NCBI RefSeq assembly: GCF_016918035.1
Contig: NZ_JAERWK010000016.1
Span: forward strand, 186,001 to 250,000
Source of the DNA: Nakamurella leprariae
GTDB lineage: Bacteria; Actinomycetota; Actinomycetes; Mycobacteriales; Nakamurellaceae
DNA length: 64,000 bases
Direction: 5' to 3'
Below, piece by piece: positions 1 through 64,000 of this stretch. Each line of letters begins with the position of its first letter. The first letter of the stretch is position 1. Made by a program: the position numbers and the translations under genes. The notes beneath the pieces were generated by a model. It was not told the DNA's origin. It made no database searches and saw only the letters and a program-made list of their open reading frames with translations.

Positions 1-587
1 GCGCCGTCTTCGCCGGGCTGATCCTGGCCTCGTTGATCGTGCCGGCCCGGATGGTCGGCGGCCGCTGGCGACCGCATGAGGTGGTCGCAGCCCTGGGTGC
101 CGCAGCCGCCGCCGTGGCGCTGACCAGCCTGCCGACGGCGGGTGACGCTGAACCCTCCCTCATCCTGGTCGCCCTGGCCGCCGCCTTCGCCATCTGCGCC
201 CTGGTGCTACCCGGCGTCTCCGGCTCGTTCCTACTGCTGACCGTGGGCATGTACGCGCCCACGCTGGACGCGGTGAACGAGCGGAACCTGGCCTACCTGG
301 GTGCCTTCGCGCTCGGGGCCGTGATCGGGCTGAGCCTGTTCATCTCCGGACTGCAGTGGCTGCTGCGGCACCGGCGGCGGATGACGCTGGCCATCATGAC
401 CGGCCTGATGGCCGGGTCGCTGCGGGCGTTGTGGCCGTGGCAGACCGACTCCGGGGCACTGCAGCCACCGTCCGGCGACCTGTCCACGGTGCTGCTGCTG
501 TTCCTCGGCGGCATCGCGGTCGTCACCGCCCTCATCGCCGTTGACGCCGCCGTGCAGCGACGGCGGGTGGCCCCGTCCCGCGACTGA
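1..587 (+). CDS. DUF368 family membrane protein, C-terminal part
   Basis: The reading frame is open from base 3, so the start lies outside the window. The visible 190 or so residues are hydrophobic, with at least four membrane segments. The stretch ALVLPGVSGSFLLLTVGMY matches the glycine/proline-rich hallmark of DUF368 (PF04018), found in polytopic membrane proteins thought to move lipid-linked intermediates across the membrane in some bacteria. That role is family knowledge and is not shown here. A short charged tail (RRRVAPSRD) ends the protein. The stop codon lies inside a 13-bp tandem repeat. It is convergent with ahcY. Confidence 0.8.
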   Translation, partial: AVFAGLILASLIVPARMVGGRWRPHEVVAALGAAAAAVALTSLPTAGDAEPSLILVALAAAFAICALVLPGVSGSFLLLTVGMYAPTLDAVNERNLAYLGAFALGAVIGLSLFISGLQWLLRHRRRMTLAIMTGLMAGSLRALWPWQTDSGALQPPSGDLSTVLLLFLGGIAVVTALIAVDAAVQRRRVAPSRD

Positions 588-617
588 GCCCTGCGACTGA
601 GCCCTGCGAGTGGGCCC
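580..617. repeat. 13-bp tandem repeat across a stop codon
   Basis: The unit GCGACTGAGCCCT occurs twice exactly (580-592 and 593-605), followed by a decayed third copy. The first copy contains the TGA stop of the DUF368 gene, so the stop-codon region itself was duplicated. The unit is not a multiple of three. Similar repeats sit at other gene ends in this window (19847-19888, 55169-55209, 61961-61980). Confidence 0.85.
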
Positions 618-634
618 GGACCGATGCCCAGGGT

Positions 635-663
635 GGCCGGTGCGCGACTGACGCCCACCGGCC
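635..663. terminator. hairpin between convergent DUF368 gene and ahcY
   Basis: GGCCGGTG (635-642) pairs with CACCGGCC (656-663), with three further inner pairs across one mismatch and an ACTGA loop. It lies between two converging genes and has no T-run. A bidirectional terminator is the likely role, judged on position and symmetry. Confidence 0.45.
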
Positions 664-673
664 CCGGCGGGGC

Positions 674-2158
674 TCAGTACCGGTAGTGATCCGGCTTGAA
701 CGGGCCCTCGACGTCGACCCCGATGTACTCGGCCTGGTCCTTGCTGAGCTTGGTGAGCTCACCGCCGAGCGCCTCGACGTGGATGCGGGCCACCTTCTCG
801 TCCAGGTGCTTGGGCAGGCGGTAGACCTCCCGGTCCCATTCGGCCGGCTTGGTGAACAGCTCGACCTGGGCGATGACCTGGTTCGAGAACGACGTGCTCA
901 TCACGAACGACGGGTGCCCGGTGGCGTTGCCCAGGTTCAGCAGCCGACCCTCGGACAGCACCAGCACGACGTGCCCGTCGGGGAACTTCCACGCGTCGAC
1001 CTGCGGCTTGATCTGCGTGCGCACCGCCTCCGACCGGGCGAGACCGGCCATGTCGATCTCGTTGTCGAAGTGACCGATGTTGCCCAGGATCGCCTGGTGC
1101 TTCATCCGGCGCATGTGGTCGATGGTGATGATGTCCCGGTTGCCGGTCGTGGTGATCACGAGATCGGCCTGCGCGACCAGATTCTCGACGGTGCCGACCT
1201 GGTAGCCGTCCATCAGGGCCTGCAGCGCGCAGATCGGGTCGACCTCGGCCACGATCACCCGGGCGCCCTGGCCGCGCAGCGACTCCGCCGCGCCCTTGCC
1301 CACGTCGCCGTAGCCGGCGACCAGCGCCACCTTGCCGCCGAGCAGCACGTCGACACCGCGGTTGATGCCGTCGATCAGGGAGTGCCGGATGCCGTACCGG
1401 TTGTCGAACTTGCTCTTGGTCACCGCGTCGTTGACGTTGATGGCCGGGAACAGCAGCTCGCCGGCCGCGGCCAGCTGGTAGAGCCGGTTGACGCCGGTGG
1501 TGGTCTCCTCGGTCACGCCCACGATGGCCGGCGTGGTCCGCGTCCAGTAGGTCGCGTCGTCGGCCAGCGAACCACGCAGCAGTTCGAGGATGACGCCCCA
1601 CTCCTCGGAGTCGTCGTCCTGCACCGGCGGCACGATCCCGGCCTGCTCGTACTGCACACCCTTGTGCACCAGCAGGGTGGCGTCGCCGCCGTCGTCCAGG
1701 ATCATGTTCGGGCCGGCGCCGTCGGGCCAGCGCAGCATCCGGTCGGTGCACCACCAGTACTCCGGCAGCGTCTCCCCCTTCCAGGCGAAGACGGGCACGC
1801 CGGCCGGCGCCTCGGGAGTGCCGTACGGGCCGACGACGATGGCCGCGGCCGCGTGGTCCTGGGTGGAGAAGATGTTGCAGGACGCCCAGCGGACGGCAGC
1901 ACCGAGCTCCACCAGCGTCTCGATGAGCACCGCCGTCTGCACGGTCATGTGCAGCGAGCCGGAGATGCGCGCCCCGGCCAGCGGGCGGACGCCGGCGTAC
2001 TCGCGACGCAGCGCCATCAGCCCGGGCATCTCGTGCTCGGCGAGGGTGATCTCCTTGCGGCCGAAGTCGGCCAGGGACAGGTCGGCGACCTTGAAGTCCA
2101 GGTCGCCGACGCGGTCGACGGTCAGCGCGGGCGCGACCTGGGTGTCTGGGCTGGCCAT
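674..2158 (-). CDS. ahcY: adenosylhomocysteinase
   Basis: S-adenosylhomocysteine hydrolase, 494 residues, cytoplasmic, NAD-dependent. It reversibly splits S-adenosylhomocysteine into homocysteine and adenosine, closing the activated methyl cycle. Visible hallmarks are the substrate-domain stretch [16 protein letters not shown], the [13 protein letters not shown] segment, a Rossmann nucleotide site at [12 protein letters not shown], and the conserved C-terminal end KPDHYRY that closes the active site of the neighbouring subunit. The ATG at 2158 follows a strong GGAGGATC ribosome binding site. It is transcribed alone, apparently from a promoter about 200 bp upstream. Confidence 0.97.
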
Positions 2159-2200
2159 GCGGATCCTCCGGGATCGGTGGGCGTCACGAACCCCGTCAAC

Positions 2201-2232
2201 CGGCTCGGACCGTTTCGGATCGGCTCGGACCG
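2201..2232. repeat. 10-bp periodic TCGGA repeats upstream of ahcY
   Basis: CGGCTCGGAC occurs at 2201 and 2221, with the related CGTTTCGGAT between them at 2211. TCGGA therefore recurs exactly every 10 bp three times. It lies in the untranslated leader or promoter region of ahcY and resembles the larger 10-bp array at 34841-34896. Confidence 0.6.
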
Positions 2233-2362
2233 GCCGGCGGTGGCGACGGGGTGACGCACGGGGGCCGGACTCGGGCCGGACCGCGTCGTCGGACGCGGCA
2301 CACGCTCGCGCGGGCCCTGCACCGGACGCCCCGGACCCCCCGGGACGTGCATGTCGGCGTCC

Positions 2363-2368
2363 AGGATA
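2363..2368 (-). promoter_or_regulatory. candidate -10 element for ahcY
   Basis: On the minus strand TATCCT fits the actinobacterial TANNNT -10 pattern. It would start transcription near 2356 and leave a leader of about 200 nt before ahcY. No convincing -35 is seen. The rest of the 259-bp gap (2159-2417) holds a small perfect hairpin (CCGCGTC/GACGCGG, 2281-2298) and the 10-bp repeats. I found no match to the SAH riboswitch core. Confidence 0.35.
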
Positions 2369-2417
2369 GCGACCGCCCGGCGGCTCGGGCGCCCGGTGGT
2401 GACCAGCTGGGACGGGC

Positions 2418-3311
2418 TCAGACCCGCACGGCCAGCACCGCGTCCCGCACCTGCGCGACGGCGGTCGGCGGACCCGCGATGAAGAACCGGTGCCCCAGGT
2501 GCTCGACGACGTCGGTGACGCCGCCCGCCCCGCGGACCAGCGCCGCCCCCGGCAGCCAGTCCCAGATCAGGGTGTCCGCATGCAGCCACACGCCGAGCCG
2601 GCCGGCCGCCACCCCGGCCAGCTCGACCGAGCCGGATCCGAGCACCCGCAGCGAGGCCGCCCCGGCCACCGCACCCAGGATCGGCTCACGCAGGGTGGCG
2701 TCGGAGAGCCGGCCGGGATGCAGCCAGGTGACGACCGACAGCGCCTCCAGCGGGGCGTCCGGGATGGGGGCGACGGGGAGGCCGTTGCAGGTGGTGCCGC
2801 GCTCCGGCCCGCCGAGCCACAGCTCGTCGGTGGTGGCCTGGTACACGGCGCCGAGCAGCAACGCCTCGTCCATCATCCGATCGGCCGTGGCCGGATCGAC
2901 GTCCGCCGGCCGGCCGGACGTGCCGGTCAGGGCGAGCGCCGAACACCAGGCCGGCAGGCCGGAGACGAAGTTGTAGGTGCCGTCCACCGGGTCGATCACC
3001 CAGGTGCGCTCCCCCGGCGCCGCCGCGCCCTCCTCGCCGATGATGCCGTCGGCGGGCCGCTCGGCACCGAGACGCTCGACCACCATCGCCTCGGCCGCCT
3101 TGTCCGCGTCCGAGACCAGGTCGCTGACATCGGTCTTGGTCGACACGGTGAGCCCGGCGGCCATCATGCGCAGGGCCAGCTGTCCAGCGTCACGGACCAG
3201 CTCCGCGGCCAGCCGGGCGTCACGGTCGAGCTGGTCGGTCAGGTGGTCGGCCGGGTGGTCGGCGAGGTGCTCGTCGGGTCGCAGGTCCAGGGACTTCGGG
3301 GAGTCGGCCAC
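2418..3311 (-). CDS. inositol monophosphatase family protein
   Basis: About 297 residues. Mg-dependent phosphatase of the inositol monophosphatase/FIG superfamily. The metal-binding motifs are visible in order: [18 protein letters not shown] and, near the C-terminus, a [15 protein letters not shown] segment that matches the W-D-x-A/P-G motif. The exact substrate (inositol-1-phosphate, histidinol phosphate or another) cannot be read from sequence. The GTG at 3311 is preferred because a TACGGT box lies 7 nt upstream, which suggests a leaderless mRNA; a longer frame runs to 3368. It lies 58 bp downstream of pyrF on the same strand, so read-through from the pyr operon is possible. Confidence 0.85.
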
Positions 3312-3318
3312 GCCGATC

Positions 3319-3324
3319 ACCGTA
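3319..3324 (-). promoter_or_regulatory. candidate leaderless -10 for the inositol phosphatase gene
   Basis: Minus-strand TACGGT followed by 7 nt and then the GTG at 3311. This spacing puts the transcription start at the start codon. No -35 was recognised. Confidence 0.45.
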
Positions 3325-3369
3325 TCCGCCGGCCGGCGCGTCCCGGCCGGGCGGGCGGTCAGGCTCACC

Positions 3370-4239
3370 TCAGGCCATGACGGCGCGGATCGCGTCCACC
3401 TGCCGCAGCGCGGCGTCCCGCATCGCCAGCGGCGACGGTCCGGCGCCGAGCACCTCCCGGCTGGTGGTGGGCAGCACCGACCCGGGGCCGGCGGTCAGGG
3501 CGTCGCCGAAGACGTCGCGCAGGTCGTCGGCGGTGGCGCCCTGGGCGCCCAGCCCGGGCGCCAGCAGCGGGCCGTTGACCTGGCTCAGGTCGACCCCGGT
3601 ACGGCCCACGGTCGCCCCGACCACCAACCCGACCGATCCGAGCGGGCGGACGCCGGCGTTCCGCGCGGCGGCTTCGTCGGCGATCTGCTGGGCCACCATC
3701 CGGCCGCCGGCGGCTCGGGCGTGCTGCACCGTCGGCCCCTCCGGGTTCGAGGTCAGCGCCAGCACGAACACCCCGCGGCCGGTGGCCAGCGCGGTGTCCA
3801 CGGCCGGCTGCAGCGACCCGAAGCCCAGGTAGGGCGAGACAGTGACCGCGTCGGCGGCCAACGGCGAGCCGTCGGCCAGGTACGCCGCGGCGTAGGCCTG
3901 CATGGTCGAGCCGATGTCGCCGCGCTTGGCGTCCAGCAGCACCAGCGCCCCGGCCTGCCGGGCGCCGACGAGCAGTCGTTCCAGCACGGCGATGCCGGCC
4001 GAGCCGAACTGCTCGTAGAAGGCGGACTGCGGCTTCAGTACCGCGACCGTGGGGGCCAGCGCGTCCAGGCAGACGGCGGTGAACCGGGCCAGCCCGTCCG
4101 CGGTGACCGGCAGGTCCCAGGCGCGCAGCAGGGCCGGGTGCGGGTCGATGCCCACGCACAGCGGTCCGCGGGCCTTCACCGCCGCGGCCAGCCGGGCGCC
4201 GAACGGGGCGCGGGCGGGGGACGTGCTGGGCGGCGTCAT
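3370..4239 (-). CDS. pyrF: orotidine 5'-phosphate decarboxylase
   Basis: 289 residues; the last step of UMP synthesis (OMP to UMP plus CO2). It is the type-2 (mycobacterial) PyrF, recognised by [11 protein letters not shown] near the N-terminus and by the catalytic segment [12 protein letters not shown]. The ATG at 4239 overlaps the pyrD stop in an ATGA junction, so it is translationally coupled. It is the last gene of the pyr operon. Confidence 0.96.
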
Positions 4240-5339
4240 CGGGGACTCCCGTCGGTGCGCGGATCGATGTGCTGACCGGCCCGGTCGGCGACAGCCCGGT
4301 TGATCCGGCCGACGAGCGCCGGGCCGGCGTAGATGAAGCCGGTGTAGACCTGCAGCAGCGTGGCGCCGGCGTCCAGCATGGCCAGCGCGTCGTCGGGCTC
4401 GCCGATGCCGCCGACCCCGATGACCGGCAGGTCGGTGTGCCGGGTCACGAACGCCACCACCTCGGCCGCCCGGGCGGCCAGCGGCCGGCCGGACAGCCCG
4501 CCCGCCTGCGCCGCGGCCAGCGGCTGCTCGGGTCCGGCCACGCCGTCCCGGGACAGCGTGGTGTTGGTGGCGATGACGCCGGAGACGCCTCGGTCCTGGC
4601 ACACCTCGAGCAGCTGGGCCACCGCCTCGTCGGTCAGGTCGGGGGCGATCTTGACCAGCACCGGGACCGGCGCCCGGCCGGTGCCCTCGCTCAGCCGGCG
4701 GGCCTCGACGGTGAGCGCGTCGAGCAGTTCGTCGAGCGGTCCGCGGTCCTGCAGCGCGCGCAGGCCCGGCGTGTTCGGCGAGGACACGTTCACCGCCACG
4801 TAGTCGGCGACGTCGACCACCGCACGCAACGACGACAGGTAGTCCCCCACCGCGTCCTCGAGCGGGGTCACTTTCGACTTGCCCAGCGACACCCCGATGG
4901 GGACGCCGGTCGGCCCGGCCGCCCGGAGCGTGCGGGCCAGCGCCGCGGCCCCGGCGTTGTTGAAGCCCATCCGGTTGATCAGGGCGCGGGACTCGGGCAG
5001 CCGGAACAGCCGGGGCCGGTCGTTGCCCGGCTGCGGCTGGGCCGTCACCGTGCCGACCTCGACGTGGCCGAAGCCGAGGGCCGGCCAGGCCCGCACCGCG
5101 GTGCCGTTCTTGTCCATGCCGGCGGCCAACCCGACCACCCCGGGGAAGCTCAGGCCGAAGGCCTGCACCGGGGTGGCCGGTGCGGCGGCCAGCACGCGCA
5201 GGGCGCGCCGGCCGGCCGCGGTGCGACCGACGGCGGTCAGCGCGGTGAGCGTCCGGTGGTGGGCGGTCTCGGCGTCACCGCCGCCCATCCGGAACAGCAC
5301 CGGCCGCAGCGCCTTCTCGTACAGGCCCGCTGTGCTCAC
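4236..5339 (-). CDS. pyrD: dihydroorotate dehydrogenase (quinone), class 2
   Basis: 367 residues; oxidises dihydroorotate to orotate with a membrane quinone as acceptor. The N-terminal helical extension ([12 protein letters not shown]) is typical of class 2 membrane-associated enzymes. FMN/substrate motifs are [32 protein letters not shown] and PVIGVGGI. The GTG at 5339 has a GGAG site 8 nt upstream. It lies 17 bp after carB and overlaps pyrF by ATGA. Confidence 0.96.
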
Positions 5340-5356
5340 GCCGCGCTCCACCCCGC

Positions 5357-8703
<3,347 letters not shown>

Positions 8704-8704
<1 letters not shown>

Positions 8705-9996
8705 CAGGCGTCGCCCTTCCTGGTGCCGTCGACGACACCCTCGCTGGGATCCGGGACCTCGGGGCCGACCGTGCTCGATCCGCCGTCGGAACGGCCGGCT
8801 GGACCGGCATCCATGAGTTCGCAGAACCGGTCGAACAGGTAGCGGGCGTCGTGCGGGCCGGCTGCCGCCTCGGGGTGGAACTGCACGGAGAACGCCGGCA
8901 GGTCCAGGCATTCCAGGCCCTCGACGACGCCGTCGTTCAGCGAGGAGAAGGCGACCTGGGCCCGGCCGAACTCGGTGTCGATGACCTCGTCGGCCGGCGC
9001 CTGCACGGCGAAACCGTGGTTCTGCGAGGTGACCAGCACCCGGCCGGTGCGGTGGTCACGGACCGGCTGGTTGATGCCGCGGTGCCCGAACTTGAGCTTG
9101 TAGGTCTCCAGACCCAGGGCGCGGCCCAGGATCTGGTTGCCGAAGCAGATGCCGAAGAACGGGATCCCGCGGCGCAGCACCTCACGGGTCAGCTCGACGG
9201 CCACGTCGGCGGTGGCCGGATCGCCCGGTCCGTTGGACAGGAAGACCCCGTCCGGACCGAACTCCTCGATCTGGGCGATGTCCGCGTCGGCGGGCAGCAC
9301 GTGCACCTCGATGCCGCGCTCACTCATCATCCGCGGGGTGTTCGTCTTGATGCCCAGGTCCAGGGCGGCCACCCGGTAGCGGGGCACCTGGTCGGGCTGG
9401 GCGCCGGCACCGGCCGCACTGGCCGACACGGTGTACGGCTCGGCGGTGGTCACCTCGCCCATCAGGTCGGCACCGGCCATGGCCGGCGTGGCCCGGACCT
9501 GCTCGACCAGCTCGTCCATCGGCCGGTCGGCGTCCGCGCCGGTGAAGATCCCGCACCGCATGGCACCCGCGCTGCGCAGGTGCCGGGTCAGCGACCGGGT
9601 GTCCACCCCGGCGATCCCGACGATGCCCTGCCGAGCCAGTTCGTCCTCCAGGCTGCCGTCCGCGCGCCAGTTCGACGGGCGGGGCGACAGGTCGCGGATG
9701 ACCAGGCCGGCCGCCCAGATCCGGGTCGACTCGTCGTCGGAGGCGGGGAACACGGCCTCGTCGGTGCCCTCGGCACCGGAGCCGGTCCGAGTCACCCAGC
9801 CGGTGTTGCCGATCTGCGGGGCGGTGGCCACCACGACCTGGCGTCGGTACGACGGGTCGGTGAGGGTCTCCTGGTAGCCCGTCATCCCGGTGGTGAAGAC
9901 GGCCTCGCCGAAGGCGGTGCCGGTGGCGCCGAACTGCTCGCCGCGGTGCACGCGGCCGTCCTCGAGCACCAGTACGGCGGGGGTGCTGCCGGTCAT
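8704..9996 (-). CDS. carA: carbamoyl-phosphate synthase small subunit (glutaminase)
   Basis: 430 residues; hydrolyses glutamine and channels ammonia to CarB. The N-terminal CPSase domain has the [15 protein letters not shown] signature. The class I amidotransferase domain carries the nucleophile in [16 protein letters not shown] and the His/Glu pair in [13 protein letters not shown]. The last 35 or so residues ([18 protein letters not shown] and on) extend past the usual end and look disordered. The ATG at 9996 overlaps the upstream stop by ATGA. Confidence 0.97.
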
Positions 9997-10607
9997 GCGC
10001 GGCCTTCCTGGGGGGTTCCGGTGTGGGGATCGGTGTGGGGATGGACGACCGTGGCATCGATGACTGGATCGGTCGCCGGGTCATCGCCGGCCGGGGGCGG
10101 CTCGGCCAGGGCGGCCTGCGCGGCGTCCACCCAGGCGCGCTGCTCCTCGGGGTCGTCGGACCGGAACCCGCTGTCCAGCAGCACGTCCCCGGTCTGCCAG
10201 GTGAGCAGCACGATGCCCTCGGGCAGGCCCATCACCTTGCCGGCGATGCCCGGCGAGACGGTGACCGTGCGCAGGTCGGCGCGCGGCAGGAACAGCGGTG
10301 GCTCGCCGACCCGGTCGACGAGCACGCCGTCCGGGCGCAGCACCAGGTCACCCTTGGCTCGGCGGCCCAGGCCGTGCACGACGACCCGGTCCTGCCAGGC
10401 CCCGGAGCGGGTGGTCGAGACGTAGACGCCCGCCAGCGGCGCGACGATGCCGCCATGCTCGGTGTCCGTGCCCACGTCCGCGGGCAGCGCGGCCGGGGCG
10501 GGGATGTCGGCCTGACGGCGCGCCCGGTTGCGCCAGCCCCACCACAGGGCGAGCGCGGCCAGGCCGATCACCGCGACCATGGCCAGGGTCCACAACACGC
10601 GTTCCAT
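9993..10607 (-). CDS. single-pass membrane PH-like protein of the pyr operon
   Basis: 204 residues, function not established. An N-terminal membrane anchor ([22 protein letters not shown]) is followed by basic residues, then a beta-rich domain resembling the PH-like transporter-annotated protein that many actinobacteria carry between pyrC and carA. Start ATG at 10607 follows a GGGGAG site, 4 bp after pyrC. The C-terminus contains a tandem HPHTDPHT from a 12-bp DNA repeat (10019-10042). Its conserved place in the operon suggests a link to pyrimidine synthesis at the membrane, but this is inference only. Confidence 0.75.
10019..10042. repeat. 12-bp in-frame tandem repeat
   Basis: CGGTGTGGGGAT is present twice back to back and encodes the PHT-DPHT duplication in the tail of the pyr-operon membrane protein. 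The unit is a multiple of three, unlike the repeats outside genes. Confidence 0.75.
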
Positions 10608-10611
10608 CAGG

Positions 10612-12054
10612 TCACTCCCCTCGGGTGCCGAGCCCGGCACCGACGTCCGCGCCGACCAGCTGCCCGTCCAGCACGGTCGGCCGACCGCGCAGGAAGGTGG
10701 CCACCACGCGTCCGGGCAGCTCGCGCCCCTCGAACGGCGTGTTGGCCGACCGGCTGGCCAGTTCCGACCCGCGCACCACCCAGGTGGCGTCCGGGTCGAC
10801 CAGGGTCAGGTTGGCCGGTTCACCGACGGCGACGGGTCGCCCGTGGCCGGCCAGCCGCCCGATCCGGGCAGGATTCTCCGACATCACCCGGGCCACGCCG
10901 CGCCAGTCGAGCAGGCCGGTCCGGACCATCGTCTCCAGCACCACCGACAACGCCGTCTGCAGACCCAGCATGCCCGGCGAGGCCTGGTCCCACTCGCACT
11001 CCTTGTCCTGCTGGGCGTGCGGCGCGTGATCGGTGGCGACGATGTCGATGGTGCCGTCGGCCAGGCCGGCGCGGACCGCGGCCACGTCGGCGTCGGTGCG
11101 CAGCGGCGGGTTGACCTTGAACACCGGGTCGTAGCCGACCGCCAGCTCGTCGGTGAGCACCAGGTGGTGCGGGGTGACCTCGGCGGTCACCGCGGTGCCG
11201 CGCGCCTTGGCCGCCGCCACCACGTCGACGGAGCCCGCGGTGGACAGGTGGCAGACGTGCAGCCGCGAGTCGACGTGGTCGGTGAGCAGGCAGTCGCGCG
11301 CGATGATCGCTTCCTCGGCCACCGCAGGCCAGCCGGTCAGGCCGAGCCGGGCCGACACCGCGCCCTCGTGCATCTGGGCGCCGACGGTCAGCCGCGGCTC
11401 CTGCGCGTGCTGGGCGACCACCCCGTCGAACGCCTTGACGTACTCCAGCGCCCGCCGCATCAGCATCGGGTCGGACACGCAGTCGCCGTCGTCGGAGAAG
11501 ACCCGGACCGCCGCGACGGAGGTGGCCATGGCCCCGAGCTCGGCCAGCCGCTCCCCCTTGCGCCCGACGGTGACGGCGCCGATGGGCAGCACGTCGACCA
11601 GGCCGATGTCCTGGCCGAGCCGGAACACCTGCTCGACCACGCCGGCGGTGTCCGCCACGGGGTCGGTGTTGGGCATGGCGAAGACCGCGGTGTAGCCACC
11701 GAGCGCCGCCGCCGCCGAACCGGTCCCGACCGTCTCGGCGTCCTCCCGGCCGGGTTCGCGCAGATGGGTGTGCAGGTCGACCAGACCGGGCAGCAGGACC
11801 CGCCCGGTGGCGTCGATCTCCTGGGCCCCGGCCGCCGCCGGGTGCGCAGCCGCGTCCGCGCCGAGAGCCACGATCACCCCGTCGGCCAGCAGCACGTCCG
11901 TCGGCTCCTCGCCGTAGGGGGCGGCGTGGCGCAGCAGCACGGGCACCGGTCGGTCGGTCACGGGCAGAGGCCTCTCGGGATCGGGGAACGACGCGGTGGG
12001 TCCGGGACGGGAACGGGTGCCCGCGGTTCCGGGCGGGGTCGGCGCAGCGGTCAC
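10612..12054 (-). CDS. pyrC: dihydroorotase
   Basis: Up to 480 residues; zinc enzyme closing carbamoyl aspartate to dihydroorotate. Metal and substrate motifs: [12 protein letters not shown], the FAMPNTDPV segment, [19 protein letters not shown] and ATDHAPH. The GTG at 12054 overlaps the pyrB stop in a GTGA junction and has GAGGTG 7 nt upstream. A second GTG at 11961 would give about 449 residues, closer to the usual size, and would remove a proline-rich 31-residue leader. I favour 12054 on coupling, but the start is not certain. Confidence 0.95.
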
Positions 12055-13313
12055 GCCGCCACCTCGCCGGACAGCAGCAGGTAGAGCACGGCCATCCGGA
12101 CGGTGACACCGTTGCCGACCTGCTCGACGATCAGCGAGTCGGGACCGTCCGCCACCTCGGAGGCGATCTCCATGCCGCGGTTCATCGGACCGGGGTGCAG
12201 CACCACGCCGTGGTCGGCCAGCAGCGAGTGGCGGCGACGATCCAGTCCGTAGCGGCGGCTGTACTCCCGCGCGGTCGGGAAGAACGCGCCACCCATCCGC
12301 TCCCGCTGCACCCGCAGCATCATCACCGCGTCGGCACCGGGCAGGGCCGCGTCCAGGTCGTACTCGACGGTCGCGGGCCAGCCGGCCACGCCGACCGGCA
12401 GCAGGGTCGGCGGCGCCACCAGGGTCACCTCGGCACCGAGCGTGGACAGCATCAGCACGTTGGACCGGGCGACGCGTGAGTGCAGCACGTCACCGACCAC
12501 CACGATGCGGCGACCGTCCAGGTCGCCGAGGTGCCGGCGCAGCGTGTAGGCGTCCAGCAGCGCCTGGGTCGGATGCTCGTGGGTGCCGTCCCCGGCGTTC
12601 ACCACATGCCCATCGACCCAGCCGGAGAGCCGTTCCGGCGCACCCGACGAGGAGTGGCGGCAGACCACCGCGTCGGCGCCCATCGCCTGCAGCGTCCAGG
12701 CGGTGTCCTTGAGCGACTCGCCCTTGGACACCGACGACCCCTTGGCCGAGAAGTTGATGACGTCCGCCGACAACCGCTTGGCGGCCAGCTCGAACGACAT
12801 GCGGGTGCGGGTGGAGTCCTCGTAGAACAGGTTCACCACGGTCCGGCCGCGCAGCGTCGGCAGCTTGCGCACCTCACGTCCGCCCAGGACCTGCTCGAGC
12901 CGGCTCGCCGTGTCCAGCACGTGCAGGGCGGTGGCCCGGTCCAGGTCGCCGGCCGAGAGCAGGTGCCGCGGCATCCGCGGTGCCGGCAGCTGGTCGGACC
13001 CGGCGGGTGATCCGGTGGTCGACCCAGCGAAGGACGGGCCGTCGGCCGATTCGGACATCCGGGCGGGACCGACCGCTCCGGACGCACCCGGCGTCGTCGG
13101 AGCGCCGGCCTCCGCCACGGACTGCGACGACAGGGACGACATGATCACGTTCGGCTCCCCGTCACCCTCGGTCGGGTCGGTCCGCCGAGGTCCGCCCGAA
13201 CGAGTGACGTGCGCAGCCGGCGCGCCCGGTTCCGTGGTCGGCGCCTCGGCGGGCGGGAACGGCGCACCAGCGGTGCGGTGTCCGGCCCGCTCGGTCCCGG
13301 TCCGGATGGTCAT
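12051..13313 (-). CDS. pyrB: aspartate carbamoyltransferase catalytic subunit
   Basis: Condenses carbamoyl phosphate and aspartate. The catalytic core begins at [12 protein letters not shown] (ATG 12974, 307 residues, the normal length) and shows the carbamoyl-phosphate loop [26 protein letters not shown] and [12 protein letters not shown]. The frame stays open for 113 more codons up to an ATG at 13313 that overlaps the pyrR stop by ATGA. This extension is proline-, glycine- and serine-rich. A third option is the GTG at 13148 with a GGGGAG site. Either PyrB has an unusual disordered N-terminal tail, or about 340 bases between pyrR and pyrB are untranslated. Confidence 0.93.
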
Positions 13314-14086
13314 CGGGTCAACCTCTCCTGCGGCACCTGGTCATCGGGCGCTGCGGCCCCGGGCCTGGCGGACGGGCCGACGCCGGCGCCCGCGGCGTCC
13401 GGACCGGCCGGCCCGGCGGCGGTCCCGGCGGCCCGGGTGAGCACCACCTCGTCGACGCCGTCGACCGAGGCGACCCGGACCGACACGTCGTCACCCAGCG
13501 CGGTGGGGATGTTCTTGCCGACGTAGTCGGCTCGGATCGGCAACTGCCGGTGGCCCCGGTCGACCAGCACGGCCAGTTGCACGACGGCCGGACGGCCGTG
13601 GTCGCGCAAGGCGTCCAGCGCCGCCCGCACGGTGCGGCCGGAGAACAGCACGTCATCGACCAGGATCACCACCGCGTCGTCGACACCGTCACCGGGGATC
13701 GACGTCTCCTCGAGCGCCCGCGGCGGACGTCGCCGCAGGTCGTCGCGGTAGAGCGTGATGTCCAGGGCGCCGACCGCGGGACCACCCGAGCCGGACACGC
13801 CGGCGTCGGCCACCCGGCCGGACGGGTCGCGGTGATCGTCGGCGAAGGCGCGCATCCGATCACCGAGCCGCCGGGCGAGGTCGACGCCGCGGGTCGGGAT
13901 GCCCAGCAGCACGACCGGGTCGTCGCCGTGTCGTTCCAGGATCTGGTGGGCCATCCGGTCGATCGTCCGGGCCAGTGCGGCCGCGGACAGGACGGTGGTG
14001 GCCGGACCGGTCGGGGTCCGCCGGTCGGCATCGGCGCCGGGCGGACCCGTCGTCGGGTCGGCCGGACGCGGGCGCGCGAGAGCCAT
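13310..14086 (-). CDS. pyrR: PyrR, pyr-operon regulator and uracil phosphoribosyltransferase
   Basis: 258 residues. PyrR proteins bind the leader RNA of pyr mRNAs when UMP is high, and many also have uracil phosphoribosyltransferase activity. The PRPP loop [21 protein letters not shown] and the dimer/RNA segment [17 protein letters not shown] are clear. The protein is longer than the usual 180-190 residues, with about 30 extra residues at the N-terminus and an Ala/Pro/Gly-rich tail of about 40. The ATG at 14086 is set by the GGAAGGAG site 5-7 nt upstream, which lies inside a PyrR-type RNA motif. It is the first gene of the operon. Confidence 0.95.
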
Positions 14087-14090
14087 CACG

Positions 14091-14118
14091 ACTCCTTCCC
14101 CGCCTCTCTGGACGGTCC
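14091..14118 (-). promoter_or_regulatory. PyrR-binding RNA site overlapping the pyrR ribosome binding site
   Basis: The minus-strand leader reads GTCCAGAGAGGC, then GGGG, then AAGGAG just before the pyrR start. This matches the conserved PyrR-binding loop of pyr leader RNAs (consensus around UCCAGAGAGGCU followed by AAG). Here the 3' part is the Shine-Dalgarno sequence itself, as described for mycobacterial pyr leaders where PyrR blocks translation rather than causing termination. UMP-bound PyrR would therefore occlude its own ribosome binding site and, through the coupled overlaps, the operon. Confidence 0.75.
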
Positions 14119-14141
14119 TTAAAGGATGTCTTCGGCTGTCC

Positions 14142-14147
14142 ACCCTA
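14142..14147 (-). promoter_or_regulatory. candidate -10 element of the pyr operon
   Basis: Minus-strand TAGGGT, about 55 nt before the pyrR start, is the only TANNNT close enough to give a short leader carrying the PyrR site. The -35 region is not recognisable. Between this box and the bldD promoter (14148-14375) I see only GC-rich spacer, including a 16-bp exact copy (CGGGTCGGCCGGACGC, 14293-14308) of a stretch in the pyrR 5' coding region at 14054-14069. Confidence 0.35.
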
Positions 14148-14375
14148 CCGGGCCGGCCGACCGTCCCCGCACCACGACCGCGGGCGGAGCCAGCCGGTCC
14201 GGGCGGTGCCCGGCGGCCCGGCCGCCGGGGTGGGTGGCGTCGCGGCCGATCTCCCCGGAGGACGCCGATCCGCGGGTCGCGGACCGCGCGCCCGGGTCGG
14301 CCGGACGCAACACGCCGACCGGACACGCCCCGCGTCCATTCGGACGCGTTTCGCCCGATCGTGATCGTCGGAGTG

Positions 14376-14412
14376 TTGTCCAATCCGGCCCCGGTTCGAC
14401 TACTCTGCGTAT
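14376..14412 (+). promoter_or_regulatory. candidate bldD promoter with a BldD-box core
   Basis: A TTGTCC hexamer (14376-14381) lies 19 bp before TACTCT (14401-14406), a workable -10. Overlapping that -10, ACTCTGCGT (14402-14410) matches the core ACnC(A/T)GnGT of the published 15-bp BldD operator exactly; the two outer T and A positions do not match. BldD represses its own gene in Streptomyces, so autoregulation at this site is a reasonable inference. The start codon is about 70 nt downstream. Confidence 0.45.
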
Positions 14413-14481
14413 CAAAGCGACTGACCGCTGCGACCGCCATCGCCGAGCGGCTCAGTGGGCGACCGCGATAGGGAGTTGGCC

Positions 14482-14964
14482 ATGTCTCAGGACTACGCGC
14501 ACGCGCTGGGTGCTCGGCTGCGGGCGATCCGCGCGCAGCAGGGATTGAGCCTGCACGGCGTCGAGGAGAAGTCGGACGGACGCTGGAAGGCGGTCGTCGT
14601 CGGCTCCTACGAGCGTGGCGACCGGGCCGTCACCGTGGCCAAGCTGGCCGAACTGGCCGAGTTCTACGGCGTGCCGGTGGCCGAGCTGCTGCCCGACGCC
14701 CGGGCCACCCGCCGGGGCGCCCCGAGTCCCCGACTGGTCATCGACCTGCAGCGGCTCGGCGAGCTCCCCACCCACCAGGCCGGCCCACTGGCCCGGTACG
14801 CGGCGGCGATCCAGTCGCAGCGCGGTGACTACAACGGCAAGGTCCTCACCATCCGCGCCGAGGACCTGCGGTCGCTCGCCGTCATCTACGACATGAGCCC
14901 CGAGGACCTGACCGAGCAACTCGTCCGCTGGGGTGTGCTGCCGGCCGGCACCGAGCTCGACTGA
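14482..14964 (+). CDS. bldD: BldD-type c-di-GMP-responsive transcriptional regulator
   Basis: 160 residues. The N-terminal helix-turn-helix domain ([20 protein letters not shown] to [11 protein letters not shown]) binds DNA. The C-terminal domain carries the c-di-GMP signature RGD-x8-R-x2-D exactly (R114, D116, R125, D128 counting from this start). In Streptomyces BldD the same residues bind a c-di-GMP tetramer that holds two C-terminal domains together. The ATG at 14482 follows AGGGAG. In sporulating actinomycetes it represses development; what it controls in this organism is unknown. It sits between pyrR and the cox genes and faces a strong hairpin. Confidence 0.95.
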
Positions 14965-15028
14965 CCTCCACCCGCTGACCGGGCGCCCAGAGCGCCGGTC
15001 TCCGGCCCGATCGCACTCGCGGCAGCAC

Positions 15029-15068
15029 CCGATCGGCCCGTCACCGTTGATGGTGACGGGCCGATCGG
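15029..15068. terminator. perfect 17-bp hairpin between bldD and coxM
   Basis: CCGATCGGCCCGTCACC (15029-15045) is followed by a GTTGAT loop and its exact complement (15052-15068). It lies between converging bldD and coxM and has no T-tract. It is the strongest inverted repeat of this kind in the window and very likely a bidirectional terminator. Confidence 0.8.
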
Positions 15069-15083
15069 CGTCGCGGGTGGTTC

Positions 15084-15896
15084 TCAGGCCGCGGCGGCGG
15101 CCAGCGACCGCCGGGTCAGCACCCGCGCCAGATGACGGCGGTAGTCGGGGTCGGCATGCATGTCCTGCACCGGCTCGGTGCCGTCGGCGGCCAGGGCCGC
15201 CGCGTCCTCGATCGACGCCCCCTCCGCGAGGGCCTGCTCGGTCGCCGTCGCCCGCGTCGGGCGTCCGCCCATGTTGGCCAGCGCCACCCGACCGGCGACC
15301 GTCGCCACCGCCACGATGGCCCAGTCGTTGGCCCGCCGGGTGAACTTCTCGTAGTGCGCCCCGGTGGGGCCGGTGCGCAGCACCCGGATCTCGACCAGCA
15401 CCTCGTCCGGCTCGAGGGCGGTCTCGAAGAAGCCGAGGAAGAAGTCGTCCACTGCGATGGTGCGTCGCCCGGCCGCGCCCTGCGCGACCAACGTCGCGCC
15501 GGACGCCAGCACGGCGGCCGGCAGATCGGCAGCCGGATCGGCGTGCGCCAGCGACCCGCCGATGGTGCCCCGGTGGCGGATCTGCGGATCGCCGACGTGA
15601 CCGGCCACCAGCCCGATCAACGGCGCCTCGGCCCGCAGCACCTCGGACGTCACCAGGTCGCGGTGCCGGGTCAGCCCACCGATGGCCACCTCGTCGCCAT
15701 CGACGCGGATGTAGGACGCCTCGCGCAGGTGCCGGATGTCGATCAGCGTCTCCGGGACGGCCAGCCGCAACTTCATCATCGGCAGCAGCGAGTGCCCGCC
15801 AGCCAGCAGTTTGGCGTCGTCTCCGTGCTCGCCCAGCAGCGAGACCGCCTCGTCGATCGAGCCGGCCCGGACGTAGTCGAAGGATGCGGGGATCAT
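15084..15896 (-). CDS. coxM: FAD-binding medium subunit of CO/aldehyde dehydrogenase-type molybdenum hydroxylase
   Basis: 270 residues. It carries the FAD that takes electrons from the iron-sulfur subunit and passes them on. The two FAD motifs AGGHSLLPMMKLRL (near residue 32) and TIGGSLAHADPAADLPA (near residue 110) are intact. The ATG at 15896 overlaps the coxS stop (ATGA), which fixes the start; a longer in-frame extension to 15986 is only coxS sequence in another frame. It is the last gene of the coxL-coxS-coxM unit. Confidence 0.92.
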   Translation of the reverse strand: MIPASFDYVRAGSIDEAVSLLGEHGDDAKLLAGGHSLLPMMKLRLAVPETLIDIRHLREASYIRVDGDEVAIGGLTRHRDLVTSEVLRAEAPLIGLVAGHVGDPQIRHRGTIGGSLAHADPAADLPAAVLASGATLVAQGAAGRRTIAVDDFFLGFFETALEPDEVLVEIRVLRTGPTGAHYEKFTRRANDWAIVAVATVAGRVALANMGGRPTRATATEQALAEGASIEDAAALAADGTEPVQDMHADPDYRRHLARVLTRRSLAAAAA

Positions 15897-16387
15897 CGGG
15901 TCTGCACCGCTGCGTCGACCCGGTCGCCGGACATCTCGTCTGCGGCGGACAGCACGGCGCGGACGATGTTGTGGTAGCCGGTGCACCGACAGATGTTGCC
16001 CTCGAGCTCTTCTCGGACCTCACGCTCGTCCGGGTGCGGGTTCTGGCTGAGCAGCGAGGCGGCAGCCATCACCATCCCCGGGGTGCAGAACCCGCACTGC
16101 AGACCGTGCTCGCGCCGGAACGCGGCCTGCACCGGGTGCAGGGTGTCGCCGTCGGCCAGGCCCTCCAGGGTGGTGACCGACGACCCGGACGCCTGCGCGG
16201 CGAGCACCGTGCAGGACTTCACCGACTCGCCGTCCAGGTGCACGGTGCAGGCACCGCAGGACGTCGTGTCGCAGCCGATGTTGGTGGCGGTCAACCCACA
16301 GACGTCCCGCAGGTAGTGGGCCAGCAACATCCGTGGCTGGACCTCGTCGGTCCGCTCCACTCCGTTGACCGTGATCGTGACCTGCAT
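15893..16387 (-). CDS. coxS: [2Fe-2S] small subunit of CO/aldehyde dehydrogenase-type molybdenum hydroxylase
   Basis: 164 residues. Plant-type [2Fe-2S] domain with CDTTSCGACTVHLDGESVKSC and a second, helical cluster domain with CGFCTPGM and CRCTGYHNI, the standard eight cysteines of the family. It moves electrons from the molybdenum centre to the FAD of CoxM. The ATG at 16387 shares a base with the coxL stop (TGATG), so the three subunits are made in a coupled way. Confidence 0.94.
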   Translation of the reverse strand: MQVTITVNGVERTDEVQPRMLLAHYLRDVCGLTATNIGCDTTSCGACTVHLDGESVKSCTVLAAQASGSSVTTLEGLADGDTLHPVQAAFRREHGLQCGFCTPGMVMAAASLLSQNPHPDEREVREELEGNICRCTGYHNIVRAVLSAADEMSGDRVDAAVQTR

Positions 16388-18693
16388 CAGCTGTTCCCCT
16401 TCGCGGCGTTGATGGCGGACCAGACCCGCATCGGGCTCGTCGGCATGTCGATGTGACGCACACCCAGGTGGGCGACGGCGTCGACGACGGCGTTCTGCAC
16501 GGCCGGCGTCGCGCCGATGGTGCCCGCCTCGCCGATCCCCTTGGCGCCGAGCGGGTTGTAGCTGGTGGGTGTCTCGGTGGTGACCAGCTCGAAGCTGGGC
16601 ATCTCGGTGGCGGTGACGATCGGGTAGTCGGCGAACGTCGTCGTCGTCGGATTGCCGTCCTCGTCGTAGAGGACCTCCTCGAGCAGCGCCTGCGCCGCGC
16701 CCTGGGCCAGTCCCCCGTGTCGCTGTCCCTCCGCGATCAGCGGGTTGATGATGACGCCGGCGTCGTCCAGGGCGATGAGCCGCTGCAGCACCGCCTTGCC
16801 CGTCTCGGTGTCGACCTCGACCACCGCCACGTGGGCCCCGAAGGGATACGTCGCCCCGGCCGCGCTGAAGATGCTGCGCACCTTGAGCGGCTCCTTGGCG
16901 GCCAGCGCCGCGAAGCTGACGGTGCTGGTCGGCACGCCGCGCACGGCCAGACCGGCGTTGGCGTGGTCGACCACGAGATCCTCGGGCGACACCTCGAGTT
17001 CGTCCGCGGCGCGCGCCTTGGCCACTTCGACCAGCTCGATGGCGGCCTGCTTCACCGCGGCGCCACCCTGCTGCAGACTGCGCGATCCGCCGGTGCCGCC
17101 GCCCTCGGGCACCAGGTCGGTGTCACCCCACTTCACGGTGATCCTCTCGAGCGGGATGCCGAGCTCGACGCTGGCCAGCATGGCCCAGACCGTGGAGTGA
17201 CCCTGGCCGTGCGGCGAGGTGCCGGTCAGGATGGTGACGCTGCCGTCGGGATGCACCTCCACGGTGGCGTTCTCCTTGGACGCCCCGGCCTCACCACCGC
17301 CGCCGGTGATCTCGACATAGACGCTCAGCCCGATGCCCAGCTGGCGGGCGTCGCCGCGCTCGCGACGACGGGCCTGCTCGGCCCGCAGTCCCGTGTAGTC
17401 GGCCGCCTCGAGCACGGTCTCCAGCGCCATCGGGTAGTCACCGGAGTCGTAGACGGCGCCACCCTTGCTCTGCAGCGGCTCGGTGAACGCCGGCAGCAGG
17501 TTCCGGCGGCGCACCTCGGCCGGGTCCATGCCGATCTCGGCGGCGAACAGGTCCATGGCCCGCTCGACGACCGCGGTCGCCTCGGGCCGACCGGCGCCCC
17601 GGTAGGCGCCGACGGGCGTGGTGTTGGTGACGACGCTGACGTACGAGGTCTGCATCTTCTCGATGTCGTAGACGCCGGGAGCCATCAGCAGCGTCAGCGT
17701 CGGCAGCATCGCCCCGAACCGCGGATAGGCGCCGCTGTCCTGCAGGACGTGGAGCTTGTAGGCGGTGACGTTGCCGTCACGGGTCCCGCCGATGGTGATG
17801 GTCTGGACCTGGGCGCGGCCGTGCGTCATCGCGACCATGTTCTCCGAGCGGGTCTCCACCCAGGTGGTCGGCCGGCCGAGCCGTCGCGCCACCCACGCCA
17901 CGACCGCGTGCTCCGGGTCGGCGCCGAACTTGGCGCCGAACGCCCCACCCACCGCCGGGGTGATGATCCGGACCTGCTCCAACGGCAGGCCGAGCATCCG
18001 GGCCATCGACCCCTGGGTGCCCTGCGCGCCCTGGTTCGGGACCCACGCCGTCAGCCGGCCGTCCTCGCCCCACACAGCGGCACCGGCGCGCACCTCCAAC
18101 GGCGCGACCGCCACCCGCTGGTTGAGGATCTCGTGGGTGACCACGACCTCGCACCCGGCGAAGATGTCCTCGTCGAACTCCTGATCGGCGCTGCCGCAGA
18201 CCACGTTGGTGCCGGCGTCCGGGAAGAGCAGCGTGTCGCCCTGCAGCGCGTCCTTCGGGTCGACCACGGCCGGCAGCGGGTCGTAGTCGACCTCGACCAG
18301 CTCGGCCGCGTCCTCCCCGGCGTACCGGGAGTCGGTGACGACGACGGCCACCGGCTCGCCGACGAAGCGGACCGAGCCGCTGGCCAGCAGCGACTGGAAC
18401 ATGGCGTCCTGGAACATCGGCATCATGGCCGTCTGCTGCGGGATGCCGTCCAGATCGTCGGCGGTGAACACCGCGACGCAGCCCGGGACGTCCAGCGCGG
18501 CCGAGCTGTCGATCGACGCGATGCGCGCGTGGGCGATCGGTGAGCGGACGAAGGTGATGCGCAGGGCATCGGTCAGCCGTTCGTCGACCAGGTCCTCGGT
18601 GTAGACGGCACCGGTGGTCAGGAACTCCGGATCCTCCAGGCGCTGGACCCGGGTGCCGAGGATACTGCCCGGGGCGGGCATGGTCGCGGTCAT
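16387..18693 (-). CDS. coxL: molybdenum-binding large subunit, form II CO dehydrogenase / aldehyde dehydrogenase type
   Basis: 768 residues from the ATG at 18693, which follows CAGGGATCC. Xanthine oxidase superfamily catalytic subunit binding the molybdopterin-cytosine cofactor. The active-site loop reads AYRGAGRPE (Tyr364), the form II signature; true aerobic CO dehydrogenases (form I) carry AYRCSFR with a copper-binding cysteine, which is absent here. The catalytic glutamate lies in [12 protein letters not shown] may be a poor or non-physiological substrate; an aldehyde or purine-like substrate is possible. The gene is commonly annotated as carbon-monoxide dehydrogenase large subunit. Confidence 0.9.
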
Positions 18694-18753
18694 GTGCGGA
18701 TCCCTGTCTGGGGGGCCGAGGAACGCATCAGCCGGTCTTCCCTTCATCGACGA

Positions 18754-18780
18754 CCGAATCTCGGATCGGCGGAGATTCGG
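18754..18780. promoter_or_regulatory. 27-bp inverted repeat in the cox divergent region, candidate operator
   Basis: CCGAATCTC (18754-18762) and GAGATTCGG (18772-18780) form a perfect 9-bp inverted repeat with a 9-nt spacer, so the half-site centres are 18 bp apart. It lies 60-90 nt upstream of coxL, between the divergent cox gene groups. A minus-strand TAACGT (18831-18836) is a possible -10 for coxL, which would place the palindrome just downstream of that start as a repressor site. No regulator gene is adjacent. Confidence 0.5.
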
Positions 18781-18950
18781 CGGCGGGACGCTGCGGGAGC
18801 GTGCGCGACCGTCATGGGCGCGTGGTACGAACGTTAGTTAGCGGAATCGTGTCCGTCGACCGCAGGGCCCAAGATCTCTCCTGCGGCCACCCGATCGCCG
18901 GAACGTCGAGGGCGACCGACCACCGCAGCGGCAAGGGAGACGATGCTCGG

Positions 18951-19856
18951 ATGATCCAGTCCCGGACCTTCGCGGACCCGGCCGCCGTCGCGGCGGCGCT
19001 CGAGCGGGTGGGGTACCTGGCCGACGCCGGTGTGGCCACCGCCGCCCACCTCGCGCTGCGCACCGGGCGGCCACTGTTCCTCGAGGGTGATCCCGGGGTG
19101 GGCAAGACCGCGCTGGCCCAGGCACTGGCGGACATCACCGACGCCCGGTTGGTCCGGTTGCAGTGCTACGAGGGCATCGACGCCAGCCAGGCCCTCTACG
19201 ACTGGGACTTCCCCCGACAGATCCTGCACCTGCGGGCCATGGCGGACGGGCCGGACCGACCCGAGGGGTACGACCCGGCCCGGGCCGAGGCCTCGCTGTA
19301 CGACCGGCGGTTCCTGCTGGACCGCCCGATCCTGCAGGCCCTGGAGGGCACGCCGGCCGTCCTGCTGATCGACGAGATCGACCGCGCTGACGACGAGTTC
19401 GAGGCGTTCCTGCTGGAGGTGCTGGCCGACAACGCGGTGACCATCCCCGAACTCGGCACCATCCGCGCGGTGACCCCGCCGATCGTCGTCCTCACCTCCA
19501 ACCGCACGCGGGAGGTGCACGACGCCCTCAAACGCCGCTGCTTCTACCTGTGGGTTGCCCATCCGGACTTCGAGCGGGAGGTCCAGATCGTCCGGGGCCA
19601 CCTGGCCGACGTCCCCGACCGGCTCGCCCGCGACGTCGCCGGACTGATGGGGACCCTGCGCACCATGGACCTGCTCAAGCCGCCCGGGGTGGCCGAGTCG
19701 ATCGACTGGACCCGGGCCCTTCAGGTGCTGGGCGCCACCCGGCTGGACCGGACGAACGCGACGGCGACGCTGGGGGCGGCGATCAAGTACCGCGAGGACC
19801 AGGTCCGGGTCGAGCGTGAGGTGCTGCCGCAACTGGACGGGGCGCTGGTCCTGTGA
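18951..19856 (+). CDS. MoxR-family AAA+ ATPase (CoxD-like)
   Basis: 301 residues. Walker A is GDPGVGKTALAQ, Walker B is VLLIDEIDRAD, and the sensor asparagine lies in VLTSNRTREVHDALKRRC. In CO dehydrogenase gene clusters the equivalent CoxD is an AAA+ chaperone for assembly of the active-site metal and sulfur. The ATG at 18951 is chosen by the AAGGGAGA at 18932-18939; a nearer ATG at 18942 reads into a stop after three codons. Its stop codon lies in the first copy of a 14-bp repeat leading to coxE. Confidence 0.9.
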   Translation: MIQSRTFADPAAVAAALERVGYLADAGVATAAHLALRTGRPLFLEGDPGVGKTALAQALADITDARLVRLQCYEGIDASQALYDWDFPRQILHLRAMADGPDRPEGYDPARAEASLYDRRFLLDRPILQALEGTPAVLLIDEIDRADDEFEAFLLEVLADNAVTIPELGTIRAVTPPIVVLTSNRTREVHDALKRRCFYLWVAHPDFEREVQIVRGHLADVPDRLARDVAGLMGTLRTMDLLKPPGVAESIDWTRALQVLGATRLDRTNATATLGAAIKYREDQVRVEREVLPQLDGALVL

Positions 19857-19888
19857 ACGTGATCCTGTGAACGTGGTCCGGTGAACGC
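19847..19888 (+). repeat. three 14-bp repeats forming a ladder of GTGA stop/start overlaps
   Basis: Units start at 19847, 19861 and 19875 with consensus GRTCCTGTGAACGT. Each holds GTGA. The moxR stop overlaps a GTG at 19853 that opens a five-codon frame (M-N-V-I-L); its stop overlaps the GTG at 19867, opening another five-codon frame (M-N-V-V-R); that stop overlaps the GTG at 19881, the start of coxE. Ribosomes finishing moxR could pass through both tiny frames to reach coxE. Confidence 0.85.
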
Positions 19889-21044
19889 GGCCGACGGAGC
19901 CGTCATCGACCGGCGGGACGACGGGCCGGAGGAGCAGCCGGACGTCGTCGAGACGATGACCGGCTTCGCCTGGGCGTTGCGCGCGGCCGGGGTCAACGCC
20001 GGGCGCGAGCGGTTGACCACCTGTCTGACCGCCCTGGAGCACGTCGACCCGGTCGACCCGGAGGCCGTCTACTGGACCTGCCGGGTCTCGTTCTGCTCGG
20101 AACCCGACGACCAGGCCCGGTTCGATGCCGTGTTCGGTCGGTGGTTCCTCGAGGCCGACCCGGAGGACCCCGAGCCGGCGTCCGCCGGCGATGCCCCGAT
20201 CGACCGACTGGCCGCGCGGCGGCCGCCCGGCGCGCCCGGCGATCGCCAGGAGGTGGTCGAGGAGGATCCGTCGTCGGCCACCGAGGCGGCCGACGTGGAG
20301 GTGCTCCGCCATCGCGACGTCGCGCTGCTGGCGGACGCCGAGCGTGATGAGATCAACCGGATGATCGCGCTGCTCGCCCCGCGGGTGGGCCGACGACGCA
20401 CCCTGCGGCGCGCGCGGGGCGGCCGGGAGCGGCTCGACGTGGGCCGGACCGTGCGGGCCATGTTGGGCACCGGCGGTGAACCGGTCCGGCTGGTCCGCGA
20501 CCACCGGCGGGACAAGCCGCGCCGGCTGGTGCTACTCATCGACGTCAGCGGGTCGATGGCGCCGTACGCCGACGTGGTGCTGCGGTTCGCGCACGCCGCG
20601 GCCCGGGTCTCCCCGGCGACCGAGGTCTTCACCCTCGGCACCCACCTGACCCGGGTCACCCGCCAGCTCCGGCTCCGAGATCCGGACCACGCGCTCAGCG
20701 CGGCCGGCGCGGCCATCCCCGACTGGAGCGGCGGCACCCGGCTCGGTGAGACGCTGCGGGCGTTCCTGGACCGGTGGGGGCAGCGCGGGCTCGCCCGGCG
20801 GGCCGTGGTCGTGATCGCCTCCGACGGCTGGGAACGCGGCGACGCAGCGCTGCTGGGCGAGCAGATGGCCCGGCTGGCCCGGCTGGCGCACCGGGTGGTG
20901 TGGATCAATCCGCACCGCGGCAAGGCCGGGTTCGCACCGGCCACCGCGGGCATGGTGGCGGCGTTGCCGTCCATCGACGATCTCGTGGCGGGACACAGTG
21001 TCGCCGCGCTGACCCATGTTGCTGAGGTGATCGCCCGTGCGTGA
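19881..21044 (+). CDS. CoxE-like von Willebrand factor A domain protein
   Basis: 387 residues. The C-terminal half is a vWA domain with the MIDAS motif LVLLIDVSGSMAPYAD followed by SGGTRLGETLRAFL and VVVIASDGWERGD. CoxE proteins partner the MoxR-type CoxD ATPase during maturation of the molybdenum enzyme. The N-terminal half is acidic and arginine-rich and not recognised. The GTG at 19881 lies in the third copy of the 14-bp repeat; no separate Shine-Dalgarno is seen, so translation probably depends on coupling from moxR. It overlaps the next gene by 8 bp. Confidence 0.88.
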   Translation: MNAADGAVIDRRDDGPEEQPDVVETMTGFAWALRAAGVNAGRERLTTCLTALEHVDPVDPEAVYWTCRVSFCSEPDDQARFDAVFGRWFLEADPEDPEPASAGDAPIDRLAARRPPGAPGDRQEVVEEDPSSATEAADVEVLRHRDVALLADAERDEINRMIALLAPRVGRRRTLRRARGGRERLDVGRTVRAMLGTGGEPVRLVRDHRRDKPRRLVLLIDVSGSMAPYADVVLRFAHAAARVSPATEVFTLGTHLTRVTRQLRLRDPDHALSAAGAAIPDWSGGTRLGETLRAFLDRWGQRGLARRAVVVIASDGWERGDAALLGEQMARLARLAHRVVWINPHRGKAGFAPATAGMVAALPSIDDLVAGHSVAALTHVAEVIARA

Positions 21045-22170
21045 CGTCATCGCCGAACTCGAGACCTGGTGGCGAGCCGGGGTTCCGGTCGCCGTGGGAT
21101 CGGTGGTCGGCACCTGGAGCTCCTCGCCCCGACAACCGGGCGCGGCCATGGTCGTCGGCCCCGACGACAGCGTGGTCGGCAGCGTCTCGGGCGGCTGCGT
21201 GGAGGGCGCGGTCTTCGAGCTCGCCGTCGCGGCCCGGGACGACGGCGCGCCGGTGCTGCAGCGCTACGGCGTCAGCGACGACGACGCCTTCGCCGTCGGC
21301 CTGACCTGCGGCGGGATCATCGACATCTTCGTCGAGCGGATCGACCAGCAGTCCTTCCCCGAGCTGGGCGACATCGCCCAGGACATCCGCGAGGGACGCC
21401 CGGTCGCCGTCGCCACCCTCATCAGTGACGTCGAGGGCGGGACCCGCACCGGGCGACGGCTGGTGCTGCGCGACGGCGGCACCTCCGGGTCGCTCGGCAG
21501 CGAGCGGCTGGACGACGCCGTCCGTGACGACCTCGTCGGCATGCTCGAGCAGGGCCGCACCGGAATCGTCCACTACGGCCCGGACGGAGAACGCCGCGGA
21601 GACGACATCGCGGTCTTCGTCGCGGCCTACGCGCCGCGCCCGCGGATGATCGTGTTCGGAGCGATCGACTTCGCCGCCGCCGTGGCCCGCATCGGGTCCT
21701 TCCTCGGCTACCACGTGACGGTGTGCGATGCGCGGCCGACGTTCACCACGGCGAAGCGGTTCCCGGAGGCGGACCAGGTGGTGGTCCAGTGGCCGCACCG
21801 CTACCTGCAGGCCGAGCACGAGGCCGGCCGGGTCGACGCGCGCACGGTCGTCTGCGTGCTGACCCACGACCCCAAGTTCGACGTGCCGTTGCTCGAACTG
21901 GCCCTGCGCCTGCCGCTCGGCTACCTCGGGGCGATGGGCTCGCGCCGGACCAACGACGACCGGCTGGACCGGCTCCGCGAACTCGGACTGACCGAGGAGG
22001 AGCTGCAGCGCCTGCACGCGCCGATCGGGCTGGACGTCGGTGCCCGCACCCCGGAGGAGACCGCGGTGTCGGTCGCCGCCGAGATCACCCAGGTCCGCTG
22101 GGGTGGCACCGGAGCCCAGCTCCGGGCCGTCTCCGGGCCGATCCACCACCACGCCGAGGCGACGGTCTGA
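21037..22170 (+). CDS. XdhC/CoxF family molybdenum hydroxylase maturation protein
   Basis: 377 residues. The N-terminal XdhC/CoxI domain shows VGTWSSSPRQPGAAM and SVSGGCVEGAV; the C-terminal Rossmann domain shows VFGAIDFAAAVARIGSFLG and LGAMGSRRTNDDR. XdhC-type proteins bind molybdenum cofactor, promote its sulfuration and insert it into the large subunit. The GTG at 21037 lies inside the end of coxE (8-bp overlap). The last residues (HHHAEATV) are histidine-rich. Confidence 0.9.
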   Translation: MRDVIAELETWWRAGVPVAVGSVVGTWSSSPRQPGAAMVVGPDDSVVGSVSGGCVEGAVFELAVAARDDGAPVLQRYGVSDDDAFAVGLTCGGIIDIFVERIDQQSFPELGDIAQDIREGRPVAVATLISDVEGGTRTGRRLVLRDGGTSGSLGSERLDDAVRDDLVGMLEQGRTGIVHYGPDGERRGDDIAVFVAAYAPRPRMIVFGAIDFAAAVARIGSFLGYHVTVCDARPTFTTAKRFPEADQVVVQWPHRYLQAEHEAGRVDARTVVCVLTHDPKFDVPLLELALRLPLGYLGAMGSRRTNDDRLDRLRELGLTEEELQRLHAPIGLDVGARTPEETAVSVAAEITQVRWGGTGAQLRAVSGPIHHHAEATV

Positions 22171-22249
22171 GTCCGTCGGCCGCCGCGTCCGGATCGTTGC
22201 TTCCGCGCCGGAAAGGAGTGGCGCCCGCGAGCCGGTGATCGGCACGGGA

Positions 22250-22255
22250 TATCGT
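22250..22255 (+). promoter_or_regulatory. candidate leaderless -10 for coxG
   Basis: TATCGT is followed by 6 nt and the ATG at 22262. There is no Shine-Dalgarno at that ATG; the nearby GAAAGGAG (22211-22218) is too far away. CoxG may be transcribed separately as a leaderless mRNA in addition to read-through. Confidence 0.45.
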
Positions 22256-22261
22256 GCGCAG

Positions 22262-23041
22262 ATGCAACTGGAGCATTCCTTCACGGTCCCCGTCGGCGTG
22301 GATGAGGCGTGGGATGTGCTGCTCGACATCGAACAGATCGCACCGTGCATGCCCGGGGCGACGGTGGACTCGGTCGACGGCGACGACTTCACGGCGACGG
22401 TCAAGGTCAAGCTCGGTCCGATCGCGATGACGTACAAGGTCAAGGCGCGCTTCGTCGAGAAGGACGCCGCGGCCCACCGCGCCGTCATCGAGGGCCGCGG
22501 CCGGGACGCGCGCGGCAACGGCACCGCCAACGCCACGGTGACGGCGGCGCTGGCCCAGGAGGGCGATCACACCAAGGTGACGGTGTCGACCGACCTGGAC
22601 GTCACCGGCAAGCCCGCGCAGTTCGGCCGAGGCGTGATGGTCGATGTCGGCAACAAGCTCATCGGCCAGTTCGCCGCCTCGCTGGCCGACCAGATCGCCA
22701 GCGGCTCGGTCGGCAGCGCTGCCCCGTCCGCCGCCTCGTCCGCCGCCTCGGCTGCCGAGACCGGTCCGACCGCGGACGACGCCATCACGGCCCTGACCAC
22801 GGCCGATCCATCGGCCGGCTCCGTGCCGTCGGGCGCCGAGGTCGGGATCGATCACGAGCACGCCCCGCCCGCGCGGCCCGCCGCGACGACCGGCCCGCGC
22901 ACGGTCCCGCCCCGGGAGGTCGAACCGATCAACCTGCTCGACTCGGCCGGGTCCGCGGTGGCCAAGCGACTGGTGGCACCCGTCGGCGTGCTGGCCGTGC
23001 TGGCCGCGGTGTTCGTGTTCTGGCGGCGCCGGTCCCGGTGA
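22262..23041 (+). CDS. coxG: CoxG-like SRPBCC protein with C-terminal membrane anchor
   Basis: 259 residues. Residues 1-150 form the CoxG domain of the SRPBCC fold (MQLEHSFTVPVGVDEAWDVL, IAPCMPGATV, GRGRDARGNGTA). A low-complexity linker with a 12-bp tandem repeat (SAASSAAS) follows, then a single membrane helix near the C-terminus (VGVLAVLAAVFVFW) and the basic end RRRSR. In Oligotropha, CoxG helps attach CO dehydrogenase to the inner membrane; the anchor fits that role. An in-frame GTG at 22235 is an alternative start. It lies 91 bp after xdhC. Confidence 0.88.
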   Translation: MQLEHSFTVPVGVDEAWDVLLDIEQIAPCMPGATVDSVDGDDFTATVKVKLGPIAMTYKVKARFVEKDAAAHRAVIEGRGRDARGNGTANATVTAALAQEGDHTKVTVSTDLDVTGKPAQFGRGVMVDVGNKLIGQFAASLADQIASGSVGSAAPSAASSAASAAETGPTADDAITALTTADPSAGSVPSGAEVGIDHEHAPPARPAATTGPRTVPPREVEPINLLDSAGSAVAKRLVAPVGVLAVLAAVFVFWRRRSR

Positions 23042-23047
23042 CGACCG

Positions 23048-23075
23048 GGGGACGGTGCCGACCGGCACCGTCCCC
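23048..23075. terminator. 12-bp hairpin between coxG and the SDR gene
   Basis: GGGGACGGTGCC (23048-23059), loop GACC and GGCACCGTCCCC (23064-23075) form a perfect stem between two converging genes. It has no T-run. Likely a bidirectional terminator. Confidence 0.75.
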
Positions 23076-23096
23076 GTGCGCGTCCCGGGCCACCCG

Positions 23097-24008
23097 TCAG
23101 GGCGTGAGCACACCCCCGTCGACGTGGATGGTCGCGCCCACCACGTACGACGACTCGCCGCTGGCCAGGAACACGTAGGCCGGCGCGAGTTCGGCCGGCT
23201 GCCCCCAGCGGCCCAGGTACGTCTGCTCCCCCGTGGTCGGCAGATCCTCGGGCTTCTGCCCACCGGCCGGCTGCAGCGGCGTCCAGATCGAGCCGGGCGC
23301 AACGGCATTGACACGGATGCCCTTGGGCGCGAGCTGGGCCGCCAGCCCCTTGGCCAGGTTGTTCACCGTCGCCTTGGTGGCCGCGTAGTGCACCAGGTTC
23401 GGCGACGGCGCGTAGGCCTGGATGGACGTGGTGTTGATGATGGCCGAGCCCGGCACCAGGTGTGGGACGGCAGCCTTGGTGATCCAGAACGTGGCGTAGA
23501 CGTTGGTCCTGAAGGTGGCGTCGAACTCGTCGTCCTCGAGATCGGTGATGGCGTCGACGTTCTGCTGCTTGCCGGCATTGTTCACCAGGATGTCGAGCCC
23601 GCCCAGCCCCTCGACGGCCTTGGCCACCAGCTCCTCGCACCACGGCTGGGAGGTGATGTCGCCGGGCAGGACCACGGCCGTCCGCCCGGCGGCCTCGATG
23701 AGACCGACGATGCGCCGCGCGTCCTGCTCCTCCTCCGGCAGGTAGGAGATCGCGACATCGGCACCCTCGCGGGCGAACGCGATGGCGACCGCGGCCCCGA
23801 TCCCGGAGTCGCCGCCGGTGATGAGCGCCTTGCGGCCCTCCAGTCGTCCGGAGCCCCGGTAGGAGTCCTCGCCGTGGTCGGCGGGCACGTTCTGGGCCAT
23901 CTCGGCGTCGGTGCCCGCGCCCTCGAGGTACTGCTCGTCCGGCTTCCGGTCGGCGTAGAGCGTGGTCGGGTCCTGCCGGGTGTACTGGTCGATGCGCTGG
24001 TCGGTCAT
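23097..24008 (-). CDS. SDR family oxidoreductase (glucose/ribitol dehydrogenase-like)
   Basis: 303 residues. The NAD(P) site is ALITGGDSGIGAAVAIAFA, followed by NNAGKQQ, the catalytic Ser region NTTSIQAY and YAATKA (Tyr-x3-Lys), and the terminal IHVDGGV. The roughly 50-residue N-terminal extension before the Rossmann fold is typical of the YhdF/YdaD-like group often called general stress protein 39 or glucose dehydrogenase. The true substrate cannot be inferred. The ATG at 24008 is supported by similarity of the N-terminus; the ribosome binding site is weak. Confidence 0.85.
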   Translation of the reverse strand: MTDQRIDQYTRQDPTTLYADRKPDEQYLEGAGTDAEMAQNVPADHGEDSYRGSGRLEGRKALITGGDSGIGAAVAIAFAREGADVAISYLPEEEQDARRIVGLIEAAGRTAVVLPGDITSQPWCEELVAKAVEGLGGLDILVNNAGKQQNVDAITDLEDDEFDATFRTNVYATFWITKAAVPHLVPGSAIINTTSIQAYAPSPNLVHYAATKATVNNLAKGLAAQLAPKGIRVNAVAPGSIWTPLQPAGGQKPEDLPTTGEQTYLGRWGQPAELAPAYVFLASGESSYVVGATIHVDGGVLTP

Positions 24009-24061
24009 GTCGACCAGTACCCACCGGGGTGCGCCGTCAACGCGGACCCGGCCGGGCGTGA

Positions 24062-24514
24062 TCAGCGTCGGGTGCTGAGCACCAGAAGGTGCTGCCCGCC
24101 GCCGCGTTCCACGGTCACCTCCAGCGCCAGGGTCGGCGCCAGGCGCGGAAGCCGGACCCGCAACCACTCGGCACCCTGCTCGGCGTCGGTCGGACCAGGA
24201 CACCGACCGACGACCTCGCGACCGCCCTTGCGGCCCAACCGCTCCACCGTGGTCAACAGCACGGCGGGATCGACGACGATCAGCTCGTCGGGCCAGCGGA
24301 TCACCGGGGTGACGGCGCCCTTGCGGGTGTTGCAGGCCCGATGGGCCAGTCGGTCCGTTCCCCGCTGCGCACCCTTGGCCGGCTTCTGGGCGCTGAACCA
24401 CTGGTCGACGCTGGGCCCGCGATCGTCGTTCACCGACCGGTCGGGATCGACCGGTTCGTCGCAGATCCAGCACCGCCATCCGTCGCGCTCGCCGACCTCG
24501 TCCAGTGCGCTCAC
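24062..24514 (-). CDS. small HNH endonuclease-like protein
   Basis: About 150 residues. The N-terminal part is an HNH/zinc-knuckle fold: CWICDEPV near the start, then DRLAHRACNTRKG, giving the two Cys pairs and the His-Asn of the motif. The C-terminal half is unassigned. Similar small HNH proteins are common in actinobacteria, without a known function. The GTG at 24514 is preferred over one at 24523 because a TACCGT box lies exactly 7 nt before it. It is divergent from the kdp operon. Confidence 0.7.
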   Translation of the reverse strand: MSALDEVGERDGWRCWICDEPVDPDRSVNDDRGPSVDQWFSAQKPAKGAQRGTDRLAHRACNTRKGAVTPVIRWPDELIVVDPAVLLTTVERLGRKGGREVVGRCPGPTDAEQGAEWLRVRLPRLAPTLALEVTVERGGGQHLLVLSTRR

Positions 24515-24521
24515 GCCGCGC

Positions 24522-24527
24522 ACGGTA
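24522..24527 (-). promoter_or_regulatory. candidate leaderless -10 for the HNH gene
   Basis: Minus-strand TACCGT, 7 nt, then GTG at 24514. If real, this box rules out the upstream GTG at 24523, which would fall before the transcription start. Confidence 0.4.
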
Positions 24528-24573
24528 CCAACCGGGCGGCTCCCGTCCGGACCGTCGCCCGCGCGTCAGGATC

Positions 24574-24602
24574 GCATCAAGATCGGGCCCGCCGGCATCA
24601 AG
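24574..24602 (+). repeat. GCATCAAG direct repeat upstream of the kdp operon
   Basis: GCATCAAG occurs at 24574-24581 and 24595-24602, start to start 21 bp, which is two helical turns. It lies about 100-125 nt before the first small kdp gene, where a KdpE response-regulator site would be expected. OmpR-family regulators bind tandem direct repeats, so this is a candidate KdpE box; nothing else is evident in the 24528-24698 gap. Confidence 0.35.
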
Positions 24603-24698
24603 GACCCGTCAGAACGCCTTCCCGCCGTCGATCTCGCGAGCACGCTGCGATCGGTGCGCCGGCCGGCGCACCGCGCCGCGTCGGAAGTGAGGACGTCC

Positions 24699-24779
24699 GT
24701 GGCTGACGTCGTGTTCGTGCTGATCGTCGTGATCGGCTGGCTGGCCTGCCTGCTCACCCTGCGGATGGTCGGCCGGTGA
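24699..24779 (+). CDS. 26-residue membrane microprotein upstream of kdpF
   Basis: The GTG start gives a 26-residue peptide (MADVVFVLIVVIGWLACLLT and then LRMVGR): one hydrophobic helix with a basic end, much like KdpF in shape. GAAGTGAGGA lies just upstream as a ribosome binding site. Its stop overlaps the kdpF start in a GTGA junction, so it is translated as part of the operon. It may be a second small stabilising subunit of the Kdp pump, or serve only to load ribosomes for kdpF. I know no assigned function. Confidence 0.65.
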   Translation: MADVVFVLIVVIGWLACLLTLRMVGR

Positions 24780-24883
24780 CCGGCATCCTGACCAGCCCGG
24801 CCGTGACGGTGGTCCTGCTGCTCATCGCGGCCGCCCTGCTGGTGTACCTGGTGGTGGCGCTGGTGCGCCCGGAGCGGTTCTGA
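24776..24883 (+). CDS. kdpF: potassium-transporting ATPase small subunit KdpF
   Basis: 35 residues with one transmembrane helix ([19 protein letters not shown]) and the typical C-terminal RPERF of KdpF. KdpF stabilises the KdpABC complex in the membrane. The GTG at 24776 overlaps the preceding microprotein stop by 4 bp, and its own stop overlaps the kdpA start (TGATG). Confidence 0.9.
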
Positions 24884-26565
24884 TGAGCCCGGCACTCGCG
24901 GCCGCCCTGCAGCTGGCCCTGGTCGTCGCCGTGCTGGCCGTGCTGTACGTCCCGCTCGGCGACCACATGGCCCGTACCTACACCTCCCGCACACACCTGC
25001 GGGTGGAGCGGATCGGGTACCGGATGGTCCGGGTCGACCCGGACGCCGACCAGAGCTGGAAGGCGTACGCGGCCAGCGTGCTGGCGTTCACGCTGGTCAG
25101 CATCCTGGGGCTGTACCTGCTGCAACGGGTCCAAGGGGTGCTGCCGCTGTCCAACGGGCTGGCCGGGGTGAGCCCCTCGGTGGCGTTCAACACGGCCATC
25201 TCGTTCGCCACCAACACCAACTGGCAGTCGTACGTGCCCGAGACCACCATGGGTCATCTGACCCAGATGATCGGGCTGACGGTGCAGAACTTCCTGTCCG
25301 CCTCGGTCGGCATGGCGGTCGCGGTGGCGTTGATCCGCGGCATCGTCGCCGTCCGCGGTGGCGGGCTGGGCAACTTCTGGGTCGACCTGACCCGCGGCGT
25401 GGTGCGGATCCTGCTGCCGCTGTCGATCATCGTCGCGATCATCCTGCTCACCCAGGGCGTGATCATGTCGCTGCACACGTCGTTCACCGCGACCGGACTG
25501 GACGGCAGCACATCGGCCTACGCCCTGGCCCCGGTCGCCTCACAGGAGGCGATCAAGGAGCTCGGCACCAACGGCGGTGGCGTGCTGAACACCAACTCCG
25601 CCCATCCGTTCGAAAACCCCACGCCGCTCAGCAATGTCGTGGAGGTCATCGCGCTGCTGCTCATCCCGGTCTGCCTGACCCGGACCTTCGGCACCATGGT
25701 CCGGGACCGGCGCCAGGGCACCGTGCTGCTCGCGGTGATGGGTGCCCTGTGGGCCGCCCAACTGGCCGTCGGCCTGTGGGCCGAGTCGTCCCCGCACGGG
25801 GTGGCGGCGCAGGCGGCCGGCGCCATGCTGGAGGGCAAGGAGGTCCGGTTCGGCATCCCCTCGTCGGTGCTGTTCGCGGTGAGCACCACCGGGACCTCCA
25901 CCGGTGCGGTGAACTCCATGCACGACAGCTACACCGGTCTCGGCGGTGGCGGCCTGCTGCTGAACATGCTGTTCGGCGAGATCGCCCCTGGTGGTGTCGG
26001 TTCCGGCCTGTTCGGGATCCTGGTGCTCGCCGTGATCGCGGTGTTCGTCGGTGGCCTGCTGGTCGGCCGGACGCCGGAGTACCTCGGCAAGAAGATCGGC
26101 CGACGCGAGATCACCATGGCCGCGCTGTCCATCCTGGTCATGCCGGCGCTGGTGCTCATCTGCACCGCGGTGGCGGTCGTGCTGCCGAGCACGTCCGGCG
26201 CCCTGGGCAACAGCGGCGACCCGGGCACACCCGGTGCCATCCACGGCTTCTCGGAGGTGCTCTACGCGTTCGCGTCGGCGGCCAACAACAACGGCAGCGC
26301 CTTCGCCGGCATCACCGTCACCAACGACTTCTTCCAGATCGCCCTGGGCCTGGCCATGCTCCTCGGCCGGCTGCTGCCCATCGTCTTCATCCTCGCGCTG
26401 GCCGGATCGCTGGCCGAGCAGACGCCGACGCCCGCGTCCACCGGCACCCTGCCGACCCGCGGTGTGCAGTTCGGCGTACTGCTGGTCGGTGTCGTCATCC
26501 TGGTCGCCGCCCTCACCTTCTTCCCGGCCCTGGCGCTGGGACCCATCGCGGAGGCACTCGTATGA
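24883..26565 (+). CDS. kdpA: potassium-transporting ATPase subunit A
   Basis: 560 residues, about ten membrane helices. The channel-like subunit holds the potassium selectivity filter, made of four related loops: [33 protein letters not shown] and [10 protein letters not shown]. It belongs to the superfamily of potassium transporters. The start is fixed by the kdpF overlap, and the end overlaps kdpB by ATGA. Confidence 0.98.
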
Positions 26566-28709
26566 CCCCGTCCACCGGCGCGGGACCGACCCTGACCACC
26601 GAGCGTCCGGAACCGACCCCGGACTCCGGCATTGCCGCCGGGCCCACGCCGGAACGCACGCCCGCGGGCGTCTTCCGGCCCCGGCAACTGCTGGAGGCGC
26701 TGCCCGGCGCGGTCCACAAGCTCGACCCCCGCCACCAGGCCCGCAATCCGGTCATGTTCGTGGTGCTGGTCGGATCCGTCGTCACCACCGTGCTCGCCGT
26801 GCTGCAGCCGAGCGCCTTCGCCTGGGCGGTGGCGGTCTGGCTCTGGTTCACCGTGCTGTTCGCCAACCTGGCCGAGTCGGTGGCCGAGGGCCGTGGCAAG
26901 GCGCAGGCAGCGACGCTGCGCAAGGCCAAGCAGGACACCGTCGCCCACCGGCAGACACCGACCGGCATCGAGGAGGTGCCCGGGAGTGCATTGACCGTCG
27001 GCGATCTCGTCGTCGTGGAGGCTGGTCAGGTCATCCCCGGTGACGGCGACATCGTCGAGGGCATCGCCACGGTCGACGAGTCCGCCATCACCGGGGAATC
27101 GGCGCCCGTGGTCCGCGAGTCCGGCGGCGACCGCAGCGCGGTCACCGGCGGCACCACCGCGCTGAGCGACCGCATCGTCGTCCGGATCACGGCCGAGCCC
27201 GGCGAGTCGTTCGTGGACCGGATGATCGCGCTGGTCGAAGGGGCGGCGCGGCAGAAGACCCCGAACGAGATCGCGCTGAACATCCTGCTGGCCGCGCTGA
27301 CCATCATCTTCCTGCTCGCCGTCGTGGCCATCGGCCCGATGGGCGCGGCGGCCGGTCAGCTGCAGGACCCGATCCGGTTGATCGCCCTGCTGGTCTGCCT
27401 CATCCCGACCACCATCGGCGCGCTGCTCTCGGCCATCGGCATCGCCGGCATGGACCGGCTGGTCCAGCACAACGTGCTGGCCATGTCCGGCCGGGCGGTC
27501 GAGGCGGCCGGCGACATCGACGTGCTGCTCATGGACAAGACCGGCACCATCACCTACGGCAACCGGCGCGCCACCGAGCTGCACGCGGTCGGCGCGGTGA
27601 GCGCCGAGGAGCTGGCCGCGGCGGCCCGGCTGTCCAGCCTGGCCGACGAGACCCCAGAGGGCCGCAGCATCGTCGAGATGGTCACCGAGCGGTTCCACCT
27701 GGCCGCCCAGGCCTCCCCGGCCGAACGGCGCGCCGAGCTGATCCCCTTCACCGCGCAGACCCGGATGAGCGGCGTGGACGTCGACGGCACCCGGATCCGC
27801 AAGGGCGCCTCGGGTTCCGTGCTGGCCTGGGTGCAGGAGCACGGCGGCTCGCAGCGTGCGGACGCCGCCGCGATCGCCACGCAGGCCACCGATCTGGCCG
27901 ACGCGATCGGGGCGCGGGGCGGCACCCCGCTGGTCGTGGCCGACCTGCGGACGTCGACCGGGCAGGCCCGCATCCTCGGCGTCATCGAGCTGTCCGACGT
28001 GGTCAAGCCCGGCATCGCCCAGCGGTTCGCCGAGCTGCGCGAGATGGGCATCCGCACCGTCATGGTCACCGGTGACAATCCGCGCACCGCCGCGGCGATC
28101 GCCCGGGAGGCCGGCGTCGACGACGTCCTGGCCGAGGCCACCCCGGAGGACAAGCTGGCGCTCATCCGGCGCGAACAGCAGGGCGGCCGGCTGGTCGCCA
28201 TGACCGGCGACGGCACCAACGACGCGCCGGCGCTGGCCCAGGCCGACGTGGGCGTGGCGATGAACACCGGGACGGCCGCGGCCAAGGAGGCCGGCAACAT
28301 GGTCGACCTCGACTCGGACCCGACCAAGCTGATCGACGTGGTGCGGATCGGCAAGCAGCTGCTCATCACCCGCGGTGCGCTGACCACCTTCTCGCTCGCC
28401 AACGACCTGGCCAAGTACTTCGCGATCCTGCCGGCGCTGTTCTCCGGCATCTACCCACAGCTGGACGCGCTGAACGTCATGCGGCTGGCCAGTCCGGCGT
28501 CCGCCATCCTCTCGGCGGTCATCTTCAACGCGCTGGTGATCATCGCGCTGGTGCCGTTGGCCCTGCGCGGCGTCCGCTACCGCGCCACCACCGCCTCGAG
28601 ACTGCTGAGCCGCAACCTGCTGCTCTCCGGTGTCGGCGGCGTGATCGTGCCGTTCGTCGGCATCTGGCTCATCGACCTGCTCGTCCGTCTTGTTCCCGGG
28701 ATCGGGTGA
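26562..28709 (+). CDS. kdpB: potassium-transporting P-type ATPase subunit B
   Basis: 715 residues. P-type ATPase that powers KdpA. Phosphorylated aspartate in [10 protein letters not shown] (Asp325), actuator motif ITGESAPV, nucleotide-domain KGASGS and the hinge [20 protein letters not shown] are all intact. The ATG at 26562 overlaps kdpA; the first 45 or so residues are a proline-rich cytoplasmic extension longer than in E. coli. Confidence 0.98.
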
Positions 28710-29362
28710 CTGAGATGCGTTCCCTGCTCCGTCCGCTCGGCGGCGCCATCCGCGTGCTGCTGCTGTTCACCGTCGTCTGCGGCCTGGTCTATCCACTCGC
28801 CATCTGGAGCGTCAGTCGGATCGGCACCGCCTCGGCCGAAGGCTCCCCGCTGCAGGACTCGGCCGGGTGCGTCGTCGGCAGCGACCTGATCGGCGTCGAC
28901 CCCCAGGTCGCCGCGGGCGACCCGGACCCGTTCTTCCACCTCCGGCTGGACGGTGACCCGACCGCGGACGACCCGGTGGCGGGCGCCATGACCCCGGGTG
29001 ACCCGGCCGCCGCCGACGCCAACGACGCCGGCCCCAACAACGAGACCCTGCTGGAGTTCGTGCAGATCCGGCGCGAGGTGATCGCCGCCCGGGAGGGCGT
29101 CGACCCGGGCCAGGTCCCGCCCGACGCCGTCACCGGGTCCGGCTCCAGCGTCGACCCGGCGATCAGCCCGGCCTACGCCGAGCTGCAGGTCCCGCGGGTG
29201 GCCCGGGAGAGCGGCCTGTCCGCGGACGCGGTGCGGCACCTCGTGGCCGAGCACACCGAGGGCCGGCAGTGGGGCTTCCTCGGCGAGCCGCGGGTGGACG
29301 TCCCCGCCCTCAACGTCGCCCTGGGCCTGACCGCCCCGGGCTGCCGCACGCCGGCCGGGTGA
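28706..29362 (+). CDS. kdpC: potassium-transporting ATPase subunit C
   Basis: 218 residues with one N-terminal membrane helix ([18 protein letters not shown]) and the KdpC signature near the end ([41 protein letters not shown]). The GTG at 28706 overlaps the kdpB stop (GTGA); an ATG three codons later is also possible. KdpC supports ATP binding and complex assembly. Confidence 0.95.
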
Positions 29363-29387
29363 GCCGTGTCGCGTCGTGACGGCCGCC

Positions 29388-29451
29388 CCGTCCTGCCCCG
29401 ATCGGATCCGACGGGGCATCCTCAGCCCGATCACCGATCGGGGCAGGATGG
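29388..29451 (+). promoter_or_regulatory. inverted repeat that sequesters the kdpD ribosome binding site
   Basis: TCCTGCCCCGATCGG (29391-29405) is exactly complementary to CCGATCGGGGCAGGA (29434-29448), and three more pairs (one G-U) extend the stem to 18 bp. The loop is 28 nt. The right arm includes the GGCAGGA that serves as kdpD's ribosome binding site, 7 nt before the ATG at 29456. In the mRNA the hairpin would hide the site and keep sensor-kinase output below that of the pump genes. A partial terminator is the other reading. Confidence 0.7.
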
Positions 29452-29455
29452 CGTC

Positions 29456-32068
29456 ATGGCCCGCGGTGAACTGCGCATCCACCTGGGTGCTGCCCCCGGT
29501 GTGGGCAAGACCTACGCCGTCCTGAACGAAGCGCACCGCCGCGCCGAACGCGGTGCCGACGTGGTGGTCGGGTACGTGGAGACGCACGGACGGGTCAAGA
29601 CGGCCGAGGCGGTCGGGGGCCTCGAGGTGGTCCCGCGCCGGGAGTCCGAGCACCGCGGCGTCGCCCTGCAGGAGATGGACCTGGACGCGGTGCTGGCCCG
29701 CCGCCCGCAGGTCGCCGTGGTCGACGAACTCGCCCACACCAACGCCCCCGGCTCGCGCAACCCCAAGCGGTGGCAGGACGTGCAGGAACTGCTGGACGCG
29801 GGCATCGACGTGCTGTCCACGGTGAATGTCCAGCACCTCGAGAGCCTGAACGACGTGGTCGAGCAGATCACCGGCGTGGTGCAGCACGAGACCGTGCCGG
29901 ACGAGGTGGTCCGCAAGGCCGAGCAGGTCGAACTGGTCGACATCACCCCGGAGGCGCTGCGGCGGCGGTTGTCCCACGGCAACATCTACCGACCCGAGCA
30001 GGTCGACGCGGCCCTGGCCAACTACTTCCGCGCCGGCAACCTCACCGCGCTGCGCGAACTGGCCCTGCTGTGGGTGGCCGACCAGGTGGACACCGCCCTG
30101 ACGCGGTACCGCGGCGAGCACCGCATCACCGCCACCTGGGAGGCCCGGGAACGAGTGGTCGTGTCGGTCACCGGCGGACCGGAGTCCGAGACCCTGATCC
30201 GCCGCGGCACCCGCATCGCCTCCCGGGCCGGCGCCCAGTTGATCGTGCTGCACATCCTGCGCGGCGACGGGCTGACCGGCCTGTCGGCCACCGCACTCGG
30301 CCGCATCCGCCGGCTCACCGACGCGGTCGGCGGCACGCTGCACACGGTCACCGGCGACGACGTACCGGAGACCGTGTTGCAGTTCGCCCGGGGCGTGAAC
30401 GCCACCCAGATCGTGGTCGGCACCTCCCGCCGCTCCCGGTGGGCGCACATCCTGGACGAAGGCGTGAGCGCGGTCATCGTGCGCAACTCCGGGTCGATCG
30501 ACGTGCACCTGGTCACCCATGAGCAGGCCGGCGGCGGGCACCAGCGCCGACAGGCACTGCTGCACAGCATCATCCGCCCGACCTGGCGGCAAGTGCTGGG
30601 CTGGCTGGCAGCCGTCAGTCTGCCGGCTGCCCTCACCGGGGTGCTCATCGCCCTCGGTCGCGTGTTCGACTTCGCCAGCCAGGGCGTCTTCTACTTCCTG
30701 GTCGTGCTCGGCGTCGGCCTGCTGGGCGGTGTTCCTCAGGCCGTGCTGGCCGCCGCCCTGTCCGGGCTGCTGCTCAACTACTTCTTCACCACGCCGCAGT
30801 ACACGTTCACGGTCGCGGACCCGGACAACCTGGTCACCCTGGTGGTGCTGATGATCGTGGCGGTGGCCGTGGCGCTGCTCGTCGACGCGGCCGCACGGCG
30901 CCGGCGGGAGGCGGCCGCGGCCACCCGGGAAGCGGAACTGCTGGCGCTGTTCGCGTCGTCGGTGCTCCGCGGCGCGGACCTGCCGGCGCTGCTGACCAGA
31001 CTGCTGGAGACGTACGGTCAGCGGGCGGTGAGCCTGCTGCTCCGTCGTCCCGGGCAGGTCGGCCGGGACGACCGGGCCGCGTTCACCGTCGCCGCCCAGG
31101 TGTCCGCGGGCGCCGACGTGCAGCCGCCGCGGTCGATCGCCGAGGCCGACACCGTGACCGAGATCGTCGGTGGTGAGGACGGCCGCGAGTACGTGCTGGC
31201 GCTGCGCGGGCCGGAACTGGGCGCCCGGGAACGGCGGGTGCTGCGGGCGGTGGCCCACCAGGCGGTGAGCCTGCTGCGGCAGTCCCAGCTCACCGCCCAG
31301 GCCGACGCGGCGGCCGCGGTGGCCGAGGGCGACCGGCTGCGCCGGGCGCTGCTGTCCGCGGTGAGCCACGACCTGCGCACCCCGCTGGCGGCCGTCAAGG
31401 CGGGGGTGTCCGGGCTGCGCAGCGCCGATGTGCAGCTCTCGGCCGAGGACACGGCGGAGATGCTGGCCGGTGTCGAGGAGTCCGCCGACCAGCTGTCGGC
31501 CCTGGTCGACAACCTGCTGGATTCGTCCCGGCTGGCCGCCGGAGCCGTCCATCCCACCAGCACGCCGTGTTCGTGCGAGGAGGTGGTGCAGCGCGCGGTG
31601 CTGAGCCTGCCGGCCGAGGCCCGCCAGCGGATCATCACCGACGCGGAACTCACGCCGACCGTGCTGGCCGACGCGGGTCTGCTGGAACGGGTGCTGGCCA
31701 ATCTCTTCGCCAACGGTGTGCAGCACGCCGGACCGGACGCGGAGATCCGGGTGACCGCGGCCCAGCGCGGGGCCCGGGTCACCGTGCGGGTGTCCGACAC
31801 CGGCCGCGGACTACCACCGGACGTTCCGCCGGACGCCCTGTTCCAGCCCTTCCAGCGGCTCGGTGACCACCCGGGCGGGGTGGGCGTCGGCCTGGGACTG
31901 ACGGTGGCCCGGGGCTTCACGGAGGCGATGGGCGGCACGGTGACCGCGGAGGACACCCCCGGCGGCGGCCTGACGATGATCATCGAGCTGCCCGCCGCCC
32001 TCGCCCGCGCGGACCAGACGGACCGGGCCGCGTCGATGAGCGCTGCGCCGGAACCGAGCGTGTCGTGA
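29456..32068 (+). CDS. kdpD: potassium-sensing histidine kinase KdpD
   Basis: 870 residues. Order of domains: KdpD N-terminal nucleotide-binding domain (GAAPGVGKTYAVLNEAH), universal-stress-like domain (LIVLHILRGDGLTG), four closely spaced membrane helices (about residues 385-490), linker, then HisKA with SAVSHDLRTPLAAVK (His638) and HATPase with NLFANGVQH and GLPPDVPPD. Start ATG 29456 matches the conserved N-terminus; a GTG at 29366 would add 30 residues that overlap the hairpin. It senses low potassium or turgor and phosphorylates KdpE. Confidence 0.96.
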   Translation: MARGELRIHLGAAPGVGKTYAVLNEAHRRAERGADVVVGYVETHGRVKTAEAVGGLEVVPRRESEHRGVALQEMDLDAVLARRPQVAVVDELAHTNAPGSRNPKRWQDVQELLDAGIDVLSTVNVQHLESLNDVVEQITGVVQHETVPDEVVRKAEQVELVDITPEALRRRLSHGNIYRPEQVDAALANYFRAGNLTALRELALLWVADQVDTALTRYRGEHRITATWEARERVVVSVTGGPESETLIRRGTRIASRAGAQLIVLHILRGDGLTGLSATALGRIRRLTDAVGGTLHTVTGDDVPETVLQFARGVNATQIVVGTSRRSRWAHILDEGVSAVIVRNSGSIDVHLVTHEQAGGGHQRRQALLHSIIRPTWRQVLGWLAAVSLPAALTGVLIALGRVFDFASQGVFYFLVVLGVGLLGGVPQAVLAAALSGLLLNYFFTTPQYTFTVADPDNLVTLVVLMIVAVAVALLVDAAARRRREAAAATREAELLALFASSVLRGADLPALLTRLLETYGQRAVSLLLRRPGQVGRDDRAAFTVAAQVSAGADVQPPRSIAEADTVTEIVGGEDGREYVLALRGPELGARERRVLRAVAHQAVSLLRQSQLTAQADAAAAVAEGDRLRRALLSAVSHDLRTPLAAVKAGVSGLRSADVQLSAEDTAEMLAGVEESADQLSALVDNLLDSSRLAAGAVHPTSTPCSCEEVVQRAVLSLPAEARQRIITDAELTPTVLADAGLLERVLANLFANGVQHAGPDAEIRVTAAQRGARVTVRVSDTGRGLPPDVPPDALFQPFQRLGDHPGGVGVGLGLTVARGFTEAMGGTVTAEDTPGGGLTMIIELPAALARADQTDRAASMSAAPEPSVS

Positions 32069-32751
32069 CCCGCGTCCTGGTCGTCGACGACGAGCCACAA
32101 CTGCTGCGCACCATGCGGATCCATCTGTCGGCCCGGGGGTTACGGGTCACCACGGCTGCGGACGGGCACACCGCGCTCGCCGCGGTCCGGGAGACCGACC
32201 CCGAGGTGGTCGTGCTCGACCTGGGCCTGCCCGATCTCGACGGCACCGAGGTGCTGGAAGCCATCCGGTTGACCAGCTCGGTGCCCGTCATCGTGCTGTC
32301 CGCGCGGGCCGAGTCGGCCGACAAGGTGGGTGCGCTGGACGCCGGCGCGGACGACTACGTGACCAAGCCGTTCGGGATGGACGAGCTGCTGGCCCGGCTG
32401 CGGGCGGCCGTCCGGCGGGCGCAGACCGTCGTCCCCGCGGGCCCGGCGGCGGAGGTCATCACCACGGACGCGTTCACCGTCGACCTGGCCGCCAAACGCG
32501 TGCTACGAGACGGCGTCCCGGTCCGGCTCACCCCCACCGAGTGGGGCATGCTCGAGATGCTGGTCCGCCGCCCCGGCGCGCTGGTCCCGCAGGCCGACCT
32601 GCTGCGCGAGGTCTGGGGGCCGGCGTACTCCACCGAGATCCACTACCTGCGGGTGTATCTCGCTCAGCTGCGGCGGAAGTTGGAGCCGGACCCGAGCCAC
32701 CCGAGGTACCTGATCACCGAACCGGGGCTGGGCTACCGGTTCGAGCCCTGA
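32065..32751 (+). CDS. kdpE: KdpE response regulator (OmpR family)
   Basis: 228 residues. Receiver domain with VVDDE, phospho-acceptor Asp52 in VVVLDLGLPD, and the conserved Lys in YVTKPF; then a winged-helix DNA-binding domain with RLTPTEWGMLEMLVRRPG and YLRVYLAQLRRKLE. The GTG at 32065 overlaps the kdpD stop (GTGA). It activates the kdp operon when phosphorylated. Confidence 0.96.
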   Translation: MTRVLVVDDEPQLLRTMRIHLSARGLRVTTAADGHTALAAVRETDPEVVVLDLGLPDLDGTEVLEAIRLTSSVPVIVLSARAESADKVGALDAGADDYVTKPFGMDELLARLRAAVRRAQTVVPAGPAAEVITTDAFTVDLAAKRVLRDGVPVRLTPTEWGMLEMLVRRPGALVPQADLLREVWGPAYSTEIHYLRVYLAQLRRKLEPDPSHPRYLITEPGLGYRFEP

Positions 32752-32768
32752 CCCGGTCGGGCGCCGGA

Positions 32769-34823
32769 TCAGTCGGCTGCGCGCGGGGCCACCGGGTGCG
32801 CGGGACAGGCCGGGCCGTCGCCGTCCTGGCCACCGTGTCCCGGCGCGGGCGCCACGTCCAGCGCGGGGTTGCGGTCGAAGAACCCGAACGGGGTCAGCCG
32901 GAACGACACCGTGTCGACCGGCATCACCGGCCAGTCCTCGACGCGGGGCACGTGGTGGATCCCGAAGACGTGCCACAGCACCAGGTCCTGGTCGCGCAGG
33001 TCCTCAGCGTCGGCGACCCACCGGCTCATCCCGGTGTCCTCGGCGCTCTGGGTCGGGTACTCACCGCACGGGTAGCGCTCGTCGTCGTGCCGGCGGGTCA
33101 CCCAGAGCTGGTGCCCGATGACCGGGGCGCGCCGGAACTGCGGGCTGCCGGAGTCCATCAGCGCCGGAAAACTGGCGGTGGGGACCAGCTTGTAGGCCAC
33201 CGGATCGCCGAACGCATTGCGCCGTCCGGGGTTCAGCACCTTCCAGCTGCGCTGGGTGGACCAGTCGTGGTCCCGGCCGGCCATCGACTCATCGGTGATG
33301 GGCGTGGCCCGGGTGGTGACGTCCAACCCGTACGGGTTGTCCGGCCCGATCGGCGCGGCCACCGAGTCGATCTCGTGCACCTCGTTGCTGGTGCCGTCGA
33401 TGTCCAGGTCCAACCGCGCGACCAGGAAGTGCTGGTGGATCGGGGCGTAGGTGCGGTGGTCGACCAGGGTTCCGGTGGCCGGCGTCGGGGCACCCTCGGG
33501 CAGCGGCGTGGTGACCATGATCCCGGTGGCCCGCACCTCGCACTCGATGGTGCCGTCCTGGTACAGCCGCCAGTAGACCAGGTACTCGTAGTTGGCCACC
33601 GTGGCGTGGAACGAGATGACCATCCGACGGCGCCGGCGGACCTGCGCCCCGGTGCGGCCGTCGACGTGCTTCCACAGCACGGCGTCGTCCTCCTCGTGCA
33701 GGCAGATGGCGTTGGTGATCCGGTACGGCTCGCCGCGACTGTCGGCCAGCACCGCGTCCACGTACCGGATCTCGCCCAGGCAGTCGCACCCGAGCTCCAG
33801 CGAGGTGGTCATCGCCCCCAACCCCCACTCGCCGATGTCGTAGGCGGTGCGTCGCACGTGATCGAAGCCGGAGTCCCGGTACGGCACGATCATCTCGGCG
33901 AACGAGAGCCGATGCGCGATCGGGCGTTCCGATCCGCCACCGGGGCCGGCGTCCGTGTAGCGCAGCTGGTGGAGCACCAGACCCTCGCGGGCGGTGAAGC
34001 CGAGCCGGAGGGTCCATCGCTGCCACCGCAGCTCGGTGCCGTCCAGGATGAACGACGTCCCCTGAGGCTGCACGATGTCCAGCGGCCGCAGATCGGTCCG
34101 CACCTGCTGGCCGGGCACCAGCTCCGGGAGGTACTCCCCCATCACCGGCGCCGGGGGCGCCACCCGGTCAGCGGGCAGCTCGTCGATCTCCAGCAGCGTC
34201 ATGGTGTTCATGTCGACGATGAGCTTGATGCCGGACACCAGGTGCGCGTACGGGTTCGCGTCGGGCGACTCGCGGCGCCAGATGTCGGCCCAACCCAGCC
34301 GGCGGTCGCGGTACTGCTCGGGCATGAGCGCCAGCCCGTACGTCCAGACGTCGATGAGCACCAGGGCCAGGTCGGTGATGCCGCGACGCGCCAGCGCGGC
34401 GACGACGCGCGGGTCGGCCTTCATGGCGTGCTCACACTCGTGCCACTCGTCCGGGGTGAAGTTGGGCGTGACGCCGGGGACGTGGGTGAACGCCTCGACC
34501 ACCGGCTCGGCGGTACCGGTGCGGCCGGGACCGTCCAGCCGGACGACCGCCTCGAAGACCCGGTTGTCGCTGCGGTCCCACACCACCGCCTGGGCCCGGC
34601 GGTCCGGCCGCGGGTCGGGGCGCCCGGCCGCCTCCCAGGCCAGGAGCTCGGCCTTGGGCGGCTCCAGCAGCGTGACGGAGGCATAGCGGAAGCTCGGCCC
34701 GACACCGCGACGTTCGGCCAGCACTCCGGTGACCGACCGGAACTCGTCCTCGGTGAGCGGGTCGAGCGGATGCCCGACGGCGGGCTCGGCCTGGCTGGTC
34801 GTCGTGGAGCCTGCAGCGGTCAC
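32769..34823 (-). CDS. primary-amine oxidase (copper, topaquinone)
   Basis: 684 residues. Copper amine oxidase oxidising primary amines (tyramine, histamine or phenethylamine class) to aldehyde, ammonia and hydrogen peroxide. The topaquinone precursor tyrosine is in VANYEYLV (Tyr412, N-Y-E-Y). Copper ligands are the His pair in PIHQHFLVARLD and the His in IHHVPRVEDWP. The catalytic aspartate region is YRDSGFDHVRRTAYDIGEWGLG. No signal peptide, so probably cytoplasmic as in Arthrobacter. The GTG at 34823 has AAGGGA about 14 nt away. It is convergent with kdpE (17-bp gap). Confidence 0.93.
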   Translation of the reverse strand: MTAAGSTTTSQAEPAVGHPLDPLTEDEFRSVTGVLAERRGVGPSFRYASVTLLEPPKAELLAWEAAGRPDPRPDRRAQAVVWDRSDNRVFEAVVRLDGPGRTGTAEPVVEAFTHVPGVTPNFTPDEWHECEHAMKADPRVVAALARRGITDLALVLIDVWTYGLALMPEQYRDRRLGWADIWRRESPDANPYAHLVSGIKLIVDMNTMTLLEIDELPADRVAPPAPVMGEYLPELVPGQQVRTDLRPLDIVQPQGTSFILDGTELRWQRWTLRLGFTAREGLVLHQLRYTDAGPGGGSERPIAHRLSFAEMIVPYRDSGFDHVRRTAYDIGEWGLGAMTTSLELGCDCLGEIRYVDAVLADSRGEPYRITNAICLHEEDDAVLWKHVDGRTGAQVRRRRRMVISFHATVANYEYLVYWRLYQDGTIECEVRATGIMVTTPLPEGAPTPATGTLVDHRTYAPIHQHFLVARLDLDIDGTSNEVHEIDSVAAPIGPDNPYGLDVTTRATPITDESMAGRDHDWSTQRSWKVLNPGRRNAFGDPVAYKLVPTASFPALMDSGSPQFRRAPVIGHQLWVTRRHDDERYPCGEYPTQSAEDTGMSRWVADAEDLRDQDLVLWHVFGIHHVPRVEDWPVMPVDTVSFRLTPFGFFDRNPALDVAPAPGHGGQDGDGPACPAHPVAPRAAD

Positions 34824-34840
34824 GGCGCTCGGGGTCCCTT

Positions 34841-34896
34841 CCCGGCTCGGTGCGGATCAGTGCGGGTCGGTTCGGATCGGCGCGGATCGGTGCGGT
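34841..34896. repeat. 10-bp tandem array upstream of the amine oxidase gene
   Basis: Five to six units of about TGCGGATCGG follow each other with exact 10-bp spacing (34841, 34851, 34861, 34871, 34881, partial at 34891). It starts 18 bp upstream of the amine oxidase start and occupies its leader or promoter. Ten bp is close to one helical turn, so every copy faces the same side. The remainder of the 200-bp divergent gap to the NmrA gene shows no clear promoter. Confidence 0.8.
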
Positions 34897-35023
34897 GTGA
34901 GTCTCGCTCGTCGGCGGCCCGCCCGTCACCGTGGCACGATCTTCCGTCAGGTGACCGTTCGCCGCCGGTGACGCGCCGGGCCCAGCGGTCACGCCCAGCT
35001 GGATCGGTCCTCAGGAGGGCGTC

Positions 35024-35905
35024 ATGGTCGTGCTGGTCATCGGTGCGACGGGGATGTTCGGCAGCCGGGTCACGGCGCAGCTGGTGGCGCACGGCGTCCC
35101 GGTCCGGGCGCTGGTCCGCGACGAGGCCCGAGCGCGGACGGAGCTCGGCTCCGGGCCGGAGCTGGTGGTGGGCGATCTTGATCGGCCCGACACGGTGGAC
35201 CCGGCTGTCCGCGGCGCCGACACCGTGTTCCTGGTGACGCCGATGGACACCCGGATCGCCGACCGGGAACTGGCCGTGATCGCCAAGTCAGAACGGGCCG
35301 GCGTGCGCCGGGTGGTCAAGGTGCACGGCGCCGTCCGGCACGACGGGGACGAGCTGGAGCAGCTGCACCAGCGCTCCATCGCCGCGCTGCGGGCGTCGGG
35401 TCTGGACTGGGTCACGGTCTCGCCCAACTCGGTGATGGAGACGAGCCTGTTCGGTCAAGCCGGCGCGATCGCCGGGACCGGGTCGATGTGGGGGTGCGCC
35501 GACCAGGGCCGGGTCGGCCTGGTCGCCGCCGACGACGTGGGGCGGGCCGCCGCCGCGGTGCTCACCGACGAACGTCCGCTCGAGCCCGGCACCGACTTCG
35601 TCATCACCGGCCCCGAGGCCCTGACGATGACCCAGGTGGCTGCGGTGATGAGCGACGTGCTGGGCCGGTCGGTGACCTACCAGGACCTGCCGCTGGAGAA
35701 GTTCCGCCAGATCCTGCTCTCGCAGGGCCTGTCGGAGCAGGACGCCGAGATCGGCGTCATCTCCCACTTCCGCGCCTGGCGGCGGGGCGGGGCGGACATC
35801 GTCACGGACACCTACCGCCGGCTGACCGGGTCGGAGCCGACGTCCTTGCGGCAGTGGCTGGCGGCGCACCGCGCCGACTTCGCCTGGGAGCGCCCGGAGC
35901 AGTGA
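35024..35905 (+). CDS. NmrA-like NAD(P)-binding protein
   Basis: 293 residues. Atypical short-chain dehydrogenase fold with the N-terminal nucleotide motif VLVIGATGMFGSRV. It lacks a Tyr-x3-Lys catalytic pair and resembles the NmrA/quinone-reductase-2 group, including the FVITGPEALTMTQVAAVMSDVLG segment. These proteins act as redox sensors or quinone reductases; the substrate here is unknown. ATG 35024 follows AGGAGG. It is divergent from the amine oxidase. Confidence 0.75.
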   Translation: MVVLVIGATGMFGSRVTAQLVAHGVPVRALVRDEARARTELGSGPELVVGDLDRPDTVDPAVRGADTVFLVTPMDTRIADRELAVIAKSERAGVRRVVKVHGAVRHDGDELEQLHQRSIAALRASGLDWVTVSPNSVMETSLFGQAGAIAGTGSMWGCADQGRVGLVAADDVGRAAAAVLTDERPLEPGTDFVITGPEALTMTQVAAVMSDVLGRSVTYQDLPLEKFRQILLSQGLSEQDAEIGVISHFRAWRRGGADIVTDTYRRLTGSEPTSLRQWLAAHRADFAWERPEQ

Positions 35906-35969
35906 CCCGGCCACGGGCGTCCCCGGGGCAGCACCGACCGGAACCGGGACGCGGGCGCCCCGGCTGGGA

Positions 35970-36425
35970 TCAGGCGGAGTTCTGTGCGCGCAGCTGCCCG
36001 ACGTCCGGGACCAGCTGGCCCAGGACACCGTTCACGAACCGCGGTGAGTCGTCCGTGGACAACGTCTTGGCCAGCTCGACCGCCTCGTCGATGGCCACGG
36101 CCGGCGGGACGTCCGGGACGTACAGCAGCTCGAAGGCCGCCATCCGCAACACCACGCGGTCCACCGCCGGCATCCGGTCCAGACTCCACCCGCGGGCGTG
36201 CCCCGCGATGACCTCGTCGAGTCGGTCCCGGTGCTGGGCGACCCCGCGGACCAGCTCCTCCGCGTAGTCACCCAGCGGCGTCACCTGGGCCGGTGACCCG
36301 CCCAGCGACGGGTTGCGCGTGAGTTCCAGACGCTCGGAGAGCACCTCGAGGGGATCCACCCCGCGCGCGTCGGCGGCGAAGAGGATGTCCAGCGCGCGCT
36401 TGCGCGACTTCGAACGGGCGGACAC
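35970..36425 (-). CDS. nusB: transcription antitermination factor NusB
   Basis: 151 residues, all-helical. The RNA-binding N-terminus (SRKRALDILFAADARG) and the core LDRMPAVDRVVLRMAAFELLY, then VAIDEAVELAKTLSTDDSPRFVNGVLG, are diagnostic. NusB with S10 binds boxA of rRNA leaders. It lies 5 bp after efp and is the last gene of the pepQ-efp-nusB unit. Confidence 0.96.
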   Translation of the reverse strand: MSARSKSRKRALDILFAADARGVDPLEVLSERLELTRNPSLGGSPAQVTPLGDYAEELVRGVAQHRDRLDEVIAGHARGWSLDRMPAVDRVVLRMAAFELLYVPDVPPAVAIDEAVELAKTLSTDDSPRFVNGVLGQLVPDVGQLRAQNSA

Positions 36426-36430
36426 GCAGG

Positions 36431-36994
36431 TCAGCTGGTGACGCGGCCGAGGTACCGACCGTCGCGGGTGTCGACCTTGATCTTGTCCCCGGTGTTCAGG
36501 AACAGCGGGACCTGGATCTCCGCGCCGGTCTCCAGGGTGGCCGGCTTGGTGCCGCCGGTGCTGCGGTCGCCCTGCAGACCCGGGTCGGTGTGCTGCACGA
36601 CCAGCTCGACCGAGGCCGGCAGCTCCACGAACAGCACCTCACCGTCGTGGGTGGCGACCATCGCCTCCTGGTTCTCCAGCAGATAGTCGGCCGTGCCGCC
36701 GACCGTCTTGGCCGGGACGTTGATCTGGTCGAAGGTGTCGCCGTCCATGAAGACGAAGTCGGTGCCGTCCTTGTAGAGGAACGTCATGTCCCGCTTGTCC
36801 ACGGTGGCGGTGTCGACCTTGATGCCGGCGTTGAAGGTCTTGTCGACGACCTTGCCCGACATCACGTTCTTCAGGGTGGTGCGGACGAACGCCGGCCCCT
36901 TGCCCGGCTTGACGTGCTGGAACTCGGTGATCGTCCAGAGCTGACCCTCGAGATTGAGCACGAGGCCGTTCTTGAAATCGCTGGTGGAGGCCAT
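36431..36994 (-). CDS. efp: translation elongation factor P
   Basis: 187 residues, three beta-barrel domains. It relieves ribosome stalling at polyproline stretches, which are abundant in this GC-rich proteome. The loop that reaches the peptidyl-transfer centre reads [12 protein letters not shown], the Lys-tipped form with flanking prolines typical of actinobacteria. The ATG at 36994 gives the standard length; AAAGGCAG upstream is the likely ribosome binding site. Confidence 0.97.
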
Positions 36995-37073
36995 GGTGGT
37001 CCGGTTCTGCCTTTCGGAGCTGCGTGCTTTCAGCGGTGCGGGTCTGCTCACCCGTGGTGTGCCGCGGGTCGAG

Positions 37074-38231
37074 TCACACCTGACGGAGTCCACGACCGGT
37101 CGACGTCAGGACCTCGAAGCCTCCGGGACGGACCACGCCGCTGTCCTCGATGCGGACACCGCCGCGTCCCTCCAGGTAGACCCCTGGCTCGACGGTGACG
37201 CACATACCGGCGACCATGGTACCGGTGGCGGAGGCCGCCAGGCTCGGTGCCTCGTGGACCTGCAGTCCCACCCCGTGGCCCAGTCCGTGCAGGAACCGGT
37301 CGCCGTACCCGGCGTCCGCGATGACCGCACGGGAGGCCGCGTCGATCGCGCCACCGCTGCGCCCGGGCGCGACCGCGTCCCGCCCGGCCTGTTGCGCAGC
37401 CAGCACCAGGTCGAAGACCTCCCGCTGCCAGTCGGCCGGCCTTCCCAGCACGATGGTCCGCGTCATGTCGGAGTGGTAGCCGTCGACGGTCGCCCCGAAG
37501 TCGAACTTGACGAAGTCGCCCGCTGCCAGCACCGCCGCGGTCGGCCGGTGGTGCGGGATGGCGCTGTTGGCGCCCGCCGCCACGATGGTCTCGAAGGACG
37601 GGTCCTCCGCCCCGAGGGTCCGCATCCGCTGGTCCAGGTCCAGCCCGATGGTCCGCTCGGTCACACCCGGGCGGACGACGCCTGAGTCGAGCAGCCCGGC
37701 GAAGGCCTGGTCGGCCACCGCACAGGCCCGGCGCAGGGTCTCGATCTCGGCCTCGTCCTTGACGGCACGGAAGCCCTCGACCACCCTGGTGGTGGCGACC
37801 AGCTCCACGGCAACGGCACGGTCGGGACCGGCCTCGGTCGACCTGGACGCCACCTGCTGCAGCGCATCGTGGGCGGCGACCGACACCGCGTCGGCCTCGA
37901 ACCCGACGCGGCGGAGCTGGGCCCGCCGCAGCAATGCCCGGTCGCTCGGCCGGTCGATCAGCCGGGGCAGATCGGGGACCTGGGCGGCGGATTGGGTGAC
38001 GTACCGGCCGTCCGTGCAGAACGTGCTGCCGGTCAGCCGCTCCCCCACCGGCGCGTCCGGGTCGATCGATGCCGGGTCCTCGGCCAGCAGCATCAGCGCC
38101 GCGTTCGAGCCGGTGAACCCGGTCAGGTACCGGACGTTGATCAGATCGGTGACCAGCAACCCCTCCAGACCACGGTCGGCGAGCGTGGCGGCGACGGCGG
38201 CACGACGGGCGGCGTACGGGAAGGCGGGCAC
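37074..38231 (-). CDS. pepQ: Xaa-Pro aminopeptidase / proline dipeptidase
   Basis: 385 residues, M24 metallopeptidase that removes residues next to proline. Creatinase-like N-terminal domain ([20 protein letters not shown]) and pita-bread catalytic domain with the five metal ligands in [43 protein letters not shown] and the final Glu in RIEDSGVV. The GTG at 38231 is supported by a TACCAT box 6 nt upstream. It heads the unit with efp and nusB, a pairing common in actinobacteria. Confidence 0.93.
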
Positions 38232-38237
38232 GCGGCG

Positions 38238-38243
38238 ATGGTA
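38238..38243 (-). promoter_or_regulatory. candidate leaderless -10 for pepQ-efp-nusB
   Basis: Minus-strand TACCAT followed by 6 nt and the GTG at 38231. No Shine-Dalgarno precedes this GTG, in keeping with a leaderless transcript. Confidence 0.5.
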
Positions 38244-38304
38244 GGCGCCGGGTGGTGCCGGGCCGCGGGACGCCACGAGCACGCGTGGCCCGGGTCGGTC
38301 GCCA

Positions 38305-39705
38305 TCACCGCCCGCCCTCCGGATCCTCGGCCCTGTCCCGCCACGGTTCGTGGTGGTGCAGCCGGTTGCGGCGAGGGTGTTGGTGGGGGTCCACCCACAC
38401 CGGCGGGATGTGCTCGGGGTGCCCGTCGGCGCCCAGACGCACGACCCAGTGGCCGGCGTGCAGGACGGTGTGGTGGTGCCGGCAGTACAGGACGGTGTTC
38501 TCCAGGCTGGTGGGTCCGCCGTCGGCCCAGTGCCGGACATGATGCGCGTCGCACCAGCCGGGTGGCCGGTCGCACCCCGGGAACGCACAGCCGCGATCGC
38601 GGACGGCGAGGGCGCGGCGCAACCCGAGCGGGACCAGGCGGTGCTCCCGGCCGACATCCAGCACCTCGGAGGCGCCGCCGAGGACGGCGGGCACGATGCC
38701 GGCGTCGCAGGCCAGCTGGCGGATCTCGCCGGCGCGGACCGGACCCCCATGGTCGAGCAGGGCGAGACCACGACCGGCGCGGAGCTGGTCGAGCCCGACG
38801 GTCACGGTGAGGTGCGGGCGGACGCCGCCGTGCTCGCCGACCACCGCGGCCCCCAGGGCCCGGTGGAGCGCCTCGGTGAGCGCGTGCGCCCGGCGGGTGG
38901 CGACCGACCTCGCCACCGGCAGATGGCCGTCGGGGTCGGTCACCGTGGCGGCGCGTTCGGGCGCGGGCGGCGCCATGAGCGGATCGGTGGCCTGACGCAG
39001 CGTCTCGACGCCCTCGTCGTCCAGATGACCGGTGATCCGGGTCAGGCCGGTGAACGGGTCGCGCCGACCGAGCGACAGCGAGGGGTGCTTGCGCGGATCC
39101 TGCTCCGGAGGCAGGTCCCCGTCCGGATCGGCCAGGATGGCGATCGTCCGGGCGATGTCGGCCAGGTGCGTCGGGTCGGTCAGCCCGGCCTGCTCCACCA
39201 ACGCGCGTTCCACGGTGCCTCGGACGTTCGCCGGGACCCGCGGCGGCAGCGACCGCATGGTCGACTCGATGACCTCGACGTGGTGGGCATTGACCACGCC
39301 GTCCCACATCGAGGCAGCCAGCTCCGGCAGCCGGGGCGGGAACCGGTGTCCGGACACCTGCGGCTCCTCGAGCACCACCGTGGCGGCGCGGACCCGCGCA
39401 TGCGCCTCGCCGGGACGGATCCGCAGCATCTCCCGCAGCAACCCGGCCGTGGAGGACGCCCCGAACCGCTCGGCCAGGCCGTGCCGATGGATCACCCCGG
39501 CTGCGACGATCCGCGTCGCGTCGACCAACCGGGCCAGGTCCTCCAACGACCGGGCACGCTCCAGGACCACCGACTCGGCCACTCCGACCCATCCGTCGTC
39601 GTCACGCAATCCGGTCAGCAGCTCACGGACGGAGGCCACCACGGCATCGATGCCCATGTCGGGCCGGGAGTCGGGATCGACTGCGCCGTACTCGGTGTCG
39701 GTCAC
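38305..39705 (-). CDS. DUF222 and HNH endonuclease domain protein (13E12 family)
   Basis: 466 residues from the GTG at 39705. The N-terminal DUF222 domain (ASVRELLTGL through AERFGASSTAGLLREML to VERALVEQA) is followed by a C-terminal HNH nuclease domain with RDRGCAFPGCDRPPGWCDAHHV, HWADGGPTSLENTVLYCRHHH. These proteins are multi-copy in actinobacteria (REP13E12 in mycobacteria) and are suspected of a link to mobile DNA. The C-terminus is rich in Arg/His/Pro. It sits at the boundary between the pepQ unit and the rhamnose block. Confidence 0.85.
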   Translation of the reverse strand: MTDTEYGAVDPDSRPDMGIDAVVASVRELLTGLRDDDGWVGVAESVVLERARSLEDLARLVDATRIVAAGVIHRHGLAERFGASSTAGLLREMLRIRPGEAHARVRAATVVLEEPQVSGHRFPPRLPELAASMWDGVVNAHHVEVIESTMRSLPPRVPANVRGTVERALVEQAGLTDPTHLADIARTIAILADPDGDLPPEQDPRKHPSLSLGRRDPFTGLTRITGHLDDEGVETLRQATDPLMAPPAPERAATVTDPDGHLPVARSVATRRAHALTEALHRALGAAVVGEHGGVRPHLTVTVGLDQLRAGRGLALLDHGGPVRAGEIRQLACDAGIVPAVLGGASEVLDVGREHRLVPLGLRRALAVRDRGCAFPGCDRPPGWCDAHHVRHWADGGPTSLENTVLYCRHHHTVLHAGHWVVRLGADGHPEHIPPVWVDPHQHPRRNRLHHHEPWRDRAEDPEGGR

Positions 39706-39751
39706 CGGGAGCCCACCGAGACTCCGCGCGCGGGCCGGCACTCCGTCGTGG

Positions 39752-40162
39752 TCATCGCTGACCCGCGTCCGAACGCCCCGGCTCACCGGGCAGCGTGCAG
39801 CGCAGGTCGTCCTGGGGCACACCGCCGATCGTCGCGACGACGGCGTCGCCCAACAGGGTCAGGCAGCCGAGCGCGCGGGCACAGCCGCCGACCCGCAGCC
39901 CCGGATCGTCGTCCGCCGCCGCGGGACCGGGCCGGTCCCGGCACAGCGGGACCGTCTCGTCCACTTGCGAGACGGGCACCGGCACGGTCGCCGGCACGTC
40001 GACCGTCGACAGGAGGGAGCCGGTCGGCGCGTCGATGGCCGGCATCGGCAGCGGTCCGCCGGCCTCCGCCCCGCACCCGACCACGCCGCCACCGACCACC
40101 AGGGTCAGGCCCCCGGCGAGCACCATCGATCGCACTGCTGCCGTCCATCCGTGTCCACGCAC
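39752..40162 (-). CDS. small predicted lipoprotein
   Basis: 136 residues, family not recognised. The GTG at 40162 follows GGAGGGCGAC. The N-terminus is a lipoprotein signal: basic start (VRGHGWTAAVR), hydrophobic core (MVLAGGLTLVVGGG) and lipobox V-V-G-C. The mature part is Pro/Asp-rich with three further cysteines (around LCRDRP, GGCARALGC and LRCTLPG) that could form a disulfide. It probably faces the outside of the membrane. Confidence 0.65.
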   Translation of the reverse strand: MRGHGWTAAVRSMVLAGGLTLVVGGGVVGCGAEAGGPLPMPAIDAPTGSLLSTVDVPATVPVPVSQVDETVPLCRDRPGPAAADDDPGLRVGGCARALGCLTLLGDAVVATIGGVPQDDLRCTLPGEPGRSDAGQR

Positions 40163-40191
40163 GTCGCCCTCCGTCAGGTCGAGAGCCCCGG

Positions 40192-40197
40192 ACGCTA
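40192..40197 (-). promoter_or_regulatory. candidate -10 for the lipoprotein gene
   Basis: Minus-strand TAGCGT about 30 nt before the GTG at 40162, leaving a short leader with its own ribosome binding site. The 339-bp gap up to the DeoR gene also holds the operator/promoter at 40372-40397 and is otherwise plain. Confidence 0.35.
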
Positions 40198-40371
40198 GGC
40201 ACGGCCGCCGTCGGTGCCCACCGACCCGGCGCGGATGTGGACAACTCCGGCGGTGTGGACACCGGCGCCGGATGCCCCGATCACCACGCCGCGCCACGGT
40301 CTGCACCAGCTGCGGACCACCCTGCGCACAGCGAACGACAGCGCAACGTCAATGCACGCAAAGGGCTCGGG

Positions 40372-40397
40372 TTTCGTTTTTCGTCGATCAGTTGACA
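40372..40397 (+). promoter_or_regulatory. candidate promoter and DeoR-type operator for the rhamnose regulon
   Basis: TTTCGTTTTTCG (40372-40383), a direct repeat of TTTCG/TTTTCG in an AT-richer patch, resembles the TTTC repeats bound by DeoR-family sugar regulators such as AgaR. Nine bp downstream is a perfect -35 hexamer TTGACA (40392-40397). The -10 is poor; TGTGAG at 40414-40419 is the nearest. A DeoR gene follows, so autoregulation is likely. Confidence 0.45.
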
Positions 40398-40501
40398 TAC
40401 GGATCGGTGCGGGTGTGAGGTGAGTCGCATCGAACCCGGCGGCGATGCGACAGATGCCGCCACGGACCAGTTCTCGCAGTTCCACGAGGAGGTGGCTCAC
40501 G

Positions 40502-41320
40502 GTGGCGTCGTTGGACGAGCTGGCCCGCGAGCAGGCCGTCCTCGCGGCGCTGCGGTCGTCCGGGCGGGTCAGCATCCAGGAGCTGGCCGGGAAGTTCGGG
40601 GTCTCGGCGGTGACCGTCCGCAAGGACCTCGACGCCCTCGCCCGCCGGCAGTTGCTCCGCCGCGTGCGGGGTGGCGCGGTGAGCGTCGGGGCCACCGACG
40701 AGGGGTCCTTCGACGGCCGGCTGCGCCAGGCCGTGGCCGCCAAGGCCGCGATCGCCCGCGCAGCGGCCCGGCTGGTGCGGGACGGCGACGTGATCGCCAT
40801 GGACGCCTCGACCACGTGCTACCACCTGGCCCGCGAGCTGCTGCACCGTCGCGATCTGGTGGTGGTCACCAACGGCCTGCGGGCGGCCACGCTGCTCATG
40901 GCCAAGTCCGACGCCACCGTGATGATGCCCGGCGGGATCCTCCGCCGGTCGTCCGGCTCGCTCATCGCCCCGGTCGGCGACGTGCTGACCGGGCGGGGCC
41001 GGATCCGGCTCGGCTTCTTCGGGGTCGTCGGTCTGTCGACCAGCCGTGGGCTGCTGGACATCTCGGCGGGCGAGGCGCAGACCAAGCAGCACCTGGTCAA
41101 CGCCTGCGACGAGGTCCACGGCGTGTTCGACTCGTCCAAGGCCGACGGGTTCGGCCTGCACACCTTCGCCGGGCCGGGGCAGATCACCGGGCTCTGGACC
41201 GACGAGGGACTCGATCCGGCGGTCACGGCCACCTGGGCCGCCGTCGGCGTCCCGGTGACCACCGTGCGGGTCGACCACACCCTGGTCACGCCGTTCCCAT
41301 TGACCGGGGAGGTCGGATGA
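40502..41320 (+). CDS. DeoR-family transcriptional regulator, probable rhamnose regulator
   Basis: 272 residues. N-terminal DeoR helix-turn-helix (REQAVLAALRSSGRVSIQEL to VSAVTVRKDLDALARRQLLRRVRGGAV) and C-terminal DeoRC sugar-phosphate sensor (AMDASTTCYHLAREL, VVVTNGLRAA, FFGVVGLSTSRGLLD, SSKADGFGLHTFAGPGQI). The GTG at 40502 follows GAGGAGG. It precedes the rhamnose importer and catabolic genes on the same strand, so it very likely represses them until a phosphorylated rhamnose intermediate accumulates. The effector is inferred. Confidence 0.88.
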   Translation: MASLDELAREQAVLAALRSSGRVSIQELAGKFGVSAVTVRKDLDALARRQLLRRVRGGAVSVGATDEGSFDGRLRQAVAAKAAIARAAARLVRDGDVIAMDASTTCYHLARELLHRRDLVVVTNGLRAATLLMAKSDATVMMPGGILRRSSGSLIAPVGDVLTGRGRIRLGFFGVVGLSTSRGLLDISAGEAQTKQHLVNACDEVHGVFDSSKADGFGLHTFAGPGQITGLWTDEGLDPAVTATWAAVGVPVTTVRVDHTLVTPFPLTGEVG

Positions 41321-41379
41321 CCACCGGCCGCTCCACCACCGCCGGCAGCCGGCGGGCGCTCATCCGCCCCCCGGGCTGA
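41317..41379 (+). CDS. possible 20-residue ORF overlapping the DeoR stop
   Basis: An ATG overlapping the DeoR stop (ATGA) opens a 20-codon frame, MTTGRSTTAGSRRALIRPPG. It has the junction typical of coupled genes here but no recognisable domain. It may be a decayed start of a lost gene, a leader peptide or chance. The following 249 bp (41380-41628) hold no gene; they contain GGTTCCGCAG twice (41526 and 41544) and an imperfect palindrome around CACCGGT. Confidence 0.2.
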   Translation: MTTGRSTTAGSRRALIRPPG

Positions 41380-41628
41380 CCGCACCACCGCCGGGTCCGG
41401 TCGCATCCGGTCCGGCACCACCGTGCCGCGCACCGTCGCGGATCGCCCGACCCCGCACCCGGATCCCGGACCCCCGAGCGTCCTGCCGTCCCAGCCCACC
41501 CCGGGACGGTCGTCCACCCCGCACCGGTTCCGCAGGACCGGTGGCGGTTCCGCAGTCCTCCTGCCCCGACCCGGAGCAGGACCCACCGTTCGCGGCCGAT
41601 CGCCGGCCGCCAGCCCGTTGGAGTGCTC

Positions 41629-42711
41629 ATGCGTGGTTCCTCGAAGGTCACGGCGATGGTCGCCGTCGGTGTCGCCGCGGCGCTCGTGCTGACCGGGTGC
41701 AGCAAGAAGAACGAGGACGCGGCCGGCGGTGGCGCGACCTCGGCGGCCAGTTCGGCGGCCAGCTCGGCGGCCACCAGCGGCGGCGGCTCGTCGTCCGAGA
41801 AGGTCAAGGTGGCATTCGTGCCCAAGCTGCAGGGCGTCCCCTACTTCGAGGCGATGAACACCGGCGGCCAGGAGGCCGCGGCAGCCCTCGGCAACGTGGA
41901 ATGGCTCTACCAGGGGCCAACCCAGGCCGACGCCGCCGCCCAGGCCGACATCGTCCGGTCGTTCATCCAGCAGCAGGTCGACACCCTCATCGTCGCCCCC
42001 AACGACCCCGACTCCATGGCCCCGCTGCTGCAGCAGGCCAAGGACGCCGGCATCCACGTCGCCACCTCCGACACCGACGCGCCGACCTCGGTGCGCGAGG
42101 TGTTCGTCAACCAGGCTTCGGCCCAGGGCATCGGTGAGGGCCTCACCGATGCGCTGCTGGACGCGATGGGTGGCTCCGGCAAGTACGCCATCGTCTCCTG
42201 CGGCCAGACCGCCGAGAACCTCAACTCCTGGATCGAGGTGCAGAAGGCGTACACCGCCGAGCAGTACCCCGACGCTGAGATCGTCGACATCGTCTACGCC
42301 GGCGAGGACCAGGCTCGGGCCACCCAGCAGGCGACCGACCTGATGAACGCGCACCCGGATCTCACCGGGCTGGTCGGCGAGTGCACTTCGTCCGCACCGG
42401 GTGTCGCCCAGGCGGTGCGGGACGCCGGCCGGATCGGCCAGGTCTTCACCGTCGGCCTCGGCACGCCCCAGTCGATGAAGCCGTACCTGGCCGACGGATC
42501 GTCCTCCGCGTCGATCCTTTGGGACGTCGAGAACCTCGGCTACCTGACCGCCTGGGCCGGGGCCCAGCTCGCCCAGGACCAGTCGTTCGAGGCGACCAAC
42601 GACGTCAGCGACACCCTGGACGCCGTCGAGTACGACGACGCGACCAAGACCCTGCTCCTGGGGCCGGCCCTGGCCATCACCGCCGAGAACGTCGACCAGT
42701 TCTCCTACTGA
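41629..42711 (+). CDS. rhaS: rhamnose ABC transporter substrate-binding lipoprotein
   Basis: 360 residues. Lipoprotein signal with lipobox L-T-G-C (VAAALVLTGCSKK), then a Ser/Ala linker encoded by three 12-bp repeats (41739-41774), then a periplasmic-binding-protein fold of the ribose/rhamnose type (VKVAFVPKLQGVPYFEAMN, LYQGPTQADAAAQ, IVAPNDPDSM, DTDAPTS). It captures rhamnose outside the cell for the ABC importer. ATG 41629 follows TTGGAG. Confidence 0.9.
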   Translation: MRGSSKVTAMVAVGVAAALVLTGCSKKNEDAAGGGATSAASSAASSAATSGGGSSSEKVKVAFVPKLQGVPYFEAMNTGGQEAAAALGNVEWLYQGPTQADAAAQADIVRSFIQQQVDTLIVAPNDPDSMAPLLQQAKDAGIHVATSDTDAPTSVREVFVNQASAQGIGEGLTDALLDAMGGSGKYAIVSCGQTAENLNSWIEVQKAYTAEQYPDAEIVDIVYAGEDQARATQQATDLMNAHPDLTGLVGECTSSAPGVAQAVRDAGRIGQVFTVGLGTPQSMKPYLADGSSSASILWDVENLGYLTAWAGAQLAQDQSFEATNDVSDTLDAVEYDDATKTLLLGPALAITAENVDQFSY

Positions 42712-42717
42712 CCGGCT

Positions 42718-42754
42718 CGCGGGTCCGGGGGGCGACCACCTCCCCGGACCCGCG
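42718..42754 (+). terminator. intra-operon hairpin after rhaS
   Basis: CGCGGGTCCGGGG (42718-42730) and CCCCGGACCCGCG (42742-42754) form a perfect 13-bp stem 7 bp after the binding-protein stop, with an 11-nt loop and no T-run. Hairpins after binding-protein genes usually raise their mRNA level over the downstream ATPase and permease genes by stabilising the 3' end or by partial termination. Confidence 0.7.
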
Positions 42755-42809
42755 CCCCCCATCGCCTGCGGCTCGCGCCGCGGTGCGTCCAGCACGGAAG
42801 GAGCACCCG

Positions 42810-44369
42810 GTGACTCCCGAGGACCCCTCGCCGGCCGACGATCCGGCGCCCGATGCGCCAGGCGTCGTCCGCCTCGCGATGACCGGCATCACCAAGCGGT
42901 TCGGCGCCGTCCGGGCCATCCGCGAGGCGGACCTGACCGTGCACGCCGGTGAGGTGCACGCCCTGGTGGGTGAGAACGGCGCCGGCAAGTCGACGATGAT
43001 CAAGATCATCTCCGGCGCCGTCGCCGCGGACACCGGCCGCATCGAGTTCGAGGGTGCCGAGGTCTCGATCGGCTCCACCACCGACGCGATGGCGCTCGGC
43101 ATCGCCACGGTGTACCAGGAGCCGCAACTGTTCCCGGAGCTGACCGTGGCCGAGAACATCTTCATCGGCCGGGAACTGCGCACCGGCGGCCGGGTCGACT
43201 GGTCCGGCCAGAACTCCCGGGTGGTCGAACTGCTGCAGCTGCTCGGCCTGCCCGAGCGGTACGCCACCGTGCCGGTGGGCACGCTGTCGATCGCCGAGCA
43301 GCAACAGGTCTCGATCGCCAAGGCGCTGGCCGGGGACGCCCGGGTGCTCATCCTGGACGAGCCATCGGCCATCCTGACCGACGCCGAGATCGAGGTGCTG
43401 TTCACGGTGGTGCGCCGGCTGACCGCCTCCGGCGTCTCGGTCATCTACATCTCGCACCGGCTGGACGAGCTGTTCCGCATCGCCCAGCGGGTCACCGTGA
43501 TGCGCGACGGCCGCACCATCGGCACCCACCCGATCGAGGAGCTGACGGTGCGCAGCATCGCCGAGCTCATGGTCGGCGGCATCCTGTCCGCCGCCCGCGG
43601 CGAACGGACCGTGCCGGACGGCGACCCGGTGCTGGTGCTCGACGGACTGACCCGCACCGGCCGCTTCCACGACGTCGACGTCCAGGTCCGGCGCGGTGAG
43701 ATCGTCGCGCTGTACGGACTCGTCGGCTCCGGCGTCTCCGAGATCGCCGCCTGCATCTACGGCATGGACCAGGCCACCGCCGGTTCGGTCCGGCTGGACG
43801 GGCGAGCGATCGCGCCGCGCACCCCGCAGCAGGCCCAGCGGCTCGGGATCGCGCTGCTGCCGGCCAACCGCAAGGTCGAGGGCATGTTCTCGTTCCAGTC
43901 CATCGCCTTCAACGTCTCGTCCGGGCACCTCACGTTGCTGTCGCGCTTCGGACTGTGGATGGACCGGGCCAGGGAACGCTCCGTGGCCCGGGACCTGATC
44001 ACGCGGCTGGCCGTCAAGACGCCGAGCGAGCGGCAGGCCATCGGCGCCATGTCCGGTGGAAACGCCCAGAAGGTCGTGCTGGCGCGGCAACTCGTCGAGC
44101 GTCCGCAGGTGCTGGTGCTGGCCGAACCGACGCAGGGCGTCGACGTCGGCGCGAAGGAGGAGATCCACCGCATCATCACCGAACTCGCCGAGCAGGGTTC
44201 GGCCGTCCTGGTCGTCACCTCCGACCTGCCCGAGGCGCTGCGCATCGCCGACCGCCTGCAGGTGGTCCGCGGCGGCACGACCACCGTGGAGTTCGGACCG
44301 GACGCGACGCAGGTGGACGTGCTGGCCGCCGCCGCCGGTGCGGTCGACGAGGAAGGACACGCGGCATGA
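42810..44369 (+). CDS. rhaT: sugar ABC transporter ATP-binding protein (rhamnose)
   Basis: 519 residues with two ABC domains. First domain: Walker A GENGAGKST, Q-loop TVYQEPQLFPELT, signature TLSIAEQQQ, Walker B VLILDEPSA. Second domain: the degenerate Walker A LVGSGVSEI normal for this sugar-importer family, signature AMSGGNAQKVVLAR, Walker B VLVLAEPTQGVD. The GTG at 42810 follows GAAGGAG. The symbol follows the Rhizobium rhaSTPQ naming and is less certain than the function. Confidence 0.9.
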   Translation: MTPEDPSPADDPAPDAPGVVRLAMTGITKRFGAVRAIREADLTVHAGEVHALVGENGAGKSTMIKIISGAVAADTGRIEFEGAEVSIGSTTDAMALGIATVYQEPQLFPELTVAENIFIGRELRTGGRVDWSGQNSRVVELLQLLGLPERYATVPVGTLSIAEQQQVSIAKALAGDARVLILDEPSAILTDAEIEVLFTVVRRLTASGVSVIYISHRLDELFRIAQRVTVMRDGRTIGTHPIEELTVRSIAELMVGGILSAARGERTVPDGDPVLVLDGLTRTGRFHDVDVQVRRGEIVALYGLVGSGVSEIAACIYGMDQATAGSVRLDGRAIAPRTPQQAQRLGIALLPANRKVEGMFSFQSIAFNVSSGHLTLLSRFGLWMDRARERSVARDLITRLAVKTPSERQAIGAMSGGNAQKVVLARQLVERPQVLVLAEPTQGVDVGAKEEIHRIITELAEQGSAVLVVTSDLPEALRIADRLQVVRGGTTTVEFGPDATQVDVLAAAAGAVDEEGHAA

Positions 44370-45409
44370 GCGTGCACACCGACGAACGCCCCGATCCGGG
44401 ACTGCCGGCCGGCGAGCCACCGGCGGCGAGACCCACACCACGACGCCGGGTGCTGCCCTCCCCGGTCTCCGGTCAGGAACTGGTGCTGCTCGGGGTCATC
44501 GTGGTGCTCTGGATCGTGCTGGCCTTCGCCACGCCGGCCTTCTTCACCGCCGGATCCATCCAGCCGCTGCTGGTCGCGACCGCCCCGATCGCTCTGGTCG
44601 GCATCGGCATGACCATCGTCATCATCACCGGCGGCATCGATGTCTCGGTCGGCGCGGCCATCATGGTCTGCGCCGTGCTGACCGCGAAACTTCTGGTCGA
44701 TGCGGGGCTCTCACTGTTGCCGGCGGTGCTGGTGTCCATGGCCGTCGGGGCGGTGCTGGGCCTGGTCAACGGTGTGCTCATCGCCTACGGCCGGGTACAC
44801 GCCATCATCATCACCTTCGGCACCGCCAACCTGTTCCAGTGGCTGGGGCTGCAGATCTTCGCGTCCAAGACGGTGAACGGGATCCCGCAGACCTTCGACG
44901 TCTTCGGCCGCGGCGTCGCCGGTCGGACGTTCGGCGTCCCGCACGCCTTCCTCATCACCGTCGTGATCGCCGCCCTCGCCTGGTGGTACCTGCGGCACAC
45001 GGCCGGAGGTCGCCACTTCTACGCCATCGGCGGCGACGCGAACGCGGCCCGGCTGGCCGGCATCCGGGTGCAGCGGCGGGTCCTGCTCGCCTACGTGATC
45101 ACCGGGGTCCTGGTCGGTCTGGGCGCCTGCTTCACCATCGCGCAGGGCACCTCGACCCTCGACCAGTCCGTGGGCAGCGGCAAGGAACTCGCCGTCATCG
45201 CCGCGGTGGTCATCGGTGGCACCTCGATCATGGGCGGCCGCGGCTCCGTGCTGGGCACCCTGCTCGGAGCGCTGCTCGTCCAGACGGTCAGCTCCGGGGT
45301 GACCCAGCTGGGTTGGAACTCGAACCTGTCCGACCTGTTCGTCGGCGTCTTCATCATCATCGCGGTCGGGGCCGACCTGCTGCGCGAGCGGGCCAGGAGG
45401 GCACGATGA
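44366..45409 (+). CDS. rhaP: sugar ABC transporter permease (rhamnose), first
   Basis: 347 residues. BPD-type sugar permease with about eight to ten helices and the signature stretch GIGMTIVIITGGIDVSVGA plus the EAA-like segment ARLAGIRVQRRVLLAYVITG. The ATG at 44366 overlaps the ATPase stop (ATGA) and the end overlaps the second permease (ATGA). With the second permease it forms the membrane channel. Confidence 0.9.
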   Translation: MSVHTDERPDPGLPAGEPPAARPTPRRRVLPSPVSGQELVLLGVIVVLWIVLAFATPAFFTAGSIQPLLVATAPIALVGIGMTIVIITGGIDVSVGAAIMVCAVLTAKLLVDAGLSLLPAVLVSMAVGAVLGLVNGVLIAYGRVHAIIITFGTANLFQWLGLQIFASKTVNGIPQTFDVFGRGVAGRTFGVPHAFLITVVIAALAWWYLRHTAGGRHFYAIGGDANAARLAGIRVQRRVLLAYVITGVLVGLGACFTIAQGTSTLDQSVGSGKELAVIAAVVIGGTSIMGGRGSVLGTLLGALLVQTVSSGVTQLGWNSNLSDLFVGVFIIIAVGADLLRERARRAR

Positions 45410-46509
45410 GCACGACCACGCCGACCGTCAGCGAGCCGGCCACTCCGTCCCCCCGGCCCAGCCGGACCGAAGGCCCCCTCGGCAGCCGCCTGCTGCGCGC
45501 GGTGCTGACCCAGCGGATCGTGCTGCTGGCCATCCTCATCGTCGTCGTGCTGGTCACCTTCATGGTCATGGACGCCGGCGACTACCTGACCGCGCCCTAC
45601 GACCCGGACTACCTGGCCGCCGCGCTCATCAACGCCGTCCCGCTGGCCATGCTCGGACTGGCCGAGCTGCTGGTGATCCTTTCCGGCCGCGGCGGCATCG
45701 ACCTGTCGGTCGGCGCCATCGTCTCGCTGGCCGGCATGGTGTTCGGCTTCATGTACGGCGAGTGGGGCTGGCCACTGTGGATCGCCATCATCGCGACCAC
45801 CGCGTTCGGTGCCCTGTGCGGCGCGCTGAACGGATTCCTGGTGTCGTACATCGGGTTCCCCGCGCTCATCGCCACGCTGGCCACCTTCTACGCGTTCAAG
45901 TCGCTGGCCATCGTGATCAACTCGCAGCGGCCGATCAGCACACCGCCCATCCAGGACCTGTTCTCGATCAGCCGCTCGGTGGAGCTGCCGGTGATCGGGC
46001 GGGAGCTGCCGAACATCCCGCTGGGCATCTTCACCTTGCTGCTGCCCACCGTGATCGTGGTCTGGCTGGTGCTGGCCCGCACCACCTACGGCCGGCGACT
46101 CTTCGCCATCGGCACCAACGACGTCGCCGCCCGGTGGGCCGGACTGCCGGTCCGCGACACCCGGTTCAAGGCGTACCTGTACGCCGGCGCCATCTCCGGG
46201 CTCGTCGCCGTGGTCACCGTCGCGCAGTTCGCCTCGGCCCGGCCCGACGCCGGCGTCTCCGGCAGCGGGATGGCCCTGCCGGCCATCACCATCGCCGTAC
46301 TGGGCGGCGTCGCCATCACCGGCGGCATCGGCCGGGTGTCCGGCGTGGTGCTGGCCACCCTGCTCATCGTCTGGCTGAACGCGGGCATCCTGCTCGCCTT
46401 CGTCGGGAACGAGGGCTCGCAGTACCAACTGCTCGCACTGGGCGTGGTGCTGGTGTTCGCCGCACTGCTGAACGGGCTGACCAACCGCCGGTTCACCGGC
46501 GCCCGATGA
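45406..46509 (+). CDS. rhaQ: sugar ABC transporter permease (rhamnose), second
   Basis: 367 residues, homologous to the preceding permease: LAELLVILSGRGGIDLSVGA and AARWAGLPVRDTRFKAYLYAG mark the same positions. A longer Ser/Pro/Thr cytoplasmic N-terminus precedes the first helix. The ATG at 45406 overlaps the previous stop. It is followed after 37 bp by the isomerase, which has its own GGAGGAAG site. Confidence 0.9.
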   Translation: MSTTTPTVSEPATPSPRPSRTEGPLGSRLLRAVLTQRIVLLAILIVVVLVTFMVMDAGDYLTAPYDPDYLAAALINAVPLAMLGLAELLVILSGRGGIDLSVGAIVSLAGMVFGFMYGEWGWPLWIAIIATTAFGALCGALNGFLVSYIGFPALIATLATFYAFKSLAIVINSQRPISTPPIQDLFSISRSVELPVIGRELPNIPLGIFTLLLPTVIVVWLVLARTTYGRRLFAIGTNDVAARWAGLPVRDTRFKAYLYAGAISGLVAVVTVAQFASARPDAGVSGSGMALPAITIAVLGGVAITGGIGRVSGVVLATLLIVWLNAGILLAFVGNEGSQYQLLALGVVLVFAALLNGLTNRRFTGAR

Positions 46510-46546
46510 CCTCCCCCGCCACCGCTCCTGCTGGAGGAAGCGCTCG

Positions 46547-47725
46547 ATGACCTCGTCCACCCCATCGCACACCGACCCCCTGGCCGACCTGGACACGTTC
46601 AGCATCGAGGTGCCCAGCTGGGCGTACGGCAACTCGGGCACCCGGTTCAAGGTGTTCACCACTCAGGGCACCCCGCGCGACCCGTGGGAGAAGATCGCCG
46701 ACGCGGGGCAGGTGCACGCGTTCACCGGGCTGGCGCCGCGGGTGTCCATCCACATCCCCTGGGACGCCGTCGACGACTTCGTTGAGCTCGCCTCGTACGC
46801 ACGGGATCTGGGCGTGTCGATCGGGTCGGTGAACTCGAACCTGTTCCAGGACGACGACTACCGACTGGGCTCGCTGACCAATCCGGACCCGGGCATCCGG
46901 GCCAAGGCCGTCGCCCACCACCGGCAGTGCCTGGAGGTGATGCGGGCGACCGGGTCCAAGGACCTCAAGATCTGGCTGCCCGACGGCACCAACTACCCCG
47001 GCCAGGACTCGCTGCGCGACCGGCAGGAACGGCTGGCCGAGTCGCTGCGGGAGATCTACGACGCGACCGCCGAGGACGAGCGACTGCTGCTGGAGTACAA
47101 GATCTTCGAGCCGTACTTCTACTCGATGGACGTCCCGGACTGGGGCACGTCACTGCTGCACTGCCTGGCCCTGGGCGAGCGGGCCAAGGTCATCCTGGAC
47201 ACCGGGCACCACGCCCCGACCACCAACATCGAGTTCATCGTCATGCAGCTGCTGCGCGCCGGCCGGCTCGGCGCGTTCGACTTCAACTCCCGCAACTACG
47301 GCGACGACGACCTCATCGTCGGCTCGGCCGACCCGTTCCAGCTGTTCCGGATCATGCACGAGATCGTCTCGCAGCAGGCCCATCTGCCCGAGTCCGGGGT
47401 CAACTTCATGCTCGACCAGTGCCACAACATCGAGGAGAAGATCCCGGGTCAGATCCGCTCCGTGCTCAACGTGCAGCAGGCCACGGCCAAGGCGCTGCTG
47501 GTCGACCGCGAGGCCCTGCTCGCCGCGCAACAGGCGGGCGACGTGCTCGGTGCGCACGGTGTGCTCATGGACGCCTACGAGACCGACGTGCGCGGTCTGC
47601 TGGCCGACCGTCGCGAGGCGGCCGGCCTGCCGCGGGACCCGCTGCGCGCCTTCGCCGAGTCGGGCTACGCGGCCCGGGTGGCCGCCGAGCGAGTGGGCGG
47701 CACCCAGGCCGGCTGGGGCGCCTGA
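46547..47725 (+). CDS. rhaI: L-rhamnose isomerase
   Basis: 392 residues; interconverts L-rhamnose and L-rhamnulose in the cytoplasm. It is the non-Enterobacteriaceae RhaI type (Pseudomonas/Rhizobium), with VPSWAYGNSGTRFKVF near the N-terminus, SVNSNLFQDDDYRLGSLTNPD, LLEYKIFEPYFYSMDVPDW, LDTGHHAPTTNIEFIVM and FDFNSRNYGDDDLIVG. Metal ligands (Glu in LEYKIFEP, Asp in ILDTGHH, Asp in AFDFNSR) are present. ATG 46547 follows GGAGGAAG with 7-nt spacing. Confidence 0.93.
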   Translation: MTSSTPSHTDPLADLDTFSIEVPSWAYGNSGTRFKVFTTQGTPRDPWEKIADAGQVHAFTGLAPRVSIHIPWDAVDDFVELASYARDLGVSIGSVNSNLFQDDDYRLGSLTNPDPGIRAKAVAHHRQCLEVMRATGSKDLKIWLPDGTNYPGQDSLRDRQERLAESLREIYDATAEDERLLLEYKIFEPYFYSMDVPDWGTSLLHCLALGERAKVILDTGHHAPTTNIEFIVMQLLRAGRLGAFDFNSRNYGDDDLIVGSADPFQLFRIMHEIVSQQAHLPESGVNFMLDQCHNIEEKIPGQIRSVLNVQQATAKALLVDREALLAAQQAGDVLGAHGVLMDAYETDVRGLLADRREAAGLPRDPLRAFAESGYAARVAAERVGGTQAGWGA

Positions 47726-47789
47726 CCGCTTCCGTGCCACCGGGCCCCGCGCCCGATCCCTTCCGCGCTTCGACCAAGGAGTTCCCAGC

Positions 47790-49844
47790 GTGAGCGACCC
47801 GACCGCGTCCCCCGCAGATCCCGTCCGGCAGCTCGTCGAGCGGTCCAACCGGCTCGGCGCCGACCCTCGCAACACCAACTACGCCGGCGGCAACACCTCG
47901 GCCAAGGGCACGGCGGTCGACCCGGTGACGGGCCGCGACGTCGAGCTCGTCTGGGTCAAGGGCTCCGGCGGCGACCTGGGCACGCTGACCGAGCGGAACC
48001 TGGCCGTGCTGCGGCTGGACCGGGTCCGCGCCCTGGTCGACGTCTACCCCGGCGCCGACCGCGAGGACGAGATGGTCGCCGCCTTCGACTACTGCCTGCA
48101 CGGCAAGGGCGGCGCCGCGCCGTCCATCGACACCGCCATGCACGCCCTGGTCGACGCCCCGCACGTCGACCACCTGCACCCGGACTCCGGCATCGCGCTG
48201 GCCACCGCGGCCGACGGCGAGCAGCTGACCGAGCAGTGCTTCGGCGACCGGGTGGTGTGGGTCCCCTGGCGTCGGCCGGGCTTCCAGCTCGGGTTGGACA
48301 TCGCCGCCATCAGGGCCGCCAACCCCCAGGCCGTCGGCTGCATCCTCGGCGGTCACGGCATCACCGCCTGGGGCGCGACCTCGGCCGAGGCGGAGGCCCA
48401 CTCGCTGGAGATCATCCGGACCGCCGAGACGTTCCTGGCCGGGCACGGCGTGGCCGAACCGTTCGGGGCGGTGGTCCCCGGGCGCGAGCCGCTGCCCGAG
48501 GACCGGCGCCGCGCCCGGGCCGCCGCGCTGTTCCCCACCGTCCGCGGCCTGGCCTCCACCGACCGACCCCAGGTCGGGCACTTCACCGACAGCCCGGAGG
48601 TGCTCGAGTTCCTGGCCCGCGAGAAGCTCGCCGCGCTGGCTGAACTGGGCACCTCCTGCCCGGACCACTTCCTGCGCACCAAGGTGAAGCCGATGGTGCT
48701 GGATCTGCCCGCCGACGCGCCGGTCGACCAGGTCCTCGACCGGCTGCGGGAGCTGCACCAGGCCTACCGGGCCGACTATCAGGCCTACTACGACCGCAAC
48801 GCCGGTCCGGCCAGTCCTGCCATCCGGGGTGCCGATCCCGCCATCGTGCTGGTCCCCGGGGTCGGCATGTTCAGCTTCGGCAAGGACAAGCAGACGGCGC
48901 GGGTGGCCGGCGAGTTCTACGTCAACGCGATCAACGTGATGCGTGGCGCCGAGTCGGTGTCCCGGTACGCGCCGATCAGCGAGGCCGAGAAGTTCGCCAT
49001 CGAGTACTGGGCCCTGGAGGAGGCCAAGCTGCAACGGATGCCGGCGCCGAAGCCCTTGGCCACCCGGATCGCGCTGGTCACCGGGGCCGGCTCCGGCATC
49101 GGTCGGGCCATCGCCCAGCGGGTCGCCGCTGAGGGCGGCTGCGTGGTGGTGGCCGACCTGAACCTGGACACCGCGACCACGGTGGCCGGGGAACTCGGCG
49201 GTCCCGACGTCGCGGTGGCCGTGCAGGCCGACGTCTCCGACGAGGACGGCGTGGCCGCCATGGTCGCCGCCGGGGTGCTCGCCTTCGGCGGCATCGACCT
49301 GGTGGTGAACAACGCCGGGCTGTCGCTGTCCAAGCCGCTGCTGGAGACCACCGTGCGTGACTGGGATCTGCAGCACGATGTCATGGCCAAGGGCTCGTTC
49401 CTGGTGTCCCGGGAGGCGGCGCGGGTGCTCATCGAGCAGGGCATGGGCGGCGACATCATCTACATCTCCAGCAAGAACAGCGTCGTCGCCGGGCCGAACA
49501 ACATCGCCTACTCCGCCACCAAGGCCGACCAGGCGCACCAGGTCCGGTTGCTGGCCGCCGAACTCGGCCCGCACGGGGTCCGGGTGAACGGCATCAACCC
49601 CGACGGCGTCGTGCGCGGCTCGGGCATCTTCGCCTCCGGCTGGGGCGCCTCACGAGCCGCGGTCTACGGGGTCAAGGAGGAGGACCTCGGCGCGTTCTAC
49701 GCCAAGCGCACCCTGCTCGGCCGCGAGGTGCTGCCCGACCACGTGGCCGACGCGGTGTTCGCCCTGACCGCCGGCGACCTGACCCGGACCACCGGGTTGC
49801 ACATCCCGGTCGACTCCGGCGTGGCCGCCGCCTTCCTGCGATGA
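47790..49844 (+). CDS. rhaD: bifunctional rhamnulose-1-phosphate aldolase / short-chain dehydrogenase
   Basis: 684 residues, a fusion. Residues 1-420: class II aldolase with GGNTSAKGT, the metal-binding VDHLHPDSGIAL and GCILGGHGITAWG, cleaving rhamnulose-1-phosphate to dihydroxyacetone phosphate and L-lactaldehyde. Residues 425-684: SDR domain with VTGAGSGIGRAIAQRV, VVNNAGLS and YSATKAD (Tyr-x3-Lys), which would oxidise L-lactaldehyde to lactate, as proposed for RhaEW enzymes such as Bacillus YuxG. The GTG at 47790 follows AAGGAG. Its stop overlaps the kinase start (ATGA). The fusion could hand on the reactive aldehyde directly. Confidence 0.93.
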   Translation: MSDPTASPADPVRQLVERSNRLGADPRNTNYAGGNTSAKGTAVDPVTGRDVELVWVKGSGGDLGTLTERNLAVLRLDRVRALVDVYPGADREDEMVAAFDYCLHGKGGAAPSIDTAMHALVDAPHVDHLHPDSGIALATAADGEQLTEQCFGDRVVWVPWRRPGFQLGLDIAAIRAANPQAVGCILGGHGITAWGATSAEAEAHSLEIIRTAETFLAGHGVAEPFGAVVPGREPLPEDRRRARAAALFPTVRGLASTDRPQVGHFTDSPEVLEFLAREKLAALAELGTSCPDHFLRTKVKPMVLDLPADAPVDQVLDRLRELHQAYRADYQAYYDRNAGPASPAIRGADPAIVLVPGVGMFSFGKDKQTARVAGEFYVNAINVMRGAESVSRYAPISEAEKFAIEYWALEEAKLQRMPAPKPLATRIALVTGAGSGIGRAIAQRVAAEGGCVVVADLNLDTATTVAGELGGPDVAVAVQADVSDEDGVAAMVAAGVLAFGGIDLVVNNAGLSLSKPLLETTVRDWDLQHDVMAKGSFLVSREAARVLIEQGMGGDIIYISSKNSVVAGPNNIAYSATKADQAHQVRLLAAELGPHGVRVNGINPDGVVRGSGIFASGWGASRAAVYGVKEEDLGAFYAKRTLLGREVLPDHVADAVFALTAGDLTRTTGLHIPVDSGVAAAFLR

Positions 49845-51298
49845 CCGGCCCGAGGGTGATCGATCCAGGCACGGTCGAGCTGGCCGCGGTCGACCTGGGC
49901 GCCTCCAGCGGCCGCGTCATGCTCGGCCGCATCGGCTCGGGACGGCTGGAACTCACCGAGTTGCACCGGTTCCGCAACGGCCCGGTGCGGCTGCCGGACG
50001 GGCTGTACTGGGACGTGCTGGGGCTCTACCAGGACGTCCTCGTCGGCCTGGGCCGCGCGGTCCGCCAGGCACCCGGGCTGGCCGGCGCGGCGATCGACTC
50101 CTGGGCGGTGGACTATGGTCTCGTCGACCCGGACGGCGCACTGGTCGGCAACCCTCGGCACTACCGGGACGCGCGGACCGCGGCGGTGATCGACCGGGTG
50201 CACGCGACCGTGGACGCCGCGGAGCTCTACCGGCGCACCGGGCTGCAGCACCTGCCGTTCAACACGCTGTACCAGTTCGCCGCCGACCCGGCCGTGTCCG
50301 TACCCGGCCGCACCGCGCTGCTGGTGCCGGACCTGCTCGGGTACTGGCTGACCGGACGGCAGATCACCGAGCAGACCAACGCCTCCACCACCGGCCTGCT
50401 CGACGCGCGCACGGGCGCCTGGGACGACGAGCTGATCCGCCGGCTCGGGTTCCCCGACGACCTGCTGGCGCCGCTGCTCCCGCCGGGTGAGGAGATCGGC
50501 CCGCTCACCCCGGAGGTGGCCACCGATCTGAGCCTGTCCCGCCCGCTGCCGTTGACCACGGTGGGCTCGCACGACACCGCCTCGGCGGTGCTGGGCGTGC
50601 CCGCCGACACCCCTGACTTCGGCTACATCTCCTGCGGCACCTGGGGTCTGGTCGGGGTCGAGCTGGACGCGCCGGTACTCACCGACGGCAGCCGGGACGC
50701 CAACTTCACCAACGAGCGCGGCGTCGACGGCACCGTGCGGTACCTGCGCAACGTCATGGGTCTGTGGCTGCTGTCGGAGTCCGTGCGCACCTGGCAGCGG
50801 TCCGGGACGACCGTCGACCTGGCCGAGCTGATCGAGCGGGCCGCCGCGCTGCCGGCCGGCGGGCCGCGCATCGACCCGGACGACCCGGTGTTCGCCCCAC
50901 CCGGCGACATGCCGGAGCGGATCCGACGGGCCTGCGCGGCGCGCGACCAGCCGGTACCGGACAGTCCGGAGGCCCTGGTCCGCTGCGTGCTGGACAGCCT
51001 GGCCACCGCATTCGCCGCCACCCTGGCCGAGGCGGAACGGCTGTCCGGGCGCGCCGTGTCGGTGGTGCACCTGGTCGGTGGTGGCTCGCAGAACGCGCTG
51101 TTGTGCCAGCTCACCGCGGACACCTCCGGCCGTCCCGTGGTGGCCGGTCCGGTCGAGGCGACCGCCCTGGGCAACCTGCTGGTGCAGGCACGCACCCACG
51201 GCGCGCTCAGCGGCGACCGCTGGGCGTTGCGCCGCGAACTGCGCCGGGCGGTGCCGCTGCGCACCTACCGGCCTGCCGGCGTTCCCGCCCCCCGTTGA
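49841..51298 (+). CDS. rhaB: rhamnulokinase
   Basis: 485 residues, FGGY carbohydrate kinase. It phosphorylates L-rhamnulose at C1. N-terminal phosphate loop AVDLGASSGRVMLG, catalytic region SWAVDYGLVD and QHLPFNTLYQF, TVGSHDTASAV and C-terminal adenosine motif LVGGGSQNALLCQLTAD. The ATG at 49841 overlaps the aldolase stop by ATGA. Confidence 0.95.
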   Translation: MTGPRVIDPGTVELAAVDLGASSGRVMLGRIGSGRLELTELHRFRNGPVRLPDGLYWDVLGLYQDVLVGLGRAVRQAPGLAGAAIDSWAVDYGLVDPDGALVGNPRHYRDARTAAVIDRVHATVDAAELYRRTGLQHLPFNTLYQFAADPAVSVPGRTALLVPDLLGYWLTGRQITEQTNASTTGLLDARTGAWDDELIRRLGFPDDLLAPLLPPGEEIGPLTPEVATDLSLSRPLPLTTVGSHDTASAVLGVPADTPDFGYISCGTWGLVGVELDAPVLTDGSRDANFTNERGVDGTVRYLRNVMGLWLLSESVRTWQRSGTTVDLAELIERAAALPAGGPRIDPDDPVFAPPGDMPERIRRACAARDQPVPDSPEALVRCVLDSLATAFAATLAEAERLSGRAVSVVHLVGGGSQNALLCQLTADTSGRPVVAGPVEATALGNLLVQARTHGALSGDRWALRRELRRAVPLRTYRPAGVPAPR

Positions 51299-51323
51299 CC
51301 GCTGCTCGACCGAGGAGATCGCC

Positions 51324-51638
51324 GTGCGGTGGTGTTTCACCCTGCAGGTCAAGACCAACCGGTTGGACGAGTACACCCGGCGGCACGCCGCGGTCTGGCC
51401 GGAGATGCTGGACGCGCTCCGGGCGGCCGGCTGGCGGAACTACTCGCTCTGGCTGCGCGAGGACGGCCTGCTCGTCGGTGTCGTCGAGGCCGACGACCTG
51501 GCCGCCGCTCAGCGGGCCATGGACGCCACCGCGGTGAACGGGCGCTGGCAGGCCGAGATGGCCGAGTTCATGGACACCGGTGGCCGCGCACCGGACCGGT
51601 CGATGCAGGTGCTGCGCGAGGTCTTCCACCTCGACTGA
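51324..51638 (+). CDS. rhaM: L-rhamnose mutarotase
   Basis: 104 residues, the family's usual length. It equilibrates alpha and beta anomers of L-rhamnose before isomerisation. Family features: RRHAAVWPEMLDALRAAGWRNYSLWLRED and the C-terminal PDRSMQVLREVFHLD. The GTG at 51324 follows GAGGAG. It is the last gene of the rhamnose block and is convergent with aroB after 19 bp. Confidence 0.94.
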   Translation: MRWCFTLQVKTNRLDEYTRRHAAVWPEMLDALRAAGWRNYSLWLREDGLLVGVVEADDLAAAQRAMDATAVNGRWQAEMAEFMDTGGRAPDRSMQVLREVFHLD

Positions 51639-51657
51639 CCGGCCACCGCAACGGATG

Positions 51658-53381
<1,724 letters not shown>

Positions 53382-53382
53382 G

Positions 53383-54618
53383 TCAGCCGGCCGGGCGCGC
53401 GGTCACCGCGGGCAACCCGTCCACGGTGCCGAGCGTGGCCAGGTAGGCCTGCGCGTTGCGCCGCACCTCGGCGAGCGAGTCGCCGCCGAACTTCTCCAGC
53501 ACCGCGTCGGCCACGACCAGCGCGACCATCGCCTCGGCGACCACGCCGGCGGCCGGGACGGCGCACACGTCGCTGCGCTGGTGGATGGCCACCGCCTCCT
53601 CGCCGCTGGTCACGTCGACCGTGGCCAGCGCACGCGGCACCGTCGAGATCGGCTTCATGGCCACCCGCACCCGCAGGATCTCGCCGTTGGTCATGCCGCC
53701 CTCGAGCCCGCCGGCCCGGTTTGACGCCCGGCTGATGCCGCGCCCGTCAGGCCCGGCCACGGGGCTGATCTCGTCGTGCGCGGCCGACCCGCGGCGCCGC
53801 GCGGTGGCGAAGCCGTCACCGACCTCCACGCCCTTCATCGCCTGGATCCCCATCAGGGCGGCGGCCAGCCGGGCGTCCAGCCGGCGGTCGCTGTGCACGA
53901 AGCTGCCCAGACCCGGCGGCAGACCGTGCACCAGCACCTCGACCACGCCGCCCAGGGTGTCGCCGTCGGCCTTGGCCGCCTCGATCTCCGCGACCATCGC
54001 CTCGGTGGACGCCGGGTCCAGCGCGCGCACCGGTGAGTCGTCGATGGCGGCCCGATCGGACGGCTCCGGCAGCCGACCGGACACCGCGTCGGCCTCGCCG
54101 ATCGAGACGACGTGGGACACGACCTCGGCGCCCAGCACCTCGCGGAGCAGGCTCTGCGCCACCGTGCCCAACGCCACCCGCGACGCGGTCTCCCGCGCGG
54201 ACGCGCGCTCCAGCACCGGCCGGGCGTCGTCGAAGCCGTACTTCTGCATGCCGGCCAGATCGGCGTGACCCGGGCGCGGCCGGGTCAGCGGCGCATTGCG
54301 GCCGAGCGCGGACAGCGCCTCGGCATCGGCCTCGGGCAGCGGGTCGGGCGACATGATCTGCTGCCACTTCGGCCACTCGGTGTTGCCGATCTCCACCGCC
54401 ACCGGACCGCCGAGCGAGATGCCGTGCCGCACCCCACCGAGCAGGGTGACCGCGTCCCGCTCGAATTTCATGCGCGCGCCCCGGCCGTAGCCCAGGCGGC
54501 GGCGGGCGAGCTGTTCGGCGATCGCCTCGGAGGTCACCGGGATCCCGGCGGGCAGTCCCTCCAGGACGGCGACCAGGGCAGGCCCGTGCGATTCCCCAGC
54601 AGTGATCCAACGCAACAC
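53383..54618 (-). CDS. aroC: chorismate synthase
   Basis: 411 residues from the GTG at 54618; makes chorismate from EPSP with reduced FMN. Signatures: [69 protein letters not shown] and [12 protein letters not shown]. The ATG at 54627 directly abuts the GGGAGG ribosome binding site and is too close to use; the GTG three codons on has 9-nt spacing and gives the family's standard [12 protein letters not shown] start. First gene of aroC-aroK-aroB. Confidence 0.96.
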
Positions 54619-54698
54619 GGCGACCATCCTCCCACGTCCGGCGGAGTCGCCGGCTCACGCACCGACACCGCCGTTCCGCCGGCGCCGGTCGCCCGGAC

Positions 54699-55121
54699 TC
54701 AGCCGCGCCTGACGGTCGGCCCCTCGGCCTCCAACCGTCGCAGCAACGTCGGACGGGCGATCAGCCGGTACGAGCTGTCCACCAGCTCGGCGATCTCGTC
54801 CCAGTCGGCCGGGCCGGTCGTGAGGTCGAGTCCGAGCCAGCCCATCGCCCCGAAGTAGGCGGGCAGGAAGGTGCGCTCGTCCTGTTCCAGCGCCTGCCGG
54901 TCGGATTCGTCGACCTTGACCAGCACCGCCTGCGGGTGCTGGATCATCGGCCCGCCGTGCGGATCCTTGCTCATCCCGGTCCAGCAGGCGAACAACTTGC
55001 CGGCCTTGAACATCGGGCGGCCGTGCGAGACGTGCTCCTCGGCTCCCGGGTACGCGAGCGCGATCGTCCGCAACCGACCCAGCAGCGGGTCGTCGTCGCG
55101 GTACCGGACGGGGTGCCCCAC
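54699..55121 (-). CDS. MmcQ/YjbR family protein
   Basis: 140 residues. Matches the YjbR/CyaY-like fold family: YPGAEEHVSHGRPMFKAGKLFACW, MIQHPQAVLVKVDESDRQAL and YFGAMGWLGLDLTTGPADWDEIAELVDSSYRLI. Members are proposed to be DNA-binding, but no firm function is known. The GTG at 55121 is supported by a TAGGCT box 6 nt upstream and lacks a Shine-Dalgarno. Confidence 0.8.
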   Translation of the reverse strand: MGHPVRYRDDDPLLGRLRTIALAYPGAEEHVSHGRPMFKAGKLFACWTGMSKDPHGGPMIQHPQAVLVKVDESDRQALEQDERTFLPAYFGAMGWLGLDLTTGPADWDEIAELVDSSYRLIARPTLLRRLEAEGPTVRRG

Positions 55122-55127
55122 GCGGCG

Positions 55128-55133
55128 AGCCTA
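55128..55133 (-). promoter_or_regulatory. candidate leaderless -10 for the YjbR gene
   Basis: Minus-strand TAGGCT, 6 nt, then GTG at 55121. Confidence 0.5.
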
Positions 55134-55168
55134 CGAGCCGATCACCACACCCACCCGGTCAGCACCCC

Positions 55169-55209
55169 GGGGTCAGTGCGTGGGGATCAGTGAGTGGGGA
55201 TCAGTGAGT
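55169..55209. repeat. 14-bp tandem repeat across the stop codon of the LOG gene
   Basis: GGGGATCAGTGAGT is present twice exactly (55182-55195, 55196-55209), with a degenerate copy before it (55169-55181). The copy at 55196 contains the stop codon of the LOG-family gene (complement of TCA at 55201-55203); the others lie in its 3' untranslated region, so each copy repeats the stop triplet. Confidence 0.85.
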
Positions 55210-55983
55210 GGCCTCCCAGGCCGCGTAGGCGTCGTGCACCACCCGGATCACGTCGTCCACGTCGTCGGTCAGGTGGACGAGCTTGAGGTCGGGGTCGGAG
55301 ATGTTGCCGGACTCGGCCACCCGCTGGTGGATCCAGTCGACCAGACCGCCCCAGTACTCCGACCCGAACAGCACGACCGGGAACTTGGTCACCTTCTTGG
55401 TCTGGACCAGGGTGAGCGCCTCGAACAGCTCGTCCAGAGTGCCGAACCCGCCGGGCAGGCAGACGAACGCCTGCGAGTACTTCACGAACATGGTCTTGCG
55501 GGTGAAGAAGTACCGGAAGTTGATGCCCAGGTCGACGTACTGGTTGAGGCCCTGCTCGAACGGCAGCTCGATGCCCAGCCCGACGGACAACCCACCGGCC
55601 TGCTTGGCACCTTTGTTGGCCGCCTCCATCACGCCCGGACCGCCGCCGGTGATGACCGCGAACCCCTCCCGGGCGAGGGCACTGCCGATCTGCACGGCGG
55701 CCTCGTAGTACGGGTTGTCCGGCTTGGTCCGGGCGCTGCCGAAGACCGCCACCGACCGCGGCAGGCTGGCCAGGGCCCCGAAGCCCTCGACGAACTCCGC
55801 CTGGATGCGGAACACTCGCCAGGGGTCGGTGTGCACCCAGTCACTCGGGCCACGGGAATCGAGCAGGCGCTGGTCGGTGGTGGTGCTCTGCAGGCGTTGC
55901 TCGCCGCGCAGCACCACCGGGCCGCGGAAGCGCTCCGCGGGCCCGGCGCCGTTGCGCTGGGCGTCGTCGTCGAATTCGGTCAC
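55201..55983 (-). CDS. LOG family protein (Rossmann fold nucleotide-binding)
   Basis: 260 residues. The lysine-decarboxylase-like/LOG motifs are VITGGGPGVMEAANKGA and LPGGFGTLDELFEALTLVQT (PGGxGTxxE). LOG enzymes release cytokinin bases from nucleoside monophosphates; in bacteria they are general nucleotide phosphoribohydrolases. It is the TIGR00730 type common beside dapE in actinobacteria. The GTG at 55983 follows a TACTGT box by 6 nt, with no Shine-Dalgarno. Confidence 0.87.
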   Translation of the reverse strand: MTEFDDDAQRNGAGPAERFRGPVVLRGEQRLQSTTTDQRLLDSRGPSDWVHTDPWRVFRIQAEFVEGFGALASLPRSVAVFGSARTKPDNPYYEAAVQIGSALAREGFAVITGGGPGVMEAANKGAKQAGGLSVGLGIELPFEQGLNQYVDLGINFRYFFTRKTMFVKYSQAFVCLPGGFGTLDELFEALTLVQTKKVTKFPVVLFGSEYWGGLVDWIHQRVAESGNISDPDLKLVHLTDDVDDVIRVVHDAYAAWEATH

Positions 55984-55989
55984 CCGTCC

Positions 55990-55995
55990 ACAGTA
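55990..55995 (-). promoter_or_regulatory. candidate leaderless -10 for the LOG gene
   Basis: Minus-strand TACTGT, 6 nt, then GTG at 55983. The gap back to dapE (55996-56122) shows nothing else. Confidence 0.5.
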
Positions 55996-56122
55996 GGGAC
56001 CTGCGCCGACCTGCCGGCGGAGCCGCACGCAGCATCCGGGTGAACGACCGGTGACGCGCACCCGACCGGACACCGCTGAGCGGGCACACGGTCGAGCGGC
56101 GGATCACCCCATGAGGGCCGGA

Positions 56123-57271
56123 TCACCCCATCAGGAAGGAACGGAGCACCTCGGTCATGGTCCGGATCTGCTCGCGGGACACCCACTCGTCGCGGGTGTG
56201 GGCCAGGGACGGATCCCCCGGTCCGTAGTTGACCGCCGGGATGCCCAGCGCCGCGAACCGGGACACGTCGGTCCAGCCGTACTTCGCCTGCACCTGCCCG
56301 CCGGCGGCGCGCACCGCGGCGACGAACCGGGCGGCGGCCGGGGCGGTCAACCCGGGCAGCGCGCCGGCCGCGCTGTCCAGCACCGTCACCGTGATCGGCG
56401 CCTCGGCGTCGTCCTCGTCGGACGGGTCGCCGGGCTGCCCGGCCGGCAGCAGCACCTCGGTGAGGGCGGTCACCGCCTGCTCGACCGAACGGTCCGGCGC
56501 GAACCGGTGGTTGACCCGGATCACACAGTCGTCGGGCAGCACGTTGCTGGCCACGCCCGCGGTGATCGCGGTGGCGTTCAGCCCCTCCCGGTACACGCAG
56601 CCGTCGATGTCCACCGACCGCGGACGATGCGCGGCCAGTCGGTCGAGCACGACAGCGGCCCGGTGGATCGCGTTGCGGCCCATCCAGGCCCGGGCCGCGT
56701 GGGCCCGGCGGCCGGGGACGGTCACCGCGACCGAGACGGTGCCCTGACACCCCGCCTCGACCTGGCCGCCGGTCGGCTCGGCCAGCACGGCCAGGTCGGC
56801 AGCGAGCCAGTCGGCGTGCTCGGCCTGCACCCGCGTCAGGCCGTTGCGGGCGAACTCGACCTCCTCGCAGTCGTAGAACACGAAGGTCAGGTCGTGCGAC
56901 GGCTCGCGGCCGTCCGCCCACACCGTGGCGGCCAGGTGCAACAGCATGGCGTCGCCCGACTTCATGTCGGTGGTGCCGCAGCCGGCCAGCCGGTCCCCGT
57001 CCCGGGTGCTGGGCACGTTGTCCGCGATCGGGACCGTGTCCAGGTGACCGGCCAGCAGGACGCGGGACCTGCGGCCCAGGTGCGTCCGAGCCAGCACGGT
57101 GTTGCCGGTCCGCAGCATCTCGAAGCGACCCACCGCGCGCACCGCCGCCTCGACCGCGTCGGCCAGCGGGCCCTCGGTCCCGGACACCGACGGCACGTCG
57201 ACCAGGTCGGCCGTGAGGTCGGCGGGGTCACGAGTCAGGTCCAGGGTCAGCCCGGTGACGGTTCCGCTCAC
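56123..57271 (-). CDS. dapE: succinyl-diaminopimelate desuccinylase
   Basis: 382 residues, M20 metallopeptidase fold. It removes succinate from N-succinyl-LL-diaminopimelate on the way to lysine and peptidoglycan. Zinc and catalytic motifs: [38 protein letters not shown] and AEPTGG; terminal metal-binding His in [10 protein letters not shown]. The GTG at 57271 is 7 nt after a TAGGGT box. Divergent from dapD, 110 bp away. Confidence 0.95.
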
Positions 57272-57278
57272 CCGCCGG

Positions 57279-57284
57279 ACCCTA
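57279..57284 (-). promoter_or_regulatory. candidate leaderless -10 for dapE
   Basis: Minus-strand TAGGGT, 7 nt, then GTG at 57271. Together with the dapD box it makes a pair of divergent leaderless promoters. Confidence 0.5.
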
Positions 57285-57367
57285 CCCGCGGCGCCGCGTC
57301 ACCCCCGGGGACGCTCGACGACCGGGCGGCGCGCCCCGGGGCCGCCGGTCCGCCGCCGGTCAGCGTC

Positions 57368-57373
57368 TAGGCT
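57368..57373 (+). promoter_or_regulatory. candidate leaderless -10 for dapD
   Basis: TAGGCT, 8 nt, then ATG at 57382, giving at most a leader of one or two bases. There is no Shine-Dalgarno before this ATG. Confidence 0.5.
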
Positions 57374-57381
57374 GCTGACCC

Positions 57382-58452
57382 ATGACCTCGGGCAGTTCGC
57401 CAGCAACTCCGACGGCGCCCGGCCAGGACGCCGCGTCGACCGACACCACACCGGCCACCCCGGTACCGGCCGCCGACGCACCCGTCAGCCCCGCCCCGGT
57501 GACCGCCGGAGCGGCCGCGACCGGCCTGGCCACGATCACCGAGGACGGCACCGTCCTGGACGTCTGGTACCCGGCGCCTGCCCTCACCGGCTCGTCCCCG
57601 ACGGGCCCGGCCGAGGCGACGTCCCAGCCGGACCTGGCGGCCGCCGAACGCAGCGACGAGATCCGGCACACCCGCCAGGTGGTCGTCCAGACGGTCATCG
57701 AGTCGCTGGGCGACGCCCCGGTCGACACCGCTGACGTCTACCTGCGGCTGCACCTGCTGTCCGCCCGACTGGTCGAGCCCAGGTCGATCAACCTGGACGG
57801 CATCTTCGGTCTGCTGCCGAACAACGCGTGGACCTCGCTGGGACCGGTCCCGCCGGCCGACGTCGAGCGGGTGCGGCTGGCCGCGGCCGTCGAGGGCCAT
57901 CGGCTCGCCGTGCACGGAGTGGACAAGTTCCCGCGGATGACCGACTACGTCGTCCCGGCCGGGGTCCGGATCGCCGACGCCGACCGGGTCCGGCTCGGCG
58001 CGCACCTGGCCGCCGGCACCACCGTCATGCACGAGGGCTTCTGCAACTTCAACGCCGGCACCCTGGGCGAATCGATGGTGGAAGGCCGCATCTCGCAGGG
58101 CGTAGTGATCGGCGACGGCACCGATGTCGGCGGCGGCGCCTCGATCATGGGCACCCTGTCCGGCGGCGGCAAGGAGCAGATCACCCTCGGCCGCCGGTGC
58201 CTGCTCGGCGCCAACTCCGGCGTCGGCATCTCCCTCGGCGACGACTGCGTCGTCGAGGCGGGCCTCTACCTGACCGCCGGCACCAAGCTGACGCTGATCG
58301 CCGACGGCACCACCACCGAGGTCGCCGCCCGCACCCTGTCCGGGACGTCCGGCCTGCTCTTCCGGCGCAACTCGCTGACCGGTGGGGTCGAGGCACTGCC
58401 CCGCTCGGGCAGCTGGGGCGGCCTCAACGCCGCCCTGCACACCACCAGCTGA
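57382..58452 (+). CDS. dapD: tetrahydrodipicolinate N-succinyltransferase
   Basis: 356 residues; adds succinyl from succinyl-CoA to tetrahydrodipicolinate, giving the substrate line for DapC and DapE. The C-terminal half is a left-handed beta helix of hexapeptide repeats ([45 protein letters not shown]). The actinobacterial DapD N-terminal domain starts at [21 protein letters not shown]; about 45 extra Ala/Pro/Thr residues precede it. ATG 57382 is supported by the promoter spacing. Confidence 0.94.
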
Positions 58453-58497
58453 TCCAGATCCCCAGACCTTCCACGAGAGACGAGGCGAACGTTCCCG

Positions 58498-60078
58498 ATG
58501 GCCCAGCGTCGAACCGGTTCGAACGACTCCGCCCCGGCGCGAGCCGGCACGACCCGGGCCGGCGCCGCGGCGAGCGGGTCCACCAGGGCCGCCGTGACCG
58601 CTCCCCGGCCGACCCGACGCCGAGCCACCGGGGCCACCGGGGCCTCGGACCGCACCACGGACGCCCCGACGATGGTGACCGGACCTGCTGAGTCCGGCAC
58701 CGCTCAGTCCGGCGCCACTCAGGCCGGCGCGACTCAGGCCGGCACCGCCGCGACCAGGCCCGCCAAGACCCGCCGCGCCCGCAGCGCGGCGGAGGCCACC
58801 GGCCCCGAGCACCCGACCTCGCCCGCGGGTAGGAAGCCCGTCCGGAAGTCCCCGGCCCGCAGCCGGACCGGCGCGGCGGCCGCGGCCGAGGGGCGCGGCA
58901 CGTCGACCACGCCCGACGGTCCGGTCGTCGACACCGACGCCGCCTCCCGGCCCACCCGCCGCCGCACGGCGGCCACCGCCGTCGACGGTGCACCCCGCAC
59001 CCCCCGCCGGCGCGCGACCACCGCCGCTCGGGCGACCTCGGCCGCGTCCGACAGCACGCCCACCCGGACCCCGCGCCGGCGGGCCGCCCCGATCCCGGCC
59101 GCATCGCGGGCCGCCGCCCCGGCGGCCGACCCGGTGGTGCCGGACCCGGACGCCGACGTCGCCGAGACCACCGACGACACGTTGATGCCGCCGCGACCGG
59201 CGCCCCGCCGGCCCGGCCTGATCCCCACCGACATCGCCGACGCGCTCGGCGCGGTGCTGATCAAGGCCACCGGGGACATCCGCAAACACGAGCAGGGTTC
59301 CCGCACCGGCGGGGACATCGAGGACGTGCACAAGATGCGGGTCGCCACCCGGCGGATCCGCGCGTACCTCAAGGCGGCCCGCCCGGTGCTGGAGCGCGAG
59401 TCGGCCGACCGGCTCCGCGCCGACCTGTCCGCACTGGCCGGAACCCTCGGTGTGCTGCGCGATCTCGACGTGATGATCGACCGGATGCACCGCGAGGCGG
59501 TGGTGCTCGGCGACCCGGACACGGCAGCACTGGAGCGGCTGATCGGCGTGCTGGACGACGAGCGCCGCACGGCCCGCAAGGACCTGGTCACCGAGCTCGA
59601 CCAGCCCGCCTACCAGGACCTGCTGGCCGAGCTCGATCAGGCCGGGCAGTCGCCGGCGGTCAGCGATCCGTGGGCGGACCTCACCGAGCTGGCGTCGGCC
59701 GAGTGGCGGCGGCTGCGCAAGGCCCGGACCCACCTGCACCGCACCCACGGCGAGCACCCGCCGGACGACGACCTGCACGAGCTGCGCATCTACGGCAAGC
59801 GGGCCCGGTACGCCTCCGAGCTGCTGCCGACCCAGCCGGAGATCCAGGACTTCCTGCGGGCCCTCGCCGACTTCCAGGAGGTGCTGGGCGACCACCAGGA
59901 CGCCTCCGTGCTGGAGGCGCGACTGCGCCAGCTGGTCGAGCAGACCGGGGACGCCGGCGCGGCCATCGCCGCCGGGCGCGTGGTGCAGCAGTGCATCGAG
60001 ACCCGACGCCGCGCGCGGGCCGCCTACCCGGACGCCTGGCAGCAGGTCAAGGCCGCCGCCGCGGTCGCGTTCGGCTGA
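58498..60078 (+). CDS. CHAD domain protein with a long basic Ala/Thr/Arg-rich N-terminus
   Basis: 526 residues. Residues about 240-526 form a CHAD domain: IRKHEQGSRTGGDIEDVHKMRVATRRIRAYL, LGVLRDLDVMIDRMHREA, LHELRIYGKRARYASELL and DHQDASVLEARLRQL, with the conserved His and Arg/Lys residues that bind polyphosphate in characterised CHAD proteins. Residues 1-235 are low-complexity, with scattered (P/T)RRR blocks and a four-fold pentapeptide repeat, resembling histone H1-like tails. Polyphosphate and possibly DNA binding is inferred. The ribosome binding site (GAGGCGAA) is modest. Confidence 0.85.
   Translation: MAQRRTGSNDSAPARAGTTRAGAAASGSTRAAVTAPRPTRRRATGATGASDRTTDAPTMVTGPAESGTAQSGATQAGATQAGTAATRPAKTRRARSAAEATGPEHPTSPAGRKPVRKSPARSRTGAAAAAEGRGTSTTPDGPVVDTDAASRPTRRRTAATAVDGAPRTPRRRATTAARATSAASDSTPTRTPRRRAAPIPAASRAAAPAADPVVPDPDADVAETTDDTLMPPRPAPRRPGLIPTDIADALGAVLIKATGDIRKHEQGSRTGGDIEDVHKMRVATRRIRAYLKAARPVLERESADRLRADLSALAGTLGVLRDLDVMIDRMHREAVVLGDPDTAALERLIGVLDDERRTARKDLVTELDQPAYQDLLAELDQAGQSPAVSDPWADLTELASAEWRRLRKARTHLHRTHGEHPPDDDLHELRIYGKRARYASELLPTQPEIQDFLRALADFQEVLGDHQDASVLEARLRQLVEQTGDAGAAIAAGRVVQQCIETRRRARAAYPDAWQQVKAAAAVAFG
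58688..58747. repeat. 15-bp tandem repeat within the CHAD gene
   Basis: Four 15-bp units of the form CTCAGTCCGGCRCCR start at 58688, 58703, 58718 and 58733 and encode a run of pentapeptides of the type S/A-G-A/T-T/A-Q. The unit keeps the reading frame. Confidence 0.8.
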
Positions 60079-60088
60079 TCGGACCGTC

Positions 60089-60122
60089 CGCTCCCGCCCC
60101 GGGCCGGGGCGGGGCGGGAGCG
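60089..60122. terminator. 12-bp hairpin between the CHAD gene and dapC
   Basis: CGCTCCCGCCCC (60089-60100), a 10-nt loop and GGGGCGGGAGCG (60111-60122) form a perfect stem just after the CHAD stop and before the converging dapC end. No T-run. The remaining gap to 60283 shows no convincing gene. Confidence 0.75.
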
Positions 60123-60283
60123 CCCCGGGTGGCCCGAGGTGCCGCTGATCCGGTGCTCGGACGACATCACCGGCGCCGCAGCGTGTTTCGTCCCGCACGA
60201 CGCGTCCTCCGAGTCCGGGCGCGTGCTCGACGTCCACGGCGCCCTGCCGGCTGACCCGGGGGTGCGGCGCCGGCCCGGCGGTG

Positions 60284-61459
60284 TCAGCCCGCGAGCCGGT
60301 CGGCGGCCGCGGCCACCCGTTCGTCGGAGGCGGTGAGCGCGACCCGGACGTGCCGGGCGCCGCCCGGGCCGTACATCGATCCGGGGGCGACCAGGATGCC
60401 GCGCTCGGCCAGCCACGCCACCGAGTCCATCGCCGGCTCGCCCCGGGTGCACCACAGGTACAGCCCGGCCGCCGAGGTGCCGTCGTCGCCGACGCGGAAC
60501 CCGGCCGCCTCGAACGCCTCGAGCAGCACCGCGCGGCGCCGCTCGTACCGGCTGCGCTGCGCGAGCACGTGGCTGTCGTCGTCGAGCGCGGCCGCGGCGG
60601 CGGCCTGGACCGGCGCCGGCATCATCGCGCCGAGGTGCTTGCGCACGGAGGTCAGCTCGGCGATCAGCGTCGGGTCACCACTGACGAACCCGGCGCGGTA
60701 GCCGGCCATGTTCGACCGCTTGGACAGCGAGTGCACCGCGAGCAGACCGGTGTGGTCGCCGCCGCACACCTCGGGATCCAGGATCGACACCGGAGAGACG
60801 TCCCAGCCGAGGTCGATGTAGCACTCGTCCGAGGCGACCACGGCGCCCTGCCGGCGGGCCCAGGCGACCACCTTGGCCAGGTGCTCGGGCGGCAGCACCT
60901 TGCCGGTCGGGTTGGACGGTGTGTTGAGCCAGACCAGGGAGACCCGTTCCGGGCCCAGCTTGGTCAGCCCGTCCGCGCGCACCACGGTCGAGCGCGACAT
61001 CAGCGCGCCGATCTCGTAGGTCGGGTAGGAGATCTCCGGGATGACCACCACGTCGCCGCGGCCCAGACCGAGCTGGGTGGGCAGCGAGGCCACCAGTTCC
61101 TTGGACCCGATGGTGGGCAGCACGTGTTCCGGGTCGATGTCCGGGACACCGTGGGCCCGGGCCAGCCAGCCGACGTACGCGGACCGCAGCGCATGGGTGC
61201 CGTGCACGGTCGGGTAGCCGGGGGCCTCGGAGGCACCGGACAGCGCGGACCGGACCGGGACCGGCACCCGGTCGACCGGCGTGCCGACGGACAGGTCGAC
61301 CAGACCGTCGGGGTGCGCGGTGGCCTCCCGACGCGCCGGGAGCAGGCTGTCCCAGGGGAAGTCCGGCAGGTTCAACCCGGGCGCGAGCTCGCCGGCCGGG
61401 GTGTCGCCGGCCGAGTCCCGGTCCTCGTCGGTGGCCGTTCCCAGGCCGCGACCCGCCAT
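60284..61459 (-). CDS. dapC: succinyldiaminopimelate transaminase
   Basis: 391 residues, fold-type I PLP aminotransferase. The PLP-lysine motif is SLSKRSNMAGYRAGFVSG; NTPSNPTGKVLP and ASDECYIDLGW are the other cofactor contacts. It is the actinobacterial DapC type, encoded directly after the ferredoxin gene as in mycobacteria, which supports the assignment over other aminotransferases. ATG 61459 follows GGGGAG by 8 nt. It supplies the substrate for DapE. Confidence 0.93.
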   Translation of the reverse strand: MAGRGLGTATDEDRDSAGDTPAGELAPGLNLPDFPWDSLLPARREATAHPDGLVDLSVGTPVDRVPVPVRSALSGASEAPGYPTVHGTHALRSAYVGWLARAHGVPDIDPEHVLPTIGSKELVASLPTQLGLGRGDVVVIPEISYPTYEIGALMSRSTVVRADGLTKLGPERVSLVWLNTPSNPTGKVLPPEHLAKVVAWARRQGAVVASDECYIDLGWDVSPVSILDPEVCGGDHTGLLAVHSLSKRSNMAGYRAGFVSGDPTLIAELTSVRKHLGAMMPAPVQAAAAAALDDDSHVLAQRSRYERRRAVLLEAFEAAGFRVGDDGTSAAGLYLWCTRGEPAMDSVAWLAERGILVAPGSMYGPGGARHVRVALTASDERVAAAADRLAG

Positions 61460-61461
61460 CG

Positions 61462-61788
61462 TCAGTGCTCCCCACCCATGGGCGGCAGTCCGGCCACGAA
61501 CGGGTCGTCCTTGTCGACCTTGCCCACCTTGGACGCGCCCCCGGGCGAGCCGAGATCGTCGAAGAAGTCGACGTTGGCCTTGGTGTACGGGGCCCAGGCG
61601 TCCGGCACGTCGTCCTCGTAGAAGATCGCCTCCACCGGGCAGACCGGTTCGCAGGCACCGCAGTCGACGCACTCGTCGGGGTGGATGTACAGCATCCGGT
61701 TGCCCTCGTAGATGCAGTCGACGGGGCACTCCTCGACGCAGGCGCGATCGAGCACGTCCACGCACGGTTCGGCGATCACATACGTCAC
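61462..61788 (-). CDS. fdxA: ferredoxin, 7Fe type
   Basis: 108 residues. Cysteine pattern [17 protein letters not shown] for the [3Fe-4S]/[4Fe-4S] first site and [12 protein letters not shown] for the second. Small soluble electron carrier (FdxC-like of actinobacteria). GTG 61788 with GGAG upstream. Its stop lies 2 bp before the dapC start, so the two are co-transcribed. Confidence 0.94.
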
Positions 61789-61842
61789 AGCGGTCTCCAG
61801 GCCATCTCATGCCGCGTCGATCGCGGCGCGCTGCCGGCGCAC

Positions 61843-61848
61843 ACCTTA
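61843..61848 (-). promoter_or_regulatory. candidate -10 for fdxA-dapC
   Basis: Minus-strand TAAGGT about 55 nt before the fdxA start, leaving a short leader with a ribosome binding site. No -35 recognised. Confidence 0.35.
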
Positions 61849-61960
61849 GTCGGGGCGGTCCCGGACGCCGGACCCACGAGCGGCGTCGAGGTCAGCGGCG
61901 CGGACCGGCACCAGCCGCTCCAGTATCCCCCGCGGGTCCGGACCACTCGGACGCACCGAG

Positions 61961-61980
61961 CCGATCAGTGCCGATCAGTG
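61961..61980. repeat. 10-bp tandem repeat across the stop of a membrane protein gene
   Basis: CCGATCAGTG occurs twice back to back; the second copy contains the TGA stop (complement at 61975-61977) of the membrane protein gene. GATCAGTG also appears in the repeats at 34855 and 55185. Confidence 0.75.
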
Positions 61981-62487
61981 CCCGTGAGGACGCTCACCCA
62001 TGGTGTCCGGGTCGGCCGGCCGCGCCGCGGGCAGTCGCGCGGCCCGCAACAGGACCAGGGTGGCGGCCGCCGTCAGGCAGCCCAGGCCGAGCAGCAACGC
62101 GGTGCGCCACTGCCCGTCGGTCACCCCCACCGGCCGGCCGTACAGGGAGTTCGGCGACAGCGACAACCACACCGCGGGCACGAACCAGCAGGCCACCGTG
62201 ACCGCCACCGGCCAGAACGGCGGCACCAGGGCGGCCACCAGGCGGGGCAGCCCGGCCACCGTCAGGACCGCGATCACCACGCTCACCGGGAAGGGCACCG
62301 GGCCCAGGTACTGCGGCAGGAAGAACACCGACACCACCGCGGCCGCCGCGGCCAGCAGCCACATCCAGACGACGAGCACCCAGTCCGCGGCGCTCGGACG
62401 ACGGGCCACCTCGTCCGGCTCGGCCTCGAGCACGGCCGGACCGCCCGGCGTGGCCGGGTCCGGGACCTCCGGCGGGAGCGCGGTCAC
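61975..62487 (-). CDS. four-helix membrane protein downstream of mshB
   Basis: 170 residues with about four transmembrane segments (VLVVWMWLLAAAAAVVSVFFL, VSVVIAVLTVAGLPRLVAAL, VAVTVACWFVPAVWLSL and LLLGLGCLTAAATLVLL). No known domain recognised; similar small proteins follow mshB in other actinobacteria. The GTG at 62487 overlaps the mshB stop (GTGA), so translation is coupled. The C-terminal tail ends with a His-containing GERPHGH. Confidence 0.75.
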   Translation of the reverse strand: MTALPPEVPDPATPGGPAVLEAEPDEVARRPSAADWVLVVWMWLLAAAAAVVSVFFLPQYLGPVPFPVSVVIAVLTVAGLPRLVAALVPPFWPVAVTVACWFVPAVWLSLSPNSLYGRPVGVTDGQWRTALLLGLGCLTAAATLVLLRAARLPAARPADPDTMGERPHGH

Positions 62488-63401
62488 CGCAGCCCGGCGA
62501 ACAGGTCCGCCGCCCCGGTCAACGGCGTCGGGCCGGACCGGCCCGGGACCGCGGGGGAGCCGGGGTCGGTCGCCCCGGGCAGCGCCGGTCCGTCCAGCAG
62601 CCGGTAGCACTCGTACAGCGGATCGGGCTGCGCCACCCGGTTCGACAGCGCGAAACCGCCGGCCAGCAGCTCGACCTGGGTGGCGTGGGCGGCCAACGCC
62701 TCCCGGCGCACCGGGGCCCACGGTCCGACCGGCACCGCGGCGTCCACCGAATGGTCGGCCACCCGGAATCCGAGGTCCTCGGGACGGGACCGGTGGTACC
62801 CGGGCGGTGTCTCGTACCGGTCCACCGCCACCTGCACCGCCGTGGCCGGCTTGACCACCGCGAACAGCCGCCGCGGCTGCCCGTCGGCGCGTGGCGTCCG
62901 GCGCACGGCGGCCACGGTGATCTGGTGGGCGGCGATGTGGTCCGGGTGCCCGTACCCACCGTCCGCGTCATAGGTGAGCACCACCTGGGGATCGACCTCG
63001 CGCACCACCGCGGCCAGCGCCGCCACCGCCCGCTCGGTGTCCGGGCCACCGTCCGCCGCCCGGACGAACGCCCGGGGATGATCGGCCGACGGGGTGCCGG
63101 CCATCCCGGAGTCGCGGAAGCTACCGGCGCCAGCGAGCATCCGGTGGTCCCGGACGCGGAGCACCCGGCACGCCTCGCGGAGTTCGGTGTAGCGGTACCC
63201 GCCCAGCTGGTCGGCGTGCTCGGCGGCCAGCCCGGCCAGCTCGTCGCCGATGACCTCGCCCTGCTCCCCCAACGTGCAGGTGACCAGGGTGACGCCCACG
63301 CCCGACGCCGCCGCGGAGGCCAGCGTGGCGGCCATGGTGAGCGACTCGTCGTCGGGATGGGCGTGCACGGCGAGCAGCCGCATCGCGGGGCGGTCGGACA
63401 T
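62484..63401 (-). CDS. mshB: mycothiol synthesis N-acetylglucosaminyl-inositol deacetylase
   Basis: 305 residues, zinc LmbE/PIG-L fold. Removes acetate from GlcNAc-inositol to give GlcN-Ins, the second enzymatic reaction dedicated to mycothiol. Zinc motif AHPDDE (His15, Asp18) and the second site DADGGYGHPDHIAAH are intact; CTLGEQGEVIGDEL is typical of MshB. The ATG at 63401 is preferred to the GTG at 63410 because a TAGCGT box ends 7 nt before it. It marks the host as a mycothiol-making actinobacterium. Confidence 0.93.
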   Translation of the reverse strand: MSDRPAMRLLAVHAHPDDESLTMAATLASAAASGVGVTLVTCTLGEQGEVIGDELAGLAAEHADQLGGYRYTELREACRVLRVRDHRMLAGAGSFRDSGMAGTPSADHPRAFVRAADGGPDTERAVAALAAVVREVDPQVVLTYDADGGYGHPDHIAAHQITVAAVRRTPRADGQPRRLFAVVKPATAVQVAVDRYETPPGYHRSRPEDLGFRVADHSVDAAVPVGPWAPVRREALAAHATQVELLAGGFALSNRVAQPDPLYECYRLLDGPALPGATDPGSPAVPGRSGPTPLTGAADLFAGLR

Positions 63402-63408
63402 GCCTGGC

Positions 63409-63414
63409 ACGCTA
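63409..63414 (-). promoter_or_regulatory. candidate leaderless -10 for mshB
   Basis: Minus-strand TAGCGT, 7 nt, then ATG at 63401. The box overlaps the alternative GTG at 63410, which argues against that start. Confidence 0.45.
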
Positions 63415-63454
63415 CGTCACCGGCCTGGCGCCATCCCCAGCAGCGGGTACGGCC

Positions 63455-64000
63455 TCAGGACGCCGATCCGGCCTCCGGACTGCGCGGATCGGCGACCGCC
63501 TCGCGTCCCACCCCGGCGGCGCCGTGGCCACCGACCGGGCCCACCGGCGCGCCCACCGAGCGTGGGTCCGGGACCGCGGTCCGGCCGCCCTGCAGGTGCT
63601 GCTGCGCTTCCCGCAGTTCCCGCTCCACGTCGGTGACCGGGAAGTGGCAGGCGACCAGGTGCCCGTTGCCGTGGTCGATCGGCGGCGGCTCCTGGGTGGC
63701 GCAGACGTCCTGCGCCTTCCAGCACCGGGTGCGGAACCGGCACCCGGACGGCGGGTTCAGCGGGCTGGGCACGTCGCCGGTCAGGATGATCCGTTCCCGG
63801 GTCCGCTCGGCCTCGGGATCGGCCTCCGGCGCGGCCGACAGCAGCGCCACCGTGTACGGGTGCATCGGGTGGTCGTAGACGTCGTCCCGCGGCCCGGTCT
63901 CGACGATCTTGCCCAGGTACATCACCGCGATCCGGTCCGAGATGTGCCGGACGATCGACAGGTCGTGGGCGATGAAGAAGTAGGCCAGGCCCAACCGGTC
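63455..64000 (-). CDS. oligopeptide/dipeptide ABC transporter ATP-binding protein, C-terminal part
   Basis: Only the last 181 residues are in the window; the frame stays open to the edge. It begins just before the H-loop ([30 protein letters not shown]) and includes the oligopeptide-type C-terminal domain ([36 protein letters not shown]) with its cysteines, as in OppD/OppF and DppD/DppF. The last 45 or so residues ([17 protein letters not shown] and on) are a disordered extension. Partner genes would lie to the right. Confidence 0.88.

Follow-up and report, generated by a model that had tools for sequence, protein, structure and literature searches.

A tandem array of GTGA stop/start junctions between moxR and coxE in Nakamurella leprariae and its putative role as a leaky translational relay

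In Nakamurella leprariae, the genes moxR and coxE do not themselves overlap, since the moxR stop codon and the GTG start codon of coxE are 24 nt apart (19857-19880). A short tandem repeat covers this interval and extends into both genes. The locus is part of a window of 64,000 nucleotides (assembly GCF_016918035.1, contig NZ_JAERWK010000016.1, positions 186,001 to 250,000), and all positions in the window are counted from its first letter. On balance, it is considered probable that a GTGA overlap was tandemly duplicated to three 14-bp copies, that serial reinitiation keeps coxE coupled to moxR, and that the duplication was tolerated for this reason.

The upstream gene moxR encodes a coxD-like AAA+ ATPase (18951..19856, plus strand; Pfam AAA_5, E 5.6e-13; confirmed by an ORF check) and ends with the TGA at 19854-19856. 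In the best register, the array consists of three full 14-bp copies on the plus strand (19845-19886), which are identical at 12 of 14 positions in pairwise comparison. Copy 1 (CTGGTCCTGTGAAC, 19845..19858) takes in eight bases 5' of the moxR GTGA and contains the moxR stop and GTG 19853, copy 2 (GTGATCCTGTGAAC, 19859..19872) contains GTGA 19867 together with an extra GTGA at 19859, and copy 3 (GTGGTCCGGTGAAC, 19873..19886) contains GTGA 19881, the coxE start. GTG 19853 opens a five-codon mini-cistron with the predicted peptide MNVIL (19853..19870, plus strand; stop TGA 19868-19870), and GTG 19867 opens a second one, also of five codons, with the predicted peptide MNVVR (19867..19884, plus strand; stop TGA 19882-19884). 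A 4-nt stop/start overlap, the arrangement by which pairs coupled by termination-reinitiation (TeRe) are recognized, is therefore present at GTGA 19853, 19867 and 19881, stepwise via the mini-ORFs. The three GTG positions and both peptides, with the moxR stop and the coxE start, had been given in an earlier note on this DNA and are all correct by the ORF check. The same note described three copies of the unit with a GTGA in each; the three copies stand, but the tract contains four GTGA and not three. The extra GTG 19859 is in frame with mini-ORF 1 and GTG 19873 is in frame with mini-ORF 2, so that the frames of both also stop in an overlap with the next GTG of the chain. Although moxR and coxE are in the same frame, a MoxR-CoxE readthrough fusion was rejected because of another in-frame TGA at 19860. 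RNA folding around the tract is ordinary (z 0.85, with equal or better folding in 161 of 200 shuffles).

An ordinary 4-nt GTGA overlap would once have coupled coxE to moxR by termination-reinitiation, and tandem duplication of this junction would then have resulted in the three 14-bp copies, with each new stop again overlapping a GTG because the period is 2 mod 3. On finishing moxR, a ribosome would reinitiate at GTG 19853, again at GTG 19867 after five codons, and after another five codons at GTG 19881, the start of coxE. Reinitiation would be expected at each step, with losses that multiply, so that per moxR passage coxE would probably be translated modestly less and would stay coupled, by a leaky relay, at a reduced yield. 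The array would have been tolerated because coupling survived, and would be one among many short tandem repeats across stops in this genome. Very short ORFs lose peptidyl-tRNA through drop-off, which counts against such a relay.

The length of the unit is decisive for the chain. When a GTGA unit of length n is duplicated, the next TGA is found n+1 bases after the GTG and is in frame only if n = 2 mod 3. The chain stays valid because 14 = 2 mod 3, and a frame computation on paper gives a chain that reaches coxE at 1, 2, 3, 4 or 5 copies. The earlier proposal that the chain keeps itself valid upon duplication agrees with this computation, but its wording "in spite of" the 14-bp length does not, as a period of 2 mod 3 is required. 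By the same reasoning, a period of 0 mod 3 would lead to an N-terminal extension and one of 1 mod 3 to a broken chain.

Downstream of coxE, an XdhC/CoxI-family gene is present (21037..22170, plus strand; Pfam XdhC_C, E 2.5e-43, and XdhC_CoxI, E 1e-33), which overlaps the coxE stop by 8 nt (21037-21044, GTGCGTGA). The sequence GAGGTGATC 5' of this overlap has strong anti-Shine-Dalgarno (anti-SD) pairing of -16.3 kcal/mol, in contrast to coxE. In NCBIfam, MoxR matches MadB_ATPase at a score under the family cut-off. The divergent molybdenum hydroxylase large subunit reaches 618.5 bits against its best match, glyceraldehyde dehydrogenase alpha (cut-off 790), and 530.4 bits against CO dehydrogenase (cut-off 991.15). 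This enzyme is not identifiable as a CO dehydrogenase, because its scores for all 13 of the 13 listed families are under their cut-offs.

The moxR-coxE junction was compared in 160 loci, including that of N. leprariae. With 20 loci left aside, either duplicates or loci in which a gene was absent, inverted or too distant, 140 distinct junctions were read, in which only RTGA overlaps and mini-ORFs of up to 15 codons were counted. A direct RTGA overlap is found at 40 junctions and another arrangement at 96. In this comparison, of the kind that the earlier note had proposed, a single overlap of the same type is present in the relative L058, and an RTGA chain via mini-ORFs is found in 4 of the 140, namely the window, L095, L098 and L132, and the mini-ORF of L132 has two codons and may be chance. 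L058 is the best CoxE match (MoxR 77% and CoxE 69% by local BLAST); it has one GTGA overlap, and its coxE opens with GTGAAC, the first two codons being the same as in the window. L060 and L062 have an ATGA overlap, and in L008 and L063 the stop is followed, at a distance of three bases, by a GTG. The ancestral junction was probably one GTGA overlap, as in L058. Tandem duplication of an ordinary GTGA junction, already suggested in the earlier note, is the best origin for the array, as close relatives have a single direct junction.

A second array at this junction is present in Actinomycetospora. In L095, from an Actinomycetospora MAG, three mini-ORFs (MSTRGERSDGE, MTAAGRSDGE and MTAGERSDGE) are followed by coxE, and in L098, from A. 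endophytica, one mini-ORF is present, so that the number differs between the two species. The repeat period is 29 bp (lag score 29), which is also 2 mod 3, with a first step of 32. From these sequences, it seems that the moxR-coxE junction acquired a relay twice, with unrelated units. A search with a 23-base pattern and up to three mismatches revealed that the core GCGAGCGGAGCGACGGGG is dispersed in both Actinomycetospora genomes, with 17 and 20 matches and none for the reversed control. Thirty copies were fetched, of which 26 were readable; 11 are near an upstream coding-like stop, and four of these 11 are the moxR-coxE junction itself. This core (L466-L495) is possibly an undescribed interspersed repeat, with some copies near gene ends. 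The N. leprariae unit, searched as a 25-base pattern with up to 3 mismatches, is not dispersed in its own genome, where it has three matches, two in the tract and one in an array on contig C5. Among other genomes, 6 of 396 contain a match at up to 3 mismatches, for each of which 25 bases were tabulated, and the match in G022 has two GTGA 14 bases apart.

The moxR-coxE array has a Tandem Repeats Finder score of 64 and a lag-match score of 19. In 1.6 Mb of the N. leprariae genome, 115 arrays have a lag-match score of at least 19, coding arrays counted, and 194 short tandem repeats have a score of at least 15. Two order-3 Markov simulations resulted in zero arrays at 19 or more, and this control rules out a chance origin. 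The moxR-coxE array is a true tandem repeat, yet such arrays are frequent in this genome. A simple gene caller based on codon usage gave 1320 genes in the 1.6 Mb, and a tandem repeat with a score of at least 12 was found across the stop at 30 of 1319 gene ends. For control TGAs, a spanning repeat was found at 4 of 3375 sampled intragenic sites and at 43 of 3987 other intergenic sites, the latter necessarily including some later copies from these stop arrays. The 30 stop-spanning repeats have no mod-3 preference (10, 11 and 9 periods of 0, 1 and 2 mod 3), and the eight with RTGA at the stop include two periods of 2 mod 3, five of 0 and one of 1. A neutral origin fits these data, because stop-spanning repeats are frequent here and 21 of the 30 have CTGA as their stop context. 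On a stricter list made without a stop anchor, 23 of 85 noncoding arrays overlap a stop (11.3 expected; binomial p 0.0006) and five overlap a start (12.3 expected). These 23 arrays lean to 2 mod 3 (11 versus 7 and 5), and a 14-bp period occurs six times among them and once among the 58 arrays touching neither stop nor start. Neutral duplication near stops explains most of the repeat pattern in this genome.

The pattern RTGA-N10-RTGA-N10-RTGA has 9 matches at 6 places in the N. leprariae genome, and its reversed form has 3. Five of the six places start exactly at the stop of a long ORF, and two of those five, moxR-coxE and C29:200396, have a long coding-like ORF that begins at the last GTG. The arrays on C5, C27 and C31 also begin at stops and have no coding-like gene at the array end; at C31, the last GTG opens only a 320-codon frame without coding bias. 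The C5 array (L167, C5:54838-54897) has five GTGA at 14-bp intervals, the first at the stop of a 425-aa ORF, and contains one stretch that matches the moxR-coxE unit pattern at 3 mismatches. Joining by at least one mini-ORF was observed for 20 of 670 close gene pairs; the 18 that could be shuffled compare with a null of 13.5 +- 1.8, so that the excess of single-step chains is weak. Two or more mini-ORFs join 4 pairs, versus 0.83 in shuffles (null maximum 5 of 300). A three-step chain that is not a repeat, made of mini-ORFs of 3, 4 and 8 codons with RTGA overlaps, leads into a downstream frame in the C31:99576 region. Elsewhere in the window, another 14-bp array of about three copies (55169-55211) is found across the stop of a minus-strand gene, where the units have CTGA in the gene direction and hence form no RTGA relay, and a 13-bp tandem array (580-617) is found across the CTGA stop of a plus-strand gene.

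RTGA triplets were also searched at six spacings in the same 101 genomes of the order, that of N. leprariae included, with the reversed pattern as control. At spacings of 2 mod 3, a triplet was found in 94 genomes for 11 bp (control 29), 89 for 14 bp (37) and 82 for 17 bp (37), and at spacings of 1 mod 3 in 53 for 10 bp (31), 65 for 13 bp (28) and 65 for 16 bp (40). Each spacing of 2 mod 3 is above its neighbour (Fisher p 5e-11 for 11/10, 0.0001 for 14/13 and 0.01 for 17/16; control tallies 0.88, 0.23 and 0.77, respectively). The contrast between 14 and 13 bp is not robust, because the ratios of total hits to control are equal (3.99 and 4.17, with 93 and 36 control hits), and it may reflect only the greater abundance of 14-bp repeats. 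The 11-bp spacing may include 11-bp regulatory repeats such as PHO boxes. The contrast between 17 and 16 bp holds (2.45 versus 1.94 hits per control hit) and is the only one free of both doubts. The mod-3 bias of the genome tallies is only partly robust.

For a comparison of loci, 30 were fetched per spacing, giving 90 at 2 mod 3 and 90 at 1 mod 3. The last RTGA opens a coding-like ORF at 33 of 90 versus 17 of 90 loci (p 0.01), a difference that largely follows from the way of counting, as none of the earlier copies can open a long frame when the spacing is 2 mod 3. When any RTGA copy is allowed to open the ORF, no mod-3 difference is seen (33/90 versus 33/90). Among tandem loci alone, a coding-like ORF is found at 16 of 35 versus 8 of 30 (p 0.13). 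At a spacing of 14 or 17 bp, 15 tandem loci have a coding-like ORF from the last RTGA, and all ten that were scanned have Pfam matches: ABC-3 transporter, amidase, SpoU methylase, sigma-70 regions, 3-hydroxyisobutyrate-type dehydrogenase, RibD_C, RuvX, polysaccharide deacetylase, alpha/beta hydrolase and DUF58. Four of these ten matches begin within eight residues of the proposed start. As judged from these frames and matches, the recurrence of relay-like arrays 5' of unrelated genes does stand. Very long arrays were observed in G057, with about 36 copies of the 14-bp unit ATGACGGTCCGCGG (G057:C17:570055-570548) and 35 copies of the 17-bp unit GTGACTACGGGTTCCGA (G057:C12:63717-64298).

The relay depends on where coxE starts. 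The gene encodes a coxE-like VWA protein (19881..21044, plus strand; Pfam VWA_CoxE, E 1.4e-56), with a frame of 387 codons from GTG 19881. This start is supported by codon periodicity, as the codon-position G+C of 0.88/0.40/0.96 over 19881-19955 (the first 25 codons) is coding-like, and by the stretch of the same frame 5' of GTG 19881, in which no further ATG, GTG or TTG is found back to the last stop. The anti-SD pairing 5' of GTG 19881 is -8.0 kcal/mol, a value reached by 22% of random positions and ordinary for the 4-nt-overlap starts of this genome (median -7.8, n = 194), so that it was fair to state, as had been done before, that no separate Shine-Dalgarno serves coxE. In addition, ribosomes could enter at the inner GTG 19859, because the anti-SD score there is -13.8. 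A start at the internal ATG 19956, with the upstream tract as a mere spacer, is very improbable. In BLAST alignments to relatives, the first aligned residue of the long form is commonly one of 18 to 24, and several relatives have possible starts near that point, which would suit the internal ATG, but the coding-like stretch ahead of it argues for the longer form. A downstream start with its own ribosome binding site had been named beforehand as evidence against the relay, and the anti-SD score of ATG 19956, -7.5, is no better than that of the GTG. Also, the coxE of L058 can begin with GTGAAC at the moxR stop, though L058 also has an internal ATG.

With the start at GTG 19881, coxE could be reached via the mini-cistrons, by direct scanning or by de novo initiation, the last two being possible. 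In reporters, according to the accessible part of the paper, reinitiation is almost abolished by gaps of ~20 nt, the cost at +14 nt in E. coli is 40-80%, and the final 15 nt of the gene upstream are sufficient for coupling, with gene-specific exceptions: a 15-nt gap was overcome by one E. coli pair, and 10-20% was retained at 38 nt by two (PMC10666635). SD motifs aid reinitiation to varying degrees, as described in excerpts from PMC6728339. On these reporter gap data, ribosomes should cross the 24 nt between moxR and coxE only poorly in a single jump, and steps of five codons are plausible. The reported loss over such gaps argues against a neutral tandem repeat without a translational role, in which coxE would be started by direct scanning or de novo and the mini-frames would be hardly translated, and so do the second array at the Actinomycetospora junction and the genome tallies at 2 mod 3, chiefly 17 versus 16 bp. 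This neutral explanation is less probable than serial reinitiation but has a real chance of being correct, as short tandem repeats often cross stops here at any period, several GTGA arrays of this genome (C5, C27 and C31) lead nowhere, the coxE anti-SD pairing resembles that of other overlapping starts, and the fair start-codon comparison is without a mod-3 effect. It is improbable that the relay is a dedicated ratio control, which would lower CoxE relative to MoxR for a hexamer-to-one complex, with the copy number as a dial. The part of the source available describes a related MoxR-VWA pair as a NorQ hexamer with one NorD (PMC9976466), so that, by analogy, a VWA protein below the MoxR level would be affordable; the validity of the chain at copy numbers 1 to 5 and the three mini-ORFs versus one in Actinomycetospora would also suit a dial. 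On the other hand, 136 of the 140 junctions are without an RTGA mini-ORF chain, 40 of them overlapping directly, and among the remaining four the two-codon case of L132 may be chance. The wider proposal that stop/start tandem repeats with a period of 2 mod 3 are recurrent, selectively retained relays with five- to ten-codon cistrons in this actinobacterial order, in which slippage would change the copy number without a frame break and give graded control, is regarded as doubtful.

Coupling of these genes may also bear on Oligotropha, where loss of CoxD leads to the absence of CoxE and CoxF protein while the genes are still transcribed, for which the authors proposed a helicase role of CoxD, as far as the available text of the paper goes (PMC4240915). 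Translational coupling would be a simpler account of the CoxD loss, but it leaves the missing CoxE of the coxF mutant unexplained. If serial reinitiation works, it explains a harmless frame-shifting duplication at an overlapping gene pair and, with five-codon cistrons, shows how short a ribosome-passing cistron can be. By a simple rule, coupling is predicted to be kept in repeats that combine RTGA with a period of 2 mod 3, which other genomes allow one to check, and natural constructs that have 0, 1, 2, 3 or more steps make reinitiation per step measurable.

Among known arrangements, the Actinomycetospora junction (L095 and L098) is alike in that it also joins moxR to coxE, by an ATGA chain with mini-ORFs of 10-11 codons in a 29-bp unit, but that unit is unrelated and its core is dispersed in those genomes. 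MIRUs have unit lengths of 77 and 53 bp, which are also 2 mod 3. All junctions of the tract are GTGA overlaps, the type studied in TeRe coupling at 4-nt overlaps (ATGA/GTGA), as presented in the available portions of PMC6728339 and PMC10666635, but TeRe pairs have one overlap between two genes, and here three overlaps made by a tandem repeat are in series with five-codon cistrons between them. A two-codon mini-ORF in axe-txe similarly acts in cis on the next cistron and is sensitive to distance and frame, but in the excerpt available no stop/start chain is described and the effect is ascribed possibly to mRNA protection (PMC8708949). MIRUs are repeats with a short ORF at -4 nt to the following gene (PMC12548453, citing Supply 1997; partial text), an arrangement also found here; they are described in the same text as apparently mobile and inserting at start codons, whereas the 14-bp unit looks like a local duplication of a junction and, when up to 3 mismatches are allowed, is not dispersed. 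In the literature searched, outside of which most subscription papers fall, no description of such arrays nearer than MIRUs and the axe-txe minigene was found. Within that literature, the tract is a new form of termination-reinitiation coupling, with the MIRU as its nearest printed precedent.
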